Source: Desulfosarcina ovata subsp. ovata
Lineage (GTDB): Bacteria > Desulfobacterota > Desulfobacteria > Desulfobacterales > Desulfosarcinaceae
NCBI RefSeq assembly: GCF_009689005.1
Contig: NZ_AP021879.1
Location: 3,100,001-3,164,000 of the forward strand
DNA length: 64,000 bases
Reading direction: 5' to 3'
Position numbers and translations under genes: made by a program. Shown here in pieces: positions 1 through 64,000 of the stretch (positions are counted from its first letter, which is position 1; each line of letters opens with the position of its first letter). A model generated the notes under the pieces. That model saw nothing but the letters and a program-made list of their open reading frames with translations. It was not told the origin of the DNA and did not search any database.

Positions 1-775
1 TCGGTTATCCATCGAACTGTGCCGAATGTGGAATTGGCGCACCGATAAAGGTCAGCCCAAAGATATTGCCTGCCGTTCAATGTTGCGTAAGCTAGAACAA
101 CGCCAGTTCATCGTGCTGCCGCCACCGTTGCGACCGGGAAATCATTCCCGGCAGATACCTGACATGCCTCATCGTCGCGACCCCATCGAGGGAGTGCTGG
201 ACGATCTTCGTCCTGTTGAAATCATCATGGTCAGTGGCCGTTCAGACAACGATCACCTTTTTCATTGTCTAATGGATCGCTACCATTATTTGGGGTGCCG
301 GGGTCACGTTGGCGAGCATATGAAGTATATGGTCTATGATCGCCACGAAAGGCCCCTGGCCTGCCTGCTTTTTGGATCGGCAGCCTGGAAAACAACACCA
401 CGAGACCGTTACATCGGATGGAACGTGGCTACACGCCAAGGGAATCTGAAGCTGTTGACCAACAACACCCGGTTTTTGATTCTACCCTGGGTTCGCATTC
501 CCAACTTGGCCAGTTTCATTCTGGGCGCTTGTCTCAGGCGGTTGCGGTCCGATTGGTCCACGCGCTATGGTCACGATTTGTGCCTGGTCGAAACCTTCGT
601 CGATCGTTCCCGCTTTGAAGGGACCTGTTATCAGGCTGCCAACTGGCTAAAATTGGGGCAAACCAAAGGCCGCAGCCGTCAAGATCGCTATCGAAAGTTG
701 AAGGTGCCGGTCAAAGACCTGTACGTTTATCCGTTGACAGCCGATTTCAAAAAGCGCTTATGTGCCGCAGGCTGA
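1..775 (+). CDS. DUF4338 (DruA-like) protein of a transposable element, 5' end outside window
   Basis: The frame is open from the first base, and the first ATG at 26 is internal to the conserved N-terminal part (a stretch ending CRSMLRKLEQ then LPPP), so the real start lies before the window. The protein matches my memory of the DUF4338 family, which includes DruA of the Druantia defence system but is far more often found beside transposases. Visible family marks are the FHCLMDRYHYLG segment, a central WKTTPRDRYIGW motif, and LVETFVDRSRFEGTCYQAANW followed by a basic GQTKGRSRQ stretch. It overlaps the transposase start at 762 by 14 bases, so the two are probably co-transcribed as one mobile element. 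Its role in transposition is not established. Family call is fairly sure; function is unknown. Confidence 0.7.
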   Translation, partial: RLSIELCRMWNWRTDKGQPKDIACRSMLRKLEQRQFIVLPPPLRPGNHSRQIPDMPHRRDPIEGVLDDLRPVEIIMVSGRSDNDHLFHCLMDRYHYLGCRGHVGEHMKYMVYDRHERPLACLLFGSAAWKTTPRDRYIGWNVATRQGNLKLLTNNTRFLILPWVRIPNLASFILGACLRRLRSDWSTRYGHDLCLVETFVDRSRFEGTCYQAANWLKLGQTKGRSRQDRYRKLKVPVKDLYVYPLTADFKKRLCAAG

Positions 776-2234
776 AGCTTCGCTACTTGCACGGCAGGCA
801 TTCGAGAACCTGCTATCTGCGAGGCGAGCCATGGAGACCACTGTCGATATTCAAAAGCTGCAACGGACCATTGATGAAACCCTTTCCAATTTCCAGACAC
901 ATTCCGATGCCAACCGGCTGATCATCGATCTGCGCACAGCCCTCTTCTCCACAATTGAGGACTTGATTGTATCTTCCATTGAAAATCTGTTTTCCGATCC
1001 ATGTTTTTTTAAAGCCGTAAAAAAGCTGGCAGCAAAACTCGGATTTCGCTTCAAGGGATTCAAACCCACCAGCATTCGGCTTTTATCCGGCCGATCGCTA
1101 CCGATTGAATCCCCTTATTTTGCCAAAGCGCTTCCGAAATCTCGCCGTGGTCGTAAAAGGAAGAAACGGAAACCGAAAAGCGGTATTCACCTGGGGTTGG
1201 CCTATCTGGGTTTTATGGATCGTTGCAGCGCTGTTTTGGCATCGGCGTCTGTTCAGGCAAGCTTATTGTGTCCGTCATTTGAGATTGCCAATCGGACCTT
1301 GTCTTCTGTTGGCATCGACATGGATATTAAAACGATCCGGCGGTTGTGTATGCACATGGGCAATCGCTCCATGGAGAATCGGCATCGGATAACATTATCG
1401 GAAAATGACCATGTAACCGGCCGCGTTTTGTTCGTGTGCATTGATGGTGGCCGCCTTCGTGAACGCCGGACCAAAAAGGGGCGGTTGGCTTCCCATCAAA
1501 AACGGAGAGGATATTATTCCGACTGGCGGGAGCCGACACAAATCGTTATTCAATGGCTCGACGCCCAGGCAAATCCGATCAAGGAAATTGCCCCGCTTTA
1601 CGATGCCACGATGGCCGACATCAACGGTGCGTTTGAATTATTGGAAGATTATCTTCGTCAAATCGGCGTTGACCAGGCCGACGGAGTAATTTTCTGCGCG
1701 GATGGCGATCGCAGATATTGGAAACGATTTTCCTCACTGGCAGAAAAGCTTGAAGCCAAGACGTGTTTCCAAGTGATCGACTATACCCATGCCAAACAGA
1801 ATTTGCATATTGTCGCGGATCATCTTCCCAAAACCCTTGAAGCCAAAGAGCGAACGGCGATTCTCAAGAATTGGAAGGACCTGTTATGGCAAGGAAATTT
1901 GATGGAAATCCGAAATCAGATTCGTCAGTACATCACGTATCCGTCGAAGCTAAAGAAAGCATTGAACAAGTTCAACAATTACTTTGTGAAAAATCTCCGC
2001 CGCATGCAGTATGCGGCCTTTCGGTTATTAAATCTGCCGACCGGCAGCGGTTGTGTTGAAAGCGCGATACGTCGCGTGATCAATCTTCGGTTGAAAGCGC
2101 CGGGTATTTTTTGGAAGCGTGAGACCGCTGAGGTCATGCTTTTTCTCAGGAGCACATTACTTTGCGGGCGTTGGGATAATATGCTGGAACACTTGCTACA
2201 ACTGAATCGAGGAACATTTGAAGCTTGCCCCTAA
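762..2234 (+). CDS. Transposase, ISKra4-like, downstream of DUF4338 gene
   Basis: A 490-residue protein with a basic RRGRKRKKRKPKSG stretch near residue 130, then a DDE-like core: VCIDGGRLRERR around residue 225, IFCADGDRRYWKRF near 310, IDYTHAKQNL near 340, and a C-terminal GSGCVESAIRRVINLRLK segment. That last segment resembles the glutamate-containing end of ISKra4-type transposases. The start used is GTG at 762, overlapping the upstream DUF4338 gene; an ATG at 831 is an alternative. The right end of the element lies just after the stop, at about 2235-2248, where receptor coding sequence resumes on the other strand. Family assignment is by motif only and could be a related unnamed group. 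Confidence 0.75.
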   Translation: MPQAEASLLARQAFENLLSARRAMETTVDIQKLQRTIDETLSNFQTHSDANRLIIDLRTALFSTIEDLIVSSIENLFSDPCFFKAVKKLAAKLGFRFKGFKPTSIRLLSGRSLPIESPYFAKALPKSRRGRKRKKRKPKSGIHLGLAYLGFMDRCSAVLASASVQASLLCPSFEIANRTLSSVGIDMDIKTIRRLCMHMGNRSMENRHRITLSENDHVTGRVLFVCIDGGRLRERRTKKGRLASHQKRRGYYSDWREPTQIVIQWLDAQANPIKEIAPLYDATMADINGAFELLEDYLRQIGVDQADGVIFCADGDRRYWKRFSSLAEKLEAKTCFQVIDYTHAKQNLHIVADHLPKTLEAKERTAILKNWKDLLWQGNLMEIRNQIRQYITYPSKLKKALNKFNNYFVKNLRRMQYAAFRLLNLPTGSGCVESAIRRVINLRLKAPGIFWKRETAEVMLFLRSTLLCGRWDNMLEHLLQLNRGTFEACP

Positions 2235-2248
2235 ATGGGATTGCACCC

Positions 2249-2655
2249 ACTCTTTCCACGTTGTTAAAATCAATGTCCGTAAACAACACCTTGTCACTGG
2301 GGACGCCGTCTATATAGATGGTTACAGGGTTCTTAAATGTATATCTGCTGCTGCCCAATCCTCTGAAACTAATGTCTCTAATGCCGTTGTTGTCGTTTGC
2401 CTTAAGGTTGGGAACTAAATTCAGGAGATCCGATAGGGTCGTTATATTGGCATCCTCAAGATCTATTGCCGTAAATACGCTTATGGATGCGGGAATTTCT
2501 TGAATTTTCTCCTCATGTTTATTTGCCGTAACCGTTATTTCATCAAGGCGATAGCTTTCATTCTCATCGGCATTCACCTCCTTTGTGAGTATTGAAAATG
2601 CCAAGCTTACAGAAAGAATGCAAAGTATACTGAGCTTAATCGATTGAAAAGTCAC
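2249..2655 (-). pseudogene. TonB-dependent receptor, N-terminal fragment cut by IS
   Basis: The start is GTG at 2655, chosen because a perfect AAGGAGG lies 5 bases upstream and is followed at once by a signal peptide (hydrophobic LSILCILSVSLAFSIL then VNA). The mature part begins with a TonB-box-like YRLDEITVTA and runs through the plug domain (IPASISVFTAIDLED, then LSDLLNLVPNL, DISFRGLGSS, IYIDGVPSDKV, NNVERV). Receptor sequence ends at about 2249, where the IS joins; the rest of the plug and the whole barrel are missing. The gene lies downstream of the AraC gene on the same strand and behind the cobalamin riboswitch, as in siderophore/corrinoid receptor loci. A receptor C-terminus at 15649-16061 may be its lost end. 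Confidence 0.85.
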
Positions 2656-2833
2656 AGATTCCTCCTTGGTGCCGGTTTGAAGACTGATGGGGCAGCTCCA
2701 ATCCTCATTGCCCATGATGATGGTAAGTTAGTTGCGTTTATTGTTTTAAACCGGTTGGTTATAGACAATCGTGGAGGTATCTATAGGCATAAAAAAAAAG
2801 GAGGGCTACCATACAGGTCCATTTTTTTTGTCA

Positions 2834-3835
2834 TCATCGTTCATTTTGACGATACCGGCTGGGAGGCATGCCAAAATGTTCCCTGAACGCTTTTGCAAAA
2901 TGGCTGGAGTTTGAATAGCCAAGGGAATAGGCAATTTGAGTCAAGCTCAAATTTTTATTCTGAACCATCCTTTTGGCCTTTTCTATACGCTTGAATCGAA
3001 GATATTCCGTAGGTGTTGTGCCGTAGAACAGATTGAAATCATGATACAATTTTGTACGAGAGACACCTATTGCCTTAGATAGTTCAATTATATTCGGAGG
3101 GGATTGAAGGTTTTTTACCAACAATTCCCCTGCGTAATGTATTCTGTCAATGTCACAGGATTTTAATCGAGCGGTCTTTTCTTGTTTGCGTATGCTCGGG
3201 TTAAGCTGGTCAAGCTTGCACGCAATCAACTCCATTGCCTTGGCCTCGATAAAAATTCGATGGCCTGCCCCTTGATAAGGGCAATGAATGATTTGTTGCA
3301 AGATCATGTGCATAGAAGGGGTGATACTATCCGTGCAATCAAACGGTTCGCTTATACTCCCATTGTCTCTTAAAGGGACTTTTAAGTTAATGAGGATATT
3401 GTACAACTCCTCTTCCATCAAGGCACCTAAGGAATAGGGATCTATCAATACGACAATGTTATTTATCCGGGTTCCGGGCATGTCTTCAAAAAAGCCTTCG
3501 CGGCTTGGAAAATAGAAAAATCCGCTTTCCCTATTCTTAAAGACCAAACTTTTTTTTAAGCAATACAGATCTAATTTTGTAGTTCCGGAAAGCCAGAAAC
3601 TGAAACCGTATGTGGGGCAATCACCGCCGTGCTCGATTTTAACCTTATGAAATATATTATAATTATTAATAAATACGTGAATTCCACTTTTGAAGTGATA
3701 CGCCTTCATCGTCCCTTCACCGAGACATTGTGAAATTCTCAGGCATTGCTCAACGCAGCCTTTTCCCATAGTTTGGGAATCAAGGGGATCATCTTGCGAT
3801 ATTTCCGTTTTTTTTTCGGCCTCACATTTCTGCAT
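2834..3835 (-). CDS. AraC-family transcriptional regulator (PchR-like)
   Basis: The C-terminal 100 residues form a typical AraC double helix-turn-helix: IIELSKAIGVSRTKLYHDFN as the first helix pair and LTQIAYSLGYSNSSHFAKAF as the second, ending FGMPPSRYRQ. The N-terminal part has the LGEGTMKAYHFKSGIHVF pattern I associate with PchR/YbtA-type regulators that sense ferric siderophores. The frame is open to a TTG at 3943, but an intrinsic terminator occupies 3838-3884, so I place the start at ATG 3835, giving 333 residues; ATG 3769 or 3709 are possible and 3709 has a better Shine-Dalgarno. It lies between the cobalamin riboswitch and the TonB receptor fragment, all on the minus strand. Likely it activates the receptor gene in response to an imported ligand. 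Confidence 0.85.
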   Translation of the reverse strand: MQKCEAEKKTEISQDDPLDSQTMGKGCVEQCLRISQCLGEGTMKAYHFKSGIHVFINNYNIFHKVKIEHGGDCPTYGFSFWLSGTTKLDLYCLKKSLVFKNRESGFFYFPSREGFFEDMPGTRINNIVVLIDPYSLGALMEEELYNILINLKVPLRDNGSISEPFDCTDSITPSMHMILQQIIHCPYQGAGHRIFIEAKAMELIACKLDQLNPSIRKQEKTARLKSCDIDRIHYAGELLVKNLQSPPNIIELSKAIGVSRTKLYHDFNLFYGTTPTEYLRFKRIEKAKRMVQNKNLSLTQIAYSLGYSNSSHFAKAFREHFGMPPSRYRQNER

Positions 3836-3837
3836 AT

Positions 3838-3884
3838 AAAAAATAAAAAATCCCTGAATCGCAAACAGGTTACGATCCAGGGAT
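3838..3884 (-). terminator. Intrinsic terminator of the cobalamin riboswitch (expression platform)
   Basis: On the minus strand an 11-bp stem with one mismatch, TCCCTGGATCG pairing with CGATTCAGGGA, has an 11-base loop and is followed by TTTTTTATTTTTT. It lies about 65 bases after the riboswitch core and just before the regulator start codon. This is a textbook factor-independent terminator and makes the riboswitch likely to act by premature termination. Confidence 0.85.
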
Positions 3885-3950
3885 ATCCCTTTTTTATCCA
3901 GATAGATCCTGAGTAACCGGCATTGCCATACACGGTTGCTCAACGTTTTA

Positions 3951-4104
3951 TCAGGTAGGTCTTCTGACTCTCAGATCATCCTCATGCTGCGCCTTCCCGT
4001 TATATCAACAGTGGCATTGTGCAGCATTTGTCACCGATCACAGCGGCGGGCCCGTTTCCGAATCGCACGGAATTCCCTATTAAGCCAACGGCACCAGATA
4101 AATT
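3951..4104 (-). ncRNA. Cobalamin riboswitch
   Basis: Read on the minus strand, all hallmark blocks appear in order: a 5' GGTGCC, then TTAATAGGGAA, CCGGTG-like CCGTGCGATTCGG, CCCGCCGCTGTGA, GCCACTG, GGGAAGG, GGATGATC, and the B12 box GAGTCAGAAGACCTACCTG. The spacing fits the Rfam cobalamin family. It is followed by an intrinsic terminator and then the AraC gene and the TonB receptor, so binding of adenosyl- or other cobalamin should switch these genes off. A cobalamin riboswitch leading an AraC regulator plus receptor suggests cobalt or corrinoid uptake. Confidence 0.93.
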
Positions 4105-4113
4105 TTGATTTTC

Positions 4114-4142
4114 CGACTACATAACAAGAAGCGAAAAGTCAA
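4114..4142 (-). promoter_or_regulatory. Possible sigma70 promoter for the riboswitch transcript
   Basis: On the minus strand TTGACT (4142-4137) is followed after 17 bases by TAGTCG (4119-4114), about 10 bases before the riboswitch. The -35 is good and the -10 poor, so this is tentative. Confidence 0.35.
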
Positions 4143-4162
4143 GCGTATTTGCTCTTCTTTTA

Positions 4163-4921
4163 CTATGCCGTCTCCTTGGCCAGCAGTGCCGCACCCAGCG
4201 CACCCACCCGTTGGGGATCGTCCGGCAGCCGAATGGTGCGCCCCAGCTTTTCTTCCAGCAGTTTGTGCATACAAGGGTTGTTGGCCACGCCGCCGGTAAA
4301 GGCGATATCCCCTTCCGTGGAAACACGGTTGATCATGCCGGCTGCCCGGCGGATGACGCTGGCGTGCAATCCCCGGGCAATCTCCCGGCGGTTCTCCCCC
4401 TTGGCAATCAGGGAGGTCACTTCGGATTCGGCAAAAACCGTGCACATGCTGGAGATGTTGAGGCCCTTTTCCGCCAGCAGCGCTTCGCGGCCGAAATCGT
4501 CGATGGCAAATCCCAGGGTGCGGGCCATGATCTCCAGAAATTTTCCGGTGCCGGCGGCACAGCGGTCGTTCATCTCGAATTTCTTCACCCGGCCGTTATC
4601 CAGCATGGCAATGGCTTTGCTGTCCTGCCCACCGATGTCGATAACCGCTCGAACGTCGGGAAACAGCGCACGGGCGCCCCGGGCGTGGGCCTTGATTTCC
4701 GTCACTGTTGACGCATCAAAGGATATCTCGAACAGGTTGCGGCCATAGCCGGTGGCCATGATGCGGTCGAAAGCCACTCCCGCGATCATTTTCTTGGCCT
4801 CGGCCATGGGGTCGAAACCGGTGTCGGCCTGGTGGCTCTCTAAAATTTCATCGGCCTCATCGACCACCACCAGTTCGATGGTGCGCGATCCGATGTCGAT
4901 ACCTGCAAACCGTTTCGCCAT
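4163..4921 (-). CDS. ATPase activator of 2-hydroxyacyl-CoA dehydratase family (HgdC/BadG/YjiL-type)
   Basis: A 252-residue ASKHA-fold ATPase of the family that injects electrons at very low potential into HgdBC, benzoyl-CoA reductase or double-cubane proteins. Visible: phosphate-1 loop GIDIGSRTIEL at residues 7-17, phosphate-2 AVIDIGGQDSK near 92-102, and the two cysteines that hold the bridging [4Fe-4S] cluster of the homodimer, Cys121 in DRCAAGTGK and Cys160 in SSMCTVFAESEV. C-terminal AFTGGVANN and GALGAALLA complete the nucleotide site. Start ATG 4921 has AGGAG 11 bases upstream. It is the last gene of the operon with the CCG protein and the double-cubane protein, its probable target. Length is normal for the family. 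Confidence 0.92.
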   Translation of the reverse strand: MAKRFAGIDIGSRTIELVVVDEADEILESHQADTGFDPMAEAKKMIAGVAFDRIMATGYGRNLFEISFDASTVTEIKAHARGARALFPDVRAVIDIGGQDSKAIAMLDNGRVKKFEMNDRCAAGTGKFLEIMARTLGFAIDDFGREALLAEKGLNISSMCTVFAESEVTSLIAKGENRREIARGLHASVIRRAAGMINRVSTEGDIAFTGGVANNPCMHKLLEEKLGRTIRLPDDPQRVGALGAALLAKETA

Positions 4922-4959
4922 TGCGATTCATACTCCTGTGGTCTGAAAAGGACGCATGG

Positions 4960-6090
4960 TCAGCTAGGATTCCTGCCCGCCCGCTGGGTGGCGGCGGCAA
5001 GACTCTTTTTAAAGCGCCGCTTGAGTATCAGACGGTTGATGTAGGTCAGCGGACTGCCGGCCCCCCGCATACTCCCGTTGAGCGCCTTTTCAGGAAAAAA
5101 AAGCACGTCGGCGAGATGCACGGTCGGGGTCTTGCGATTTAAAAACCCGGCGCAACCGGCACAATACGTGACCAGCTTGCGGCCTTGCGCTTCCCGGCTG
5201 CGGATTCGCCTCCAGTTCCGGGCCAGTTCCGGACGCATGAACCCCACACTGCCGCCTTCGCCACAGCAGAGGGTGCGGCCACGGCGATGTTTCATCTCAG
5301 TCACGGTGAGTCCCATTCGCCTCAGGATGGTACGCACGCTGTCCTGAACGGCGGATTCCCTGCGAAGCGGGCAGGGATCGTGGATGGCCAGTTCGCCATC
5401 CCCTCGGGCAGCGGCGGGAAGTTCTCCCCGGCTTAAAATTTCATAGACGGTTTCCACCGCCAACCCGTTGCCGTACTGCTTAAAAATTTTGTGGCAATTG
5501 GGGCAGGCAGTCAGCACCCTTCGGACGCCGTTGGAGCGCAGGTAGTCCCGCATTTCAGCAAACATCCGATCGAAATGGCCCTGCCGGCCAAGATCATGAC
5601 TGGGTTTGGTGCAGCAGTCGAAAACGATGCCCAGCGCCGGGATGCTGCGCTGCAGGTGGGCGAATAGCCGCCAGGTGGATTCCGGACGGGTTCCGGGTAA
5701 GGTACAGCCGGGGAAAAAAACGGTATCACATCCGTCGGGAAGCCCATAGTAGGAGAAGAGCGCTGACGAGCCCCGCTTCTCATAGGCCAGTATGGTGCGA
5801 TAGGAGGCGAAGTTGCCATTTTCATGAATCACGGCCTCCCGCCGGATGGCGAGAAAAAGCTCCCCCGGATCCAGCTTTTCCGGACAGACGGCGCCACAAA
5901 GGCCGCAGAGACTGCATTCAAAGGCCAGTTGCTGATTCGCCGGATCGGAGAAGTCGTATTTCTCGATAATCGCCTTTGGTGTCCCGTAATGCTGCAGAAA
6001 GGCGCAGCCGGCCTGGCACGCCCCGCAATCCGTGCATGTCGAACCGATACGATCGATCGTTTGCCTGAGTGGCGTGGAGTACTTGTCCAT
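4960..6090 (-). CDS. Fe-S protein with 4Fe-4S dicluster and CCG domains (HdrD/GlpC-like)
   Basis: The N-terminus carries two ferredoxin-type cluster motifs, CTDCGACQAGC and CSLCGLCGAVCP, followed by a C-terminal half with cysteine-rich CCG-type motifs (FFPGCTLPGTRP, FDCCTKPSHD, TACPNCHKIF, LCCGEGGSVGF, TYCAGCAGF). This arrangement is that of HdrD, GlpC and lactate-utilisation LutA/E-type electron carriers. I start at ATG 6090, immediately after the stop of the upstream gene (TAG at 6094-6092), instead of an overlapping TTG at 6111. A C-terminal basic tail follows. Placed between a double-cubane protein and its ATPase activator, it is a good candidate for the electron donor to the activator; that link is inference. 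Confidence 0.85.
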   Translation of the reverse strand: MDKYSTPLRQTIDRIGSTCTDCGACQAGCAFLQHYGTPKAIIEKYDFSDPANQQLAFECSLCGLCGAVCPEKLDPGELFLAIRREAVIHENGNFASYRTILAYEKRGSSALFSYYGLPDGCDTVFFPGCTLPGTRPESTWRLFAHLQRSIPALGIVFDCCTKPSHDLGRQGHFDRMFAEMRDYLRSNGVRRVLTACPNCHKIFKQYGNGLAVETVYEILSRGELPAAARGDGELAIHDPCPLRRESAVQDSVRTILRRMGLTVTEMKHRRGRTLCCGEGGSVGFMRPELARNWRRIRSREAQGRKLVTYCAGCAGFLNRKTPTVHLADVLFFPEKALNGSMRGAGSPLTYINRLILKRRFKKSLAAATQRAGRNPS

Positions 6091-6091
6091 C

Positions 6092-7369
6092 CTATCGGAG
6101 TTGTTCGACAAAGGCCTCCACCCGCGTTTTCAGCTGGCCGACATCTTCCATGCTGTAGTCGGTTTCAATACGCAGACAGGGGATCTGCTTCTCTTCCAGG
6201 GCCGTCTCGACAGGAATAGATTCCATCAGGTAGGGCTGGCAGAACTGCAGGCCGTAATGAATCACGCCATCGGCGCGGTAATCGGCCACCATTTGCTCGA
6301 TATGCGCCAGCCGGTCCGGATTGGGCGTGAAAATGGCACAGTCAACCATGAAATAGCGGTCCACAATGGCATCGATCATCTCTTCCACCGTCTCGCCGGA
6401 TTCATCGGTCAGGTTGCGGGTGCCGCGTTCGCCCACACAGGACTCCTCGCCGACGATCACCGCGCCGGCGGTTTCGACGATCATGGGCAGTTTCCAGTTG
6501 GGCACCGCCTGGGGGCAGCCGGAAACCAGGATACGGGGGGTTTTTTCCGCAAATACGCCCTGTTTGGATTCGATCCGTTTTTCCAGTTCATCGCAGATCT
6601 TGTTCACCGAATCGGTAAATCGTTCCGGATTGTCATAAAAGAACACCTGGTTGGCCAGAAGGGCATCCAGGCCCGAGATCGGGGCCGGGTCGGCCCTGCG
6701 AAGGGTGAAAAGCCGATGCAGGGCCGCGCGCTTGGCATTGACCGTCTGGATGGCTGTTTTCAGGGACCCGGCGGTCACGGCGACACCCGTGAGATCTTCA
6801 ACCGCCGCCTTGAATCGCTGATATTCGGCCTTGAGCAGCGCCTTACCGTTTTCGGACTTGACCTGCGGCAGGTCCATCACATAGAGGTTGTCAACCATGC
6901 CGCCCAGGGTCTCATAGGACTTTTTCTTGCCATCGCAGGTGTTTTCGCCCACGATCATGTCGGCACTCTCCAGATACGGGCAGACTTTGCCGACCTTGAA
7001 CCCGAAGGACGACTTGATCAATGCGCAGGTGTTGCGCGGCAACAGCCGTTCCACATCCTCGGTGGCGAAATCGGCACCGGAACAGAGACCGACCAGGGTG
7101 GCATTGGCCGCCAGCACGATCTCCTCGGGAACAAAGACGCAGTAAGAACCGATAATCTTGCGACCGATAGCCTTCTCGTCCATCAGTTCCTTAATGCGCA
7201 GGCCGTGGACTTCGCTCATCACAAAATCGAAATAGCCCATTCCCTCGGGCCGATTCTCCTGTGCCAGGTAGATATCCTGATAGGCCTGGCCCAACACATT
7301 CAGGAGCATATCGTGGGCTTCGAGATCAAGGCCCAAGTCGGTCCACATGGCATTATAATTTTCACTCAT
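6092..7369 (-). CDS. Double-cubane cluster protein-like, 2-hydroxyacyl-CoA dehydratase family (HgdB/YjiM-type)
   Basis: A 425-residue single-subunit member of the HgdB/BcrC/YjiM family. Cysteines placed like cluster ligands are Cys77 (GSYCVFVP), Cys115, Cys130 (KVCPYLES), Cys145 (ENTCDGKK), plus later ones in VSGCPQAV, EESCVGERG and FCQPYL. The C-terminal ETDYSMEDVGQLKTRVEAF is characteristic of the family. A lone HgdB-type subunit next to an HgdC-type activator, with no second dehydratase subunit, is the layout known for double-cubane [8Fe-9S] proteins (DCCP with its reductase) and for E. coli YjiM/YjiL. The natural substrate of these is unknown; a true 2-hydroxyacyl-CoA dehydratase would need a second subunit. 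Start ATG 7369 follows GAGGAGA. First gene of the operon. Confidence 0.82.
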   Translation of the reverse strand: MSENYNAMWTDLGLDLEAHDMLLNVLGQAYQDIYLAQENRPEGMGYFDFVMSEVHGLRIKELMDEKAIGRKIIGSYCVFVPEEIVLAANATLVGLCSGADFATEDVERLLPRNTCALIKSSFGFKVGKVCPYLESADMIVGENTCDGKKKSYETLGGMVDNLYVMDLPQVKSENGKALLKAEYQRFKAAVEDLTGVAVTAGSLKTAIQTVNAKRAALHRLFTLRRADPAPISGLDALLANQVFFYDNPERFTDSVNKICDELEKRIESKQGVFAEKTPRILVSGCPQAVPNWKLPMIVETAGAVIVGEESCVGERGTRNLTDESGETVEEMIDAIVDRYFMVDCAIFTPNPDRLAHIEQMVADYRADGVIHYGLQFCQPYLMESIPVETALEEKQIPCLRIETDYSMEDVGQLKTRVEAFVEQLR

Positions 7370-8043
7370 TTTGTCTCCTCGTCAACACCGCACTGGATTG
7401 CGGGTTGTCCGTATTCGATGATTTTACCCTTTTAAATTTGGTTGTTCAAACGCCATTGTCGGACAGGCAAAACCGCCTGTCAGGGTTCCGACCGGAATCA
7501 ATTTCGGCAGCCTGTTTTTCTCTCGCCCGCTTCGCTCGAGCACGCAGAGAAGGGTTGATTAACTGCAATTAGAGGGCACCACAAGATTAGTCAAACAGTT
7601 TATATCTATTCGTCCAGCCGTACTTATCGGCATTATTAATTTGACATTTCCCGGCACTTGAGAGAATGGATGACCATTAACCAACCTACGATATAAAGGT
7701 TTACCCATGCTTCGGCTTTTCGGTTTTACATGACGGTGCTCAGGTTTGCTGCCCGGGTCGGTATGCACTGGATAAGACTGAAAGGCTGCATTTCTGCGCG
7801 ACATCCCGTTAATTGAAGATGCTGTTCGACACCACTGATCCGTTGTGACCAGCCGTTTGGCACGCCCGACACGTCACCCGTATGGGGTTGTCGGTCGGCG
7901 TTGTCCCGATACTTTCGTCCCATGGATGTCAACCCCTGCCCGGCGATTCGACCGGGGCAAGGATGGGTATGGGAAACGGATTTGACCGTCATCAGCCTGG
8001 ATACCATTAGATAGATCTAAGGATGCCCAAGAGAGGAGTGACC
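7370..8043. other. Divergent intergenic region, 674 bp
   Basis: This stretch separates the minus-strand redox operon from the plus-strand HdrD-like gene and should hold both promoters. A small hairpin (ACAGGC pairing with GCCTGT at about 7460-7480) is visible. Short open frames on the minus strand have no ribosome-binding sites, no recognisable motifs and unusual composition, and I do not believe they are genes. No riboswitch or repeat recognised. Confidence 0.5.
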
Positions 8044-9387
8044 ATGAGTAACGCCGAAGCCACGATAAAAATCAAAAACAATCGAAAGAGCACGTTTATT
8101 GAAAAGGTAAAAGAGATTCTCCCGGAAGGCGGCAACCTGAACCTGTGCCTCACCTGCGGCGCCTGCGCGTCGGGATGCCCGGCGACGGGCCTGGAGAACA
8201 TGGATCCGCGTAAATTCCTGCGCATGGCAGCCCTGGGCCTGGACGACGAAATCACCGGCCATCCCTGGGTTTGGATGTGTTCCCTGTGCCAACGCTGTGT
8301 TTATGTCTGTCCCATGTCCATCAATATTCCGGCCTTGGTTAACGAAGCCCGAATGCTCTGGCCGCGGGAGGAGCGCCCCAAGGGGATCCTGGCCTCCTGT
8401 GACATGGCTCTGCGCAACGACAGCTGCAGTGCCATGGGCTCACCGCCCGACGATTTCATCTTTGTCGTTGAGGATGTTTGCGAGGAAGTCAAATCCGACC
8501 AGCCGGGTTGGGAAAATCTTGAAGCGCCAATGGACAAGGAAGGCGCCGAGTTTTTTCTTACCCAGAACTCCCGTGAGCCGGTCACCGAACCCGAAGAGAT
8601 GGCACCACTATGGAAAATCCTGCATCTGGCCGGGGTCGACTGGACCTATGGCAGCACCGGATGGGGCGGCGAGAACTACTGCATGTTCCTGGCCGACGAC
8701 AAGAACTGGAAAGCAACTACGGAGCTATCAATCCGCAAGGCGGAATCGTTAGGGTGTAAAATTTACCTCAACACCGAGTGCGGACATGCGACCTATGCGG
8801 TTTGGATGGGCGTCCAGCGCCACAAAATAAAGACCGATCTGGAGATCGCACCGATCGTTCCCTACTATGCCCGCTGGATTCGTGAGGGCAGGCTCAAACC
8901 CAGCAGCGACTGGAACAAGGACATGAAAATTAAATTCACCTGCCAGGATCCCTGCCAGCAGGTGCGTAAGAGCTTTGGCGATCCCCTGGCCGAAGACCTG
9001 CGTTTCGTGATTAAAGCCTGCGTCGGCGAAGAAAATTTCGTGGACATGACCCCCAACCGGTCCAACAACTTCTGCTGCGGCGGTGGGGGTGGATACCTGC
9101 AATCGGGATATAACGAAGCCAGACACCAGTATGGCAAAATCAAATTCGATCAGGTCATGGCCACCGGTGCCAAGTACGTCATCACCCCCTGCCACAACTG
9201 CCATGCCCAGATTCATGACCTGAACGATCATTTCAACGGCGGCTATCACACGATTCACCTGTGGTCCCTACTGGCCCTATCCCTGGGCGCCCTGGCCGAT
9301 ACCGAAAGGGTGTACCTGGGCGAGGATCTTCAGGAAGTCTGGCTGCCCGGCGAGCCAGGCACGCCCAATCCCTTTGAAGGGAGATAA
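8044..9387 (+). CDS. HdrD/TmcB-like Fe-S oxidoreductase with CCG domain
   Basis: Start ATG 8044 is preferred over the upstream in-frame ATG 8023 because GAGAGGAG sits just before it. Residues 35-45 hold CLTCGACASGC and residues about 81-91 hold CSLCQRCVYVCP, two [4Fe-4S] motifs; the C-terminal half has CCG-type motifs CQDPCQQ, NNFCCGGGGGY and TPCHNCHAQ for a noncubane cluster as in HdrB/HdrD. There is no membrane segment, so it should be a soluble cytoplasmic electron-transfer protein, related to HdrD and to TmcB of sulfate reducers. Partner unknown. It is divergent from the double-cubane operon, whose activator also needs an electron source. Confidence 0.85.
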   Translation: MSNAEATIKIKNNRKSTFIEKVKEILPEGGNLNLCLTCGACASGCPATGLENMDPRKFLRMAALGLDDEITGHPWVWMCSLCQRCVYVCPMSINIPALVNEARMLWPREERPKGILASCDMALRNDSCSAMGSPPDDFIFVVEDVCEEVKSDQPGWENLEAPMDKEGAEFFLTQNSREPVTEPEEMAPLWKILHLAGVDWTYGSTGWGGENYCMFLADDKNWKATTELSIRKAESLGCKIYLNTECGHATYAVWMGVQRHKIKTDLEIAPIVPYYARWIREGRLKPSSDWNKDMKIKFTCQDPCQQVRKSFGDPLAEDLRFVIKACVGEENFVDMTPNRSNNFCCGGGGGYLQSGYNEARHQYGKIKFDQVMATGAKYVITPCHNCHAQIHDLNDHFNGGYHTIHLWSLLALSLGALADTERVYLGEDLQEVWLPGEPGTPNPFEGR

Positions 9388-9455
9388 AACAAAACGGTAA
9401 ATACCCGGAAATAAGCGGGACCGTTGTCAAGCTGATCCCGGAGGAGAATCATCGC

Positions 9456-10183
9456 ATGCAGCGGTATGCACTTTTTATCTTTGTATTGCTGTTGGGAATC
9501 GCCCCCCCTCCGGTTGCGGGCAGCGACCGGCCGATCGTTTCACGAAGCAGAGTCCGGCCGATGCACCCGTTGCTGTTGTGCCCGAGAAAACGTTCACGTT
9601 TGACTCGGTGCTTGAAGGCATGGCGGTCACCCATGCGTTTGTTATCGAAAACCATGGCACCGCTCCGCTGAAGGTGCTCAAGGTCCGAACCAGTTGCGGC
9701 TGCACCACCGCCCAGCGGCCCAATGCCATCGCTCCGGGGTCCAGCGGGGAGCTCGTTGTCAATGGCAACACCGGTGGGTACGGCGGCACGCACTTTAATA
9801 AGTCCATCACGGTTTACACCAACGACCCGGTCGCACCACAGATCCGCTTGTGGATAAAAGGGCCGGTGGCCGAGTTTGCCCACATTGTGCCGCTCAAGAT
9901 CGTTTTGCGCGGCACACCGGATGACGCCATACAGGCCCAGGCAACCATCACCCCGAATCCCGATCATCCGTTCCGGATTCTGGAGATTGTGCCCGATGTC
10001 CGTATTGCCGATAATATCGACGTCCGAATGGAGCGCCAGGGAGCCGATTACCGGATTGCCATTAACAACCGGATGACCACACCGGGACAGTATCGGGGAC
10101 GGGTTATGATCAGGACCGACAGTGCCCTGCGGCCCCAACTGACCATTTATGTGATCGGTCAGATCAATGCCAAAAAGGCCTGA
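9456..10183 (+). pseudogene. DUF1573 periplasmic protein, interrupted by a frameshift in a C7 tract
   Basis: ATG 9456 has GGAGGAGA upstream and encodes a good signal peptide (RYALFIFVLLLGIA). After a run of seven C at 9502-9508 this frame degenerates, while the body of a DUF1573 protein continues in another frame: FTFDSVLEGMAVTHAF, then LKVRTSCGCTTAQ, IAPGSSGEL, and SITVYTNDP. Adding one C would join the two into one protein of about 242 residues, in which the DUF1573 domain starts right after the signal peptide. Either a sequencing error, a real pseudogene, or slippage-based on/off switching. DUF1573 proteins are exported Ig-like proteins without known function. Confidence 0.8.
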
Positions 10184-10326
10184 GAGCCTGTTTGATAAAT
10201 TCGTCTAAAGCCCGCTAACGGCATTGGGAAGTGTCTCAAAATGCTCACATATTACCTATATGCTCCGCTTTTGAGCCACTTTCCGCCTTGTTATCGAGCC
10301 TGATCCAGACTTCTCAAACAGGCTCT
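10183..10326. repeat. Long imperfect palindrome (dispersed repeat family, copy 1)
   Basis: Outer arms AGAGCCTGTTTGA (10183-10195) and TCAAACAGGCTCT (10314-10326) are exact inverted repeats. Read on the minus strand the centre contains ACAAGGCGG, an apex GCATATAGGTAATATGTG, then GCCGTTAGCGGGCTTTAGACG. The same order of blocks occurs in the palindromes at 54490, 55481 and 57455, so I treat them as one divergent family. Located directly after the DUF1573 stop codon. Confidence 0.65.
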
Positions 10327-10358
10327 GAGAGGCAACCCACAGCCGAAGGAGTTCGCGG

Positions 10359-10847
10359 ATGATCGAAACAATACATCTGGACCCCAAACTGAAAAAGTGC
10401 CTGGTAACTCTTAAAAAGGGCAGCCGGCGGGCCTGTCTGGCCGCCGATCGGGTGGAGACCATTATTGACGCGCTGAAAACAGGCGGCACCCTGCCGGAAC
10501 AGGTCTGTGCCTTCACCCGCAATGGCGAGGCGCGCATCAAGGGGTGCCGCAAATTCAACCTGGGTGCCGGATACCGCCTGGTAACGCTGAAACAGGACAG
10601 TGACCTCTACCTGCTTTTTGCCGGCACCCACGACGAGTGCTCCCGCTGGATTGAAAACAACCGCGACCATCTGCCATTGGAAATGATTGCCGAACGCAGT
10701 CGAACAGTTAAACGGCCGATCCCCCAGGCATCCCCGGCAAAAGAAACGCACTGCACGGATAAAACAGAACCGGAAGAGGATTGGATTCCGCCACTGGATG
10801 ACCGCGATCTGAGAGTTATTTTCAGCGGCCTGGTGAATGGAAACTAG
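10359..10847 (+). CDS. Hypothetical protein, 162 aa
   Basis: I do not recognise a named family. The first 100 residues (DPKLKKCLVTLKKGSRR, then RIKGCRKFNLGAGYRLVTLK, DLYLLFAGTHDECSRWIE) recall the RelE/ParE-like fold in which a short helical hairpin is followed by strands with YRLV and LLFAGTHDE, but the protein is longer than those toxins and no antitoxin gene is adjacent. The last 50 residues are acidic and probably disordered, ending in a short DDRDLRVIFSGLVNG segment. Start ATG 10359 follows AAGGAG. It lies in the same direction as, and 33 bases before, the IscA-like gene. Confidence 0.6.
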   Translation: MIETIHLDPKLKKCLVTLKKGSRRACLAADRVETIIDALKTGGTLPEQVCAFTRNGEARIKGCRKFNLGAGYRLVTLKQDSDLYLLFAGTHDECSRWIENNRDHLPLEMIAERSRTVKRPIPQASPAKETHCTDKTEPEEDWIPPLDDRDLRVIFSGLVNGN

Positions 10848-10880
10848 CCAATAATTTACAACCCATTGAAAGGAATCACC

Positions 10881-11195
10881 ATGTTCAATGTCACCGAAAC
10901 CGCTATTCAGGCGGTAGGCGAGTATTTTAAAGACATGGATGTCAAACCCATCCGCATCTTTCTCACCCAGGGTTGTGGGGGGCAGCAACTCTCCATGGCC
11001 CTGGATACGATAGGCGATGCCGATGCCGTACACGAGGCCGGTGGTTTTCAGTTTATTATGAATCAGACCCTGCTGGAACAGGCCAAACCCGTGGAGATCG
11101 ACTATGCCAACACGAGTTTTCGCATCTCGTCCAATCTTGAACTGAGCGGCGGCTGCCAAAGCTGCGGCACTGCCGGTAGCTGCTGCTCGTCGTAA
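10881..11195 (+). CDS. IscA/HesB-like Fe-S protein with cysteine-rich tail
   Basis: A 104-residue protein with the HesB/IscA pattern: MFNVTETAIQAVGEYF at the start, then IRIFLTQGCGGQQLSMALD with the first conserved cysteine, and a C-terminal GGCQSCGTAGSCCSS. The usual IscA C-terminal CGCGxSF is replaced by this longer cysteine cluster, a variant I associate with anaerobes. Start ATG 10881 has AAAGGAA upstream; an in-frame ATG at 10866 is less likely. Role: probable Fe-S cluster carrier or metal-binding protein in the cytoplasm. It is followed by a strong terminator at 11236. Confidence 0.78.
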   Translation: MFNVTETAIQAVGEYFKDMDVKPIRIFLTQGCGGQQLSMALDTIGDADAVHEAGGFQFIMNQTLLEQAKPVEIDYANTSFRISSNLELSGGCQSCGTAGSCCSS

Positions 11196-11235
11196 GCACC
11201 CAAGAGAACGCCCCAAGCAACCATCGCCGCTATGG

Positions 11236-11272
11236 AAAAAGCCCCCGGATCAACAACCCAGAGGCTTTTTTT
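11236..11272 (+). terminator. Intrinsic terminator after the IscA-like gene
   Basis: AAAAAGCC (11236-11243) pairs with GGCTTTTTTT (11263-11272) around a 19-base loop; the T run serves the plus strand and the A run would also serve transcripts coming the other way. Confidence 0.75.
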
Positions 11273-11389
11273 CGTGGTTCGGTCGGATACAACAGTCACA
11301 CCTTGTTGAATTCCCTGGGAAACCTGCGAAATGTTGCCTATTTTTTGCATGGATAATTATGGCCTTGGATTTTTAATAAAAAATGGCGC

Positions 11390-11418
11390 TTGACAAAAAT
11401 GCCGGCTTCGCCTATCAT
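11390..11418 (+). promoter_or_regulatory. Sigma70-type promoter of the repeat protein-ExbBD-TonB operon
   Basis: TTGACA at 11390-11395, a 17-base spacer, and TATCAT at 11413-11418. Transcription should start near 11425, leaving a leader of about 155 bases that contains a terminator-like hairpin before the TTG start codon at 11581. Confidence 0.7.
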
Positions 11419-11506
11419 ATTGGACGCAATAAAGAATTGCTTCAAATCACCGGCATTATGAAAATGCCTAATCCAATCTGAACGACAATCGAATACAAAA
11501 CCGCTT

Positions 11507-11560
11507 AACGCCATGAAGGCGCACGGGCTGAAGTCCGTTCGTTTCATGGCGTTTTTATTT
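11507..11560 (+). terminator. Leader hairpin with T run, possible attenuator
   Basis: AACGCCATGAA (11507-11517) pairs exactly with TTCATGGCGTT (11543-11553), followed by TTTTATTTT. It sits between the promoter at 11390 and the first gene at 11581, so it may attenuate the operon; a small upstream hairpin GGCATT/AATGCC at about 11451-11467 could be part of the switch. No known riboswitch recognised here. Confidence 0.6.
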
Positions 11561-11580
11561 TCAGATAAAAGGAATCGTCC

Positions 11581-13338
11581 TTGAAAAAAATCATTCCAGG
11601 AATTCTGCTGGTTGTCCTGTTTTCAGCCTACGGCCTATCCGCCCATGCCGCCCAAGACAAACGCGTCGAACGGGACACCGATGATGACGGTAAAATCGAC
11701 CAAGTCGCCCTCATGGACCCGCGCGGCAATCCCCTGCGCCTGGAGATCGACAGCAACGCGGACGGGCGTTTCGACAAGATCCAGCATTACCGCGACGGCA
11801 AACTGACCGCCATCGAAAGCGACCGGAACCATGACGGGTCGATGGATACCCGCGACACCTTCGAGAACGAAAAACGTGTGCGCCATGAACGCATGAATCC
11901 CAAGACCGGCCGGGTGGAGCAGATCATCCGCTTTGACGATCAGGAGCGGCCCCTGACCATGGACCGGGACACCACTGCTGACGGCCGCTTCGACACCCAC
12001 CACGCATTCGAGGCCGGCCGGCTGGCCCGATCGACCCGCGACACGGATGGTGACGGCAAAATCAATGTCTGGCAGACCTTCCGCAACGACCTTCCCCTGG
12101 AACAGAAAACCGACGGCGATGGCGACGGCCGCGTCGAACGCATCGTCGACTTCGACGAAAAGGGCCAGCCGCGCCTGTCCCGGCACGACCTGGACGTGGA
12201 CGGCCGCTTCGAAACCGTACGCCACTACCGCGATGGGGAAATTGCCCGGCAGGAAAAGGACGAGAACGACGACGGCACCCCGGACACGGTGGTGCAGTTC
12301 GAAAACGCCCTGCCAGCCTTGCAGACCCGCGACACCAACTTTGACGGACGCGTGGATGTGACCACCCGCTACAAGGCCGGACAGCCGGTCCGCGAAGAGA
12401 AGGATACCAATTTTGACGGCACCAATGATGTGACCCTGGTCTTCGACAGCGCCGGACAGCCCCTGAAAATGGAGGAGGACACCCGCTACAACGGGCACGT
12501 CGACCGCATCCGCCACTACCAGGACGGTATGGTAAAACGGGTAATCACCGACAGCGACGGTGACGGTTTTCTGGAAACCACCTCGTTTTTCAAAAAGGGC
12601 AAAATCGCCACCCAGACCCAGGACACGAACAAGGACGGCCGGGCCGACATGACAATCTTTTTTAACAAAAAAGGAGAGAAGGCCCGGGTTGAAAGCGATA
12701 CGGATTTTTCCGGGAAACCCGACGCCTGGGAGTATTACCGCGGCCAGGCCCTGGTGCGGGCCGAGCGGGACAGCAACGGCAACGGCCGGGTGGATCTGAA
12801 GGTTTTCTATCGCAACGCCGAGCGCCGCAAACTGGTCCAGGACCGCGACAATGACGGCCGCTTCGAGACCACCCAGTGGTTCGACCGGCCCCCCTGGTCC
12901 ATGGTCATGGAACTGGACGCCGATCTGAACGGCGCGCCCGAGGGGTGCTACTGCTATAAAGACGGTGTGCTACGGGAAAAGCAGGTGGACGAAAACGGCA
13001 ACGGCCATTTCGATCTCAAGGAGATCTACGATGAAAAGGGTCGCATCACCCGCAGTGAAGAGGCGCCCGACGAGAACGGCCGCTTCACCCTGGCCTGGAT
13101 CTATGACGAAAACGAAACCGCCATCCGGGCGGAGAAGGACCGCGACCGGGATGGTCGGCCGGATATCTGGTACGACTATCGCCAAAGCCGACTGGCCGGC
13201 CTGGCCGAGGACACCAACGGCGACGGCAAAGCCGACCTGTGGGAAACCTACGACGAGGCAGAGGCCCTGGTGGCTCGGTCAAAGGACCTGAACTACGACG
13301 GTGAGGTGGATTTCACCGAAAGCGCCGGCGGTAGCTGA
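11581..13338 (+). CDS. Secreted protein made of about two dozen DxDxDG calcium-binding-like repeats
   Basis: Start TTG 11581 with AAAGGAA 6 bases upstream; residues 1-22 are a signal peptide (IIPGILLVVLFSAYGLSAHA). Nearly the whole remainder is a tandem array with a period of about 22-24 residues, each unit carrying an EF-loop-like acidic turn such as DTDGDGKIN, DTNFDGRVD, DSNGNGRVD or DRDNDGRFE, followed by a short beta-type segment with a G-x-P or G turn (for example FRNDLPLEQ, YKAGQPVREE). These loops resemble dockerin/thrombospondin-3-type Ca2+ sites. It is the first gene before exbB, exbD and tonB, and therefore probably a periplasmic or surface partner of that TonB system; the metal it binds and the partner are unknown. 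Confidence 0.85.
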   Translation: MKKIIPGILLVVLFSAYGLSAHAAQDKRVERDTDDDGKIDQVALMDPRGNPLRLEIDSNADGRFDKIQHYRDGKLTAIESDRNHDGSMDTRDTFENEKRVRHERMNPKTGRVEQIIRFDDQERPLTMDRDTTADGRFDTHHAFEAGRLARSTRDTDGDGKINVWQTFRNDLPLEQKTDGDGDGRVERIVDFDEKGQPRLSRHDLDVDGRFETVRHYRDGEIARQEKDENDDGTPDTVVQFENALPALQTRDTNFDGRVDVTTRYKAGQPVREEKDTNFDGTNDVTLVFDSAGQPLKMEEDTRYNGHVDRIRHYQDGMVKRVITDSDGDGFLETTSFFKKGKIATQTQDTNKDGRADMTIFFNKKGEKARVESDTDFSGKPDAWEYYRGQALVRAERDSNGNGRVDLKVFYRNAERRKLVQDRDNDGRFETTQWFDRPPWSMVMELDADLNGAPEGCYCYKDGVLREKQVDENGNGHFDLKEIYDEKGRITRSEEAPDENGRFTLAWIYDENETAIRAEKDRDRDGRPDIWYDYRQSRLAGLAEDTNGDGKADLWETYDEAEALVARSKDLNYDGEVDFTESAGGS

Positions 13339-13408
13339 GTTTTTTCCAACTGGATCTGAAACCTTTCAGTCCTCGACCCATTTATCTCTTTTCAAAGGAG
13401 TGCCAACG

Positions 13409-14074
13409 ATGTTCGATTTTCTTGCCAAGGGAGGCGTTCTGGTGGGGCCCATTCTGCTTTGTTCCGTGATTGCTCTGGCCCTTTTTCTGGAACGTCTCAT
13501 TCGCCTGGGACGGGTTAAAGTCCGCGGCAACGGTCTGGTCGCCGGCATGGCCCGGTTTATCCAAAAAGGCGAAGATCAGCAGGCCTATGACCTGGTCAGC
13601 CAGGATGCCTCCCCCATGGGCCGTATTCTCACCCAGGCCATGGAAGTCAAGAACCAGGATCGCGAAACCCTGGAAGCGGTGCTTGTGCACGCCACCGAAG
13701 CGGAATCCCGCGACCTCTCCCGCTATCTCCAGACCCTGGCCACCATCGGCAACATCACGCCCCTTTTGGGTCTGCTGGGCACCGTTATGGGCATGATCAA
13801 GGCCTTTATGGTGATCCAGGAGATGGGCGGCAAGGTCAACGCGGCCGTCCTGGCCGGCGGTATCTGGGAAGCCATGCTGACCACAGCCCTCGGACTGGCC
13901 GTGGCCCTGCCGACCATGGTGGCCCACAGCTACCTGAGCGCCCGGGTCGACCGTTACGAAGCCCAGCTCCAGGACGGAACGGTGACATTTCTCAAAGCCA
14001 TTGGTTTTCGGATCCACGGCCATCTCCACACGGGGAAAGACCACACCCATACGCACACCCATGCCCATCCATAA
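13409..14074 (+). CDS. exbB: ExbB/TolQ-type proton channel protein with His-rich tail
   Basis: The start ATG 13409 follows AAAGGAG; the open frame upstream (from 13301) is not used. 221 residues with the MotA/TolQ/ExbB pattern: N-terminal membrane helix (GPILLCSVIALALFLERLI), then the conserved LATIGNITPLLGLLGTVMGMIKAF helix and GGIWEAMLTTALGLAVALPTMVAHSYL. It forms the cytoplasmic-membrane proton channel that powers TonB with ExbD. Unusual is the C-terminal GKDHTHTHTHAHP, a histidine tail of the sort seen in nickel/cobalt/zinc-handling proteins. Followed by exbD 25 bases downstream. Confidence 0.93.
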   Translation: MFDFLAKGGVLVGPILLCSVIALALFLERLIRLGRVKVRGNGLVAGMARFIQKGEDQQAYDLVSQDASPMGRILTQAMEVKNQDRETLEAVLVHATEAESRDLSRYLQTLATIGNITPLLGLLGTVMGMIKAFMVIQEMGGKVNAAVLAGGIWEAMLTTALGLAVALPTMVAHSYLSARVDRYEAQLQDGTVTFLKAIGFRIHGHLHTGKDHTHTHTHAHP

Positions 14075-14098
14075 CCATTTCCCATCCGGAGTCGCTTC

Positions 14099-14506
14099 AT
14101 GCTTGTACATGCAAAACCCAAAAAACGGTACGCCGTTCAAATGCCCATGACGTCGCTCATCGATATCGTCTTCATGCTGCTGATCTATTTCCTGTTGACC
14201 ACCAATTTCATGGTCGATGAAGGCATCAAGATCAAGCTGCCCCAGGCCCGGGCAGCAGCCCCCCAGACCGAGGAAACCATCACGGTCTATGTGGATTCCC
14301 AAGGGCAGGCATTTATCGGAGAGGAGCGGCTTGCCCTGGACTGCTTGTTCGACCGGCTCAAGGAAAAAATCGGCGGCCGGCAGGATGAACTGGTGGTCGT
14401 CCGCGCCGATCGTACGGTAATTCTCAACCAGGCGGTCAAGGTCATGGACATCGCCAAGGCCGCCGGTGCCGGCAGGCTCTGCCTGGCAACGGAAAAGGAG
14501 TTGTAA
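14099..14506 (+). CDS. exbD: ExbD/TolR-type transport protein
   Basis: 135 residues: a short basic N-terminus, then MTSLIDIVFMLLIYFLLTTNFMV as the single membrane helix with the essential aspartate (LIDIVF) at its start, followed by a periplasmic domain with the usual alternating strand pattern (ITVYVDSQGQAFIGEE, VVRADRTVILNQAVKVMDIAKAAG). Partner of ExbB in converting the proton gradient into movement of TonB. Start ATG 14099 has GGAGTCG upstream. Only four bases separate it from tonB. Confidence 0.93.
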   Translation: MLVHAKPKKRYAVQMPMTSLIDIVFMLLIYFLLTTNFMVDEGIKIKLPQARAAAPQTEETITVYVDSQGQAFIGEERLALDCLFDRLKEKIGGRQDELVVVRADRTVILNQAVKVMDIAKAAGAGRLCLATEKEL

Positions 14507-14509
14507 GCC

Positions 14510-15229
14510 ATGGAAGCATCTTTGCACCTATCGGCCATGGATCGCCCATCCCCCCCCAACTGGCTGCTCAGGACGCTGATCATCCTCTCCGTGGCGATCC
14601 ACGGGGTGATGTTCATGCACCTGTCAGGCATCTACCGCACCCAGGCACTGAGTTATATAGAGATGTCCCTGCAGAATATCGCCCGGCCGGCCGCAAGGGA
14701 TATTCCTCGGCCGCGGCCCCGACCCAAAGTACCCGAACCCCAGGATCAAGTGAAGGCGCTCAAAGCCGTTGCCCGTCCCGTGCCCCGTTTCAGGCCCCTG
14801 GCCATGGCGCCGGTGGAGAGCAACCTGCCCGACAGTCTGATGGAGGGCATCAGCGCCCCGGACGTCCCGCAAACACCGGGTGTGGAGAGCGCCGCCTGGG
14901 TCCCCGGCCCCCATGCTCAGACCGTAGGCGGCGAATATATGACTACATCCAGCTACCTGGATATGGTGCGGCTCAAAATCGAAAGCCGCAAGCGTTACCC
15001 CGAAACCGCCAAGGCGAGAAGCATTGAAGGTCGCGTGACCATCCGTTTCATCCTGCTCGCCGACGGCAATGTACGCGATCTCTCCGTGTCCAGGGGCGCC
15101 CGTCATCGTTCCCTGGACATGGCTGCATTGGACGCGGTCGAACGGGCGGCCCCGTTTCCCCGGCCACCATCCAACCTGTTCAAAGGCGACCTGCCCCTGG
15201 AACTGACCATCGTTTTCGAGCTGACCTGA
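14510..15229 (+). CDS. tonB: TonB energy-transducing protein
   Basis: 239 residues: a membrane anchor at about residues 19-40 (WLLRTLIILSVAIHGVMFMH), a Pro/Arg-rich periplasmic stretch (RPRPRPKVPEPQ), and a C-terminal TonB domain with YPETAKARSIEGRVTIRF, then GNVRDLSVSRGARHRSLDMAALDAVERAAPFP and the terminal strand LELTIVFEL. It contacts TonB boxes of outer-membrane receptors; the intact receptor at 31358 and the two broken receptors in this window are the obvious clients. Last gene of the operon starting at 11581; a hairpin follows at 15338. Confidence 0.93.
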   Translation: MEASLHLSAMDRPSPPNWLLRTLIILSVAIHGVMFMHLSGIYRTQALSYIEMSLQNIARPAARDIPRPRPRPKVPEPQDQVKALKAVARPVPRFRPLAMAPVESNLPDSLMEGISAPDVPQTPGVESAAWVPGPHAQTVGGEYMTTSSYLDMVRLKIESRKRYPETAKARSIEGRVTIRFILLADGNVRDLSVSRGARHRSLDMAALDAVERAAPFPRPPSNLFKGDLPLELTIVFELT

Positions 15230-15337
15230 CGCCAATCATCCGATCTGAAGTGATGGCAAGGATCGAGCATGGAAAGTCAGGCTTGTACCCAAAAACAAAA
15301 AGGGGAGTGATAAAACAGGGAAACATAAAAAAGAAAG

Positions 15338-15383
15338 GGGGAAAGCAGCCGGCTCCGGCCAGAGTCTTTTGGCTGCCATCCCC
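15338..15383 (+). repeat. Hairpin with conserved loop, copy 1 (after tonB)
   Basis: GGGGAAAGCAGCC (15338-15350) pairs with GGCTGCCATCCCC (15371-15383) with two mismatches. The loop GGCTCCGGCCAGAGT is shared with the hairpin at 22942-22987, while the stems differ slightly. Both sit just after the last gene of an operon. There is no T run, so a terminator role is uncertain. Confidence 0.55.
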
Positions 15384-15648
15384 ATGAAGTCCCTCGCGGG
15401 CGAGGGATGCAATGGTCTATTTATATCACCTCAGCACCCCGCCTTCAAACCGTTTTTGCGGAAACATTCCATCCATCACAAAAATCGATGGATAAAAACA
15501 GTTCCCTGGACTGCCAATCTGCGTCTGATTCGCCACCGTGTTGCACGTCCTGAACGGTTACGGTTGACGTGTTCCGGGACGAGTGTGGAACTGCCCTTAT
15601 CTACTTAAAAAGAAGCAATGCAAGGATCATTCGGACCACTTGGTCAAA
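15384..15648. other. Non-coding stretch between tonB and the receptor remnant
   Basis: Holds two small hairpins (CCCTCG/CGAGGG at about 15392-15407 and ATCCATC/GATGGAT near 15468-15495). No convincing gene; it may include decayed receptor sequence that I cannot recognise. Confidence 0.4.
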
Positions 15649-16061
15649 ACTGGCGCTTTGGCCGCTGGAGCTGCCAATATAAAATATAGACCGTTCGAGC
15701 AAATAGCTGATTTACGCAAAACATGAGGTCAACACACCTGAAAGTCCCTATGCCGATTATGCGAATTACCGTCCTTACATGCTGTTTGAAGTTGAAGTAC
15801 ACTAATGAGCGAGGAGAAGGAGAAAAAGATGATGTCGGCGAGTGGAAAACGGATGCGACCAACGAGCATTCCTACGAAGGCTATGAAACCATTGACCTTA
15901 AAATTATTCAGACATTGGCCAAATCATGGATTCTCTCTCTGGATATTAAAAACCTCACCGATGAAACCTATTCAGAATTTGTGGGTTATTGGTCGGGAGA
16001 AAACCAATATGCAGGCAGCAATGCGCGCGCCTATTACTTTAGCGTTATGTACGAGTTCTGA
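15649..16061 (+). pseudogene. TonB-dependent receptor, degraded C-terminal part
   Basis: Three frames piece together a receptor C-terminus: AANIKYRPFEQIADL, then after a frameshift IYAKHEVNTPESPYADYAN and RPYMLFEVEVH, then after a second shift the last 90 residues, which include IDLKIIQTLAKSWILSLD, the typical IKNLTDETYSEF and a final barrel strand ending YYFSVMYEF with the terminal phenylalanine of outer-membrane barrels. At least two frameshifts and a stop at about 15700 mean it is dead. It sits directly upstream of ABC transporter cluster 1 in the same direction, which suggests it once was the receptor for that transporter. It could be the missing end of the receptor fragment at 2249-2655. 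Confidence 0.8.
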
Positions 16062-16170
16062 AACGAAAACGCAGAATAACACGCTTTTCGTCAACGGGGT
16101 GCCGTACCCACTTGCGGCACCCCATTGGCTGTCCCTGTGAGTCGTACTTCAAGAACCCAACGAATTTTTA

Positions 16171-17856
16171 ATGGAATACATGGACCGGAAAAGAATGAAA
16201 AGAATCAATCTGTTTTGTCTCGTCATGCTCGTTATACTGATCTGTTCGGCCTGCCACAAAACCGGCGATGAAACGGCTGCCGAAGGACCGCTCGAGACCA
16301 CGGGGAAGACATCTTCTCCCCCAGCGATCAATACCAATGAACCGCTCTTGCTGGCCCTGGATATCGAACCGGACGATGGATTCGACCCGCTCATGGGATG
16401 GGGGAGCTATGGAACGCCCCTCTTCCAGAGTACACTGCTTCGGCGCAATGCCGATCAATCGGTCTCCGGCGACCTGGCCAAAGCATGGGAACTTGACGAT
16501 TCCCGCCGGGTCTGGAGAATAACCATCCGGGATGATGCCGTTTTTTCGGATGGAACGCTGTTAACGGCCGCAGACGTCGCCTTTACGTTCAACCAGGCGG
16601 CGAAGACCGCCGGTAAAACCGATGTTACAGTTCTTGAACAGGCGGTCGTCATCGACCCTTACACGGTCGAGATTCGTCTTAAGACCCCTCAGATCACCTT
16701 CATCAACCGGCTCATTACCCTGGGGATTGTTCCGGCGCACGCTTACGGCAAATCGTATGGCCGAAATCCCGTCGGCTCCGGCCCCTATCGACTGGTACAA
16801 TGGGACGAGGGACGGCAGATGGTCATGGCGTCCAACCCGTATTACTACGGTCAGAAGCCGGCAATCGAAAAGGTCGTTTTTCTTTTCATGGAGGAGGACG
16901 CCGCCTTTGCCGCCGCCAAGGCCGGCACCGTTCATGTTTTTCGCGCCCCCCAGATGCTGGCCAAACAGGAAATCCCCGGGATGATCCGCCATGCCGTCCC
17001 TAGTGTCGATAATCGGGGGATCTGTTTTCCGTGCCTTCCTCCACAGAATTGGCAATCACCGCAGGGATATCCGGTAGGCAACCCGGTAACGGCGGATTCG
17101 GCCATTCGCAAAGCCATCAACCATGCGGTGAATCGGCGGGAACTGGTGGACGGTATACTGGAAGGATTCGGCTCCCCGGCCCATGGGCCGGTAAACATGT
17201 TGCCCTGGGACCAACCGGATAGCGCCATTCGGGACAACAATCCGGAAACGGCCCGTCAGATCCTGAAGGCCGGCGGGTGGCAGGATAACAACGGGGACGG
17301 TATTGTCGAGAAAAATGGCATCGCGGCATCTTTCAGCCTGCTTTACGACGCCAACGACAGTATCCGGCAAGCCCTGGCCCTGGCCGTCTCGGACGCAGCA
17401 AAAAAAATCGGTATCGAGATCGTTGTCACCGGCAAGAGTTGGGATGACATCTACAAGTTGATGCATAGCAATGCGGTCCTTTTCGGATTCGGCAGTTTCG
17501 ACCAGACGGAAATGCACAACCTCTATTTCGGCGGACGAAAAGAAGAAGCGCTGCATAACCCGGGATTCTATGCCAATCAAACCGTTGACGGTTACCTGAA
17601 CGCGGCCATGGCGGCACCTACCGAGAATGCCGCCATTCCTTTTTGGCAAAAGGCACAGTGGGACGGAAAGACCGGCTTCTCGACCCGGGGCGATGCGGCC
17701 TGGGCCTGGCTGGTCAACTTGGATCACACCTATTTTATCAGCCAACACCTCGATATCGGGCACACATGCACGGAACAGCACGGATCTTACATAATCGCCA
17801 ATCTGCCCCAATGGCGGTGGAAGGTTCCGTCCCGGCCGTGTGCATCCGGCACCTGA
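16171..17856 (+). CDS. Nickel/peptide-type ABC transporter substrate-binding lipoprotein (cluster 1)
   Basis: An SBP of family 5 (DppA/OppA/NikA) with a lipoprotein signal: hydrophobic LFCLVMLVILI followed by the lipobox CSAC, so it should be anchored on the outer face of the cytoplasmic membrane. Typical family features are LAKAWELDDSRRVWRITIRDDAVFSDG, VGSGPYRLVQWDEG, and AIRKAINHAVNRRELV. The start could be ATG 16171 or, with a tighter signal peptide, ATG 16195. The ligand cannot be read from sequence; context (TonB system, NikK/NikL-like proteins) favours a metal-chelate. The permease and ATPase genes follow but are separated from it by an ISL3-type insertion at 18062-19483. Confidence 0.88.
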   Translation: MEYMDRKRMKRINLFCLVMLVILICSACHKTGDETAAEGPLETTGKTSSPPAINTNEPLLLALDIEPDDGFDPLMGWGSYGTPLFQSTLLRRNADQSVSGDLAKAWELDDSRRVWRITIRDDAVFSDGTLLTAADVAFTFNQAAKTAGKTDVTVLEQAVVIDPYTVEIRLKTPQITFINRLITLGIVPAHAYGKSYGRNPVGSGPYRLVQWDEGRQMVMASNPYYYGQKPAIEKVVFLFMEEDAAFAAAKAGTVHVFRAPQMLAKQEIPGMIRHAVPSVDNRGICFPCLPPQNWQSPQGYPVGNPVTADSAIRKAINHAVNRRELVDGILEGFGSPAHGPVNMLPWDQPDSAIRDNNPETARQILKAGGWQDNNGDGIVEKNGIAASFSLLYDANDSIRQALALAVSDAAKKIGIEIVVTGKSWDDIYKLMHSNAVLFGFGSFDQTEMHNLYFGGRKEEALHNPGFYANQTVDGYLNAAMAAPTENAAIPFWQKAQWDGKTGFSTRGDAAWAWLVNLDHTYFISQHLDIGHTCTEQHGSYIIANLPQWRWKVPSRPCASGT

Positions 17857-17916
17857 TTCGGGCCGGCCGGCATTTTTCGGCGCTCACCTTTGATGAACTC
17901 GTAAAAAGTGCCGCTC

Positions 17917-18012
17917 TCGTCATGCCGGACTTGATCCGGCATCCAGAACTTATTGAAATGAATGGATAGCGCTAAAGCTTCACTTCGTGCCCGGCCTACG
18001 CCGGAATGACGA
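17917..18012. repeat. Palindromic intergenic element
   Basis: TCGTCATGCCGG (17917-17928) pairs with CCGGAATGACGA (18001-18012) with one mismatch, and a nested hairpin TGCCGG/CCGGCA follows the left arm. This resembles the common dispersed repeat with CGTCATTCCGG arms found in many proteobacteria. It lies between the SBP stop and the ISL3 insertion, within what was the original operon. Confidence 0.6.
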
Positions 18013-18061
18013 AAAGATGAGAACTTCGACTTGTTGCGAATCCGTCACCTTTAAAAAAACG

Positions 18062-19483
18062 GGATCATCGCGGAATAGTGTGATTCCGAGATATACAGGT
18101 ACATTTTACTGGACATCAGGAACTGCTTGTGACTATATGTAATGGGAAAAACTCTTTGGAGGATTTCCCATGAAACTACTGCCGTACATAACATCATTTG
18201 TAAAGGACGCCGCAAAGTCCGTGAAACGAATTAGCCAGCAGGAATTCACAAGTGTCGCAGATAACACATTGACAGAATTGCTGGGCATAGCGACCTTGTT
18301 CGTTACTATGTATGCCCTTCGTCGCGAAGGGGATGAAGACGTGCTGCATCTTCGATGTGCCCATCGTGAAGAGGTTGCTTTGTGTCCCCATTGTGGGGCT
18401 CTTTCAACAAAAGTTCATCAGGAGGAGCCTCGTTGCGTACGACATTTGGATGTTTGGGGTAAAAAGACCTTTTTGCATTTCCTGTCCCGCCGTTTCGAAT
18501 GTGATCAATGTGGTAAGGTTTTCACCGAGGAATTACCATTCGTTGATTCCCATCGTAGGCAATCTTCTGCTTTTGAGATGCGTGTCTATCAATCTTGCCT
18601 TACCAGTACACGTAAGGATGTTGCTAAACGTGAGGGGTTAAGCCAATCCACGGTTAAAGAGATCTTCAATCGTCTCGCGGCATTGAAAAAGAGTGTTGGC
18701 GTTGACGGCCTGACCCGGGTGCTGGGAATCGATGAAATTTCGCTTAAAAAACGCCACAAGCAATTCGTTCTCGTGATTTCGGATATTTCCAGAAAGTGCA
18801 TTCTCGCAGTGCTGCCTGACAGGGAGAAACAGACACTGGAAAATTGGATCGAATCGCTGAGTGATCAACAAAAAAAGGCGATCCGATTTGTTTCCATCGA
18901 TATGTGGGCGCCCTATTATCAAGCCGCTTGCAACAAGCTTCCCCATGCCAAGGTGGTGGTCGACCGGTTCCATGTGATGAAACAACTCAACCACCGTCTG
19001 ACCCAACTTCGAACCAGATTTCAAAGGCAGTGCGATCCTGAAACACAAAAGATACTCAAGGGTAGCCGTTGGCTCATCGTGCGTAACCGATCCGAATTGT
19101 CGACAAAGCAAGCTGATCACTTGGATCAAATATTGGAATTGTGTCCTGATCTTCGCGCATTGTACCTTTTAAAGGAGGAGTTCCGCACGATTTTTGAGAA
19201 AGTCAGATGCAGAGAAAAGGCAGCCCGATTTCTTGATGTATGGTGTTTGAAGGCCGAACGTACAGGTGATAAATATCTTTCAAAGTTCTGTAAGACCTTG
19301 AAGAACTGGCGAGAGCAGATCTTAAATTACTTCATCGAAAGAATTACAAATGGGTTCGTTGAAGGTACCAATAATTCCCTCAGGGCTATTATACGCATGG
19401 CATTCGGCTACAGAAATTTCAACAACTTTAGGATACGGGTACTCGCAGGATTAGGTGATTTTCACACTAATCCGCGATGAGCC
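18062..19483 (+). mobile_element. ISL3-family insertion sequence, 1422 bp, with 8-bp target duplication
   Basis: Ends form inverted repeats of about 23 bp with two mismatches: the left end reads GGATCATCGCGGAATAGTG and the right end, on the other strand, GGCTCATCGCGGATTAGTG. The element is bounded by AAAAAACG at 18054-18061 and again at 19484-19491, an 8-bp duplication as expected for ISL3. It splits ABC cluster 1 between the SBP gene and the first permease, inserting 18-25 bases upstream of the permease start codon. Confidence 0.93.
18170..19480 (+). CDS. ISL3-family transposase
   Basis: 436 residues with the ISL3 layout: N-terminal zinc-finger pairs (CPHCGALSTKVHQEEP and FECDQCGKVF), a helix-turn-helix region (VAKREGLSQSTVKEIF), and a DDE core with VLGIDEISLKKRHKQF, FVSIDMWAPYY and DRFHVMKQLN, ending with TNGFVEGTNNSLRAIIRMAFGYRNF that carries the catalytic glutamate. 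Start ATG 18170 has TTGGAGGA upstream. The stop codon lies inside the right inverted repeat. It looks intact, so the element may be active. Confidence 0.93.
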   Translation: MKLLPYITSFVKDAAKSVKRISQQEFTSVADNTLTELLGIATLFVTMYALRREGDEDVLHLRCAHREEVALCPHCGALSTKVHQEEPRCVRHLDVWGKKTFLHFLSRRFECDQCGKVFTEELPFVDSHRRQSSAFEMRVYQSCLTSTRKDVAKREGLSQSTVKEIFNRLAALKKSVGVDGLTRVLGIDEISLKKRHKQFVLVISDISRKCILAVLPDREKQTLENWIESLSDQQKKAIRFVSIDMWAPYYQAACNKLPHAKVVVDRFHVMKQLNHRLTQLRTRFQRQCDPETQKILKGSRWLIVRNRSELSTKQADHLDQILELCPDLRALYLLKEEFRTIFEKVRCREKAARFLDVWCLKAERTGDKYLSKFCKTLKNWREQILNYFIERITNGFVEGTNNSLRAIIRMAFGYRNFNNFRIRVLAGLGDFHTNPR

Positions 19484-19506
19484 AAAAAACGAAAGTCGAG
19501 GAATCG

Positions 19507-20484
19507 ATGCTGGGATACATCGGACGTAAAACCATTCAGCTGATATCGCTGCTGATCGGAGTCGCCATCATTTCTTTCACCCTGGTAAGCCTTTCTCCCA
19601 TCGATCCGGTTCGTGCTTACATCGGTGATGACATGACGCGCATGTCTGCCGAACAGCGCCTGCAGATCGCCCAGCGATGGGGGAGCGGTCAACCGGCACC
19701 GACGAGATTTCTCAAGTGGTTGGGACAGATTGCCCAAGGAAACCTGGGCGACTCATTGATCTTCAACAAACCGGTAATCGACGTCATCGGCGAACGTTTC
19801 ACGCGGTCCTTATGGCTCATGGGAATGGCCTGGCTGTTATCGGGAATTTTCGGTTATTGCCTCGGGATCATCGCCGGTGCATGGAAGGGATCAGCGCTTG
19901 ATCGCGCAATTCGCTTTTACGCCTACACCCTGGCCTCCACACCGGCATTTTGGCTGGGCATGCTCCTTTTAATCGTTTTTTCCGTGAAACTCCAGGTTAC
20001 CCCGGTCTGCTGTGCCGCACCGCCAGGTAAACCGGCCGCCGAAGTTTCTTTGTGGGAGTGGATTCATCATCTGATTCTCCCTGCGGCCACGTTGAGTATC
20101 ATCGGCATCGCCAACGTCGCCCTGCACACCCGCCAAAAACTCATCGACGTCCTGCATAGCGATTATGCCCTTTTTGCCAGGGCACAGGGGGATACGACCT
20201 GGGGCATCATTTGTCATCACGGTTTGCGCAATATTTCGCTGCCGGCCCTGACCCTTCAGTTCGCATCCTTTTCCGAACTGTTCGGAGGCGCGGTTCTGGC
20301 CGAGCAGGTGTTCTCGTATCCAGGCCTCGGACAAACCGTCATCCAGGCCGGTTTGCGAAGCGACGTGCCCCTGCTGCTGGGCGTCGTTCTTTTCAGCGCC
20401 ATCTTTGTTTTTACCGGCAACACCCTGGCCGATTTGTCGTATCGCGTCGTCGACCCGCGTATCCGCATCGGAGGGAGAACATGA
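19507..20484 (+). CDS. ABC transporter permease, NikB/DppB-type (cluster 1)
   Basis: The start is ATG 19507, preceded by GAGGA; an in-frame ATG at 19477 belongs to the end of the IS. About 325 residues with the DppB pattern: N-terminal helix (IQLISLLIGVAIISFTLVSL), the LSPIDPVRAYIGD stretch, FLKWLGQIAQGNLGDSLIFNKPV, and the EAA-type loop HTRQKLIDVLHSDYALFARAQGD. It forms the channel with the NikC-type permease next to it, sharing an ATGA overlap at 20481. The ISL3 insertion upstream may make expression depend on a promoter inside the IS. Confidence 0.9.
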   Translation: MLGYIGRKTIQLISLLIGVAIISFTLVSLSPIDPVRAYIGDDMTRMSAEQRLQIAQRWGSGQPAPTRFLKWLGQIAQGNLGDSLIFNKPVIDVIGERFTRSLWLMGMAWLLSGIFGYCLGIIAGAWKGSALDRAIRFYAYTLASTPAFWLGMLLLIVFSVKLQVTPVCCAAPPGKPAAEVSLWEWIHHLILPAATLSIIGIANVALHTRQKLIDVLHSDYALFARAQGDTTWGIICHHGLRNISLPALTLQFASFSELFGGAVLAEQVFSYPGLGQTVIQAGLRSDVPLLLGVVLFSAIFVFTGNTLADLSYRVVDPRIRIGGRT

Positions 20485-21371
20485 ACACCGCCGACACCAT
20501 TTCGCAACAAATTCCTGCCGCCATGCCGGATCAACAAAAATGGATGTACATCCTGGCGACCCGGCGCGGACGTACCCTGCTGGCCATTTTCTCCTGCCTC
20601 GGTTTGCTGACCGCCATCCTGATATGGGGAGTCCTCGTCGGTGAGACAGGGCTTTCGACTGCTTTGTCGCAGCGCAACCAACCGCCGGGATGGGGACATC
20701 TGTTCGGGACCGATTGGCTCGGCCGGGATATGCTCACCCGGGTTCTGCTCGGCCTGCGGTTGAGTCTTTCAGTCGGTCTGGTCGCCGCGCTGATCAGTAC
20801 TGTTTTAGCAATGTTTCTCGGTCTTACGGCCGCCATGCTGGGCGGCGTGGTGGATACGGTGATCATCTGGCTTGTCGATCTATTCATGAGCCTCCCCCAC
20901 CTGGTGTTCCAGATACTGATCTGCTTCGCGGTGGGCGGGGGTGTGCCCGGAGTGATTCTGGCCGTGGGCATTACCCACTGGCCGGGGCTGACCCGGATCA
21001 TTCGCGCCGAAGCCCTGCATCTGAAAACAAACAATTATGTCTTGATTTCCGCCAAGCTGGGGCATTCCCGATTCTGGATTGCACGACGCCACCTTTTCCC
21101 GCACCTGGTACCGCAATTTCTCGTTGGACTGATTCTCATGTTTCCCCATGCAATCCTGCACGAAGCGGGATTGAGTTTCATCGGCATCGGCCTGACCCCG
21201 CATATGCCATCCGTCGGTATTTTGCTGGGAGAATCGCTCCGCCACCTTTCGACCGGCTACTGGTGGCTTGCGGTCATACCCGGGGCGGCGCTGCTGATCA
21301 TGGTCAAATCCTTCGATATTCTGGGAGAAAACATCCGCACCCTTCTTACGCCAAGAACCAGTCAGGATTAA
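20481..21371 (+). CDS. ABC transporter permease, NikC/DppC-type (cluster 1)
   Basis: 296 residues beginning at ATG 20481, which overlaps the previous stop codon and follows GGAGGGAGAAC. The family motif GHLFGTDWLGRDMLTRVLLGLRLS is present near residue 70, followed by five or six hydrophobic helices and the cytoplasmic coupling loop THWPGLTRIIRAEALHLKTNNYV. The C-terminal GLSFIGIGLTPHMPSVG is also typical. Second channel subunit of the cluster 1 importer. Confidence 0.9.
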   Translation: MNTADTISQQIPAAMPDQQKWMYILATRRGRTLLAIFSCLGLLTAILIWGVLVGETGLSTALSQRNQPPGWGHLFGTDWLGRDMLTRVLLGLRLSLSVGLVAALISTVLAMFLGLTAAMLGGVVDTVIIWLVDLFMSLPHLVFQILICFAVGGGVPGVILAVGITHWPGLTRIIRAEALHLKTNNYVLISAKLGHSRFWIARRHLFPHLVPQFLVGLILMFPHAILHEAGLSFIGIGLTPHMPSVGILLGESLRHLSTGYWWLAVIPGAALLIMVKSFDILGENIRTLLTPRTSQD

Positions 21372-21376
21372 AACAA

Positions 21377-22306
21377 ATGCTGTCGCTCCACGATATTACC
21401 CTCTCTTTTACCCGCTACGAAACCGGCTTGATCCGCAAAGAGCTGCCTGTTTTGAATGGGTTGGATCTCGTTGTTAAAAAAAATGAACTAGTTGGGGTCG
21501 TTGGTGCCAGTGGTTCGGGAAAAAGCCTCCTTGCCCATGCCGTGCTTGGAATTCTTCCGGCCAACGCAAATCTGACCGGAACGATGGAATTCAAAGGCGC
21601 CCCCCTGACACACAAGCGGCAACAAGCTGTTCGTGGGAAGGAAATTGCGCTGATTCCGCAATCCATTACCTTCCTGGACCCGCTGCAACGCATCGGCGAA
21701 CAGGTACGCCGTGCGGCGATCTTAAGCGGAGTAGATAAAAAAACCGCTATCCTGCGTCAGAAAGCCGCTTTCGAGCGTTACCAACTGCCTCCATCAACAG
21801 CCCGTCTTTTCCCATTCCAACTCTCGGGAGGTATGGTCCGTCGAGCACTGCTGGCCACGGCAACTGTCGGCAACGCCGATCTGCTCATCGCCGATGAACC
21901 GACGCCCGGTCTTCAACCGCAGATTGTCAGCGAATCCCTCAGCCATTTTCGCGAGCTTGCCGACAGCGGTAAAGGGGTTCTGTTGATTACCCACGAGTTA
22001 GATGCCGTCCTCCATGTAGCGGATAAAATAGCGGTATTCTACGGCGGAACAATCTTGGAAGAGGCGTCGGCAAACGACTTCGATCATGGCGGAAAAAACC
22101 TCAGGCACCCGTTTACCCGCGCACTGTGGGAAGCGCTGCCGGGCAATGCATTTAAAACCTCTTTTTTTTCACGGGAAGGACCCGGTTCGCTTGTACAAGG
22201 CTGTCCACTTTATCAATACTGCGCTGCAAAAACCGACCTGTGCGCAATCCAGCCGCCAATTGGCCGCCGGCTGAACGGCGGATTTGTAAGGTGCCATAAT
22301 GCTTGA
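21377..22306 (+). CDS. ABC transporter ATP-binding protein, NikD/DppD-type (cluster 1)
   Basis: 309 residues from ATG 21377, five bases after the previous stop. Walker A GASGSGKS near residue 45, signature FQLSGGMVRR, Walker B LLIADEPT and the switch histidine LLITHEL are all present. The C-terminal extension has the cysteine pattern CPLYQYCAAKTDLC that in oligopeptide/nickel ATPases can hold a [4Fe-4S] cluster. The long upstream frame on the same phase is only read-through of the permease gene. Drives import together with the next ATPase, with which it overlaps by 8 bases. Confidence 0.9.
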   Translation: MLSLHDITLSFTRYETGLIRKELPVLNGLDLVVKKNELVGVVGASGSGKSLLAHAVLGILPANANLTGTMEFKGAPLTHKRQQAVRGKEIALIPQSITFLDPLQRIGEQVRRAAILSGVDKKTAILRQKAAFERYQLPPSTARLFPFQLSGGMVRRALLATATVGNADLLIADEPTPGLQPQIVSESLSHFRELADSGKGVLLITHELDAVLHVADKIAVFYGGTILEEASANDFDHGGKNLRHPFTRALWEALPGNAFKTSFFSREGPGSLVQGCPLYQYCAAKTDLCAIQPPIGRRLNGGFVRCHNA

Positions 22307-22928
22307 AGCCGAACATATCAGTTACCGGTTTGCCGATACCCAGCCCTGGATCATACAAAATGCCACCTTGCGCATCGCACCCGGGGAAGTCGTCGGGCTC
22401 CATGGACATAGTGGAGAAGGCAAAACCACGTTGGCAAAAATCCTGGCCGGCTATCTGATGCCGGACAAGGGAACGGTCCGGGTGGATCAAGCACCGCTGC
22501 CAAGCAAAGGGTATTGCCCGGTTCAGATGGTTTTTCAGCATCCCGAAACCGTTCTTAACCCCCGTTGGTGTATCCGGGATTCTCTTTTAGAAGCAGGCAC
22601 AGTACCGGATGAACGACTGCGCCATTTCCAGTTGAAAAAAGAATGGCTTGAAAGAAAACCCCATGAGTTGTCCGGCGGCGAATTGCAGCGCATCGCCATC
22701 GCAAGAGTATTAGGAACCGGAACCCGCTATCTTCTGGCCGATGAGATTACCACCATGTTGGACGCCATCACCCAGGTCCAAATATGGACGGCCCTGTTGG
22801 CCGTTGCCAAAAAGAAAAATATCGGGGCGATGGTGATCAGTCATGATGCGCAGTTGATAAAAAGGATCTGCGATCGGGTGATCAACATTGCCGGGATTCA
22901 GTGGAAAGGGGGTGATACAACCCTATAA
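22299..22928 (+). CDS. ABC transporter ATP-binding protein, NikE/DppF-type, short (cluster 1)
   Basis: 209 residues, shorter than the usual 250-320 because the C-terminal oligopeptide-specific extension is missing. Walker A is GHSGEGKTT, signature HELSGGELQRIAIAR, Walker B YLLADEITTMLDA, switch region MVISHDAQ. Overlaps the preceding gene. Last gene of cluster 1; a strong hairpin follows at 22942. The Walker B tail EITTMLD instead of EPTSALD is slightly unusual but keeps the glutamate. Confidence 0.88.
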   Translation: MLEAEHISYRFADTQPWIIQNATLRIAPGEVVGLHGHSGEGKTTLAKILAGYLMPDKGTVRVDQAPLPSKGYCPVQMVFQHPETVLNPRWCIRDSLLEAGTVPDERLRHFQLKKEWLERKPHELSGGELQRIAIARVLGTGTRYLLADEITTMLDAITQVQIWTALLAVAKKKNIGAMVISHDAQLIKRICDRVINIAGIQWKGGDTTL

Positions 22929-22941
22929 ACCAATGGAGGAA

Positions 22942-22987
22942 GGGGAAGGCAGCCGGCTCCGGCCAGAGTTTTTCGGCTGCCTTCCCC
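22942..22987 (+). repeat. Hairpin with conserved loop, copy 2 (after ABC cluster 1)
   Basis: GGGGAAGGCAGCCG (22942-22955) pairs perfectly with CGGCTGCCTTCCCC (22974-22987). The loop begins GCTCCGGCCAGAG, the same as in the hairpin after tonB at 15338, and ends in five T. It could stop transcription of cluster 1, although no T run follows the right arm. Confidence 0.6.
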
Positions 22988-23295
22988 GGTGAGGGCCCCT
23001 GGATAGGAGCGCCATGCTAAACATCTTACCATCCGCGCTTTCCGATGACAAGCAGACGTGTCTATCCCCAGCAATTGTAATTATGCGGTTCAGGTTTGTA
23101 CCAGCATGGCAATTCGATCAGTTCTTCGAAAAATTTAGTTCAGGTTATGATCAAAAAGTGAAACAAAACTGTACGCAATTAGCCAGCCGATGAATTTCTT
23201 CATTTTTGGCTCTCTGTATCAGAAATTTTGATCAAACCTATCCATTGGTTAATAAAGGAACTCGTACGGTTTGATGTGAAAATCTGCCAAGGATT

Positions 23296-23488
23296 TTAAC
23301 TGGTGTCTGCGTATTCGATCTCCAGGCCTCGCATCATAAAAGTTAACATCGCCTCCCAACTGGGAAAATACATATATCGCGTCAAAGCGCGCACATCGTC
23401 AAAAAAGGTTTTGCGCGTTGGTAACTCAGCACGAACCAAGCTGTACTTCTCATCCATCAGTTCAAGAACGGTATGGAACAGAAAGGCT
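23296..23488 (-). pseudogene. IS4-like transposase, C-terminal piece
   Basis: Encodes the last 63 or so residues (FLFHTVLELMDEKYSLV through EIEYADTS) of the host transposase. The piece is joined to the middle piece at 28112-29077 once the IS1111-type copy 1 is taken out: the junction then reads FNLLAFLFHTVLEL. A spurious longer frame here starts inside the IS1111 element and should not be taken as a gene. Confidence 0.88.
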
Positions 23489-24006
23489 GATATGGTTGAA
23501 CACTTGTCAAGAGAAAAACCTATCCATACCCAAAAAACTTGGGCCAATAATTTTCATCGAGCGTTTGGATAGAGGCGGGGTCTGCAATAACGACGGTAGA
23601 GCACTCTGATATTCGCGGATTGGATACCGCATGACTAGGCTTCGTCGTGGAGCTGCCTCGGTCTAAAGACGGGAGTTTCGGCCTGAAGGCCTATTCCGAT
23701 AGCTTTTTCGAGGGTTCTCCAAACCGCGACCGCGCCCCTATCCAAAAGCTCGATGGCTATATTTGTTCTTTGATAAAGCCGATCCTTTCTTGAGCATTTT
23801 TAAAATCAATAAGTTCTTTTTCTATTTGCATCATCGATTATAGAGAAGTACTTATCCAGCTTCTTGAGCCGGAGCAACAGTCGCGCTTCTCTCGCCGTCG
23901 CTAATTCCCACCCAGCGTGGAAAGTCAGGGCTGTCAAGGCTGCGACCTTAGGGAGCACCCTTTAGGGCTTGGCCTTGATAGGCCTGGGTTTCCACGCTAT
24001 AACAAA

Positions 24007-25038
24007 TCATCTTTCAGCGGCCACGATTGGAACAGCCCGGGCAATGGCCCAGATGAAACCGGCCAACTCGCGTGCAATCGCGGTGATGACCACGTTATGG
24101 TTTTTGCCCTTTGCAATCAACCTGCGGTAGCGGTGGCATAGTCGTAGCTGTGCATTCCAGGCAATATCCAAAACATCGTCCGGCAAGCCTTCCTGGCGTT
24201 TACGGATCGCCTTACTTTTCCGGGCCGGCATACGATAGGCCTGAGCCGATTCGATCAACGTCCTGCGGGCATGGGTATTGCCGGTTTTGGTAATGGGGCC
24301 TTTTTTGATGGTGCCACCGCTTGAATGCTCCGATGGGATCAGACCCAAATAGGCCATCAGCTGTGCCGGCGTATCGAAACGGCTCAGATCCCCCAGTTCA
24401 GCGACGACGGTCACCGCGCTGAGCAAAGAAATCCCCCTGAGCGCTTGCAGAGCCTCGATAACCGGAAGCAGTCGACTGGTTTGGCAACATTGCTCAATCG
24501 CTTTTTCGATGCGCTTAACGCGGGCCTCATGGTCTTCCATGGCGTCCAGGTATTCGGTAAGGGCAATATGCTGGGCAGGATGCTGCATTTTCAGCTCCGC
24601 CAGCCAATTTAAATGAGCTTTACCCCATTTGCTTTTACCTGGATAACTGATTCCTTGTCGCAATAAAAAGGCATTGATCTGTTGTTTGACTTTGCGGAGC
24701 GATATTTGGATGTCTTTTCGTGCACGTACCAGGTCACGAAGCGCTTCATCGGCCTGATCGGGGACATACACCGGCGTCAGTTCTCCGGAACGGTGGAGCG
24801 TCGCCAGGTGGGTTGCATCACGGCGATCATTCTTAACCCGATCACCTGTTTTTTTGGGGATCAACGCTGGAGCAACGACAACGCAATCGATCCCCTTGCT
24901 TGTTAAATGCCTATAGATCGGATATCCGCACGGACCTGCTTCGTAAACACAATGCAATTCGGCGTTTTGTGAAATCAGTTTTCGCATGACGTTATCAATC
25001 TGCCCCAGGTCGTTGCTGATTTTTCCATACACTCGAAC
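24007..25038 (-). pseudogene. IS110-family transposase copy 1, C-terminal part
   Basis: Identical to residues 31-372 or so of the intact copy at 29596-30714 (begins VRVYGKISNDLGQ). It contains the YEAGPCGY and KNDRRDA motifs of the DEDD domain and the C-terminal serine region PSEHSSGGTIKKG. It is separated from its first 30 codons by the 2854-bp element inserted at 25039. The first few residues of the open frame (MTLK) come from the inserted element. Confidence 0.9.
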
Positions 25039-25075
25039 CTTAAGCGTCATTTTGCGGTTGGATTTTCCATTATTT

Positions 25076-26965
25076 TCAACACGCGACGTGCGGAGCGCGG
25101 CTTCTGGCTGCCTTGATGATGCGTTGATTCATATTTTCCGTTCTTACAACATGGCGATCAGCGGAAGATAAAGATGAAGTGGAAAGTTGAAGTATTTTAT
25201 CCAGATTTGACATCTTTTGGGACGGTAACCCTTTTTCTTTTCTCCGCGCTTCTTCTTTATCGAGTTGTGCAAAAGCAAGAGGAAGACGATCAATGGATCC
25301 GCAAACGGCACTGACATAATCGGGTTGGTTCAGATTATACACCAGCGCTGCCTCAGCCGGTAATCGTTCAAAATCATGTGTGAGGTTTTTCCGCCCACTC
25401 CTGCGTCGTTCGCCATGTTTTATGGTGCCGAAAAAATTTTCTATAATTTCGTTTGTACGACTCACAAGTCGCATTCGAGAAGGGGCGTTCTCCGGTAACG
25501 TAATAACGTGGCCCCAAAGGTGTTCGCCATGAACATCGATATGTTTCAAGATGATATCAATGGCATCACGCATATCTTGGGCCGGGCCTCTTTTGGGACG
25601 ACGTTCTTTGAGCGATGCCGTCCAATCGTAAAATCGTTTCCGCATCAAATCAATGTCTGCCACTGTTTCATTTTCGGGCAGTTTTTTCGCGGTCCGCAGT
25701 TGATCCCGCAATTCATCGAATAGCTCAGCACGGCGTTGAAGACGCTTGATGATGTGACGAAAAGGAACTTCACATGCAACTTTGGTCAAAATCCGGCCAA
25801 GCCGTTTGAGTGCACCCGTTACTTTTCGATCATCGGATGGGATACGAAGAAACGCATCAATCGCTTTTGATCCGATCATGCAGCGGTTAAAAAAATCGAA
25901 ATAGGGTCGGTCAAATGGAAAATCCAGCCCGGAGGCGTCGGCATGATAGTCGATCACCCATTGGCTTAGCGCACGGACAACCGCTATCCCATTTTTTCCC
26001 GGCGGCAATTGATATGTATGGTCTTCCATCTCTTGCCATGCAATAACCGTTTGCCGAGCATCATCGATCTGTAAACCAATCTTTCCGCCGAACTCGCGAA
26101 TCAGGCGCTTAATGTCGGCCTGAACCTTGGTTCTGCGAAAAAGGTCGCGAAGGGCACAATGGTCAGAATTTAAAAGATCTTTGCCGATATCCGCCAGAAA
26201 ATGCTGATGGCAGGCCAAAACAGGGATCTCCAATCCCAATTCGGAAACCAAATCGTTCAGCGCCGGTGTGACCGCTCGCCCTAAATCTCGCATCCCCGCA
26301 CAAGGCGGGCCGAATCTTTCAACGGTGTCGCGCAGACATGGCAAAATAAGTTCAGCTTTCTCAGTGGCTATCTTCCATGCGCCAAGCACCCATTTTCGCC
26401 AACCGGCCATCACAACAAAAAGCGTGCCTCGGCCGTTTTCTCCGCTTGCATCGATGTGCATCGGCCATCCACCGTCATTTTCCAATATTTTTCTTATGCG
26501 GTCGGCTTTTGCATAATGAAGCCGTAGAAAATATTGTGAAAACCGCATGGCCAAGTCACTGACTTCACCAGCTGAGATACGAATGCCATAGTCGTCATTG
26601 AGCGCTGCCATGATCTCTTCTCGCTGCCGATGTTCAAGCAACCGCTGGCGTCCGACAAAAACCATCAAATCATAGCCGGCATTGCAGTTTGGCATAATAG
26701 TTTGCGACACGGATAAAGATCTTTGGGTCACCAAGGTGCCGACGGGATGATGGCATCGGCCGGCACAAACATACACTGTTTCACATACTTCGAATACTCC
26801 ATGTCGAAGGGTCCTGCCTTCATGGCGGTATGTTTTCTGAACTTTCATTGGGCCATGACAGATTTCACAGCGTCCACGCTCCTCTTTGGCCGAAACAACA
26901 ACATCGGTCAGTCCGAAAGCCTGTTTACAACAACGGTCATTCAAACGACGCGCCTCATCTCTCAA
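25076..26965 (-). CDS. DDE transposase of unclassified IS, 629 aa
   Basis: N-terminal zinc-binding region (CEICHGPMKVQKTYRHEG then CETVYVCAGRCHHP), followed by a DDE-type core: MHIDASGENGRGTLFVVMAG with the likely first aspartate near residue 173, a second acidic region with LACHQHFLADIGKDLL, and RTNEIIENFFGTIKHGERRRSG near residue 540 as the catalytic glutamate helix with the NxxExxF and K/R pattern. The C-terminal 60 residues are basic. Follows the winged-helix gene by 14 bases, so both are probably translated together. Intact and possibly active. Family unknown to me. Confidence 0.85.
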   Translation of the reverse strand: MRDEARRLNDRCCKQAFGLTDVVVSAKEERGRCEICHGPMKVQKTYRHEGRTLRHGVFEVCETVYVCAGRCHHPVGTLVTQRSLSVSQTIMPNCNAGYDLMVFVGRQRLLEHRQREEIMAALNDDYGIRISAGEVSDLAMRFSQYFLRLHYAKADRIRKILENDGGWPMHIDASGENGRGTLFVVMAGWRKWVLGAWKIATEKAELILPCLRDTVERFGPPCAGMRDLGRAVTPALNDLVSELGLEIPVLACHQHFLADIGKDLLNSDHCALRDLFRRTKVQADIKRLIREFGGKIGLQIDDARQTVIAWQEMEDHTYQLPPGKNGIAVVRALSQWVIDYHADASGLDFPFDRPYFDFFNRCMIGSKAIDAFLRIPSDDRKVTGALKRLGRILTKVACEVPFRHIIKRLQRRAELFDELRDQLRTAKKLPENETVADIDLMRKRFYDWTASLKERRPKRGPAQDMRDAIDIILKHIDVHGEHLWGHVITLPENAPSRMRLVSRTNEIIENFFGTIKHGERRRSGRKNLTHDFERLPAEAALVYNLNQPDYVSAVCGSIDRLPLAFAQLDKEEARRKEKGLPSQKMSNLDKILQLSTSSLSSADRHVVRTENMNQRIIKAARSRAPHVAC

Positions 26966-26979
26966 ATCGCTCAGGACGT

Positions 26980-27672
26980 TTAAGGGAGGCTTGCCGTTTT
27001 TTTTTCTGTCGGGATCCCGTGTCGAGTAAAAATCTGTTTGACTTGCTCGACTGTAACCGACATCCCTCGTACGTCCAGGCGCTCAGCAACCAACGTTGGA
27101 GACACCCTGATCTTTACGGTTTTAAACGCTTCAATCAGCACGGCGATGGTTAATTCTGCTGATGGTGGTTCAACAACCGGTGCTGTCTTTTGCAAAAGAA
27201 AACGGCGCGTATTTAACTGCAGTTGTGCTTTTTCAGGATTTGCATCTGTATATAGAAAGAAACGTTCCAGCCGACGGCGACCGATCTGATTGTTTTTAAC
27301 CAGCCCATGCAGTGCATTATGCAACGTGTTGGGAATTCTTATTTTCAACAAATTCAGCATTTCTTTGGGCATCATGCCGGCATCTGAAGAATGGACGATT
27401 TTGATGATGGTGTTTTTCAGCGTGCCATATTGTGAAAAACCAATCCCCTTATGAAACCACAATCCCCACTCATCAAAAATCGGTACATCCTGAAGCGTAT
27501 AATAACGACCGGCATCCGTAAAACTCGTTAAATATCCCATGCGTTTGAGTCTTCGAAAAACACTCATTCGCGACGTCGTTTGAAGTAAATGATATAACTG
27601 GCCAATATCTGCGATATACTTCTTATTGAAAAAGTTCCAAAGTACTGTCTTGGATTCTTCAGGTGAGAGCAT
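26980..27672 (-). CDS. Winged-helix-like accessory protein of unclassified IS, 230 aa
   Basis: Residues 1-80 (LYHLLQTTSRMSVFRRLKRM, then YLTSFTDAGRYYTL) have the pattern of a winged helix-turn-helix domain, followed by a second helical segment (MMPKEMLNLLKIRIPNTLHNAL, QIGRRRLERFFLYTD) and a C-terminal ADP-like region LVAERLDVRGMSVTVEQVKQIF. It is the first gene of the 2854-bp IS and may bind the element ends or regulate the transposase. Start ATG 27672. No family recognised. Confidence 0.75.
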   Translation of the reverse strand: MLSPEESKTVLWNFFNKKYIADIGQLYHLLQTTSRMSVFRRLKRMGYLTSFTDAGRYYTLQDVPIFDEWGLWFHKGIGFSQYGTLKNTIIKIVHSSDAGMMPKEMLNLLKIRIPNTLHNALHGLVKNNQIGRRRLERFFLYTDANPEKAQLQLNTRRFLLQKTAPVVEPPSAELTIAVLIEAFKTVKIRVSPTLVAERLDVRGMSVTVEQVKQIFTRHGIPTEKKTASLP

Positions 27673-27892
27673 ATGGCCTCATGATACAATTATTTGTTTG
27701 AATGTAAATTATTCAAACAATCGTATCAATTTAGCCCTCCCATGTCAATCCTCGGGTTTAATAATATCAAATGGTTACATTTTTTAGTGCCGTCATAATC
27801 ATCGAACAGCGATACAATTATGAATGAATATAACGATATATTTGCTTACATTTCAGTGGGTTAAAAAACCCAACTGCATTCTGACCCTGTAG

Positions 27893-27987
27893 ACTCGAAC
27901 GTTTCCGTCACGTCCTTCATCGGCGATAGCAATGGTAATCGAATCTTTGTGGACATCTAAACCAACATACTTTACTATCTTGTTCAT
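27893..27987 (-). pseudogene. IS110-family transposase copy 1, first ~31 codons
   Basis: ATG 27987 with AAGGAGG 6 bases upstream, then MNKIVKYVGLDVHKDSITIA with the first catalytic aspartate. The frame runs into the inserted element after RVY. The 8-bp repeat ACTCGAAC at 27893-27900 is the same as at 25031-25038, showing where the gene was opened. Confidence 0.88.
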
Positions 27988-28111
27988 GGCCTGCCTCCTT
28001 GATTTTGGCTCTGTAGTTAGGTTTTTTACGGACCGCTCACTATAACCCACGTTTTCAAGGTTTGGCAGGCCTTTTTATTGCCGTCTTGGTTAACGTTCAA
28101 CCATATTGTCT

Positions 28112-29077
28112 AACAAGTTGAAGGTCAGCAATAATGATGAAAGGTGCTTGTTCCCGTGACCGAAGTTGTGTTCAATATTATAGCCTCTGTTTTTCAAAAC
28201 ATTATTATTTTCGTTCTCGACTTTCCAGCGTGCTCGGCCATCTTTGACAATTTGCTTGACGTTGCTCTTTGAAACTTCAAAATTGGTTGCAAATGCGTTT
28301 TTGTACACGATTTTTCCATCGGGCAGGGTTGTTGTCAGTTCGCACCAATTAACATCAATGGCGTTTTCACTATCACGTAGCGGCAGTTTGTTGGCAAAGC
28401 GATACGTATCGATTTCATGGGTTTTGCCGGTCCAGCGCTTCTCCACCACGGTTTCGATGGTCTGCATGGCGTCCAATTCATCCAGCCACTGGTAAAGGGT
28501 TTTATGAGAATCGGGTTTACAGACCAAAATGAAATCAAGTTCTTGATCTAATAGTTTTTTGCAAATCGGTTGTTTACAGTATAGATCATCGCCCAATACA
28601 GTGATGCCAAAAGGTTGATACTCCGCCGCATATTGATCGATCCAGCGTTTTGCTGCCGCGTTTTCGCAATCTTGTTTATCATGGCCATCCTGGGGGGTAA
28701 TAAATTCCGGTTGCAAAGCAATCACCTTATTGTTTTCCGGTGCCACAATCACCGGGGTCACGACTGAATGCGAATAGGTTACGGTTCCATTTTTATGGTG
28801 CTTGCGACTACAATTATCACAATGAATTGTATTTGAAGCAAAATACTGCGTTCCGTCAAAGGCAACCAATAAATTGTTGTCGTATGAGCGAAACCCGTCC
28901 AGATGACCGGATTTTTCCAATCCGTCGAAAAGATATTTGAACACGGGCGTGACATAAGAGGGATGGACCTCGTCCATTAAACTTTTGATGTGGTTGGTAC
29001 AGGGAATTTGAGTGAGGCCGAAAAGTGATTGCGCATTGTTTTTGCCTTTTGTTTGCTGCATAGCGGATTGAAAAGCT
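28112..29077 (-). pseudogene. IS4-like transposase, middle piece
   Basis: Holds the DDE core: LLVAFDGTQYFASNTIHCDNC with the first aspartate, ITVLGDDLYCKQPICKKLL with the second, and the C-terminal KVENENNNVLKNRGYNIEHNFGHG with the catalytic glutamate region. The apparent start and end residues of the open frame come from the flanking IS1111 elements. With the N-terminal piece (30839-31041) and C-terminal piece (23296-23488) it rebuilds exactly 1362 bases, a 453-codon frame plus stop with no frameshift, which shows that the insertions are recent. Confidence 0.9.
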
Positions 29078-29595
29078 GATATGGTTGAACACTTGTCAAG
29101 AGAAAAACCTATCCATACCCAAAAAACTTGGGCCAATAATTTTCATCGAGCGTTTGGATAGAGGCGGGGTCTGCAATAACGACGGTAGAGCACTCTGATA
29201 TTCGCGGATTGGATACCGCATGACTAGGCTTCGTCGTGGAGCTGCCTCGGTCTAAAGACGGGAGTTTCGGCCTGAAGGCCTATTCCGATAGCTTTTTCGA
29301 GGGTTCTCCAAACCGCGACCGCGCCCCTATCCAAAAGCTCGATGGCTATATTTGTTCTTTGATAAAGCCGATCCTTTCTTGAGCATTTTTAAAATCAATA
29401 AGTTCTTTTTCTATTTGCATCATCGATTATAGAGAAGTACTTATCCAGCTTCTTGAGCCGGAGCAACAGTCGCGCTTCTCTCGCCGTCGCTAATTCCCAC
29501 CCAGCGTGGAAAGTCAGGGCTGTCAAGGCTGCGACCTTAGGGAGCACCCTTTAGGGCTTGGCCTTGATAGGCCTGGGTTTCCACGCTATAACAAA
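29078..29595 (-). ncRNA. Candidate bridge-RNA region of the IS1111-type element
   Basis: The 518-bp non-coding 3' end is conserved in both copies and contains hairpins, for example AGCGTGGAAA pairing with TTTCCACGCT (about 29502-29585) and AGCTTTT pairing with AAAAGCT (29290-29296 with 29333-29339). In IS1111-type elements the guide RNA is expected from this side of the recombinase gene. No transcript boundary can be set from sequence alone. Short open frames here are not genes. The same region occurs at 23489-24006 in copy 1. Confidence 0.4.
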
Positions 29596-30714
29596 TCATC
29601 TTTCAGCGGCCACGATTGGAACAGCCCGGGCAATGGCCCAGATGAAACCGGCCAACTCGCGTGCAATCGCGGTGATGACCACGTTATGGTTTTTGCCCTT
29701 TGCAATCAACCTGCGGTAGCGGTGGCATAGTCGTAGCTGTGCATTCCAGGCAATATCCAAAACATCGTCCGGCAAGCCTTCCTGGCGTTTACGGATCGCC
29801 TTACTTTTCCGGGCCGGCATACGATAGGCCTGAGCCGATTCGATCAACGTCCTGCGGGCATGGGTATTGCCGGTTTTGGTAATGGGGCCTTTTTTGATGG
29901 TGCCACCGCTTGAATGCTCCGATGGGATCAGACCCAAATAGGCCATCAGCTGTGCCGGCGTATCGAAACGGCTCAGATCCCCCAGTTCAGCGACGACGGT
30001 CACCGCGCTGAGCAAAGAAATCCCCCTGAGCGCTTGCAGAGCCTCGATAACCGGAAGCAGTCGACTGGTTTGGCAACATTGCTCAATCGCTTTTTCGATG
30101 CGCTTAACGCGGGCCTCATGGTCTTCCATGGCGTCCAGGTATTCGGTAAGGGCAATATGCTGGGCAGGATGCTGCATTTTCAGCTCCGCCAGCCAATTTA
30201 AATGAGCTTTACCCCATTTGCTTTTACCTGGATAACTGATTCCTTGTCGCAATAAAAAGGCATTGATCTGTTGTTTGACTTTGCGGAGCGATATTTGGAT
30301 GTCTTTTCGTGCACGTACCAGGTCACGAAGCGCTTCATCGGCCTGATCGGGGACATACACCGGCGTCAGTTCTCCGGAACGGTGGAGCGTCGCCAGGTGG
30401 GTTGCATCACGGCGATCATTCTTAACCCGATCACCTGTTTTTTTGGGGATCAACGCTGGAGCAACGACAACGCAATCGATCCCCTTGCTTGTTAAATGCC
30501 TATAGATCGGATATCCGCACGGACCTGCTTCGTAAACACAATGCAATTCGGCGTTTTGTGAAATCAGTTTTCGCATGACGTTATCAATCTGCCCCAGGTC
30601 GTTGCTGATTTTTCCATACACTCGAACGTTTCCGTCACGTCCTTCATCGGCGATAGCAATGGTAATCGAATCTTTGTGGACATCTAAACCAACATACTTT
30701 ACTATCTTGTTCAT
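29596..30714 (-). CDS. IS110-family transposase (DEDD recombinase), intact copy
   Basis: 372 residues from ATG 30714, which has AAGGAGG 6 bases upstream; the open frame extends further but without need. The N-terminal RuvC-like DEDD domain shows GLDVHKDS, VYEAGPCGY and VKNDRRDATH; the C-terminal Tnp domain has LRGISLLSAVTVVAELGD, LMAYLGLIPSEHSSGG with the conserved serine, and ITKTGNTHARR. It catalyses insertion and excision of the element, guided in characterised relatives by an element-encoded bridge RNA. Copy 1 at 24007-27987 is the same gene interrupted. Confidence 0.94.
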   Translation of the reverse strand: MNKIVKYVGLDVHKDSITIAIADEGRDGNVRVYGKISNDLGQIDNVMRKLISQNAELHCVYEAGPCGYPIYRHLTSKGIDCVVVAPALIPKKTGDRVKNDRRDATHLATLHRSGELTPVYVPDQADEALRDLVRARKDIQISLRKVKQQINAFLLRQGISYPGKSKWGKAHLNWLAELKMQHPAQHIALTEYLDAMEDHEARVKRIEKAIEQCCQTSRLLPVIEALQALRGISLLSAVTVVAELGDLSRFDTPAQLMAYLGLIPSEHSSGGTIKKGPITKTGNTHARRTLIESAQAYRMPARKSKAIRKRQEGLPDDVLDIAWNAQLRLCHRYRRLIAKGKNHNVVITAIARELAGFIWAIARAVPIVAAER

Positions 30715-30838
30715 GGCCTGCCTCCTTGATTTTGGCTCTGTAGTTAGGTTTTTTACGGACCGCTCACTATAACCCACGTTTTCAAGGTTTGGCAGGCCTT
30801 TTTATTGCCGTCTTGGTTAACGTTCAACCATATTGTCT

Positions 30839-31041
30839 AAAAAGGATGGGCTTTGGGTAAAGAAAACAGAAAAAGCTCCCAGGGCTGCGTCTTCTATGCT
30901 GTAGCTGGTATTAGTTCCGATGCGCCGGTCAGGAAATGCAGAAATAGTTTGGCGAAAAAATTGGATCACTTTGTCAAATGTGAATTCTGCATGTTTCCTT
31001 TCAAGTAGGATGCGGTTTTCTTCTTGTTCTGGCAATCGCAT
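30839..31041 (-). pseudogene. IS4-like transposase, N-terminal piece
   Basis: Starts at ATG 31041 (MRLPEQEENRILLERKHAEF) and runs to TQSPSFL, where IS1111-type copy 2 interrupts it. On removing that copy the sequence reads SPSFLAFQSAMQQ, continuing smoothly into the middle piece. The open frame as it stands ends with residues encoded by the inserted element. Confidence 0.88.
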
Positions 31042-31357
31042 GGCCCTGGCTCGCTTTTGGTAAAAGTGGATGAGTATTCACCCTCTTATATCCATTACAA
31101 GCTTCTGTGTCCAGAACATTTTGAAATAATACAGAAAATAAATGCATCGAACTTTGATTGAAAAAAACTTCCGTTTGGGTAGCAAAGAGAGCCATTTCAA
31201 AATTACAATTGCTGGTCTATCCCGGTCTGTCTATAGGGCCCACCATTAACCCATCCCAGCCAAGCAATCGGTTTGGATTCCCGTCTGAGCCCAGCACCTG
31301 GGGTGTGCCCATGATCTGCCATTGAGCGATATCAAGGAGAAGGAGCGTAGAGGAAAG

Positions 31358-33412
31358 ATGAAAAGATTAATAATTACATGGTGCGTGTTCGTTCTGTTTC
31401 TGGTTGTACCGATTATTGCTGTTGAACCTTCATTTTCTCAAGAAGCCAGTGATGAAACTTCGGAACAACCGTACAAACTTGAAGATGTTGTGGTGCGCGG
31501 TGACCTGAGCCAGAAAAACCTGGATGCGTCCTCATCGGAAGTATTGACCAGTGAGGAAATTACCAACCGTGTGTATGATAATCCCGTGGAAATCATTGGC
31601 CTGGTTCCCGGCGTATCGATAAACCAGTACAAGCAGGGAGGGACGGCGTCCAGTCTTCAAATGAGGGGATTTACCTCCGTTTCGCACGGTTCCGATGCCG
31701 CATTTTACATTGACGGTATCCCGCTTAACGAGGGAGACGGGTATGCAGACACCAATATCGTCAACCCGGAAGAACTGGAACGGGTGGAAGTGATCAAGGG
31801 TCCGATTTCGCCCCTTTACGGAAATTATGCGTCGGCAGGTGTTGTCCATTTTCACACAAAAAACAAGGTGGACCATCAACACGTCAAGTTGCAGTATGGC
31901 GCCTACGACACGTATGAAGGCAATTATGTGGGCGGGTTTACCAGCAAAGATGGGAAGACGGACCATGTCTATTCGTTTATGACCTACCACACCGATGGCT
32001 ACCAGGACAATTCGGATTGGGATAAGCTGAACGGCGCCGCCCGGATTACCCACCATCTGACCGACGATCTGAATATCCGCCTGAGTTTGCGCGGATTCAA
32101 TTCAGACTGGGACGCCCCCGGGTGGCTCAACGAAGAAGAGTATGAAGACGACCCCGAAAAATCCGTCAACGACGCCAATGGCGGAAGCAAGGACTACAAA
32201 TCCGGCAAAATTGACGTCGACTATATGCTCTCCAGCGACTCGAAACTTCTCTTCCAGCTCTGGAGCTATGACCAGAATTTCGTGAGGTACTACGCCGGCA
32301 GGGACGAAGGCGTGGAGGTGGGGACCAACATCGGCAATGTGCGCGATTTTGACCGGCTGGCCTATGGCTCCAACGTCAGTTACAATTTTCTTGGCGATCT
32401 ATTGGGCCGGCAGATGAGCTTTACGGCCGGCGCCGACTATATGATGGAGGACATCGACCGCAACAGATGGCGGCTAACGGCGGGCAACGGCCGTGAAAAA
32501 GGCGAGAAATACATCGACTACCATATCGACTTCGAGTCGATCGGAATCTATACCGATATCAACTACCAGGTCATCGATCCACTCAAGATTATCATCGGGG
32601 GCCGCTACGATCACTTCACCGGGGATTTGACCGATCACCTGTTGGACGACCAGGAGTCTTCCATGGATGACACCGATATATTCAGCCCCAAGGGAGGCCT
32701 GCTGATTACCCTGCTGGATGATCGCCTGGAACTGTTCGGCAATTATTCCCGCGGGTTTGCCATGATGTCCGGTTTCGCAGAGCAGGCGCAGTACACCCAG
32801 GACAGCTGGGATCCGCAAATCAGGACGCAATATGAAATCGGCATGCGGGTAAGACCGGTGGACTGGTTTAACGGTCAGTTGATCGGTTTTCGCCTGGATA
32901 CGACCGATGACTTTATTCAGGACCCGGTTACCAGCGAATATGAAAATAAGGGTGAAACCAGACGCGACGGAATTGAATTGACGCTTGATTTCTATGCTTT
33001 CGATTTCGGCTACCTGCACTGCGACTACAGCTATATCGACGCCACCTATGAAGACTACTCATCAGGGGGCGTGTCTTATGACGGCAACGATCTTTCAGGG
33101 GTGCCAACTGATATCGTTAACATCGAAATAGGCTACAATCCGGTAACAGGCTTTGGTGGAAGACTCAGGTACCATTATCAAGACGGTGGGATGCTCGACG
33201 ACGCCAACACCCTCAAGGGCGAATCGTGGGACAAAATCGATGCGAATATCTTCTATCGCTTCGGCAATGATCCCAGATACACCATTGCCTTAGAGGTCCT
33301 GAACGTTTTTGACGAGAAATATCCGGCGTGCGAGTCTTATTGGAGCGGATCAACATCTTATTCTCCAGGCTTGCCACTGAGTGCCTATCTCTCCTTTACC
33401 GTCGATTTTTAA
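31358..33412 (+). CDS. TonB-dependent outer-membrane receptor, intact
   Basis: Start ATG 31358 with AGAGGAAAG upstream; the open frame from 31322 begins at a TTG without support. Residues 1-27 are a signal peptide (ITWCVFVLFLVVPIIAV...FSQ). The mature protein has a plug domain (YKLEDVVVRG as TonB box region, EEITNRVYDNPVEIIGLVPGVS, LQMRGFTSV, FYIDGIPLNEGDG, LERVEVIKGPISPLYGNYASAG) and a 22-strand-type barrel ending AYLSFTVDF with terminal phenylalanine. 684 residues, normal for the family. The outer IS4-like element inserted about 135 bases upstream, in its leader, and another IS follows it. Downstream DUF4198 and Nik-type transporters point to a metal-chelate as ligand. Confidence 0.93.
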   Translation: MKRLIITWCVFVLFLVVPIIAVEPSFSQEASDETSEQPYKLEDVVVRGDLSQKNLDASSSEVLTSEEITNRVYDNPVEIIGLVPGVSINQYKQGGTASSLQMRGFTSVSHGSDAAFYIDGIPLNEGDGYADTNIVNPEELERVEVIKGPISPLYGNYASAGVVHFHTKNKVDHQHVKLQYGAYDTYEGNYVGGFTSKDGKTDHVYSFMTYHTDGYQDNSDWDKLNGAARITHHLTDDLNIRLSLRGFNSDWDAPGWLNEEEYEDDPEKSVNDANGGSKDYKSGKIDVDYMLSSDSKLLFQLWSYDQNFVRYYAGRDEGVEVGTNIGNVRDFDRLAYGSNVSYNFLGDLLGRQMSFTAGADYMMEDIDRNRWRLTAGNGREKGEKYIDYHIDFESIGIYTDINYQVIDPLKIIIGGRYDHFTGDLTDHLLDDQESSMDDTDIFSPKGGLLITLLDDRLELFGNYSRGFAMMSGFAEQAQYTQDSWDPQIRTQYEIGMRVRPVDWFNGQLIGFRLDTTDDFIQDPVTSEYENKGETRRDGIELTLDFYAFDFGYLHCDYSYIDATYEDYSSGGVSYDGNDLSGVPTDIVNIEIGYNPVTGFGGRLRYHYQDGGMLDDANTLKGESWDKIDANIFYRFGNDPRYTIALEVLNVFDEKYPACESYWSGSTSYSPGLPLSAYLSFTVDF

Positions 33413-33560
33413 TTTCCTCACCTTAAAAAATTCTGATTATAACGGATTTTGGGGAGTTTGATTCCAATAAGCCGAACATACAGTGGCCTATCCCCCGACA
33501 AAAACACAACATGTTGATATTATTGAAGATTTGAGTCTAGACTTTTTACTAATAATTTTA

Positions 33561-33603
33561 TATAGTTAGAGACACATCCCGCCAAAGGAGGTCTCTAACT
33601 ATA
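33561..33603 (+). promoter_or_regulatory. Hairpin at the transposase translation start
   Basis: TATAGTTAGAGAC (33561-33573) pairs perfectly with GTCTCTAACTATA (33591-33603). The loop carries the Shine-Dalgarno AAAGGAG and the right arm reaches the A of the ATG. Such structures keep transposase translation low when transcripts enter from outside. Confidence 0.65.
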
Positions 33604-34859
33604 TGGGAATAGCAGATACAAGATCCGCTAACCGAAACAACAGAATCATATGTTTGCCCTTTTCTCAAGGCAATTATGAATGCAACATACTCAACCCGGT
33701 TGATTTCAGAACTTCCGTAAACAAAAGGATCGAACTGTTTCCGGAATTATTCCCGGCTGAAATCGAAAATGGATATCGGATGAAGGATCTTTATTACTCA
33801 AAAAAACAATCCATATGGATCCGTCGAATTAAAATATCCGGTGTTGCTTACACCATTCGTCCTTCATTTGTACTGCCATACCTCGTTGGATTTGTTGACG
33901 AAATCGAAGATGCAATGTTTTTTAGAAAGTTCGACATACCATTTTGGGCCATAAGTCGTGTTTTCGGAAAAGATCCCATGTATTGGTATCGAATCGAACA
34001 ATCTATCGGGCGAAACAGCATTGTCGGAACAACTGTCCGAAATCCTCAAGATGTTCCCGAACATCTTGCCGCTGATGAAAAGCATACTCGAATTTTAGGT
34101 GAAAAAACGTATGTGGCCACGACAGTTGGTGATGGCTGTATTCTCGGTGCAGCCGTTGCCAAAGACGCCGGAGAACAAGCGTTAACAGATGCGTATCAAG
34201 TGTACAAACAAGAGGCCCAGTGTATAAAGCCGGAATATTCACCGGAAACCGTGAATATGGACGGCTGGAAAGCCACCCGAAATGCGTGGCAATTCCTCTT
34301 CCCGGCAGTAGTTATCATTTGCTGTTTTCTTCATGTGTTTATCAAAATTCGTGACCGTGCCAAAAAGAAATACCGAGATATTTTTGAAAACGCCGCATCA
34401 AAGCTATGGGAGTGTTATCGCGCTGAAAGTAAGGCATCGTTTTCCCAAAGAATAAGAAGGTTGTACGAATGGTGCGAAAAGAATGCTGTGCCATCCGTTA
34501 TCATAGATCCCATAACGAAGTTACGGAAAAACATTGCCGCCTATCGTGTTGCCTACGATCATCCTAAAGCACACCGAACCAGTAACATGGTTGACCGGTT
34601 GATGCAAAGAATGGATCGCCACCTGTACAGTACCCAATATTTTCATGGATCGATGGATGCAGCGCAGTTGAGTATTCGAGGATGGACGCTCATCAATAAT
34701 TTTTCACCATACAATCCTCGAACGGTTAAGTTGCACAATGGATTTAAAAGTCCGGCGGAACAGCTAAACCAATTCAGATATCACAACAACTGGTTGCAAA
34801 ACTTGTACGTTTCGGCTTCTTTGGGTGGGTACCGGAGACCTCCCCAAAATCCGATATAA
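33603..34859 (+). CDS. DDE transposase of the 1431-bp IS
   Basis: 418 residues. A first third with helix-turn-helix-like sequence (FWAISRVFGKDPMYWYRIEQSIG) is followed by a DDE core: HLAADEKHTRILGEKTYVATT with the first aspartate, VNMDGWKATRNAWQFLFP with the second, and a later ISTRGW-like LSIRGWTLINNFSPYNPRT segment with SNMVDRLMQRMDRHLYSTQYFHG, where the third acidic residue position is less clear. Start ATG 33603 overlaps the hairpin above. Intact. I recognise it as a DDE transposase but not its family. Confidence 0.85.
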   Translation: MGIADTRSANRNNRIICLPFSQGNYECNILNPVDFRTSVNKRIELFPELFPAEIENGYRMKDLYYSKKQSIWIRRIKISGVAYTIRPSFVLPYLVGFVDEIEDAMFFRKFDIPFWAISRVFGKDPMYWYRIEQSIGRNSIVGTTVRNPQDVPEHLAADEKHTRILGEKTYVATTVGDGCILGAAVAKDAGEQALTDAYQVYKQEAQCIKPEYSPETVNMDGWKATRNAWQFLFPAVVIICCFLHVFIKIRDRAKKKYRDIFENAASKLWECYRAESKASFSQRIRRLYEWCEKNAVPSVIIDPITKLRKNIAAYRVAYDHPKAHRTSNMVDRLMQRMDRHLYSTQYFHGSMDAAQLSIRGWTLINNFSPYNPRTVKLHNGFKSPAEQLNQFRYHNNWLQNLYVSASLGGYRRPPQNPI

Positions 34860-34888
34860 TCAGAAAAAATTAAAGAAAGGAATCACCA

Positions 34889-35677
34889 ATGAACAGAACC
34901 CAACGAACCCTTTTTCTGATCGCCCTGTTCATGTCCTCAATCCTTTTCGCCACTCCGGTCCTGGCACACGATCTGTGGATCACCATGGACAACTACCAGA
35001 TCGACCAAAATAAAACCATTAAGGGAACGGTTTTCAGCAGCCATCACTTCCCGGCCCCGGCAGCAGATGCCATATCCCCCGAACGCATGGAACGCTTCCT
35101 GTTTGTCTCTCCCGAAGGCCGGCAAGCGGTCGCAGCGGACAGTGGAAAAGGCGTCTACGGTTCCCAAACACCTTTTAAAAAAACAGGAACCTATGTTGCC
35201 GTGGCCCTTCCGGTCAACGGATTTTCCACCAAGACCCCCGATGGATATCAGCGGGGAAAGAGCCGCCAGGAAGTCAAAGATCCTATCGCCTGCAGCTACT
35301 CGCAGAAATTCGCCAAGGCGGTCTTTTCAGTGGGCAAACCCGGTGGTGACGCCTATTCGAAACCGTTGGGACATGCCATGGAAATTATCCCCATGAAGGA
35401 CCCGTCGCTGTTGAAAACCGGTGATGTCCTGCCCGTCAAGGTCCTGTTGGAAGGGAAGCCGGCCCGGACCATCGTGTTCGGCACCTACGCCCGATTCACC
35501 GAGGCCGCCAACACCTTCGCTTATGCCACCCGCACCGACAAGGACGGCGTCGCCGAGGTTAAAATGATTCATGACGGCGTCTGGTTACTGATCGTCAAGG
35601 CCGAGGATAGCTATCCGGATGCGGCAAAGTGTGACCAACAGAGATGGGCCGCATCACTGACCTTTGAAGTAAAATAA
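34889..35677 (+). CDS. DUF4198 periplasmic protein (NikK-like), nickel/cobalt uptake associated
   Basis: 262 residues with a signal peptide (LFLIALFMSSILFATPVLA) and a mature N-terminus starting at HDLWITMDNYQ, the histidine-led start typical of DUF4198 proteins that accompany nickel and cobalt transporters and probably bind the metal through the amino-terminal His. A beta-sandwich pattern follows, with GTYVAVALPVNGFS in the middle and VWLLIVKAEDSY near the end. Start ATG 34889 has GAAAGGAA upstream. It lies between the TonB receptor (with an IS between) and a DUF4198 remnant, ahead of the methyltransferase-ABC cassettes. Confidence 0.87.
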   Translation: MNRTQRTLFLIALFMSSILFATPVLAHDLWITMDNYQIDQNKTIKGTVFSSHHFPAPAADAISPERMERFLFVSPEGRQAVAADSGKGVYGSQTPFKKTGTYVAVALPVNGFSTKTPDGYQRGKSRQEVKDPIACSYSQKFAKAVFSVGKPGGDAYSKPLGHAMEIIPMKDPSLLKTGDVLPVKVLLEGKPARTIVFGTYARFTEAANTFAYATRTDKDGVAEVKMIHDGVWLLIVKAEDSYPDAAKCDQQRWAASLTFEVK

Positions 35678-35688
35678 AAACCCATCGC

Positions 35689-35733
35689 GTTCCTTCGATC
35701 ATTCCGGCATTAAGCTGGAGTGATCGCAGGAAC
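35689..35733 (+). terminator. Imperfect hairpin after the DUF4198 gene
   Basis: GTTCCTTCGATCATTCC (35689-35705) pairs with GGAGTGATCGCAGGAAC (35717-35733) with two mismatches. No T run follows, so a terminator role is only possible. Confidence 0.4.
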
Positions 35734-35776
35734 AGGCACCACTACGTTTCAAAAGGCGCTGAACATTCGGTGGTAG

Positions 35777-36220
35777 GTGTGTTTTATCCAACGAGCCGCA
35801 ACGCTCATCCATAAGGAGAAAAAGGATTACGAGAACGTCAAACGCAGCGGCTATTACTACCAATACGCCAAAACCATCGTTCCCGGGCATGGGGTCGAAG
35901 CATCCAGCCAGGCAATTGGGCAGGAACTTGAAATCATCGCCATGGGCGATGGCCATTACCATGTGGACGAGGCCATCACCTTGAAAGTGCTCTATGACGG
36001 TGCGGTTCTGGCCGGCGGCGCATTGACCGTGGCGGTCAGCGGCGACAACGGCCAGGGGCTTGAAACCGTCCTGGGCGCCGATGGGACGGCGATCGTTCCA
36101 CTTGATCAGCCGGGAAACTGGATGTTCAAGGTCAGGCACGCCGATCCGGCCAAAGGCGTTGACGACCAGTATGATGAGAAAGTGATCACGTCGGTCTTGA
36201 CGGTGATGAACGTTCATTGA
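35777..36220 (+). pseudogene. Second DUF4198 protein, only C-terminal half left
   Basis: 147 residues without signal peptide; begins in the middle of the family at DYENVKRSGYYYQYAKTIVPGH and continues with EIIAMGDGHYHVDEAITLKVLYDG, DGTAIVPLDQPGNWMFKVRHAD and a final strand VITSVLTVMN. The section matches the second half of DUF4198 proteins (compare IACSYSQKFAKAVF and AMEIIPMKDPSLLKTGDVLPVKVL in the neighbour). No ribosome-binding site at the apparent start. It is best read as a gene that lost its 5' half; a short secreted form cannot be excluded. Confidence 0.7.
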
Positions 36221-36322
36221 CCATGGAATCGATGAACGGTGGAGCGAGGATAAGCGGGTTTGGCTGGGCGCCTTGTTCAAAACGACCGGCCGATTTCATG
36301 GCCTGGTCGAAAGGAAATCTAA

Positions 36323-37102
36323 ATGGAACAATTTGCTGCGGTTGATATGAAGGTGCGGATCCAAAACTACTGGGACCGGTCGGCGAATGGATACGACAAT
36401 CAATTCGGCCACGGTATCCACTCGGCCGGTGAAAAAGAATTGTGGCTTGACCTCCTTGCCCGATACCTGCCCGCTGGTGCTGGTGCCAAAATTCTGGATG
36501 TCGGCTGCGGCACCGGTTTTCTGTCGCTTCTCGCAGCGGAAATCGGATTGGACGTCACGGGCATTGATTTTTCCGAGGCCATGCGCTCCGAAGGCCGACG
36601 CAAGGCCGAGGCCGCCGGCCTTAAGGTCAACTTGTTGAAAGGGGACGCGGAGGCACCCGATTTTCCCCCGGGGACATTTGAAGCCGTTATCTCGCGCCAT
36701 GTGATGTGGACATTGCCGTACCCCGGCCGGGCGCTCCGCGCCTGGAAAGACCTGCTTGCCCCCGGAGGCCGGGTGGTGGTCATCGACGGGGTATGGACAC
36801 CCAGGGATTTCCCCGGACTTGTGCGTTCTTTTGTGGCGCACTTGATCAGACGCCTAAAAAATTTCAAGCGTCATTCAGCCTGGAAAAAGGAGTACATGAG
36901 AAAAAAAGGCGACCTGCCCTTTTTCGGTGGTGCCGAGCCGGAAACAATTGAGGCCTTTTTGGAGGCGGCGGGATTCACGGACATCCGACGCAATGACATG
37001 GCCGCCATCCTAGATCACGAGCGCCGCTTCGGCACCATGGAATACCGCATTGCCCATGCGAAAAACCGGCGTTATCTGATCAGTGGTCGAAAAACAGCAT
37101 AA
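36323..37102 (+). CDS. Class I SAM-dependent methyltransferase (cassette A)
   Basis: 259 residues with the Rossmann methyltransferase motifs: motif I ILDVGCGTGFLSLLA near residue 58, motif II VTGIDFSEAM, GDAEAPDFPPGTFEAVISRH for motif IV, and LLAPGGRVVVIDG for motif VI. The start ATG 36323 has AAGGAAA upstream. It overlaps the SBP region by a few bases and is the first gene of a cassette with a full Nik/Dpp-type importer. A paralogue begins the next cassette at 42134; both share the unusual GHGIHS near residue 30 and RHxxWTLPxPxRAxxAW. The substrate is unknown; context suggests a small molecule linked to metal uptake. Confidence 0.88.
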   Translation: MEQFAAVDMKVRIQNYWDRSANGYDNQFGHGIHSAGEKELWLDLLARYLPAGAGAKILDVGCGTGFLSLLAAEIGLDVTGIDFSEAMRSEGRRKAEAAGLKVNLLKGDAEAPDFPPGTFEAVISRHVMWTLPYPGRALRAWKDLLAPGGRVVVIDGVWTPRDFPGLVRSFVAHLIRRLKNFKRHSAWKKEYMRKKGDLPFFGGAEPETIEAFLEAAGFTDIRRNDMAAILDHERRFGTMEYRIAHAKNRRYLISGRKTA

Positions 37103-37130
37103 ACCATATCCAAAGATGGAAAAAATAACC

Positions 37131-38660
37131 ATGCATCAACGCTTCATTACACTCTTGCTTGTGATCACAGTGCTGGGCGCCGTATACGCTCCGCCGATTG
37201 CCGCCGAAACCCTCAGGGTGGGTGAAATGTTCGAGATCGACAGTCTCGATCCGGCCCAGGGCGGCACCTTTGTCAAGGAGAAGGCCCTGATCGCCGAAAC
37301 CCTTGTCGAACCTGCCCCCGATTTTACCCTAATCCCGGGCCTGGCCGAATCATGGACAATGGTTTCCGACACGGTCTGGGAATTCAGGCTGAGAAAGGGT
37401 GTCTTTTTTCACAACGGCGCGGCCTTGACCGCCCGGACGGCGGCGGATTCCATCACCCGCGCCCTTGCCATCAATCCCGCTATCGCCGGGATCACGCGCA
37501 TCAAGAACGTTGCCGCTACCGGTGAACAGACCCTTCAAATCAGAACCGACGGACCCTTCATGGCCCTGCCGGCCGCTCTGGTTTACGCGGATCTGGCCAT
37601 TGTGCATCCCGAGTCCGAGACCAACGATCAGGGCATCATCGTCCATCCTATCGGCACCGGCCCCTATCAACTGGTGGCGTGGAAACGGGCCGAACAGACG
37701 GTACGGCTGACACGTAACGAGACCTATTGGGGGCCAAAGCCAAAAATCGCCCGAATTGAATTCCGCGCCATTCCCGATCCGGCCACCCGGAGCCTGGCCA
37801 TTCAAAAGGGCAGTATCGACCTGGTGCCGGACGCGCCCTACGGCGATCTGGAATTGTTACGCAAAAAAGGCCTGAGCGTGACCATCGCGAACGCCGCGCG
37901 GGTCTATCAGATCTCTTTCGGCAGTCTTACGGGCACTCCTTTTGCCGATGTCCGGGTACGCAAGGCCTTGAGTCTTGCCATCAACCGAGAGGATATCGTC
38001 CGCTATGTGCTCTTCGGCATGGGCAAGCCGGCTGCAGGGCCGTACGAGGAGAATATGATGTTCGCCAATAAGGATCTGAATACTTCCGTTTTTGATCCAG
38101 GAAAAGCCAACGTGCTGTTGACGGAAGCCGGTTGGGTTGACACGGAGGGGCGCGGCGTTCGCCGGAAAGACGGCCGGCCTCTGGCCCTGACGCTCTACAC
38201 GCATCCCCAGCGCCCGGGACAGAAGCCCATGGCCATGGCCATCGCCCAGCAGTGGATGGCCGTGGGCGTCAAATCCGACGTGCGCGTAATGAACTGGTCC
38301 GCGATAGGCATGGAAATGAAACCCGGCGACGCGCGCCTGGGCGCAAATGCCACGGCCATGATACCGGATCCGGACTATTACCTGAGAAGGCTTTACGCCA
38401 GGACCAGTCCGGACAACCAGTGGGGGTATGTCAACCAAACGGTCGAGGACCTGCTCTCCGAGGGTATCCGGGAGAAGGATCCGGCCAGGCGGCTTGAGAC
38501 TTATAAAAAAATCCAGGCCCTGGTCGTTGAGGACCAGCCCCTGATCCATGTCTCCTATTACGGGGTCAATATCATCACCAGCCCCAAGGTCAACGGATTT
38601 GTCTTCAATCCTGTGTGCCACGACTACATGCTCAACACCCAGATGACCCTGGAGAAATAA
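37131..38660 (+). CDS. Nickel/peptide-type ABC transporter substrate-binding protein (cassette A)
   Basis: An SBP family 5 protein (NikA/DppA type) with a cleavable signal peptide (ITLLLVITVLGAVYAPPIAA) and mature start ETLRVGEMFEIDSLDPAQGG. Family features: LAESWTMVSDTVWEFRLRKGVFFHNG, IGTGPYQLVAWKRAEQ, and VRKALSLAINREDIV. No lipobox, so it is a free periplasmic protein, unlike the cluster 1 SBP. ATG 37131 chosen for the signal peptide; ATG 37116 is an alternative. The sequence resembles NikA more than OppA in length (about 509 residues). Ligand probably a metal-chelate; not provable here. Confidence 0.88.
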   Translation: MHQRFITLLLVITVLGAVYAPPIAAETLRVGEMFEIDSLDPAQGGTFVKEKALIAETLVEPAPDFTLIPGLAESWTMVSDTVWEFRLRKGVFFHNGAALTARTAADSITRALAINPAIAGITRIKNVAATGEQTLQIRTDGPFMALPAALVYADLAIVHPESETNDQGIIVHPIGTGPYQLVAWKRAEQTVRLTRNETYWGPKPKIARIEFRAIPDPATRSLAIQKGSIDLVPDAPYGDLELLRKKGLSVTIANAARVYQISFGSLTGTPFADVRVRKALSLAINREDIVRYVLFGMGKPAAGPYEENMMFANKDLNTSVFDPGKANVLLTEAGWVDTEGRGVRRKDGRPLALTLYTHPQRPGQKPMAMAIAQQWMAVGVKSDVRVMNWSAIGMEMKPGDARLGANATAMIPDPDYYLRRLYARTSPDNQWGYVNQTVEDLLSEGIREKDPARRLETYKKIQALVVEDQPLIHVSYYGVNIITSPKVNGFVFNPVCHDYMLNTQMTLEK

Positions 38661-38667
38661 TCGCGTT

Positions 38668-39618
38668 ATGCCCGTTCCATACCTTGTCAAACGTTTGGGC
38701 CTGACAGTACTCACCGTGGTTTCAGCTACGTTTTTGTGCTTCGTAATGCTGCGCCTTTCCCCCGGCGACCCTGCGGAACTGATCCTGCAAAAAGTCTTTG
38801 TGGGTCCGGAGGACTACATTGCGGATGAAGACGCAAGACAGACCATCGTCAGACGTTTTGAGCTGGATTCGCCCCTGTACCGGCAATACGGGGCATGGTT
38901 TAGGGCCGCGCTTGGCGGTGACTTGGGACATTCCTTCCGCACCGGCCAGCGCATCCGCGATGATATCGGCCTGCGCCTTTGGCCGACGGTTTCCTTAAGC
39001 CTCCTGGCCATGGGGCTTTCGCTGATCCTCACCGTGGCTTGCGCAACCGTAGCCGGACTGATGAAGAACCCATGGGCCAAAAAACTGATTGATATGGGGG
39101 TCGCGGCCAGTGTCGCGGTTCCCAATTTCTATTTGGCCATCGTGCTGATCATTGTCTTCAGCGTCAAGTTGGATGTACTGCCGGTCTCGGGCTACGGCAG
39201 CCCGGCCCATTTCATGCTGCCCGTCCTCACCCTGGGCCTGACGCTGTTCGGCTACACCACCGCCATCCTGAACGACGCCATTGCCAATGTGCGCCGGCAG
39301 GGATTCATCCTCAGCGCGAGGGCCAAGGGGCTGCCGGGGGCGACGGTTTTCCGGCGGCACATCCTGCGCAATGCCTTGGTGCCCGTGGCGCCTTATGTGG
39401 CCCTGCAGTTGGGGTACGTGCTGGGCGGCGTGGTGGTGGTGGAGTCGGTCTTTTCCTGGCCGGGTATCGGCAACTACCTGGTGACCAGCATTCAGACCCG
39501 GGACCTGCCCGCGATCCAGGCCTGCGTCGCTTTCATCGCCCTGGCCTTTTCCCTGTCCAACCTCTTGGCCGATGGATGCGTCAGGCTGCTGGACCCGAGA
39601 GCACGGAGGGCGACATGA
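38668..39618 (+). CDS. ABC transporter permease, NikB-type (cassette A)
   Basis: 316 residues. N-terminal helix KRLGLTVLTVVSATFLCFVMLRLSPGDPAELI, then RQYGAWFRAALGGDLGHSFRTGQRI, further helices (SLLAMGLSLILTVACATVAGLM and NFYLAIVLIIVFSVKLDVLPVSGYG), the coupling loop GFILSARAKGLPG, and VVVESVFSWPGIGNYL near the end. All are usual in NikB/DppB. Start ATG 38668, 7 bases after the SBP stop. It overlaps the NikC-type gene by ATGA. Confidence 0.92.
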   Translation: MPVPYLVKRLGLTVLTVVSATFLCFVMLRLSPGDPAELILQKVFVGPEDYIADEDARQTIVRRFELDSPLYRQYGAWFRAALGGDLGHSFRTGQRIRDDIGLRLWPTVSLSLLAMGLSLILTVACATVAGLMKNPWAKKLIDMGVAASVAVPNFYLAIVLIIVFSVKLDVLPVSGYGSPAHFMLPVLTLGLTLFGYTTAILNDAIANVRRQGFILSARAKGLPGATVFRRHILRNALVPVAPYVALQLGYVLGGVVVVESVFSWPGIGNYLVTSIQTRDLPAIQACVAFIALAFSLSNLLADGCVRLLDPRARRAT

Positions 39619-40433
39619 AAGTGCTCACCATGAGAAATCGGCCTTTGATCGCTTGCGCAATCTTTTTCAGCGCCTTGATCCTTTGGGGCTTGGGCCGCGA
39701 TCCCGTCACCATGACCTTGCCGTTGAGCTTGTCCCCGCCCAGCCCGGACCTCCCTTTCGGATCGGATCATCTGGGACGGGACATCCTGGCACGTGTGGCC
39801 CACGGCTTTTTCTGGGACATCAGTTTGAGCCTGTCGGTGGCGTTCGCATCGGCCCTGATCGGCGTCTTGTTAGGCCTTGTCTGCGCTTATGCCGGCGGCT
39901 GGGTCGATCATCTCCTGACCCTGGTCATGGATGTGGTTCTATCCCTTCCGCACATCGTCCTGGCCATGGTGCTGATGCTGTATCTCTCCTACAACCCGAC
40001 AGGCCTTATCATCGCCCTAGTACTGCCGGGCTGGGTAAAATACAGCCGCATCATCCGCGCCCAGGTCATGGCACTGAAAAACGTGGACTTCATCCTTTGT
40101 GAAAAGGTCCTTGGCGCGGGATTCACCTGGATTTGCCTGCGCCACCTGCTTCCCAACGTGATCCTGCCGGTGGTGGGACTGGCGGCCTTGCACATGGGGC
40201 ATACCCTGCTGTCCATCGCGAGCCTTGGTTTTCTTGGGCTCGGTCTCCAGCCGCCCGCGCCGGAATGGGGCGCCATGATCATGGAAGCCCAACCCTATAT
40301 CATGCGTGCGCCCTGGACGGCGGTTTTTCCCGGGCTGTTCATCTTTGCCTACATCCTGGTGTTCACCCTGGTCGGTCGGGCCCTGGAAAAGGGGCTGCAG
40401 AATGACGGGGAGGGCTTGCGTGCTATCGATTGA
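39615..40433 (+). CDS. ABC transporter permease, NikC-type (cassette A)
   Basis: 272 residues from ATG 39615, which overlaps the upstream stop and has GGAGGG before it. Features: LPFGSDHLGRDILARVAHGFFWDISLSL, VVLSLPHIVLAMVLML, VLPGWVKYSRIIRAQVMALKN as the coupling helix, and SLGFLGLGLQPPAPEWGAMI. The short N-terminal cytoplasmic part is as in NikC. Second channel subunit; its 3' end overlaps the ATPase start at 40402 by 32 bases. Confidence 0.92.
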   Translation: MKVLTMRNRPLIACAIFFSALILWGLGRDPVTMTLPLSLSPPSPDLPFGSDHLGRDILARVAHGFFWDISLSLSVAFASALIGVLLGLVCAYAGGWVDHLLTLVMDVVLSLPHIVLAMVLMLYLSYNPTGLIIALVLPGWVKYSRIIRAQVMALKNVDFILCEKVLGAGFTWICLRHLLPNVILPVVGLAALHMGHTLLSIASLGFLGLGLQPPAPEWGAMIMEAQPYIMRAPWTAVFPGLFIFAYILVFTLVGRALEKGLQNDGEGLRAID

Positions 40434-41358
40434 GAATCTCAACGTGCGGTTCGCGCTCCGAGATGCCGATGTGATGACCGCGGTGGAAAGCGCCTGTCTG
40501 CATATTGCGGCCGGCCGAACCGTTGCCGTTATCGGCGAAAGCGGCTCAGGGAAATCCATCATGGGCCTGGCCGTCTGCGGTCTCCTGCCCAACGCGGCCA
40601 TGGTCTCGGGCCGGATTGTGTTTCACGACGTAAGCCTCCTGGATCTGCACGCCGATCGGATGCGCGATCTGCGGGGCCGGCGCATCGCCTTCGTGCCGCA
40701 GAGTGCCGGGCTCTCCTTGAACCCCACCATGACCTGCGGCGGTCAGGTCGCGGAAATCTACGCCTATCGCCAGGGGCGGAACCGGCACGAATCGGCTCGC
40801 TTAACCCGTGATTTACTGGGTCGGCTCAGTCTATCGCCATCGGTGGTGGATACGTATCCGCACCTGCTTTCCGGAGGGATGCGCCAGCGAGTCCTGGTTG
40901 CCATGGGCCTTGCCGTCACCCCCGATCTGTTGATCGCCGACGAGCCCACCAAGGGCATCGACGCCTACCGCCGACAGGAGGTGATCGACCTGTTCACCCG
41001 GATGCGGGAACGCAGCCCGGACATGGCCGTTCTGGTGATTACCCACGACATCCGCCTCGCCGAAAAAATCAGCGACGAAGTGGCGGTGATGTATGCGGGC
41101 CAGGTAGTGGAGCATACCCATGCCGGCCGGTTTTTCGACCAGCCGCTGCATCCTTACAGCCGCGCCTTGCTGCAAGCCATGCCGGAACGGGGTCTGCTTC
41201 CGATTCCCGGTGTAGCCCCCAGGCCCGGCGTCAGGCCCCAGGGCTGCGTGTTCCATCCCCGCTGCCCGCTCTCGACGGCCCGTTGTGGCCGATTGGATCC
41301 CCCGATCAACGGTTGCGATGACAGCCTGGTGAGGTGTTGGCTATATGCTCGCGCTTGA
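40402..41358 (+). CDS. ABC transporter ATP-binding protein, NikD-type (cassette A)
   Basis: 318 residues from ATG 40402 (AAAAGGGG upstream). Walker A GESGSGKSIMG, signature HLLSGGMRQRV, Walker B LLIADEPTKGIDA, switch LVITHDI. C-terminal oligopeptide-type extension LHPYSRALLQAMP and the cysteine group CVFHPRCPLSTARC that may bind an Fe-S cluster. The D-loop region reads KGIDA where TALDV is common. Overlaps the next ATPase by 14 bases. Confidence 0.92.
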   Translation: MTGRACVLSIENLNVRFALRDADVMTAVESACLHIAAGRTVAVIGESGSGKSIMGLAVCGLLPNAAMVSGRIVFHDVSLLDLHADRMRDLRGRRIAFVPQSAGLSLNPTMTCGGQVAEIYAYRQGRNRHESARLTRDLLGRLSLSPSVVDTYPHLLSGGMRQRVLVAMGLAVTPDLLIADEPTKGIDAYRRQEVIDLFTRMRERSPDMAVLVITHDIRLAEKISDEVAVMYAGQVVEHTHAGRFFDQPLHPYSRALLQAMPERGLLPIPGVAPRPGVRPQGCVFHPRCPLSTARCGRLDPPINGCDDSLVRCWLYARA

Positions 41359-42088
41359 GTCGATCACCAAATCCTACCCCACCGGTTTCCGTCGTAGAAA
41401 CGTGGTGCTGGCCGATGTTTCCCTGCTCTTGACACAAGGGCGGATTATCGGACTGGTCGGGCCGTCCGGATGCGGCAAGTCCACTCTGGGCCATATCATC
41501 CTAGGGCTTGAACAACCGGATCGAGGCAGGGTCCTGTTTCACGGCCGGGATATCCGGCACATGAACCGCTCGTCAAAAATGGAATTCCGCAAAAACGTGC
41601 AGATGGTTCCCCAGCATCCGGATGCCGCCTTCAACCCGCGCCTTTCCATCGGCGCCAGTCTGCGGGAGGTGTTCCGGTTTCATGCCGTTTGCCCGCGCCA
41701 TGAACAAGCGGACTACCTTGAGGCCACGCTGCAGCATGTGTGCGTACCGCCCGAACTTCTCAAACGTCACCCGATGCAGCTTTCCGGCGGAGAGATCCAG
41801 CGCTTGGCCATCGCCCGCGCCATCCTCACCAAACCCGCCCTTGTGGTGCTGGACGAAGCGACCTCGATGGTGGATGTCTCGGTACAGGCCGCCGTTATCC
41901 ATACCTTGCGGGACCTGCACAGGGAGCACGATACGGCCTATCTTTTTATCACCCACGACATGGCCCTGGCGAATGCGTTTTGCGATGAGATTCTGTGCAT
42001 GGAGCGTCGTGGGGGCTTGCCGAACGGGGTTGTCGCCAAGCGGTACAGCGTTGTTCAATCCCTGGCAGAAGAACCGTCGGCCGTGTAA
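41345..42088 (+). CDS. ABC transporter ATP-binding protein, NikE-type (cassette A)
   Basis: 247 residues: Walker A GPSGCGKSTLG, Q-loop VPQHPDAAFNPRLSIG, signature MQLSGGEIQRLAIAR, Walker B LVVLDEATSMVDVS, switch LFITHDMA. It lacks the cysteine-rich extension of the NikD-type subunit, as usual for NikE. It completes cassette A; the next gene, 45 bases downstream, is the second methyltransferase, so both cassettes may form one long operon. Confidence 0.92.
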   Translation: MLALESITKSYPTGFRRRNVVLADVSLLLTQGRIIGLVGPSGCGKSTLGHIILGLEQPDRGRVLFHGRDIRHMNRSSKMEFRKNVQMVPQHPDAAFNPRLSIGASLREVFRFHAVCPRHEQADYLEATLQHVCVPPELLKRHPMQLSGGEIQRLAIARAILTKPALVVLDEATSMVDVSVQAAVIHTLRDLHREHDTAYLFITHDMALANAFCDEILCMERRGGLPNGVVAKRYSVVQSLAEEPSAV

Positions 42089-42133
42089 TCGTTGTTGAAC
42101 GATGTCATTTAATCAAAACAGGAGGAGGGGTAG

Positions 42134-42895
42134 ATGATTTACGAAACCGATCTGAAAGGAGTCATCGCCACGCGTTGGAGTATCCGGGCACGAACCTATG
42201 ACCTGTCGCCGGGGCATGGAATCCATTCCGAACGCGAAAAACAAGCGTGGGTGAACATATTGTCCGCCGCCCTTGACCACAAGACGAACCTGACGGTGCT
42301 GGACGTGGGAACCGGTACCGGCGCCCTGGCGCTTCTGCTGGCGGAAATGAACCATAATGTGGTCGGTATCGATCTTTCAGAGAAGATGTTGGCGCGGGCG
42401 CATAATAAAGCGCGAACGGCTTCTCTGAATGCGGATTTCAAGATCGGGGATGCCGAATCGCCGCCCTTTGAAAAGGAATCGTTCGATGCGATCGTCTGTC
42501 GGCATCTGCTCTGGACCCTCCCCAACCCGGAGCGAGCGGTGGATGCATGGCGAGATGTCCTGAAGCCGGGAGGGCGGATCGTCATCATCGACGGTAATTT
42601 CGGGAAATCCAAGCGAACGCTCCTGCAGGAGGCGTGGCGCTACATGGCGATGCCTCTGATCCTTCTGACTGAGTTCAGGGATCCGCGGTGGAAACGGGAT
42701 CTGGACACGCACCTGCCCATGCGGCAACGGGAACGCCCGGCCGCCGATATCGAAATTCTCGAAAAAGCGGGGTTCAAGGCCGACGTCAACCAGGTCAAAT
42801 TGCCACGGAAGTATTCTTTGTTGAAATACATGAAATACGGCTATTCCAAGCACAGCCAATACCAGTTCGTGGTGAACGGTGTCAAAACAGCTTAA
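42134..42895 (+). CDS. Class I SAM-dependent methyltransferase (cassette B)
   Basis: 253 residues; start ATG 42134 with AGGAGG upstream. Motif I TVLDVGTGTGALALLLAE, motif II NVVGIDLSEKM, motif IV GDAESPPFEKESFDAIVCRH, motif VI VLKPGGRIVIIDG. Clearly paralogous to the cassette A enzyme: shared GHGIHSEREKxAW near residue 30 and CRHLLWTLPNPERAVDAW. The last third differs more, which is where substrate specificity usually lies. Substrate unknown. Confidence 0.88.
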   Translation: MIYETDLKGVIATRWSIRARTYDLSPGHGIHSEREKQAWVNILSAALDHKTNLTVLDVGTGTGALALLLAEMNHNVVGIDLSEKMLARAHNKARTASLNADFKIGDAESPPFEKESFDAIVCRHLLWTLPNPERAVDAWRDVLKPGGRIVIIDGNFGKSKRTLLQEAWRYMAMPLILLTEFRDPRWKRDLDTHLPMRQRERPAADIEILEKAGFKADVNQVKLPRKYSLLKYMKYGYSKHSQYQFVVNGVKTA

Positions 42896-42982
42896 GAAGG
42901 CGTTTATCCGTCGCCGCCAATGGACCCATATCCGGGTCTGATGAATGACGGCAAGCAAATGAGAAAGGATGGGCAGCAGCCG

Positions 42983-44530
42983 ATGATCCGTGTTACCAAA
43001 CAATCCGTTTTCATCCCGATGGCCTACGCGGTCCTTATGGTTATCCTCAACTGGGGTGTTTGCCACGGTGACGACACACAGACCTTGGTCATGGGCGCGC
43101 AGAAGGACTTCATGGCCGTCTATGAAGGCAAGCACCTGATATTCGAATCCCTGGCGTCACCCGATGCGGTCGGTCATATACAGCCCCAACTGGCGGAGTC
43201 ATGGACGATCTCTCCGGACGCCAAGACCTGGACGTTTGTGATGAGAAAAGGTGTCCGGTATCACGACGGCGCGGCATTCAACGCCGCGTCCGCCAAATTC
43301 AATCTGCAGCGGGCAATGGTCGATGCATATTGGGCCAAATACGTCGACGACATCACGGTGCTCGATGAATTCATTTTGAAGGTGTCCTTGAATACCTGCT
43401 TTCCAACCTTCCTGCTGGATATGGCCGGGGTAGCGCAACCGGAGAGTTTCATCAGTCCGACCGCCGTGGATCCGTCCGGGGACCCGGCGGGCAGGATCGT
43501 CCAATACGCCGGTACCGGGCCATTTAAGCTCGCGGATTACCGCAAGGACCGGGATGCCACCCTGATCCGAAACCCGGACTATTGGGGCAAGCCCGCACTT
43601 CTGGATCGGATCGTCTGGACATATACCCCGGAACCGTATGCGCAGATCATGGCGTTGAAGGCCGGTGAACTCGATATCATCGGCGTTCCCGAGCACCACT
43701 CCAGCGTCCCCTTCATGAAGCTTGGAGAACTCTCTTCCAATCCGGAACTGGTCGTCACTACCCAGTCGTATGGCCGCTACCAGGTACTTGAATTCAACTG
43801 CCGTAAAGCGCCTTTTGACGATCAGCGCGCACGAAAGGCCTTGAATTGCGCTATTGACCGGGAGACCATGGTGCGCTCGCTCTTTGGTGATATCACCGAT
43901 CCATGTGGTCTGATAACAGATCCCAAGTTTGTCTGGGGGCCGTCCAATATAAACGTCGGGTACCGCTACGATCCTGAAACAGCCGAACATCTGCTCCAGG
44001 AAGCCGGATGGGTCGATAACGACGGTGACGGTATCTTGGATAAGGATGGCCGGCCCTTCGACATTAATCTTCTTGTTACCACGGGAGAGGCCAATGGAGA
44101 CATGATTGCGCTGGTGGTCCAGTCGCAATTGAAAAAAATGGGAATCCGGATGCGGATTGAGACATCCATGGATGGCACGGGCAAACAGATGAGCGGTACG
44201 TACGACCTGTTTCTGCACCACAGCGGATGCCTGCCTTCGATTCCGGGAGGCATCGGTATCGGAGGGAAATATTACTCGGCCGGCGGATGGCCGTACGCCT
44301 TTCATTCAAAGGCTCTTGACGAGCTGATCGAAGCGGCCTTTACCACCACCGCCCCCGTCAAGCAACGTCGCAAATGCGATGACATCTGGCGGCTGCTTCA
44401 TGATGCCAATCCATGTATTCCGCTTTACGATGTGACCAAGGCCGTGGTCATGAATAAAAAGGTGAAGGGCTTTCGGCATGGGCCGACCATGTTCGACATG
44501 GACCTGACCGGGGTTTTCATCCACCCATGA
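42983..44530 (+). CDS. Nickel/peptide-type ABC transporter substrate-binding protein (cassette B)
   Basis: SBP family 5 with a signal peptide (FIPMAYAVLMVILNWGVCHG) and mature part starting DDTQTLVMGAQKDF. Family features: LAESWTISPDAKTWTFVMRKGVRYHDG, GTGPFKLADYRKDRD, and RKALNCAIDRETMVRSLFG. I start at ATG 42983; ATG 42959 or 42920 would add a longer n-region. About 515 residues, NikA-like in length. Its 3' end overlaps the permease start by 4 bases. It differs well beyond allelic variation from the cassette A SBP, so the two may bind different chelates. Confidence 0.87.
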   Translation: MIRVTKQSVFIPMAYAVLMVILNWGVCHGDDTQTLVMGAQKDFMAVYEGKHLIFESLASPDAVGHIQPQLAESWTISPDAKTWTFVMRKGVRYHDGAAFNAASAKFNLQRAMVDAYWAKYVDDITVLDEFILKVSLNTCFPTFLLDMAGVAQPESFISPTAVDPSGDPAGRIVQYAGTGPFKLADYRKDRDATLIRNPDYWGKPALLDRIVWTYTPEPYAQIMALKAGELDIIGVPEHHSSVPFMKLGELSSNPELVVTTQSYGRYQVLEFNCRKAPFDDQRARKALNCAIDRETMVRSLFGDITDPCGLITDPKFVWGPSNINVGYRYDPETAEHLLQEAGWVDNDGDGILDKDGRPFDINLLVTTGEANGDMIALVVQSQLKKMGIRMRIETSMDGTGKQMSGTYDLFLHHSGCLPSIPGGIGIGGKYYSAGGWPYAFHSKALDELIEAAFTTTAPVKQRRKCDDIWRLLHDANPCIPLYDVTKAVVMNKKVKGFRHGPTMFDMDLTGVFIHP

Positions 44531-45468
44531 TTGCATTCATCCTGCGCAGATTGTTGCTTTCGATGGTTGTCATGCTGGGTGCGGCCATCTTGTCTTTCGC
44601 GCTGATCTCCCTTGCGCCGGGCAATGCCGCCGAATCGATCCTTTCAGCGGTTCGGGTAGATGACCCGCGTATGGAAGAACTTACGTTTTTCACTGAGGCG
44701 CACGGTTTGGACAGTCCAGTGCTGATTCGGCTAACGCAGTGGGCGTGTCGACTGTCCAGGGGGGATCTGGGTACCTCCCTGAGAACCGGGGAGCCGGTGG
44801 CCGAAGAGTTCTGGTCGCGATTTCCCGCGACCCTGGTGTTGGCCACCGCATCCATGGTACTGGCGATCTTCCTCGGACTGCCGCTGGGCGTTGTCTCTGC
44901 CGTCAAACAAAACTCACGACTGGATCATCTCAGTCGTCTGATCGCCTTGGGAGGCGTATCCATACCAAATTTCTGGCTGGGCATGATGCTGATCCTGTTT
45001 TTCGGCGTCGGCCTCGGTTGGCTGCCCACCTTTGGCTATGGCGGTTTGCCGCACCTGATTCTCCCCACCATTACCCTTGGAACGGGGTTGGCTGCAATAC
45101 TGATGCGTCTGCAGCGTGCCAGTATGCTGGACGTATTGAACAAAAACTATATCCGAACCGCAAGGGCCAAGGGACTCGATGAGTTCATGGTAATCGGCAA
45201 GCATGCCTTTAAGAATACCTTGATTCCGGTAATCACGATTATCGGCATACAGTTTGCTCATCTACTTTCCGGTGTGGTGATCGTGGAGGAAATTTTTGCC
45301 TGGCCTGGAATCGGTCATTTTCTCATAGAAGCGATTCATGCCAAGGATTATCCGGTGATTCAAGGCTTTGTGCTGCTCATCGCCCTCTTTTTCGTTCTCA
45401 CAAACCTGTTTGTTGACATGATTTACGCCCTTTGCGATCCCCGTGTTCGGCATCTTGGCAATCGTTAA
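44527..45468 (+). CDS. ABC transporter permease, NikB-type (cassette B)
   Basis: 313 residues from ATG 44527 overlapping the SBP stop (ATGA). Features: LLSMVVMLGAAILSFALISLAPGNAAESIL, LSRGDLGTSLRTGEPV, NFWLGMMLILFFGVGLGWLPTFGYG, coupling loop LNKNYIRTARAKGLDE, and VIVEEIFAWPGIGHFL. The typical six-helix NikB pattern is complete. Confidence 0.92.
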   Translation: MIAFILRRLLLSMVVMLGAAILSFALISLAPGNAAESILSAVRVDDPRMEELTFFTEAHGLDSPVLIRLTQWACRLSRGDLGTSLRTGEPVAEEFWSRFPATLVLATASMVLAIFLGLPLGVVSAVKQNSRLDHLSRLIALGGVSIPNFWLGMMLILFFGVGLGWLPTFGYGGLPHLILPTITLGTGLAAILMRLQRASMLDVLNKNYIRTARAKGLDEFMVIGKHAFKNTLIPVITIIGIQFAHLLSGVVIVEEIFAWPGIGHFLIEAIHAKDYPVIQGFVLLIALFFVLTNLFVDMIYALCDPRVRHLGNR

Positions 45469-45481
45469 CGGTTTAATAGAA

Positions 45482-46312
45482 ATGATTCATCGATTCATTC
45501 AGGACAAATTGGCATTGGTAGGCTTAGGGATACTGTTCTTTCTCTCAATGACGGCAATTATGGCGCCAGTCTTCTCTCCCTATGATCCATTGGAATTGAA
45601 TCTGGGCGCGCGATTGTTACCGCCAAGCATCAACCATCCCATGGGAACGGACGCGGTGGGCCGGGACATGCTGAGCCGAATCATATATGGGACCAGAATA
45701 TCGTTGGTGATCGCAGCAGTTGTTGTCTTTTTTGAGACGTTGATTGGCTTGATCGTGGGCACTGCCGCCGGCTATTTCGGAAAGCTGGTTGATGAACTAT
45801 TAATGCGGCTCGTCGACATCTTGCTGGCCTTTCCGGGTATCATCTTGTCCTTGGCCATCGTTGGAATTCGGGGCGCGTCACCAATGAATTTGATTGTCGC
45901 ACTATCGTCGGTCGGCTGGGGAAAGTACGCCAGGCTCTTTCGCGGGACGATCCTCGCCGTGAAAGAAGAGCCGTTCATCGAATCCGCCAGGGCCATCGGA
46001 TGCGGTAAGTTGCGAATTGCATGCTGCCATATGCTGCCAAATATCGTTTCGCCGATTATCGTACTGGCGACCATGAATATGGGGACCATTATCATCTCTA
46101 CCGCCGGACTCAGCTTCATCGGCCTGGGGATTCAAGCACCGACACCGGAATGGGGCGTCATGCTCAATGAGGCAAAGCCATTCATGGAAACATATCCTCA
46201 CTTGATGATTTTCCCCGGCCTGATGATCATGGTTACCGTGATGGCCTTCAATTTTCTTGGCGACGGTCTTCGCGATCTTTTTGACCTCAGCATACAGAAG
46301 ATTGGCACTTAA
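45482..46312 (+). CDS. ABC transporter permease, NikC-type (cassette B)
   Basis: 276 residues taking ATG 45482; a GTG at 45443 inside the previous gene is the alternative. Features: INHPMGTDAVGRDMLSRIIYGTRIS, LVDILLAFPGIILSLAIVG, WGKYARLFRGTILAVKEEPFIESARAIG as coupling region, and LSFIGLGIQAPTPEWGVML. Channel partner of the preceding NikB-type subunit. Confidence 0.9.
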   Translation: MIHRFIQDKLALVGLGILFFLSMTAIMAPVFSPYDPLELNLGARLLPPSINHPMGTDAVGRDMLSRIIYGTRISLVIAAVVVFFETLIGLIVGTAAGYFGKLVDELLMRLVDILLAFPGIILSLAIVGIRGASPMNLIVALSSVGWGKYARLFRGTILAVKEEPFIESARAIGCGKLRIACCHMLPNIVSPIIVLATMNMGTIIISTAGLSFIGLGIQAPTPEWGVMLNEAKPFMETYPHLMIFPGLMIMVTVMAFNFLGDGLRDLFDLSIQKIGT

Positions 46313-46316
46313 TAGC

Positions 46317-47240
46317 ATGGTCATCTTTTGTGATATCAACAATTTGAATGTGAGCCTGCCGACGGCTTCCGGCGTTGTACAGGCATCACGCGATGTATCC
46401 CTGACAATAGGAAAGGGGGAAGCCCACTGTATCGCCGGAGAATCCGGCTGTGGAAAAACCATCGTCGCCCTTGCCATCATGCGGTTGCTTCCGAAAAATG
46501 CAATAACCCGTGGCAAAATTATCTTTAACGGCACGAATCTTTTTCATCTATCTGAAAAGGAAATGCGTGATATTCGGGGCAATCACATCGCCATGGTTTT
46601 CGAACAACCCCAGAGCTGTTTCAACCCGGTCTATACGGTGGGAGATCAACTGTCTGAAGCGGTGAGAATCCATGAGCGGTGTTCATCATCCGCGGCACGT
46701 GAGAAGGCGATCACGCTGATGACCCAGGTGAATATACCGGACCCTCGAAAACGATATGACCAATATCCGCATGAATACAGCGGTGGTATGGTGCAGCGCG
46801 CGATGATCGCGATGGCGATGGCCCTGAAACCGGCACTGCTCATCGCCGATGAACCGACGACCGCGCTCGATGTCACTACCCGGTCGCATGTTGTATCGCT
46901 GATCAAAACGTTCGTCGCTGAGTTCAACACTGCGCTTCTGCTGATCACCCACGACCTGGGGCTGGCGTTCCAACTGTGTGAGAACATCTCAATCATGTAT
47001 GCGGGGAGAATCGTGGAAAGCGGTCAGATCGAAGATATTCAAAAAATGCCCCAGCACCCTTACACCCAGGCGCTGATGCATGCCTTTTCAAATGACGCAT
47101 CCGCCCCCATCGGGGGCATGGCTCCCGAATTGACAAAATTGCCGACCGGATGTCCGTTTCATCCACGCTGTAAAAACAGGATGCGCATCTGCCATGAAGT
47201 GGAACCGCAGGTAAAAAATGGAGTCAGGTGCCATCTATGA
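46317..47240 (+). CDS. ABC transporter ATP-binding protein, NikD-type (cassette B)
   Basis: 307 residues from ATG 46317, five bases after the previous stop. Walker A GESGCGKTIVA, signature HEYSGGMVQRAMIAMA, Walker B LLIADEPTTALDV, switch LLITHDLG, and the C-terminal CPFHPRCKNRMRIC cysteine group. All catalytic residues present. Its stop overlaps the next start (ATGA at 47237). Confidence 0.93.
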   Translation: MVIFCDINNLNVSLPTASGVVQASRDVSLTIGKGEAHCIAGESGCGKTIVALAIMRLLPKNAITRGKIIFNGTNLFHLSEKEMRDIRGNHIAMVFEQPQSCFNPVYTVGDQLSEAVRIHERCSSSAAREKAITLMTQVNIPDPRKRYDQYPHEYSGGMVQRAMIAMAMALKPALLIADEPTTALDVTTRSHVVSLIKTFVAEFNTALLLITHDLGLAFQLCENISIMYAGRIVESGQIEDIQKMPQHPYTQALMHAFSNDASAPIGGMAPELTKLPTGCPFHPRCKNRMRICHEVEPQVKNGVRCHL

Positions 47241-48022
47241 TTGAACCTGTTATTGAAGTCATCAACCTGAAAAAGGATTTCCAAGGCGGCCTGTTCCGCA
47301 ACAAAAAGGTAAGCGCCGTGGATGGGGTATCATTTCGGATCAAAAGAGGAGAGGCCCTGGGCCTTTTGGGCGAAAGCGGCAGTGGCAAATCCACTCTGGG
47401 CCGATGCCTGCTTCGATTAATCGATCCGACGGCCGGTGAAATCTATTTTAAAGGGAAAAATATCTTGGCCATGAACGGCGATTTCCGCCCCTTTCGCAAG
47501 CGGATGCAGATTATCTTCCAAGACGCCGATGGCGCTTTAAATCCCAGAATGACGGTAAAGGATCTTCTCCTGGAGCCCTTGAAAGTACACAGGCAGCTAA
47601 ATGGACGGGCGCAGGAAACCGCCGCTGCGTTGATGGCACAGGTAAACCTGCCCGCCGACTTGCTTGGTCGCTATCCCAACGCGCTCTCCGGCGGACAGCG
47701 GCAGAGAATCGCGATCTCACGGGCAATCAGTATCAAACCGGAATTTATCGTCGCTGACGAAGCGATCGCCTCCCTGGATCTCATCGGACAAGCGCAGGTC
47801 ATGGCGCTCTTCAATCGCCTTAAAGCAGAGCAGCAAACCACTTTTCTCATTATATCGCACAGTCTTCGTTTCATTCGTCAAACAACGGATGCAGTGGCGG
47901 TCATGTTCACCGGAAAATTGGTTGAAATCGGAAAAACGACGGATATCCTGAACCATCCAGCCCATCCGTATACACAGGCTCTTTTATCGTCAACAAACAC
48001 AAAGTTGGAGACACAATCATGA
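47237..48022 (+). CDS. ABC transporter ATP-binding protein, NikE-type (cassette B)
   Basis: 261 residues from ATG 47237. Walker A GESGSGKSTLG, Q-loop IFQDADGALNPRMTV, signature NALSGGQRQRIAISRA, Walker B FIVADEAIASLD, switch LIISHSL. Overlaps the NikL-like gene by ATGA at 48019, so that gene is translationally coupled to the transporter and very likely functions with it. Confidence 0.93.
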   Translation: MIEPVIEVINLKKDFQGGLFRNKKVSAVDGVSFRIKRGEALGLLGESGSGKSTLGRCLLRLIDPTAGEIYFKGKNILAMNGDFRPFRKRMQIIFQDADGALNPRMTVKDLLLEPLKVHRQLNGRAQETAAALMAQVNLPADLLGRYPNALSGGQRQRIAISRAISIKPEFIVADEAIASLDLIGQAQVMALFNRLKAEQQTTFLIISHSLRFIRQTTDAVAVMFTGKLVEIGKTTDILNHPAHPYTQALLSSTNTKLETQS

Positions 48023-48486
48023 AAAACGTTTTCTTATGGATCTGTTGGCTTGCTATTTCACTGACGCTATCCTCCCTGGCATGGGGCCATGGAACAATCG
48101 GGTACACCCAATCGGCTGACGGTGTCCGGGTCAACGCCGGATATGATGACGGCGAGCCAATGAGTTATGCGGCGGTTGAGATATCCGCCCCGGAGGGTGA
48201 TGTCGTGTTCCAGAAAGGCCGCACCGATCGCAACGGTGTTTTCATGTTCGTCCCCGACCAGCCCGGGAAATGGTGCATCGTGGTCAGCGATGGCATGGGG
48301 CATCGGCTGGCACTGGAACATCAGGTCGAATCATTGAACCCTGAGCAAAAGGAAACCGCCCCTGTCCAGCCGGGCAAACCCGCCCCGGTCTCCCGCCGGG
48401 AAGGCATCGTTGCAGGAATCGGAATCATCTTCGGCCTGTTCGGCCTGCTTTACGGATGGAAAATCAAACGGCGAAACGGCAAATAG
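48019..48486 (+). CDS. NikL-like periplasmic protein with C-terminal membrane anchor
   Basis: 155 residues: signal peptide (WICWLAISLTLSSLAWG), a mature start HGTIGYTQ with an exposed histidine, a carboxypeptidase-regulatory-like beta-sandwich (GYDDGEPMSYAAVEISAPEG, GRTDRNGVFMFVPDQPGKW), VSDGMGHRL, and a C-terminal hydrophobic helix (GIVAGIGIIFGLFGLLYGW) with basic tail. This matches the NikL component known beside NikMQO and other nickel/cobalt transporters. Being the last gene of the ABC operon it strengthens the case that these Nik/Dpp-type importers carry nickel or cobalt. Confidence 0.85.
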   Translation: MKNVFLWICWLAISLTLSSLAWGHGTIGYTQSADGVRVNAGYDDGEPMSYAAVEISAPEGDVVFQKGRTDRNGVFMFVPDQPGKWCIVVSDGMGHRLALEHQVESLNPEQKETAPVQPGKPAPVSRREGIVAGIGIIFGLFGLLYGWKIKRRNGK

Positions 48487-48665
48487 GGTTTCCCCCTTGC
48501 CCCGACCCATTCCATTGGAATCGTGGGTAATCGTTTTCATGCAGGGAGCCCTTTCAGGCCATATCGCCCTATTTTCAGGGTTGACATCACAACGCGATCT
48601 GGACATAGTTGCGCGATTCGATATTTTTCCCGATGAATCGATTTCCGTGTGGTCGAGAGTGATCG

Positions 48666-51299
48666 ATGGCAAAAAAGAACAAGAGCCGGAAAGCGCGCAA
48701 ACAGGCCAAGCAGAACCTGCAGAAAATGCCGGCCGGGCAATTGAGGCAAAAAGGCGAAGCATTGCTGGCCGGCGGAAACTATCGCGAGGCGATCAATTCC
48801 CTGAAACTGGCGCTGCAGAAGGCTCCGGACGATACCGAGGCGCAACGCCTACTGGTCCGGGCCTATGCGCTCAGAGAATCTCAGTTGCGCCAAAAAGGGA
48901 TGCTGAAAGAGGCCGAGGCCCTGCACCACCAGGTCCGCCAACATCGGCCCGACGTGGCGGTAATGGAAGCAGCGGACCTGCTTTTTTTTCTTGAAGCGAC
49001 CGATCTGCAAAACGCCATTTCCCTTTACAACGCATATCTGGCCCATCACCCACCGGTGGGCGAGGCGGAAACCATCATTTCCGGCACCCTCCTGGAGACG
49101 AATGACTGGCAAGCCGCCACCCAAATGGCCGATGCGGCGCTGCTCAAGCCCGATCTACCGGTTCTCCGGGAAGCCGCCCGGCTGATGGACAGCGCCGACT
49201 GGGAGGCGGCCCTTGACTGCCTGAAACCCGTCACCCGCCGATCCCCCCTGGCCCCGGCCAAACTGCTGTGCCGGGCTATGGTTTGCTTCTATCAGGAAGA
49301 CGATGACGGCATGCAGCGCGCCCTGGCGATGATTCCCGATCGTTTTCCCCTTCACCCGCTGGTGGAACGCCTGAAAACCGCCTCTGATCGGCTGTCTCCC
49401 CTATGGCAGGGCCAGTCCATCACCACCGATCAAATCCACTTCCTCCTGCAAACATTTAAAGATACCCAAGCTTCCGGTGCGGCCCGAATCATCAGGCGAA
49501 TGGCCCAGGCGATACGCCCGCAGGATCCGCTGCCCGCCATCGAGCAGTTGCTTTGCATGCTTTTTCCCCTGGCAACGGGACAGTACCTGGATGCTTATGA
49601 TTTTGTGAATCTGGCCGAGACTCTGCTCCCCGATCCGCGTGGGGGGGCCATTGCCGCTAAGTTCGATTTTCTGGCGTTCGATGATTATTTTGCGGACACG
49701 GACACCTACATTGATCGTCTCGATGTGGAATTTCCCGACCCGGCGGATCGTGCCGTGGCCACGTCCATGGTGCTTTCAGCGTCCGTGGAATGGGTCGTCG
49801 AGCAGGGGATTCAATATGAGGCGGTCCACACCAGCCGGTTTGCAAAAGGTGCGCTGAAACGTCTCGGTGCGACATCCAACGAACCGGCGCTCGTGCTACT
49901 GGAAATCGTTCTCCGGGCCATCGAACTGGATCCGCAAAACGCCCAGGCCCAAAACCTGCTGAACCGACTGCCGGGGACTTCACGCGAGGCCAAGCGCTTG
50001 AAGGAGACCGGGCTGCTGAAGCTGGTCGAAAAGCACCCTGACGATCCGGCGGCCTGTATCGCCCTGGCCAGGCTCTATCTGAAAAAAAACGCCCTGCGCA
50101 AAGCCGAAACGCATCTCCGGGAAGCGGAACGACGGGCACCTCACGACGAGCAGGTCAAGGAAATGCATGTCCTGACCCTGCTCCGATCGATCGATACCAA
50201 TTTGAAGCGCGCCAAATTCCATCTGGTCAAAACGGACCTGGGAAAGGTCGAGGCCCTGAACGCCAGAAAGCTGGCTGCCCATGTGGCGGCCCGGCACATC
50301 CTGTTGGAAATGGCGCATACCGGCCAACTGTCCCTCTTCGGCGACGGCATCCAACCCGGAGAAAAGGAGACGCTGCCGACAATCATTGACCGGCATACCG
50401 CCCCCCTGTCCGCAGCCGGGCAGTTCGCTGCCCTCGGCATCATGGACATTGACCGGCAGCAACGCCCGGAAATCTGGAACAAGGCCCGGAACAAATGCCT
50501 GGAGCAGTGTTTCAAAAGCCGGAGGGCGGCCATCGGCACGTTGACCTCCAAAGCGATGCACAATTTATTATTACCCGACATCGACACGTTGCCGGCAGGT
50601 TTTGGGCAGGCGGCATGGCTTGATATTTTCGTCAGCCGCTATAAACAGATCTTCGAGCCCCTCAGCGATAAGGATGCCCTTCCGGTGGTGGAGGCCCTCA
50701 TCGAAATGCACAGCGAGGATGTGTGCCTCAAAGAGATCCAACGCCGGCTGAAATATGCGTCCGAACCGTATCTGACCCTCCTCCGGTTCTACCGGATGGT
50801 GGTGCAGCACAACATCGGTTCGTCCCGATCGACTGCCGCCGATTTTTCCGCCCTCATCGATGGTGTGCCGTCACAACACAAGGAGATGTTTCGCAGTGCG
50901 GCCCGGCGGCTCTCCCGATCGGCCCGGTGGCCGCTTCGTGCCGCACTGGAACACTTCGATTTCGAGCTGCTGGATTCCCAATGCAACTGCCCGATCTGCT
51001 CAGGCCGGGCAGACATGAATGACTTTGATGAGGAAATCGACGACTGGACCGATGACGACTACCTGGATAGCCTGATATCGGAAATAAACCATCCTGACCA
51101 GGTTTTTGCCTCGATGGCGGAAGCCTTTGTCGACACGCTCGATCTGCGCGGGGCCAGCCCAAGGGAACTCAAGCGGCGGCGCAAGGAGATGATGAACGAT
51201 TACCAAAGCAGAACCATGTTGGCCGACATGGCCAAAACCATACCGCCCATCGTGGCCATGCGGCTTTCGGACGAGGCGCGTTACCTGCTTTTCGGATAG
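48666..51299 (+). CDS. TPR-repeat protein of chaperone operon, 877 aa
   Basis: A very basic N-terminus (KKNKSRKARKQAKQ) leads into TPR-like helical repeats (GEALLAGGNYREAINSLKLALQKAPDDTEAQRLL; further around residues 400-520 with PDDPAACIALARLYLKKNALRKAETHLREA). The rest is helical without recognised domain. Near the C-terminus, after CNCPIC (three cysteines in a zinc-finger-like cluster), comes an acidic stretch DDFDEEIDDWTDDDYLDSL reminiscent of SEC-C-type tails. It is the first gene before a J-like protein, GrpE and DnaK in the same direction, so likely a client-binding or scaffold component of this dedicated Hsp70 system. Function unknown. Confidence 0.75.
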   Translation: MAKKNKSRKARKQAKQNLQKMPAGQLRQKGEALLAGGNYREAINSLKLALQKAPDDTEAQRLLVRAYALRESQLRQKGMLKEAEALHHQVRQHRPDVAVMEAADLLFFLEATDLQNAISLYNAYLAHHPPVGEAETIISGTLLETNDWQAATQMADAALLKPDLPVLREAARLMDSADWEAALDCLKPVTRRSPLAPAKLLCRAMVCFYQEDDDGMQRALAMIPDRFPLHPLVERLKTASDRLSPLWQGQSITTDQIHFLLQTFKDTQASGAARIIRRMAQAIRPQDPLPAIEQLLCMLFPLATGQYLDAYDFVNLAETLLPDPRGGAIAAKFDFLAFDDYFADTDTYIDRLDVEFPDPADRAVATSMVLSASVEWVVEQGIQYEAVHTSRFAKGALKRLGATSNEPALVLLEIVLRAIELDPQNAQAQNLLNRLPGTSREAKRLKETGLLKLVEKHPDDPAACIALARLYLKKNALRKAETHLREAERRAPHDEQVKEMHVLTLLRSIDTNLKRAKFHLVKTDLGKVEALNARKLAAHVAARHILLEMAHTGQLSLFGDGIQPGEKETLPTIIDRHTAPLSAAGQFAALGIMDIDRQQRPEIWNKARNKCLEQCFKSRRAAIGTLTSKAMHNLLLPDIDTLPAGFGQAAWLDIFVSRYKQIFEPLSDKDALPVVEALIEMHSEDVCLKEIQRRLKYASEPYLTLLRFYRMVVQHNIGSSRSTAADFSALIDGVPSQHKEMFRSAARRLSRSARWPLRAALEHFDFELLDSQCNCPICSGRADMNDFDEEIDDWTDDDYLDSLISEINHPDQVFASMAEAFVDTLDLRGASPRELKRRRKEMMNDYQSRTMLADMAKTIPPIVAMRLSDEARYLLFG

Positions 51300-51309
51300 G
51301 GGGTGGATT

Positions 51310-51627
51310 TTGCTGGCAGATTATCTGATGCTCGGCCTGGAACCGGGAGCCACCGACGAGGCGGTTCGCGAACGCTACCTGGCCATGATCAAAATCCATC
51401 CACCGGAGCATGACCCGCAGGGGTTTCAGGATATCACCCTGGCCTATGAACGGTTGAAAGACAGGCACAGCCGCATCCGTCACCAGTTGTTCGGTTATCA
51501 GGCGGCCAGCGATGTGGAGGCATCCCTGGGCTACCTGGCGAGGGCAGCGAAACCGTCCCGCCATCGTGCCGGACTCAAGGCATTGCTGAACGCACTGAAA
51601 AAAACCGACGCGGGCCGATCGAAATGA
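51310..51627 (+). CDS. J-domain-like protein without the HPD motif
   Basis: 105 residues; start TTG 51310 shortly after GGGGGTGG. The first 65 residues fit a J-domain: DYLMLGLEPGATDEAVRERYLAMIKIHPPEHDPQGFQDITLAYERLKD. The HPD tripeptide needed to stimulate Hsp70 ATPase activity is HPP here, in a PPEHDP context seen in a J-like family of delta-proteobacterial chaperone operons. It may bind the adjacent DnaK without classical stimulation. It lies between the TPR gene and grpE. Confidence 0.75.
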   Translation: MLADYLMLGLEPGATDEAVRERYLAMIKIHPPEHDPQGFQDITLAYERLKDRHSRIRHQLFGYQAASDVEASLGYLARAAKPSRHRAGLKALLNALKKTDAGRSK

Positions 51628-51654
51628 GGCTCCTTTCCTTCTTGTAGGGTTGAA

Positions 51655-52431
51655 ATGAAACCATCGATATTGACCCACAACATCCGCCGTGGCTGGCAAT
51701 GGTGCTTTCAAACATGGATCGCGCCTTCACTCCGGCACACGGCCACTCTTTTTCTGCACTGGGCCGCCAGTGCCAATGACTCGTCCGTCGCATCCGGCAA
51801 GTGGAAAGAAAAGGCGATGGACGATTTTTCATCCTGGCTGGCGGCGCTCCCGGACACGGGTCCCGATGGCGAACCCGATCCGCAGGCGTGCGATCTGTAC
51901 ACGCTGCTCACCGAATTTGCGGCCCTGCGCCAGGAAATCAACCTGCAGACCCGACAGCAGCGCAAAACCTTACGATCACAGACGGAACTGGCCGAGCAAT
52001 TCGGCCGGCTCGGTGAACAATTCGATGTCCGTATCGCCCAGCTGGACCAGATTCGCGACGCCCTTTGCCAGGGCATCGAAGAAAAAACGGCGGCGGCGTT
52101 CTTCGATATCCGCGACGCCCTGGTACGAGGCGAAAAGGCCACCCGCAGCGTGGCCGGCAAGCGCGGTTTCTGGCGGCGCGCACCCAAAGGCATCGATACC
52201 CTAGCGGAAGGGTATGCCATGGCACGGCGGCGCTTCGATCATGCCCTGGACCAGTTGGGCATCACGCCGATCGTCACTACGGGCCGGCCCTTTGATGCCA
52301 CATGCATGCGGGCGGTGGACAAACGCCATGTTGCCGACAGCGCCCCGGGAATCGTCATCGAAGAAATCGCCGGTGGGTTCATTCGCGCGGAAAAAGTGCT
52401 GCGCACAGCCGAAGTCGTGGTCAACGCATAG
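51655..52431 (+). CDS. grpE: GrpE-like nucleotide exchange factor
   Basis: 258 residues. A middle coiled-coil (LYTLLTEFAALRQEINLQTRQQRKTLRSQTELAEQF) and a C-terminal GrpE-type head with IDTLAEGYAMARRRFDHALDQLGI, PFDATCMRAV and SAPGIVIEEIAGGFIRAEKVLRTAEVVV; the conserved PFDP-like PFDAT and GF..E.VLRPA-like pattern are diagnostic. Unusual extra N-terminal 55 residues with no clear domain; a shorter start at ATG 51818 (MDDFSSWLAALPD) is possible. Directly upstream of dnaK, as its exchange factor. Confidence 0.85.
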   Translation: MKPSILTHNIRRGWQWCFQTWIAPSLRHTATLFLHWAASANDSSVASGKWKEKAMDDFSSWLAALPDTGPDGEPDPQACDLYTLLTEFAALRQEINLQTRQQRKTLRSQTELAEQFGRLGEQFDVRIAQLDQIRDALCQGIEEKTAAAFFDIRDALVRGEKATRSVAGKRGFWRRAPKGIDTLAEGYAMARRRFDHALDQLGITPIVTTGRPFDATCMRAVDKRHVADSAPGIVIEEIAGGFIRAEKVLRTAEVVVNA

Positions 52432-52452
52432 TAATCATCCGGAAGGAATGTC

Positions 52453-54186
52453 ATGACAACAATCGTTGGAATCGATCTGGGAACCACCAATTCGGAAGTT
52501 GCGGTTTACGCTGACGGCAAGATATCGATCATCACCAATGACGACAACGGCATTGTCCCTTCGGTGGTCGGGATGGACGAAAACGGAGCCGTGATCGTCG
52601 GCCGGCAGGCCATGAATCAAGCGGTGGTCGCACCGGAGCGGACCGTTCTTTCCATCAAGCGCCGTATGGGCAGCGATGCGGTGATCGAACTTGGCGAAAA
52701 CAGGTTTTCCCCTCAGGAGATTTCGGCCTTTATCCTCAAGGCCCTGAAGCAGCGGGCGGAAAAGCACCTTGGCCGGCCCGTGACCCAGGCGGTCATCACC
52801 GTTCCGGCCTACTTTACCGATGTCCAACGCCAGGCAACCCGGGAAGCCGGCCAAATCGCCGGCCTGGAGGTGGTTCGGATCATCAACGAGCCCACGGCAG
52901 CGGCACTGACCTACGAACGCGGCAACACCCAGACCCGTCGGTTGCTGGTTTACGATCTGGGGGGCGGAACCTTCGATGTCTCCATCGTAACAATTGAAAA
53001 CGGTGTGGTGGAAGTACTGGCCAGCACCGGGGACAACAAACTGGGCGGTGACGACTTTGATAAGAAAATCGTCGCCGAGTTGGTGACCCACCTGAAAAAC
53101 AAATACGGGATGGACGTTTCCGGCGATCGTTTTGTCATGGCCCGGCTTCTGCGGGCCGCCGAGACCGCCAAATGTGCGCTTTCCACCGAACCGTATACCC
53201 GGATCGAAGAGGACCACCTTACCAGCAAAGACGGCCAGGTAATTCATCTCTCCATGGAGTTGAACCGCGACCATTTCGAAACCCTCATCGAAGCGGATCT
53301 TTCCCGAACCATGCAAGCCGTTACCCGCGCCCTGAAAGATGCCGATATGCTGCCGGGGGCCATCGATCAGATCATTCTGGTCGGTGGATCGACGCGGATT
53401 CCCAGGATCGCCCAGCTCCTGGAAGAAAAATTCGGTATCCCTCCCCATGGAGAGATCGACCCGGATCTGTGCGTCGCCATGGGTGCCGGCATCCAGTCGG
53501 CCCGGGAGACGGGGCAGGACCATGCCAGCGTACTGGTTGACATCACTCCGTACACCTTCGGCACCTCGGCCGTCGGGGAAGTCAACGGTGAACCGAGCAT
53601 GTCCCAATTTGTGCCGTTGATCCGGCGAAACACCAAACTGCCGGCCAGCCGCAGTGAAGTCTTCTATACCATGTACGACAATCAGGAAGCCGTGGATGTC
53701 ACGGTTTACCAGGGGGAAGAACCCGATGCCACCGAAAACGTCCTTTTGGGCAACTATCTGTTCAACCTGACCAAGGCACCGGCCGGCAGCCAGATCGCCC
53801 TCTACTTCGACCTCAATCTCAACGGCATTCTGAAACTCAAAGCGCTGGAAAAACACACCGGGAAATATATCGATGCGGTGATTGAAAACGCGCTTCCGCG
53901 CCTGGACGAAGAAGACCTGGACCAGACCCGCCAGCGTATCGATGCGCTATGGCCCCAGGCGCCGGGCAGCGATGCGCAACCGGAAACAGATACGCTTCCA
54001 TCCGAATATACCGACCTTGTCCGTCGCGCCCAAGGGCATTTGGACGGCACCATCGAAGAAGAGGATCGCGAAGAAATCGTCAACCTGATCGAAGATATCC
54101 GTGACGCCCTCAAGGCCGGCGATTCGGACCGGGCCCGGCAGCATCGCGATACCCTGGATGATCTGCTGTTTTACATAGAAGACTAA
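52453..54186 (+). CDS. dnaK: DnaK-type Hsp70 chaperone, short form
   Basis: 577 residues against 630-640 for housekeeping DnaK. The ATPase domain is complete: IVGIDLGTTNSEVAV, IINEPTAAALTYERG, LLVYDLGGGTFDVS, ILVGGSTRIP. The substrate domain is present (DITPYTFGTSAVGEV, LIRRNTKLPASRSEVF) but the lid is reduced to about 100 residues and there is no EEVD-like tail. Start ATG 52453 has GGAAGGAA upstream. Together with the TPR, J-like, GrpE-like and zinc-ribbon genes it forms a specialised Hsp70 module; the client is not known. Confidence 0.92.
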   Translation: MTTIVGIDLGTTNSEVAVYADGKISIITNDDNGIVPSVVGMDENGAVIVGRQAMNQAVVAPERTVLSIKRRMGSDAVIELGENRFSPQEISAFILKALKQRAEKHLGRPVTQAVITVPAYFTDVQRQATREAGQIAGLEVVRIINEPTAAALTYERGNTQTRRLLVYDLGGGTFDVSIVTIENGVVEVLASTGDNKLGGDDFDKKIVAELVTHLKNKYGMDVSGDRFVMARLLRAAETAKCALSTEPYTRIEEDHLTSKDGQVIHLSMELNRDHFETLIEADLSRTMQAVTRALKDADMLPGAIDQIILVGGSTRIPRIAQLLEEKFGIPPHGEIDPDLCVAMGAGIQSARETGQDHASVLVDITPYTFGTSAVGEVNGEPSMSQFVPLIRRNTKLPASRSEVFYTMYDNQEAVDVTVYQGEEPDATENVLLGNYLFNLTKAPAGSQIALYFDLNLNGILKLKALEKHTGKYIDAVIENALPRLDEEDLDQTRQRIDALWPQAPGSDAQPETDTLPSEYTDLVRRAQGHLDGTIEEEDREEIVNLIEDIRDALKAGDSDRARQHRDTLDDLLFYIED

Positions 54187-54197
54187 AAGGCGTATCC

Positions 54198-54497
54198 GTG
54201 CAATACTGCCCCACCTGCAAAGCCCTTCTGAAGGGAAATCGGATTTGCAAACGCTGCAGGACCGACGTGAGCAAGGCGCTGGAAGCCGCCGAACAGGCGC
54301 AGGCGCATCTCAAGCTGGCGGCCGAGGCTTACACCGCCAACCGTTTTGAAACCATGCTGCATCATGCCCGACGCGCCTTCTCTCTCCACCGAACCCGGTC
54401 GAGTCGCCGCCTGCTGGCCTGCGCGGCCTTGTTGCAGGGAAATTATGAACTGGCGCTGCTTGCTTGGAAGGTAAGGATCGGGAATTTTATTAATTGA
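54198..54497 (+). CDS. Zinc-ribbon protein at end of chaperone operon
   Basis: 99 residues: a zinc ribbon CPTC...CKRC at residues 4-20, then two helices in a TPR-like pair (AAEAYTANRFETMLHHARRAFSLH, LLACAALLQGNYELALLAW). The last nine residues are encoded by the edge of a palindromic repeat (54490 onwards), so the original C-terminus may have been cut by that repeat. Follows dnaK by 11 bases. Probable accessory of the Hsp70 module. Confidence 0.7.
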   Translation: MQYCPTCKALLKGNRICKRCRTDVSKALEAAEQAQAHLKLAAEAYTANRFETMLHHARRAFSLHRTRSSRRLLACAALLQGNYELALLAWKVRIGNFIN

Positions 54498-54618
54498 ACA
54501 AAATTGCTTGTTCTTGCGCCCGTCTTCCGCGTTGCATCAACGGCCACATACTCCCGGTATGCAACCCTTGATGCGCCTTGAAGACGAACACAAGCCCGGC
54601 GCAATTATGTCCAATTAA
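54490..54618 (-). repeat. Long palindrome (dispersed repeat family, copy 2)
   Basis: Read on the minus strand: outer arm TTAATTG and CAATTAA, inner blocks GTCTTCAAGGCGCATCAA, apex GCATACCGGGAGTATG, then TTGATGCAACGCGGAAGACG, then GGGCGCAAGAACAAGCA. The same block order is found at 55481 and 57455 (plus strand) and, more diverged, at 10183. Inside the apex the change of ATAT/ATAT to ATAC/GTAT between copies keeps pairing. Confidence 0.75.
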
Positions 54619-54919
54619 TTTCATCCCCGATCCTAAGTATGACCGTCCCGAAAGACAGATAGATTCAGGCCCTGGAAAAAAACTGAATCAGCAGGCCGGT
54701 GAATGAAGAAAAATAGCCTCTCCTGAAGGTTTTCCTTGATATTTATCGGAAGTTATCACAGAATAGTCCGGTATCCTCATCAATTGCTTACAATCAGTGT
54801 TTATCCCCGGAAGACCAACTTTATGCTTCCAGAAGAACTTCCGGAAGCGATGTTTTGACGGCGGCACATCAATGCCAGGCAATTGGCAATTATTTCATTT
54901 AATAAAGGAGGAGATCGTG
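54619..54919. other. Intergenic stretch before the PHA genes
   Basis: No gene seen. It should contain the promoter of the PhaE-like gene. A hairpin around 54814-54848 (CCGGAAG... with CTTCCGG) is visible: CCGGAAG at 54808-54814 pairs with CTTCCGG at 54838-54844. Confidence 0.4.
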
Positions 54920-55480
54920 ATGGAAAGTGATCAATGGGTAGCATTGTTGGAAGAAACCATGGCGGCCTGGGACTGGAACGATTACCTGAAGCAGGCTGAG
55001 CAGTGGTCGACACAATGGATCGACTCGTGGACGTTACTACAGCCCTATGCCCAGGTCGCCCCCTCTATTCAGATCTGGATGGATGCGGCCATGGCGTTCA
55101 ACGATCAATGGAAGATGGCCTTGCAGAGTTGGGAAAAAACGACGTCGTCACAACAATCCGATCACAATGAAAAAGAAATCGCCGAGCTGGAAGAAAAATA
55201 CGAGGCGGCCCAGGAAAAACTAAAGGCGCAAAAACAGGAACTCACCAACCTGAAGCGCGCCCTCACCAATAAGGAAAAAGCTCTGAGCAAAAAGACGGCG
55301 ACGGCAACCCAGCAACTCAAAGAGATCGGCGAAAAAGACAAAGCGATTCAGACGCTGGAAGAAAAACTGAATCGGCAGGCCGCTCACTTGAAAACGCTTG
55401 AAGCACAGGGCCCCAAATCCGCACCGATAAAAAAGCCGGTGCCGAGAACACAACCATCCGTAGCGGCAAAAGGCGTTTAA
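54920..55480 (+). CDS. Coiled-coil PhaE/phasin-like protein
   Basis: 186 residues from ATG 54920 with AAAGGAGGAG upstream. Residues 1-70 are rich in tryptophan and aromatic residues (MAAWDWNDYLKQAEQWSTQWIDSWTLL, MAFNDQWKMALQSWEK), as in PhaE subunits and phasins that lie on PHA granules; residues 75-165 form a long charged coiled coil (EIAELEEKYEAAQEKLKAQKQELTNL and onwards), and the tail is Pro/Lys-rich. Lies convergent to the synthase gene. It may be the synthase partner or a granule-associated protein; PhaE identity is inferred only from composition and place. Confidence 0.6.
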   Translation: MESDQWVALLEETMAAWDWNDYLKQAEQWSTQWIDSWTLLQPYAQVAPSIQIWMDAAMAFNDQWKMALQSWEKTTSSQQSDHNEKEIAELEEKYEAAQEKLKAQKQELTNLKRALTNKEKALSKKTATATQQLKEIGEKDKAIQTLEEKLNRQAAHLKTLEAQGPKSAPIKKPVPRTQPSVAAKGV

Positions 55481-55640
55481 GGTTGGCGGAAATAAATAAT
55501 TCCCCCAGATCGCGCCGGATTTGGGGTCGTCTACAAGGCGCCGTCACCCGTGCATATCAGGGAATATGTGCGGGTGGCGGCAACGCGGTAGACGGGCGCA
55601 AAGACAAGCAGGATGGAGGAATTATTTATTTCCGGCAACC
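55481..55640 (+). repeat. Long palindrome (dispersed repeat family, copy 3)
   Basis: Arms of 21 bp with one mismatch: GGTTGGCGGAAATAAATAAT (55481-55500) and its inverted partner at 55621-55640. Core: GTCTACAAGGCGCCG, apex GCATATCAGGGAATATGTG, GGCAACGCGGTAGACGGGCG. It lies between the convergent PhaE-like and synthase genes and may also act as a bidirectional terminator. Strongly similar to copy 4 at 57455. Confidence 0.8.
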
Positions 55641-55679
55641 TAACTCCGTGATGTCCCCAGGGGGGGCAAGCAGGATCGG

Positions 55680-57203
55680 TCAACGGGAAGGGTCAGGCGT
55701 ATCATCCTGCAGGTCCAGTTGAAACCGCACCGGCCCCCGGGTCCCCTCCTTGGGATAACGATGGTGCAGGGCATAAGCTGAGTCGGGATAACTCCAGGAA
55801 GTGGCGATGGCAACGTGCCCCTTGGGAAACGGGGTCACCTCGGCATCGACATAATCGAGCGGTGCCAGGGCGGTTTCCGGCTCCACCAGGTCATCGTTTA
55901 ACCCATAGCAGATCAACCAGCGAATTTTCTTTGCCTGCAGGCGCTTGAGCGCCAACTTGCGGCCGAACAGCCTTACCGGCAGGATACCGTCAGCAGAAAT
56001 GGGCGTATTATAGGAAGCAAAGCTCATCCGCGTGATTTCCATGGGCAGATCATTGCGCTCATACATCAGCCAGTAATTCAGCGCTGCGGCGGTTTTGCCG
56101 ACACCCTTGGTCTTGCCGTTGTTATTGGCCACCAACAGCATGTCCCGCCACATGACCAGTAACGGAATTTCAATCTCAATACTTTTCAGTTTGTAGATCC
56201 AGCCCATCAGATCGCCATCGGCTACCCGGTTTCCATTGGACAAAATTTTGGTCCCGTAAGACAAATCATTGAAAACTACGGGAAGATCACGGAGAAATTG
56301 GGCCAACCCCTTGCTTCGCGTGCCGTCCATGGGTGCCACACAGGTGATGAAGGCATCCACGAGATCGTCCAGTTCTCCGCTAAGCAGATCACACAGTGCG
56401 GCAAATCCGCCCTGGCAATATCCGTTGAGGGTCACCGCGCGACCATGCCGGCCTTTCAGGTTTTCACAAAAACGGCGGGTATCGCGGGCGTCGTCCTCCG
56501 ACGTCATGAGCTGAACCGCGGGCGAGGTCTCCACATCTTTGAGAATGCGGACGTAGGTAGGAATGCCCTGATCGGCATACGCATGCGCGTAACTGCGTCC
56601 TTCCCCCGGCAAAAAAGAGAGAATATTGGCCCCCAGAACAAAAGGCGGCATGATCAACAGCGGTTTTCCATCCCGGCGCGTCGGCGTTTTTAAGTTTCGC
56701 GGTAACACCTGATAAAGCTCGAAACGGTCGGTTTCGTCAATTTTTGTCCCGGCAGGCTGCCGTTCGAAATGAAAACCGAACTCCGCTTCGATATCATCAA
56801 TGGCTTTCGGATAGGTGTAGGCCACGCCCTCCACCAATGTGTTGATCCGTTTGGCAAAACGGCTGCACGCATCCGGACTGCCGGACAGGAAGGCCTCCAT
56901 AGCCGTATTGACCTCGCTTTGAACAAACTGGTTCGCCGCCGAACAGCTGCCCCGAAGGGCCCGGTCCACCAATTCAAGATTCATCTGTCCCAATTTGGTG
57001 TAGGCGGCCAGATTATCCAAAGGATTGCGCTGCCAAAACCGTTGGCCCTCCACGCGGTTAAAATAGCTCGCTGCCAGCAGAAAGGGAATGTAAAACGCAT
57101 TGGCATATCGTGTCAGCGTTGCCGTACCCGTCTGGCATGCATTAAGCAGGTTGATCGGAGCAAGGGTCTCCTGCCATTGCCGGCTCCATATCGGTTCTGT
57201 CAC
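55680..57203 (-). CDS. phaC: Poly(3-hydroxyalkanoate) synthase
   Basis: 507 residues from GTG 57203, chosen because AGGAGAGGAGAGGGG precedes it; the upstream open frame lacks support. The lipase-like box GYCQGG places the nucleophile at Cys263; the aspartate is in CYGLNDDLVEP and the histidine in FPKGHVAIATS, completing the triad that polymerises 3-hydroxyacyl-CoA. The N-terminal half has the PhaC-type segment (FYIPFLLAASYFNRVEGQRFWQRNPLDNLAAY). Longer than class III synthases (about 355) and close to class I/II or to DUF3141-like relatives. Located between granule-protein genes and flanked by two copies of the palindromic repeat. Confidence 0.85.
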   Translation of the reverse strand: MTEPIWSRQWQETLAPINLLNACQTGTATLTRYANAFYIPFLLAASYFNRVEGQRFWQRNPLDNLAAYTKLGQMNLELVDRALRGSCSAANQFVQSEVNTAMEAFLSGSPDACSRFAKRINTLVEGVAYTYPKAIDDIEAEFGFHFERQPAGTKIDETDRFELYQVLPRNLKTPTRRDGKPLLIMPPFVLGANILSFLPGEGRSYAHAYADQGIPTYVRILKDVETSPAVQLMTSEDDARDTRRFCENLKGRHGRAVTLNGYCQGGFAALCDLLSGELDDLVDAFITCVAPMDGTRSKGLAQFLRDLPVVFNDLSYGTKILSNGNRVADGDLMGWIYKLKSIEIEIPLLVMWRDMLLVANNNGKTKGVGKTAAALNYWLMYERNDLPMEITRMSFASYNTPISADGILPVRLFGRKLALKRLQAKKIRWLICYGLNDDLVEPETALAPLDYVDAEVTPFPKGHVAIATSWSYPDSAYALHHRYPKEGTRGPVRFQLDLQDDTPDPSR

Positions 57204-57454
57204 GGGGTCCCCTCTCCTCTCCTTACACGATTGATCGCAGGGCATCCGGCTGAACCGGCCACAGAAAAAGGCCAACCATGCCCCATCAGGGTAAATGATA
57301 GGCATTGAAACATGCTGCATTTGCGGGAAGGCCCGAAAGCGTATCCGCACGTCTCCCTGCGCCGATCCAGGCACATAAAGCGGCCCGGATGTTAAAGGTC
57401 TTGACCGTGGGCTTTCGGCCAGGCCTGCTGAAAGACCGCATTTCACCCGGGCAT

Positions 57455-57617
57455 TAGGCTGGCGGAAAGAAATAATTCCCCCAGATCGCGCTGGATTTGG
57501 GGTCGTCTACAAGGCGCCGCCACCGGTGCATATCGGGAATATATGTCTGTGGCGGCAACACGGTAGACGGGCACAAAGACAAGCAGGATGGTGGAATGAT
57601 TTCTTTCCGCCAGCCTT
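57455..57617 (+). repeat. Long palindrome (dispersed repeat family, copy 4)
   Basis: Arms TAGGCTGGCGGAAAGAAATA (from 57455) and their inverted partner ending at 57617. Core GTCTACAAGGCGCCG, apex GCATATCGGGAATATATG, GGCAACACGGTAGACGGGC, then CAAAGACAAGCAGGATGG as in copy 3. It lies upstream of phaC, between it and the small phasin gene. Confidence 0.8.
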
Positions 57618-57621
57618 AAGT

Positions 57622-57879
57622 TTAACCGGCGAAAAACGTTTCCATATTCGTGTAGTTGTCGTCGACGTAGGTTTTGAATTGGTCGCGACCGGCCTTATAA
57701 TTATTCACCCATTCATTGATGGCCTCGTGCCCCTCTTCCGGCAGCCATCCGGTCTGGGAGAGGACGGTCTGGGCGACCCGTTCAAATTGATCCTGCAGCA
57801 GAACCAAGGCATTGAAGCTATTGTTGAACGTGGCATGGTTGAAATCAAGCACCTGTTTTACCATTTCTTTCTGGTCCAT
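57622..57879 (-). CDS. Small phasin-like protein 1, 85 aa
   Basis: Helical protein with the pattern MVKQVLDFNHATFNNSFNALVLLQDQFERVAQTVL, then QTGWLPEEGHEAINEWVNNYKAGRDQFKTYVDDNYTNMETFF. The neighbouring 98-residue protein shares the same layout (ITKRVIDFQKMSFDNWYNAV; SRWLPDDGRKAIQRW; FKTYVDDGFTGIEKY), so the two are tandem duplicates. Start ATG 57879 follows AGGAGGG. The position beside phaC and phaR and the amphipathic helices suggest PHA-granule phasins. Confidence 0.75.
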   Translation of the reverse strand: MDQKEMVKQVLDFNHATFNNSFNALVLLQDQFERVAQTVLSQTGWLPEEGHEAINEWVNNYKAGRDQFKTYVDDNYTNMETFFAG

Positions 57880-57897
57880 GATACATCCCTCCTGTAA

Positions 57898-58194
57898 CTA
57901 TTCTGTTGTTTTGGTTTTCGTCGGGGCTGTCGTTTTTGATTCACTGATATACTTTTCAATCCCGGTAAAACCATCATCCACATAGGTCTTGAACCGCCCC
58001 CCCTCCTGCTCACATAAATGGATCCATCTCTGAATCGCCTTGCGACCATCATCGGGTAGCCAGCGGGATTGATCGAGCACCGTGTCCATCATTGAGACGG
58101 CCTGATTTTGAAGCGACGTAACGGCATTGTACCAATTGTCGAAAGACATCTTCTGGAAATCAATCACCCGTTTCGTCATCTGGCTGTATTCCAT
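57898..58194 (-). CDS. Small phasin-like protein 2, 98 aa
   Basis: Start ATG 58194 with AAAAGGAGAGG upstream; the open frame to 58251 is not used. Paralogue of the downstream 85-residue protein, with a Thr/Lys-rich tail (TTAPTKTKTTE) added. Transcribed toward it with only 18 bases between, so one transcript. Probable granule-coat protein; no membrane helix or signal peptide. Confidence 0.75.
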   Translation of the reverse strand: MEYSQMTKRVIDFQKMSFDNWYNAVTSLQNQAVSMMDTVLDQSRWLPDDGRKAIQRWIHLCEQEGGRFKTYVDDGFTGIEKYISESKTTAPTKTKTTE

Positions 58195-58447
58195 GGACCT
58201 CTCCTTTTGCTGAGGATTCTTGTTATGCGGCATTGCACCAACAGGCCGCAATCCAACCTGCTATTATTTTGTATGCCCCATCCATATGACTGTCAAGCAT
58301 TTTTGTGCGTTGCATCATTATTTGCTCATTTTGCACGCCCCTGACCGGCTACGCTCATGAATTTGTTCACAATTCTTTACTTGACCGCGTTTTGGCATTA
58401 TGATGGATGTTTTAATCACTGCAAACCATTTCAGGTCGGGAGAAAGC

Positions 58448-58918
58448 ATGGATCAAACGGTAGTACTGAAAAAATACGCCAACCGTCGCTTGTATGATAC
58501 TGAAAAGAGTGTCTATGTCACTTTAAGCGATGTGTCAGGCTATATTCGCCGAGGACGACTGGTCTCCATTGTCGATGCCAAAACAAAAGAAGATGTCACC
58601 GCTTTTATCCTAACCCAAATTGTTCTGGAAGAAGCCAAAAAAAACAACGCTCTGTTGCCGGTACCCTTTTTACATCTGATCATTCGCTATGGAGACAACC
58701 TTCTCGGTGAGTTTTTTGAAAAGTACCTTGCACTGGTCGTGGAAAATTTTGTCAACCACAGGAAGGCCATGGACAACCAGTTCCGTCAATGGCTGGGCAT
58801 GGGGCTCAATATGTCCGAAGCGACCAAAAAAAACCTCGTTGAGATGAATCCGTTTCGTTCCGTATTCGACACATTCGGACAGCCGGACAGCAAAAAAGAC
58901 CCCGATCAATCGTCTTGA
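58448..58918 (+). CDS. phaR: PHA synthesis repressor PhaR
   Basis: 156 residues from ATG 58448 (GGGAGAAAGC upstream). N-terminal PhaR DNA-binding domain: VVLKKYANRRLYDTEKSVYVTLSDVSGYIRRGRLVSIVDAKTKEDVTAFILTQIVLEE, highly characteristic. Then a helical PHB-accumulation domain (HLIIRYGDNLLGEFFEKYLALVVENF). PhaR represses phasin genes and is released by binding nascent PHA granules, so the divergent small phasin genes are likely targets; their shared 253-bp intergenic region should hold the operators. Same family as in Ralstonia and Paracoccus. Confidence 0.93.
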   Translation: MDQTVVLKKYANRRLYDTEKSVYVTLSDVSGYIRRGRLVSIVDAKTKEDVTAFILTQIVLEEAKKNNALLPVPFLHLIIRYGDNLLGEFFEKYLALVVENFVNHRKAMDNQFRQWLGMGLNMSEATKKNLVEMNPFRSVFDTFGQPDSKKDPDQSS

Positions 58919-58958
58919 CGCAATCCCACACGCACACCCGTCCGAACTGCATGGCACC

Positions 58959-58986
58959 CATTGCCAGCGGGAAATGGCAATGGGCA
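58959..58986 (+). terminator. Hairpin after phaR
   Basis: CCCATTGCCA (58959-58968) pairs perfectly with TGGCAATGGG (58977-58986) around an 8-base loop. No T run, so a factor-independent terminator is only possible. Confidence 0.45.
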
Positions 58987-59165
58987 TTAATACCTATTTC
59001 TGAACATCCGAAGTTTAAATCCTTGCCAACGACCATGCATCATTGGTAGTATAATTTCTACATTGGATGCGAACCGAAACGCCGAACCCGATAAATCTGC
59101 CTTGCTTTCCCACCATTTATCCAATGGGATCCGGTCACGTTGACACCAAACGATGGGGGTGCCGC

Positions 59166-59351
59166 ATGAAAGGACAGGAAAAGAAAAAAGAGAACGTATT
59201 TGATGGGTTTACCAAAAATCAGTCCGTTAACCAGCGAAGCGGTATGGAACGTCGGCATGAGCACAGCAACGGATTCACCTATGTCAGCACGGTGGGATGG
59301 ATCTGCCGCCGGGAACAGAGCCGTCGAAAAACAAATGACAACGTACGATAA
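59166..59351 (+). CDS. Small basic hypothetical protein, 61 aa
   Basis: ATG 59166 begins MKGQEKKKENVFDGFTKNQS and ends with RSGMERRHEHSNGFTYVSTVGWICRREQSRR. The last part resembles short, charged proteins with an RRSGxDRR...YISTVGWICRRE motif that I have met in delta-proteobacteria, but I cannot name a family. GGGGGTGCC precedes the start. Moderate doubt whether it is real. Confidence 0.4.
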   Translation: MKGQEKKKENVFDGFTKNQSVNQRSGMERRHEHSNGFTYVSTVGWICRREQSRRKTNDNVR

Positions 59352-59440
59352 ACAATTCGTTCAGGGATGACCTTTGGCCCATGGCGGTATCCCTGTGGCC
59401 ACCGGCCATCCCGCATTGTTCCGGCAAACGGATCTTATAG

Positions 59441-60319
59441 CTAAACCAGGTTCTCCTCGCGAAGACGGGTGAGGATTGCTCGGGTGGAGCGGCTGCGATC
59501 CATCGTGTAGAAATGCAATCCGGTAACCCCCTTTTTCAGTAGCCCGCGGCATTGTTCAACCGCGAAATCCACACCAAAATCGAGTACTGCATCTTTGTCC
59601 GTCGCGTCCAGTTGGTCCAACCCGCGCTGCATTTCATCGGTGATGGTCGTTCCGCAAATCTTGGACAGCATTTGGGTCAACTTGAGGGTATAGACCGGCA
59701 TGATCCCCGGAATAATCGGGATTGACACGCCCGCCGAGCGGCACTTCTCCACATACCGGAAAAAGGTGTCATTATCATAACAATACTGGGTGACGACATA
59801 TTCGGCACCGTTGTCCTGCTTTTGCTTGAGAAAACCAATATCCGCCTCCAGGCTCTGCGCCTGGATATGGCCTTCGGGGTATCCGGCGCAGCCCAGACAG
59901 AAGTCGTAACGCGACTTGATAAACGCAATCATTTCCGATGCATACGAAAAGCTTTCGGGATGGGGCTTGAAATCCGGGTCCTGGGGCTTGTCGCCACGGA
60001 TGACAAAAATCGTCTCAACGCCCAGATCCCGGTATCGGTCAAGCTCGTGCGTCATTTCATCCGGTGCGAGGCCGAATCCGGCGATATAGGCGACGGTGGG
60101 GATTTTTTTCTCCACCAGAAGCTGGTTGACGGCCTGATAGGAACCGTCCCGGGTCGATCCGCCGGCACCGAAGGTGATGGACATGTAATCCGGTGATAAT
60201 TCGGCAAGCGTGTCGACGACGGCGCCAAATTTTTCGGCGGCTTTTTCATCCCGGGGAGGGAAAAATTCAAAAGAGATGGCCGGTTTTTGCTGAGTCGCGT
60301 AAAGATTACCAACGTGCAT
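59441..60319 (-). CDS. metF: Methylenetetrahydrofolate reductase
   Basis: 292 residues from ATG 60319, which has AAAGGA upstream; the frame is open to 60361. Motifs of MetF: AISFEFFPPRDEKA at the start with the catalytic glutamate, YMSITFGAGGSTRDG, VIRGDKP, DIGFLKQKQDNGAEYVVTQYCYD and VPIIPGIMPVY-like IPIIPGIMPVYT, and the final GLHFYTMDRSR. It reduces methylene-H4folate to methyl-H4folate in methionine synthesis and, in many sulfate reducers, in the Wood-Ljungdahl pathway; no other pathway gene is near. Divergent from the CoA-disulfide reductase gene. Confidence 0.95.
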   Translation of the reverse strand: MHVGNLYATQQKPAISFEFFPPRDEKAAEKFGAVVDTLAELSPDYMSITFGAGGSTRDGSYQAVNQLLVEKKIPTVAYIAGFGLAPDEMTHELDRYRDLGVETIFVIRGDKPQDPDFKPHPESFSYASEMIAFIKSRYDFCLGCAGYPEGHIQAQSLEADIGFLKQKQDNGAEYVVTQYCYDNDTFFRYVEKCRSAGVSIPIIPGIMPVYTLKLTQMLSKICGTTITDEMQRGLDQLDATDKDAVLDFGVDFAVEQCRGLLKKGVTGLHFYTMDRSRSTRAILTRLREENLV

Positions 60320-60691
60320 GGAAAATATCCTTTCGTAAAAAGCGTGAAAATTGATCCCCAAATGGTTCGGGATGATGACCCGACATAATAGAGCATCGTT
60401 CGTGCCACCGCAGGCAAAAAGCCAAAAAACGCCGCAATAAACTCAAATAATTTCGTTTTAAAACGCCTTCACGCCAATACCGCATGCATAACAGACTGCA
60501 AAGGCGAGCCTTCCGGGTCGCAAAGTGTCCTTGCGATGCGCCCATGTCCGGCCGCAGTGATGCCCAAAAGACCGGTACGGCCATTTTTGGACCGGATCAT
60601 GGTTGCAACACCCGTGTGTGAGTCTTATAATTGCGACGGTACCGCAATCGACAATCGTTATTATGCGCCCATATTCCATGAAAGGATCGAT
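60320..60691. other. Divergent intergenic region, 372 bp
   Basis: Lies between metF (minus) and the reductase gene (plus). It holds the promoter at 60603-60631 and, nearer metF, A/T-rich sequence. A short hairpin CCGGTACGG...CCGG is seen around 60569-60599. No gene recognised; the frame upstream of 60692 is read-through only. Confidence 0.5.
60603..60631 (+). promoter_or_regulatory. Sigma70-type promoter of the CoA-disulfide reductase gene
   Basis: TTGCAA at 60603-60608, 17-base spacer, perfect TATAAT at 60626-60631. The start codon lies about 54 bases downstream of the predicted transcription start. Confidence 0.75.
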
Positions 60692-62395
60692 ATGCCAAGC
60701 AAACAGAAAATCGTTGTCATCGGCGGTGTGGCCTGTGGGCCCAAAGCCGCATCACGAATCAAACGTCTCAATCCCGATGCCGAGGTAACCATCATCGAAA
60801 AAGGGGAACTGCTCTCCTACGCCGGCTGCGGACTCCCCTTTTACATTTCAGGAGAGGTGGAAAGTCACAATGAACTGATGGCCACGCCCACCGGCGTGGT
60901 CCGCGACACCTTCTTTTTCCATAAGGTCAAAGGCATCGAGATCAAAAACCATACCCTGGTCAAACGTGTCGACCGGAAAAACAAATGCATCGACGCCATC
61001 AGTATCCTCTCCGGTGCCAACGTTGAGATTCCCTATGACAAACTGATTCTTGCCGTCGGCAGCAAAACCCAGGTGCCGCCCATCGAGGGCACGGACCTGA
61101 ACGGGGTCAATTTCCTGCAAACCGTGGAAGATGCGCGCAAAATCCGCAATGAGAGTGGCGCCCTGAAAGGTAAAAAAGCCGTCATTATCGGTGGCGGCCT
61201 GATCGGCATCGAGGTGACCGAGGCGTTTAAGAAGCAGGGCATGGAAATCACCGTCATCGAGATGCTCGACAAGGTGATGGGTCAGCTGCTAGATCCGGAA
61301 ATCGCCTACCATGTGCACAAGGAGTTCGCCGCCAACGGAATCCCCCTCAAACTGAGTGAACGGGTGCTCAAGATCAACGGCGACGACCGCGGAAACGTGA
61401 AAAGCGTAACCACCGACAAAGGCGAGTATCCGGCCGACATGGTCCTTATTTCAGTGGGAGTGCGGCCCAACATCCAACTGGCCCAAAATATGGAACTGGA
61501 AATCGGCGAAACCGGCGCGATCAAGGTCGATGCCAACCTGCGCACATCGGATCCGGACATCTATGCCGGCGGCGACTGCGCGGAAAACATCAACCGAATC
61601 ACAGGAAAGCCCATGTACGCACCCATGGGGTCCACCGCCAACAAGCACGGCCGCATCATCGCGGATAACATTTGCGGCATCGACTCCCGGTCCAAGGGCG
61701 TCTGCGGGACCGCCATCTGCAAGCTTTTCAACGTCAACGTCGCCCGCACCGGCCTGACCGAAAAAATGGCCGCCGATCTGGGCTACGACACGATCACGGT
61801 GCTCAACCCCTCACCGGATAGGGCCCACTTTCTCAAGGAAGCCAAGCTGATCATCATCAAGTTGGTGGTCGACCGCAACACCAAAAAACTTCTGGGCGCC
61901 CAGATTGTGGGGCCGGGTGACGTGGCCAAACGCATGGAGGTAGCCGTGAGCAATATCGCCTCCGGCGGCACCGTGATTGACATTGCCCAATACGACCTGG
62001 CCTATGCGCCACCCTTCTCACCGGCCATGGACAACATCATTACCGCGGCCAATATCGCCGAGAACAAGCTCAATGGATTTGGCAAGTCCTACACGCCCAT
62101 GGAGGTCAAGGCCAAAATCGACAACAATGAGGATTTCATCTTTCTGGATGTACGCTCGCCCCAGGAATTCGAGGAGATGCGCATCGAAGACCCGCGGGTC
62201 AAGCTGATCCCCCTGGGAAAATTGCGCGAATCCTTGGATCAGCTTCCCAAAGAAAAGGAGATCGTGGCCTTTTGCAAAATCTCCCTGCGCGGGTATGAGG
62301 CGGAGCGGCTGCTTACCGGAACCGGTTATCCCAACGTGAGCTACATGGATGGCGGGGTGGTCTGCTGGCCGTTCGAGAAGTTTGTGGCCGGGTAA
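60692..62395 (+). CDS. CoA-disulfide/persulfide reductase with C-terminal rhodanese domain
   Basis: 567 residues from ATG 60692 (GAAAGGATC upstream). FAD-binding GGVACGPKAASRI at the N-terminus, active-site Cys46 in SYAGCGLPFYISG, NAD-binding IIGGGLIGIEVTEAF near residue 165, DIYAGGDCAEN for FAD, and a dimerisation domain. From about residue 470 a rhodanese domain with catalytic cysteine in VAFCKISLRGYEA. This fusion (CoADR-Rhd, Npsr/NSR family) reduces CoA-disulfide, CoA persulfide or polysulfide with NAD(P)H. The family can serve sulfur reduction or redox balance in anaerobes. Single gene behind its own promoter; palindrome follows. Confidence 0.92.
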   Translation: MPSKQKIVVIGGVACGPKAASRIKRLNPDAEVTIIEKGELLSYAGCGLPFYISGEVESHNELMATPTGVVRDTFFFHKVKGIEIKNHTLVKRVDRKNKCIDAISILSGANVEIPYDKLILAVGSKTQVPPIEGTDLNGVNFLQTVEDARKIRNESGALKGKKAVIIGGGLIGIEVTEAFKKQGMEITVIEMLDKVMGQLLDPEIAYHVHKEFAANGIPLKLSERVLKINGDDRGNVKSVTTDKGEYPADMVLISVGVRPNIQLAQNMELEIGETGAIKVDANLRTSDPDIYAGGDCAENINRITGKPMYAPMGSTANKHGRIIADNICGIDSRSKGVCGTAICKLFNVNVARTGLTEKMAADLGYDTITVLNPSPDRAHFLKEAKLIIIKLVVDRNTKKLLGAQIVGPGDVAKRMEVAVSNIASGGTVIDIAQYDLAYAPPFSPAMDNIITAANIAENKLNGFGKSYTPMEVKAKIDNNEDFIFLDVRSPQEFEEMRIEDPRVKLIPLGKLRESLDQLPKEKEIVAFCKISLRGYEAERLLTGTGYPNVSYMDGGVVCWPFEKFVAG

Positions 62396-62429
62396 CCTAT
62401 AGTTAGATTGTCGTCCATCATTCATTGGA

Positions 62430-62491
62430 AACCACGGAACACACCGAACACACGGCAATTGGATTTTTGTGTGCTCGTGTGTTCCGTGGTT
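62430..62491. repeat. Palindromic element between convergent genes
   Basis: AACCACGGAACACAC (62430-62444) pairs perfectly with GTGTGTTCCGTGGTT (62477-62491), and inside it CGAACACAC/GTGTGCTCG continues the stem. A long hairpin of this type with CACGGAACACACCGAACACACGG is a common dispersed repeat; here it could stop transcription from both sides. Confidence 0.65.
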
Positions 62492-62522
62492 AGCCGCCCT
62501 TTAACCGGTGCCAAAGATACTG

Positions 62523-63605
62523 TCAGGTGAACAACCCTGATCGATTGCAGCCTTCCAGAAAGGCAAGTTTCAGAAAATTCGCTTCGGCAAAAGGCCGCGA
62601 TTTGGCTTGGCGCGACAGTGTGGTCAGGAATTCCTCCGGCGTTCTGCCACCGTTTGCCCATTCGTCCTTTACCTGCTCGATCCAGTACTTGCCCTCATTA
62701 TCACCGCAGCATTTGGCCTTGTAACGCTCTTCGATTCCATAAACATCCAGCCAGGTATCGATCTCCTCTCTGGCCATTTCAGGTCCTGTGGAGATGTTGA
62801 CGTCGTCCGGTGTGATGTTCGTCCAGTCTTTGGTATTCAGCGCAATCTCAATATCGATGGTGGGTGGTGTTGTTTGATAGGGATAAAACGCTTTTCGTCG
62901 ACCATTCTTGGTCAGCAAGGGGTCTTTGGCATCATACAAAGGGTCCTTGTTCAGTTTATAGGAGCTGTTGCATTCGTGGCAGGCAGGAGCCAAGTTGTGG
63001 AAATTGATTGAATTGAACGGATACTTCCCCTTGGGCAGGAAATGGTCATAGGCTTCCCGGCGGCTGTGATAAACGCCTTTGACATCATTGATGCCGCAGA
63101 AAGGACATTTGCCCTGCCGATTGACCGTGGTGAATTGCGTATGGTGATCATTCATCTCGCCGATGACATTCCTCAACACTTCCAATTCCAGCAAATCCTT
63201 TTTGTACAGACCTTTGAAGAAAGATGCCAATTCGTTTGCCAAAGGCGGGTTGAACGTATTCAGATCGTCATACCTGGCGATGGCCACAGTCGGATCGTTG
63301 CGGCACAAACCGGCAATGTCGTTGTTACCTCTGAACCATGCTTGAAGTTGGCCGACCTGCTCAGGCGAAAGGTCCGCAAACAGGCCATAGATCCGTTCAA
63401 TATGGCCATTGAAAAAATCCGCACCTTTGGTATCGGAGTAGTGAAACGCCTCCATAACGTCCTTCAACTCGGGCGCTGCGTCGAATAAATCGAGGGAGAA
63501 TGGGGGACCACCCGGCGCTTTGCACCACACTTCAAAAAAGATGAATTCGATGAATTCCTGCATTTTTTCCATGGGATGGGGCACATACGTATAAGCAAAC
63601 AGCAT
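62523..63605 (-). CDS. HNH-family nuclease, PtuB-like
   Basis: 360 residues. A central HNH domain: CPFCGINDVKG near residue 168, YDHFLPKGKYPFN with the HNH histidine, and NLAPACHECNSSYKLNKDP with the second zinc cysteine pair. N- and C-terminal parts are helical and not recognised. Its ATG 63605 overlaps the TAA of the upstream ATPase gene by one base, so the pair is translationally coupled. ATPase plus HNH in this order is the PtuA-PtuB (Septu) layout; the protein is longer than most PtuB I know, so a Septu-like variant or another ATPase-HNH defence pair is possible. Confidence 0.7.
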   Translation of the reverse strand: MLFAYTYVPHPMEKMQEFIEFIFFEVWCKAPGGPPFSLDLFDAAPELKDVMEAFHYSDTKGADFFNGHIERIYGLFADLSPEQVGQLQAWFRGNNDIAGLCRNDPTVAIARYDDLNTFNPPLANELASFFKGLYKKDLLELEVLRNVIGEMNDHHTQFTTVNRQGKCPFCGINDVKGVYHSRREAYDHFLPKGKYPFNSINFHNLAPACHECNSSYKLNKDPLYDAKDPLLTKNGRRKAFYPYQTTPPTIDIEIALNTKDWTNITPDDVNISTGPEMAREEIDTWLDVYGIEERYKAKCCGDNEGKYWIEQVKDEWANGGRTPEEFLTTLSRQAKSRPFAEANFLKLAFLEGCNRSGLFT

Positions 63606-64000
63606 TAATCGTCGCTTCCTTGCATGCTATCGAGAATAGTCTTGATGAGCAGCATCTTTTCCACGGAATCGCCCAACTGCAGCTCGATCTCATCGATCAA
63701 GGCGTTCTTTTCCGCATCGGTACCTGCCTCGTTCAACGCTTCAAAACGCTTTTTCAGCGCGCCCATTTTCTGTTGAGCAAAACCGCCGATGGTTTCACGC
63801 TTGCCGAAGGTTTTCATGGTGATTTTGTTGATGGACGCACCCAGGGTGTTGTAGTCGGGGCGATTGACGCTGACTATACCAGTGGACGTTTCCTTGTTTA
63901 CCACGAGCACCTGCTCGGGAGTGCTGTCGGAAATCAGGAACGGAGTATGGGTGGTGACGAGTACTTCGCGTCGGACTTTGGGATTTGCCGTTTTAAAGCA
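63605..64000 (-). CDS. AAA/ABC-type ATPase C-terminus (PtuA/OLD-like), 5' part outside window
   Basis: Only the last 131 residues are in the window. The segment VRREVLVTTHTPFLISDSTPEQVLVV carries the H-loop histidine of ABC-like AAA15/OLD/RecF-type ATPases (TTHTPFLISD). The rest is helical (GGFAQQKMGALKKRFEALNEAGTDAEKN). The frame is open to the window edge, so no start is given. It overlaps the HNH gene, supporting a two-gene defence operon read from right to left. Confidence 0.7.
   Translation of the reverse strand, partial: CFKTANPKVRREVLVTTHTPFLISDSTPEQVLVVNKETSTGIVSVNRPDYNTLGASINKITMKTFGKRETIGGFAQQKMGALKKRFEALNEAGTDAEKNALIDEIELQLGDSVEKMLLIKTILDSMQGSDD

What the first reader, a model, noticed from the sequence alone, without database searches (positions are those of the whole stretch)
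2655..4142. Cobalamin riboswitch with intrinsic terminator controls an AraC regulator and TonB receptor
Complete riboswitch blocks, a clean terminator 65 bases later and then an AraC gene mean that cobalamin should shut off the regulator as well as the receptor. Most cobalamin riboswitches control transport or synthesis genes directly; coupling to a PchR-like activator gives a two-input gate (ligand present AND cobalamin low).
Basis: partly seen in the sequence, partly recalled or inferred. Interest (0 to 1): 0.6.

Follow-up and report, generated by a model that had tools for sequence, protein, structure and literature searches.

The report
Vitamin B12 switch controlling an uptake regulator
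A vitamin-B12-sensing RNA sits in front of a gene for a regulator that probably turns on an outer-membrane importer, an arrangement found again in related bacteria, although here the importer gene is broken by a mobile element.

Summary
The riboswitch is real. RF00174 matches window 4113-3937(-) over its full length, 108.6 bits against a cut-off of 31.5. An intrinsic terminator (stem 3884-3850) follows 52 nt later, then an AraC-family gene (stop at 2834). With the terminator's 3' arm absent a competing antiterminator folds, so 'cobalamin high = AraC off' is well supported in silico. Receptor control is weaker: the receptor starts 178 bp further on, perhaps behind its own promoter, and an insertion sequence splits it (exact 9-bp target duplication; 8 identical copies in the genome), which the finding missed. 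I found four further riboswitch->AraC->TonB units: one in this genome, two in Dethiosulfatarculus sandiegensis, one in Desulfocarbo indianensis; all four add an MFS transporter and an O-methyltransferase. On an AraC tree the riboswitch label needs four changes. The receptors' closest solved relative is the pesticin receptor (FyuA), not BtuB. Best reading: a B12-gated, PchR-like activator of metallophore uptake. A cobalt metallophore is the boldest version, untested. I rate it a new variant of a known kind.

The parts
3937..4113 (-). Cobalamin riboswitch aptamer (RF00174), complete
   Evidence: cmscan 108.6 bits, model 1-189/189, E 2.8e-26; 1 of 24 in the genome
3916..3936 (-). Hairpin just after the aptamer, in the place of P13; its 3' arm overlaps the antiterminator 5' arm
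   Evidence: minimum-energy fold; the name P13 and its role are recalled, not tested
3868..3918 (-). Antiterminator: GGUUAC/GUAACC, GAUC/GAUC and GGAUA/UAUCC helices, exclusive with the terminator
   Evidence: fold of the leader without the terminator 3' arm, -17.4 kcal/mol; GGATAAAA-type motif found by pattern in 9 of the 24 leaders of the genome
3838..3884 (-). Intrinsic terminator (15-pair stem 3884-3850, then T tract)
   Evidence: stem covariation over 12 leaders, 0 of 500 shuffles reach the observed covariation score
2834..3835 (-). AraC-family regulator, 333 aa from the first in-frame ATG after the terminator; ATGs at 3769 and 3709 are alternatives
   Evidence: PF12833 and PF00165 over cut-off; starts; AlphaFold2 model pLDDT 89.6 with N-terminal beta domain plus HTH; Foldseek to Rns, ToxT, CuxR, AraC
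2656..2833 (-). 178-bp gap between regulator and receptor; proposed AraC-dependent promoter region (inferred)
   Evidence: a gap of 178-331 bp follows the regulator in all five units, measured on mechanical ORFs; no minus-strand terminator found in it
2249..2655 (-). 5' part of TonB-dependent receptor gene (signal, start of plug), broken off by the insertion
   Evidence: PF07715 53.8 bits; barrel half outside the window matches PF00593 and the pesticin receptor, E 2e-31
1..2248 (+). Insertion sequence that splits the receptor gene (its left 211 bp lie outside the window); transposase 762-2234, DruA-like ORF 26-775 (start may lie outside the window)
   Evidence: exact 9-bp target duplication and terminal repeats; ISKra4-like transposase NF033572 107 bits, cut-off 205; PF14236 140.5 bits; 8 copies at 100%

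Best explanation
This is a transcription-terminating cobalamin riboswitch in the 5' leader of an AraC-family activator gene that belongs to a metallophore-type (FyuA-like) outer-membrane uptake unit. When adenosylcobalamin or a related corrinoid is plentiful, the aptamer is occupied, the hairpin behind it keeps the antiterminator from forming, the terminator forms, and the regulator is not made. When corrinoid is low, transcription reads through and the regulator is made. As in PchR-type systems (recalled), the regulator would then need its own ligand, presumably the imported chelate, to activate the receptor promoter in the 178-bp gap. The receptor is thus gated by 'cobalamin low AND ligand present'. 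Shown in silico: aptamer, terminator/antiterminator, AraC protein with a ligand-type domain in the model, receptor family, recurrence of the unit. Inferred: ligand binding by the RNA, activation of the receptor by this AraC, the nature of the ligand. In this genome the output receptor is split by an insertion sequence, so the gate probably has no working output at this locus.
For: Full-length RF00174 at 108.6 bits. Platform z -3.76. Terminator -21.5 against antiterminator -17.4 kcal/mol, exclusive. Stem covariation 0.289 against 0.153 in shuffles, 0 of 500 as high; 90.5% of cells paired against at most 61.3% in slid versions. AraC HTH and AraC-type N-terminal domain in the model. Receptor barrel nearest to the pesticin receptor among solved structures. 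Second unit in the genome with the same order, one in D. indianensis, two in D. sandiegensis (names). Terminators found by the scan in 3 of 5 leaders and seen by folding in a fourth. The riboswitch label needs four changes on a 72-sequence AraC tree, 0% of 200 bootstrap trees with one. Chance adjacency expectation 0.004 against 2 seen in this genome and 0.019 against 2 in D. sandiegensis.
Against: No binding or expression data. The first ATG has no clear Shine-Dalgarno; the only ATG with a good one (3709) would cut into the modelled beta domain. No sigma-70-like promoter was found on the minus strand in 2200-4400, so read-through from the operon ending at 4163 is possible. The D. indianensis leader has a weak aptamer (50.8 bits) and no clear terminator. 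The receptors stay below the curated siderophore-receptor cut-off (unit 2: 211.7 of 223.5; window barrel 140.4). The coupling is rare: 5 of 46 PchR-like AraC genes in four genomes. The window unit has no MFS gene within the 20 kb of L032 or in the window, and its nearest methyltransferase relative is about 13 kb away on the other strand.
Confidence: 0.72

Rival explanations
1. The riboswitch acts on one long transcript of regulator and receptor, so cobalamin switches both off directly and the AraC protein plays no special part in the gate.
For: Same strand; no minus-strand terminator found between the two genes; seven TonB receptor genes of this genome stand directly behind a riboswitch.
Against: Gaps of 178 to 331 bp follow the regulator in all five units, while most transport genes behind it are closely packed. 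PchR-type regulators usually activate a receptor promoter (recalled).
Confidence: 0.2
2. The unit is a corrinoid importer: the receptor takes up cobamides, and the AraC protein senses a corrinoid or a corrinoid precursor.
For: Many of the riboswitches of this genome front corrinoid, cobalt or TonB uptake and synthesis genes.
Against: The closest solved receptor is the pesticin receptor (2e-31 window barrel, 8e-47 unit 2, 4e-81 profile of five); BtuB matches only weakly or in the plug. The MFS partners are AmpG/RhtX-like, not BtuCD.
Confidence: 0.2
3. The adjacency is an accident of genome rearrangement without regulatory meaning: with 24 riboswitches and active insertion sequences one may land before an AraC gene.
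For: 24 riboswitches, 8 copies of one insertion sequence, broken receptor.
Against: Five units that need four changes on the regulator tree; chance expectation 0.004 and 0.019 against 2 and 2 seen; terminator platform similar to that of riboswitches before TonB receptors.
Confidence: 0.07

Closest known systems
Cobalamin riboswitch (RF00174) with terminator platform
   Same: Full aptamer; terminator/antiterminator platform.
   Different: The first gene is a transcription regulator, not one of the four classes of the regulon survey PMC3766115 (synthesis, B12 transport, cobalt transport, isozymes; passages).
Listeria monocytogenes cobalamin riboswitch acting on the regulator gene pocR (Mellin 2013, seen only through passages of PMC9943018)
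   Same: A cobalamin riboswitch sets the level of a transcription regulator (that PocR is AraC-type is recalled).
   Different: There the riboswitch RNA is antisense at the 3' end of pocR and B12 allows PocR; here it is sense, in the 5' leader, and B12 should block the regulator.
PchR-FptA-FptX and YbtA-FyuA-YbtX siderophore uptake units (recalled)
   Same: AraC regulator next to a receptor whose closest solved relative is the pesticin receptor (FyuA; name recalled); RhtX/FptX- or AmpG-like MFS in four of five units.
   Different: Regulator gene sits behind a cobalamin riboswitch; an O-methyltransferase is added in four of five units; the known ones are Fur-regulated (recalled; PMC545781 passages, say so of FoxR-like regulators).
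FoxR of Desulfovibrio (PMC545781, passages)
   Same: AraC-type regulator tied to receptor/TonB genes in sulfate reducers.
   Different: Predicted Fur control there; in the passages seen, B12-elements are predicted before synthesis, transport and nrdDG genes, not before a regulator.

Membership tests
Cobalamin riboswitch RF00174 | Covariance model match over the curated score | tested here: met
   108.6 bits against 31.5, model 1-189/189
Cobalamin riboswitch RF00174 | Conserved core with the B12 box (box name recalled) | tested here: met
   GCCACUG and the AGACC block aligned to the consensus
Cobalamin riboswitch RF00174 | L5-L13 kissing loop | not tested
   a hairpin stands in the right place; the tertiary pairing was not tested
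Cobalamin riboswitch RF00174 | Expression platform with mutually exclusive structures | tested here: met
   terminator and antiterminator share the 5' terminator arm; terminator covariation
Cobalamin riboswitch RF00174 | Binds cobalamin | not testable with these tools
   needs a binding assay
AraC/XylS family | C-terminal AraC HTH domain | tested here: met
   PF12833 89.1 bits, PF00165 52.2 bits, both over cut-off
PchR-like regulators | N-terminal ligand domain, gene next to a TonB receptor | tested here: met
   beta domain in the model with AraC sensor-domain matches; receptor next door
PchR-like regulators | Binds an imported ferric siderophore | not testable with these tools
   ligand unknown; no PchR-specific curated model among the 25 of 30 families shown
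BtuB vitamin B12 receptor | TIGR01779 score | tested here: not met
   24.4 (plug part) and 40.6 bits (barrel part) against 599.7
FyuA-type receptor | Full-length similarity to the pesticin receptor (4epa) as closest solved relative | tested here: met
   window barrel E 2e-31, unit 2 8e-47, profile of five 4e-81
TonB-dependent siderophore receptor TIGR01783 | Curated score | tested here: not met
   window plug 40.1, window barrel 140.4 (each a part of the protein), unit 2 211.7, against 223.5
RhtX/FptX siderophore permease partner | TIGR02718 over its cut-off | tested here: not met
   117-153 bits against 356 in four units, AmpG higher in three of them; no MFS relative near the window unit
Antisense-acting riboswitch (Listeria pocR type) | Riboswitch antisense at the 3' end of the regulator gene | tested here: not met
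   aptamer is sense and 5' of the AraC gene

The most novel reading that the evidence does not exclude
B12-gated cobalt-metallophore uptake. In several Desulfobacterota lineages a cobalamin riboswitch was recruited independently in front of PchR-like activators of FyuA-like receptor/MFS/O-methyltransferase units, so that a metallophore carrying cobalt for cobamide synthesis is taken up only when cobalamin is short and the metallophore is present. The methyltransferase would modify the chelator after entry. One relative of this methyltransferase lies directly behind a cobaltochelatase cobN gene in the same genome.
Probability: 0.25. Interest if true: 0.78.

Novelty: new variant of a known kind. 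Interest (0 to 1): 0.55.

Why it matters
Riboswitches normally sit before the enzyme or transporter that their ligand makes redundant. Here one sits before a regulator that presumably senses a second molecule, giving a two-input gate made of RNA and protein, and the tree suggests that the arrangement arose several times. That points to metal-chelate uptake that serves cobamide demand, and it names two isolates (D. sandiegensis SPR, D. indianensis SCBM) in which a cobalt-metallophore hypothesis can be tested.

Tried and rejected
Simple corrinoid receptor: lowered because the receptors match the pesticin receptor and not BtuB. Antisense action as in Listeria: rejected by orientation. Accident: not supported. 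A single ancient riboswitch-AraC cassette: the tree needs four changes, starred branches force four, and 0% of 200 bootstrap trees have one; many losses from one origin remain possible but are less simple. The label is also not clustered beyond chance on that tree (59 of 500 shuffles as low). The rows of the tree were chosen with a profile built from the five riboswitch-fronted proteins, and some rows are copies of one gene.

BzaC hypothesis for the methyltransferase (5-hydroxybenzimidazole O-methyltransferase; recalled): could not be tested, since I had no BzaC model or named sequence. Its curated matches are weak (best BchU 43.6 bits, cut-off 276) and its nearest solved relatives are various SAM-dependent methyltransferases.

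Riboswitches before AraC genes outside this AraC group: of 40 further riboswitches (15 of 17 in G428, 12 of 16 in G201, 11 of 14 in G022, 2 of 9 in G012) one has an AraC-HTH gene in the 4.3 kb fetched, in G022, directly behind it, with a cNMP-binding domain. Five stretches with weak-scoring matches (29-46 bits) in G043, G219 and G201 hold no AraC gene of this kind. 39 AraC loci with short flanks scanned with Rfam, some of them the same gene twice, gave one riboswitch. 80 methyltransferase loci (the best 80 of 121) gave three, all of them units already found (detector: nhmmer profile of the 24 own aptamers).

Promoter scan: no minus-strand sigma-70-like site in 2200-4400. Two more Rfam looks for RNAs in loci were. 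The output was cut in the middle, so the loci L128-L131 were seen only in part. Literature: ten searches; listings were cut (20 of 62; 12 of 129; 10 of 12; 15 of 27). I recognised, from titles and abstract starts, no paper describing a cobalamin riboswitch in the 5' leader of an AraC/PchR-type activator. Papers of which I saw passages: PMC2613906, PMC2864759, PMC545781, PMC3766115, PMC9600662, PMC4809877, PMC9943018. The library lacks most subscription journals, and the search words were mine.

Full report
WHAT IS THERE. All elements lie on the minus strand. Rfam finds one RNA in the 64 kb window at gathering level: the cobalamin riboswitch, 4113-3937, 108.6 bits, complete. It is one of 24 in the 7.63 Mb genome; in 29 other genomes of the family the number is 1 to 14. 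Fifty-two nt behind the aptamer a 15-pair hairpin with a T tract begins, 3884-3850. The 99-nt platform folds at -33.7 kcal/mol, z -3.76. If the 3' arm of the terminator is left out, as in a paused transcript, the RNA folds into an antiterminator (GGUUAC/GUAACC, GAUC/GAUC, GGAUA/UAUCC; -17.4 kcal/mol) that uses the 5' arm of the terminator (-21.5) and part of the hairpin behind the aptamer. A GGATAAAA-type motif stands in 9 of the 24 leaders, among them some before TonB receptors, and similar ones in others. Over 12 leaders (11 from this genome, the window's included, and 1 from D. sandiegensis; chosen by eye for a similar platform) the terminator stem keeps 90.5% of its pairs and its covariation score (0.289) is reached by 0 of 500 shuffles; slid versions pair at most 61.3%. 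The weaker measure, pairs with a change on both sides (3), is reached by 37 of 500 shuffles, two of the twelve columns pairs are unpaired or gapped in most rows, and the choice of rows leans towards the structure.

THE GENES. The AraC gene has both HTH models over their cut-offs. Its AlphaFold2 model (pLDDT 89.6, 35 sequences) has a beta-rich domain at residues 28-170 and the HTH domain. Foldseek matches whole AraC-type regulators such as Rns and ToxT with low TM-scores (about 0.3), and the sensor domain of AraC itself (2arc, TM 0.56 by target), so a ligand domain is likely and its ligand unknown. The receptor starts at GTG 2655 behind AAGGAGG and runs into an insertion sequence at 2248. The junctions show an exact 9-bp duplication and terminal repeats. 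The transposase is ISKra4-like, below the curated cut-off. Eight copies identical over the 2248 bases queried lie in the genome. The barrel half lies beyond the insertion. Unbroken relatives exist.

THE SAME UNIT ELSEWHERE. The closest AraC relative found in the genome (27% identity, E 1.3e-41) lies directly behind another cobalamin riboswitch (77.1 bits). It is followed by a TonB receptor, an MFS transporter and an O-methyltransferase. In G201 a 50.8-bit riboswitch precedes an AraC gene, then TonB, O-methyltransferase, MFS. In G428 two riboswitches (92.1 and 89.2 bits) precede AraC genes, followed by TonB-O-methyltransferase-MFS and by MFS-TonB-O-methyltransferase. Contig lengths equate G201 with Desulfocarbo indianensis SCBM and G428 with Dethiosulfatarculus sandiegensis SPR. 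Aptamer-to-terminator distances are 52 (window), 52 and 57 nt (both G428) where the scan found one; unit 2 has its terminator 61 nt behind the aptamer (the stretch scanned ended before it); in D. indianensis none is clear. Behind the AraC gene there is a gap of 178, 325, 275, 188 and 331 bp in the five units, measured on mechanical ORFs, which suggests a separate promoter for the transport genes. The window unit has no MFS relative within 20 kb of L032 or in the window; a methyltransferase relative lies about 13 kb beyond the receptor on the other strand.

HOW OFTEN. Counting PchR-like AraC genes at E<=1e-12 in G000 (5, protein query) and at E<=1e-30 in G428 (27), G201 (7) and G044 (7) (profile query), 5 of 46 are fronted by a riboswitch; the two thresholds and queries differ. 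A simple chance estimate (500 bp, same strand) expects 0.004 such pairs in G000 (2 seen), 0.019 in G428 (2), 0.0055 in G201 (1), 0.0053 in G044 (0). On a tree of 72 AraC proteins (careful IQ-TREE; a few rows are copies of one gene) the riboswitch label needs 4 changes, starred branches force 4, and 0% of 200 bootstrap trees have one; 59 of 500 label shuffles are as low, so the label is not clustered. So the coupling most simply arose four times. In this genome, for 20 of the 24 riboswitches the first gene could be named from family matches: 2 are AraC; 8 aptamers stand before 7 TonB receptor genes (one behind a tandem pair; most score below the curated cut-offs of the specific receptor models); the rest include a BzaB fragment with CobT, CbiK, CbiM, BtuF, FecCD, SBP_bac_5, DUF3450, a Glycos_transf_3 protein, acetyl-CoA decarbonylase/synthase gamma, and one (L019) whose first ORF has only a sub-cut-off match. 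L006, L013, L017 and L024 were not assigned. Of 40 further riboswitches in four genomes, one precedes a different AraC-type gene with a cNMP-binding domain (G022).

WHAT IT IMPORTS. For the window barrel the closest solved structure is the pesticin receptor 4epa (FyuA, the yersiniabactin receptor; names recalled), E 2e-31; for unit 2 the same at 8e-47, then CntO and FoxA at about 1e-23, and BtuB only in the plug; for the profile of five receptors the same at 4e-81. The MFS proteins score 117-153 bits for RhtX/FptX, below the cut-off of 356, and in three of four AmpG scores higher. This points to a metal chelate rather than a corrinoid, but no curated family settles it. Cobalt is my guess, because cobalamin riboswitches are known to control cobalt transport (PMC3766115, passages) and one stands before CbiM here, and because a relative of the methyltransferase follows a cobN gene.

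MECHANISM AND LIMITS. Shown in silico: aptamer, platform, gene order, recurrence. Inferred: cobalamin binding, AraC as activator of the receptor, its ligand, the cobalt link. No promoter of sigma-70 type was seen before the aptamer; the upstream genes, a double-cubane reductase, an Fe-S protein and an activase, end about 50 bp away on the same strand, so read-through is possible. The start codon of the AraC protein is unsettled.

NOVELTY. A cobalamin riboswitch controlling a regulator is known from Listeria (pocR), where it works as an antisense RNA at the 3' end (PMC9943018, passages). The main text of a survey of riboswitch regulons does not contain the word AraC (PMC3766115). My ten searches of open papers (listed under Tried and rejected; four listings were cut) showed nothing that I recognised as a 5'-leader case before an AraC/PchR-type activator; subscription journals are mostly absent. 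I rate it a new variant of a known kind.

Noticed in passing
whole genome G000 (L001-L024): 24 cobalamin riboswitches in one genome, the most among 30 genomes of the family searched; they include a tandem pair (1232872/1233280) and two divergent pairs.
   Followed up: partly
window 1-2248 and seven other places in G000: An ISKra4-like insertion sequence carries a gene matching PF14236 (DruA of the Druantia defence system) beside its transposase; 8 copies at 100% over the bases queried.
   Followed up: partly
window 4163-7369 and L028:5753-7890: Double-cubane reductase plus activase stand just upstream of the window riboswitch; a related pair (33% identity for the reductase) lies behind another riboswitch, after a TonB receptor gene.
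   Followed up: partly
L026:5590-6939 (G000:C1 about 2799.5-2800.8 kb): A riboswitch leads a short BzaB/ThiC-like fragment (65 of 426 model positions) and then cobT: the lower-ligand gene looks truncated.
   Followed up: no
L035:1785-3332: A cobalamin riboswitch precedes the gene of acetyl-CoA decarbonylase/synthase gamma subunit, a corrinoid protein (recalled), rather than a B12-independent substitute.
   Followed up: no
L285:3062-4009 (G022): Another cobalamin riboswitch with a terminator-like hairpin directly before a regulator with cNMP-binding and AraC HTH domains.
   Followed up: partly
L171-L250: A widespread O-methyltransferase family in uptake loci: with AraC-TonB-MFS or AraC-TonB-NitT/TauT-type ABC genes in bacteria, and beside FecCD/BtuF-like genes in some archaea (ABC type named from recall).
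   Followed up: partly
G428 (Dethiosulfatarculus sandiegensis): 27 PchR-like AraC genes at E<=1e-30 in one 5.9 Mb genome.
   Followed up: no
L085 about 15132: A GGCCAGAAGACG stretch like the end of an aptamer lies just upstream of the weak D. indianensis riboswitch; no second riboswitch match there.
   Followed up: partly
G000:C1:6445746-6446084: A methyltransferase fragment, 87% identical to the unit-2 gene, lies upstream of unit 2, a sign of a duplicated or broken copy.
   Followed up: no
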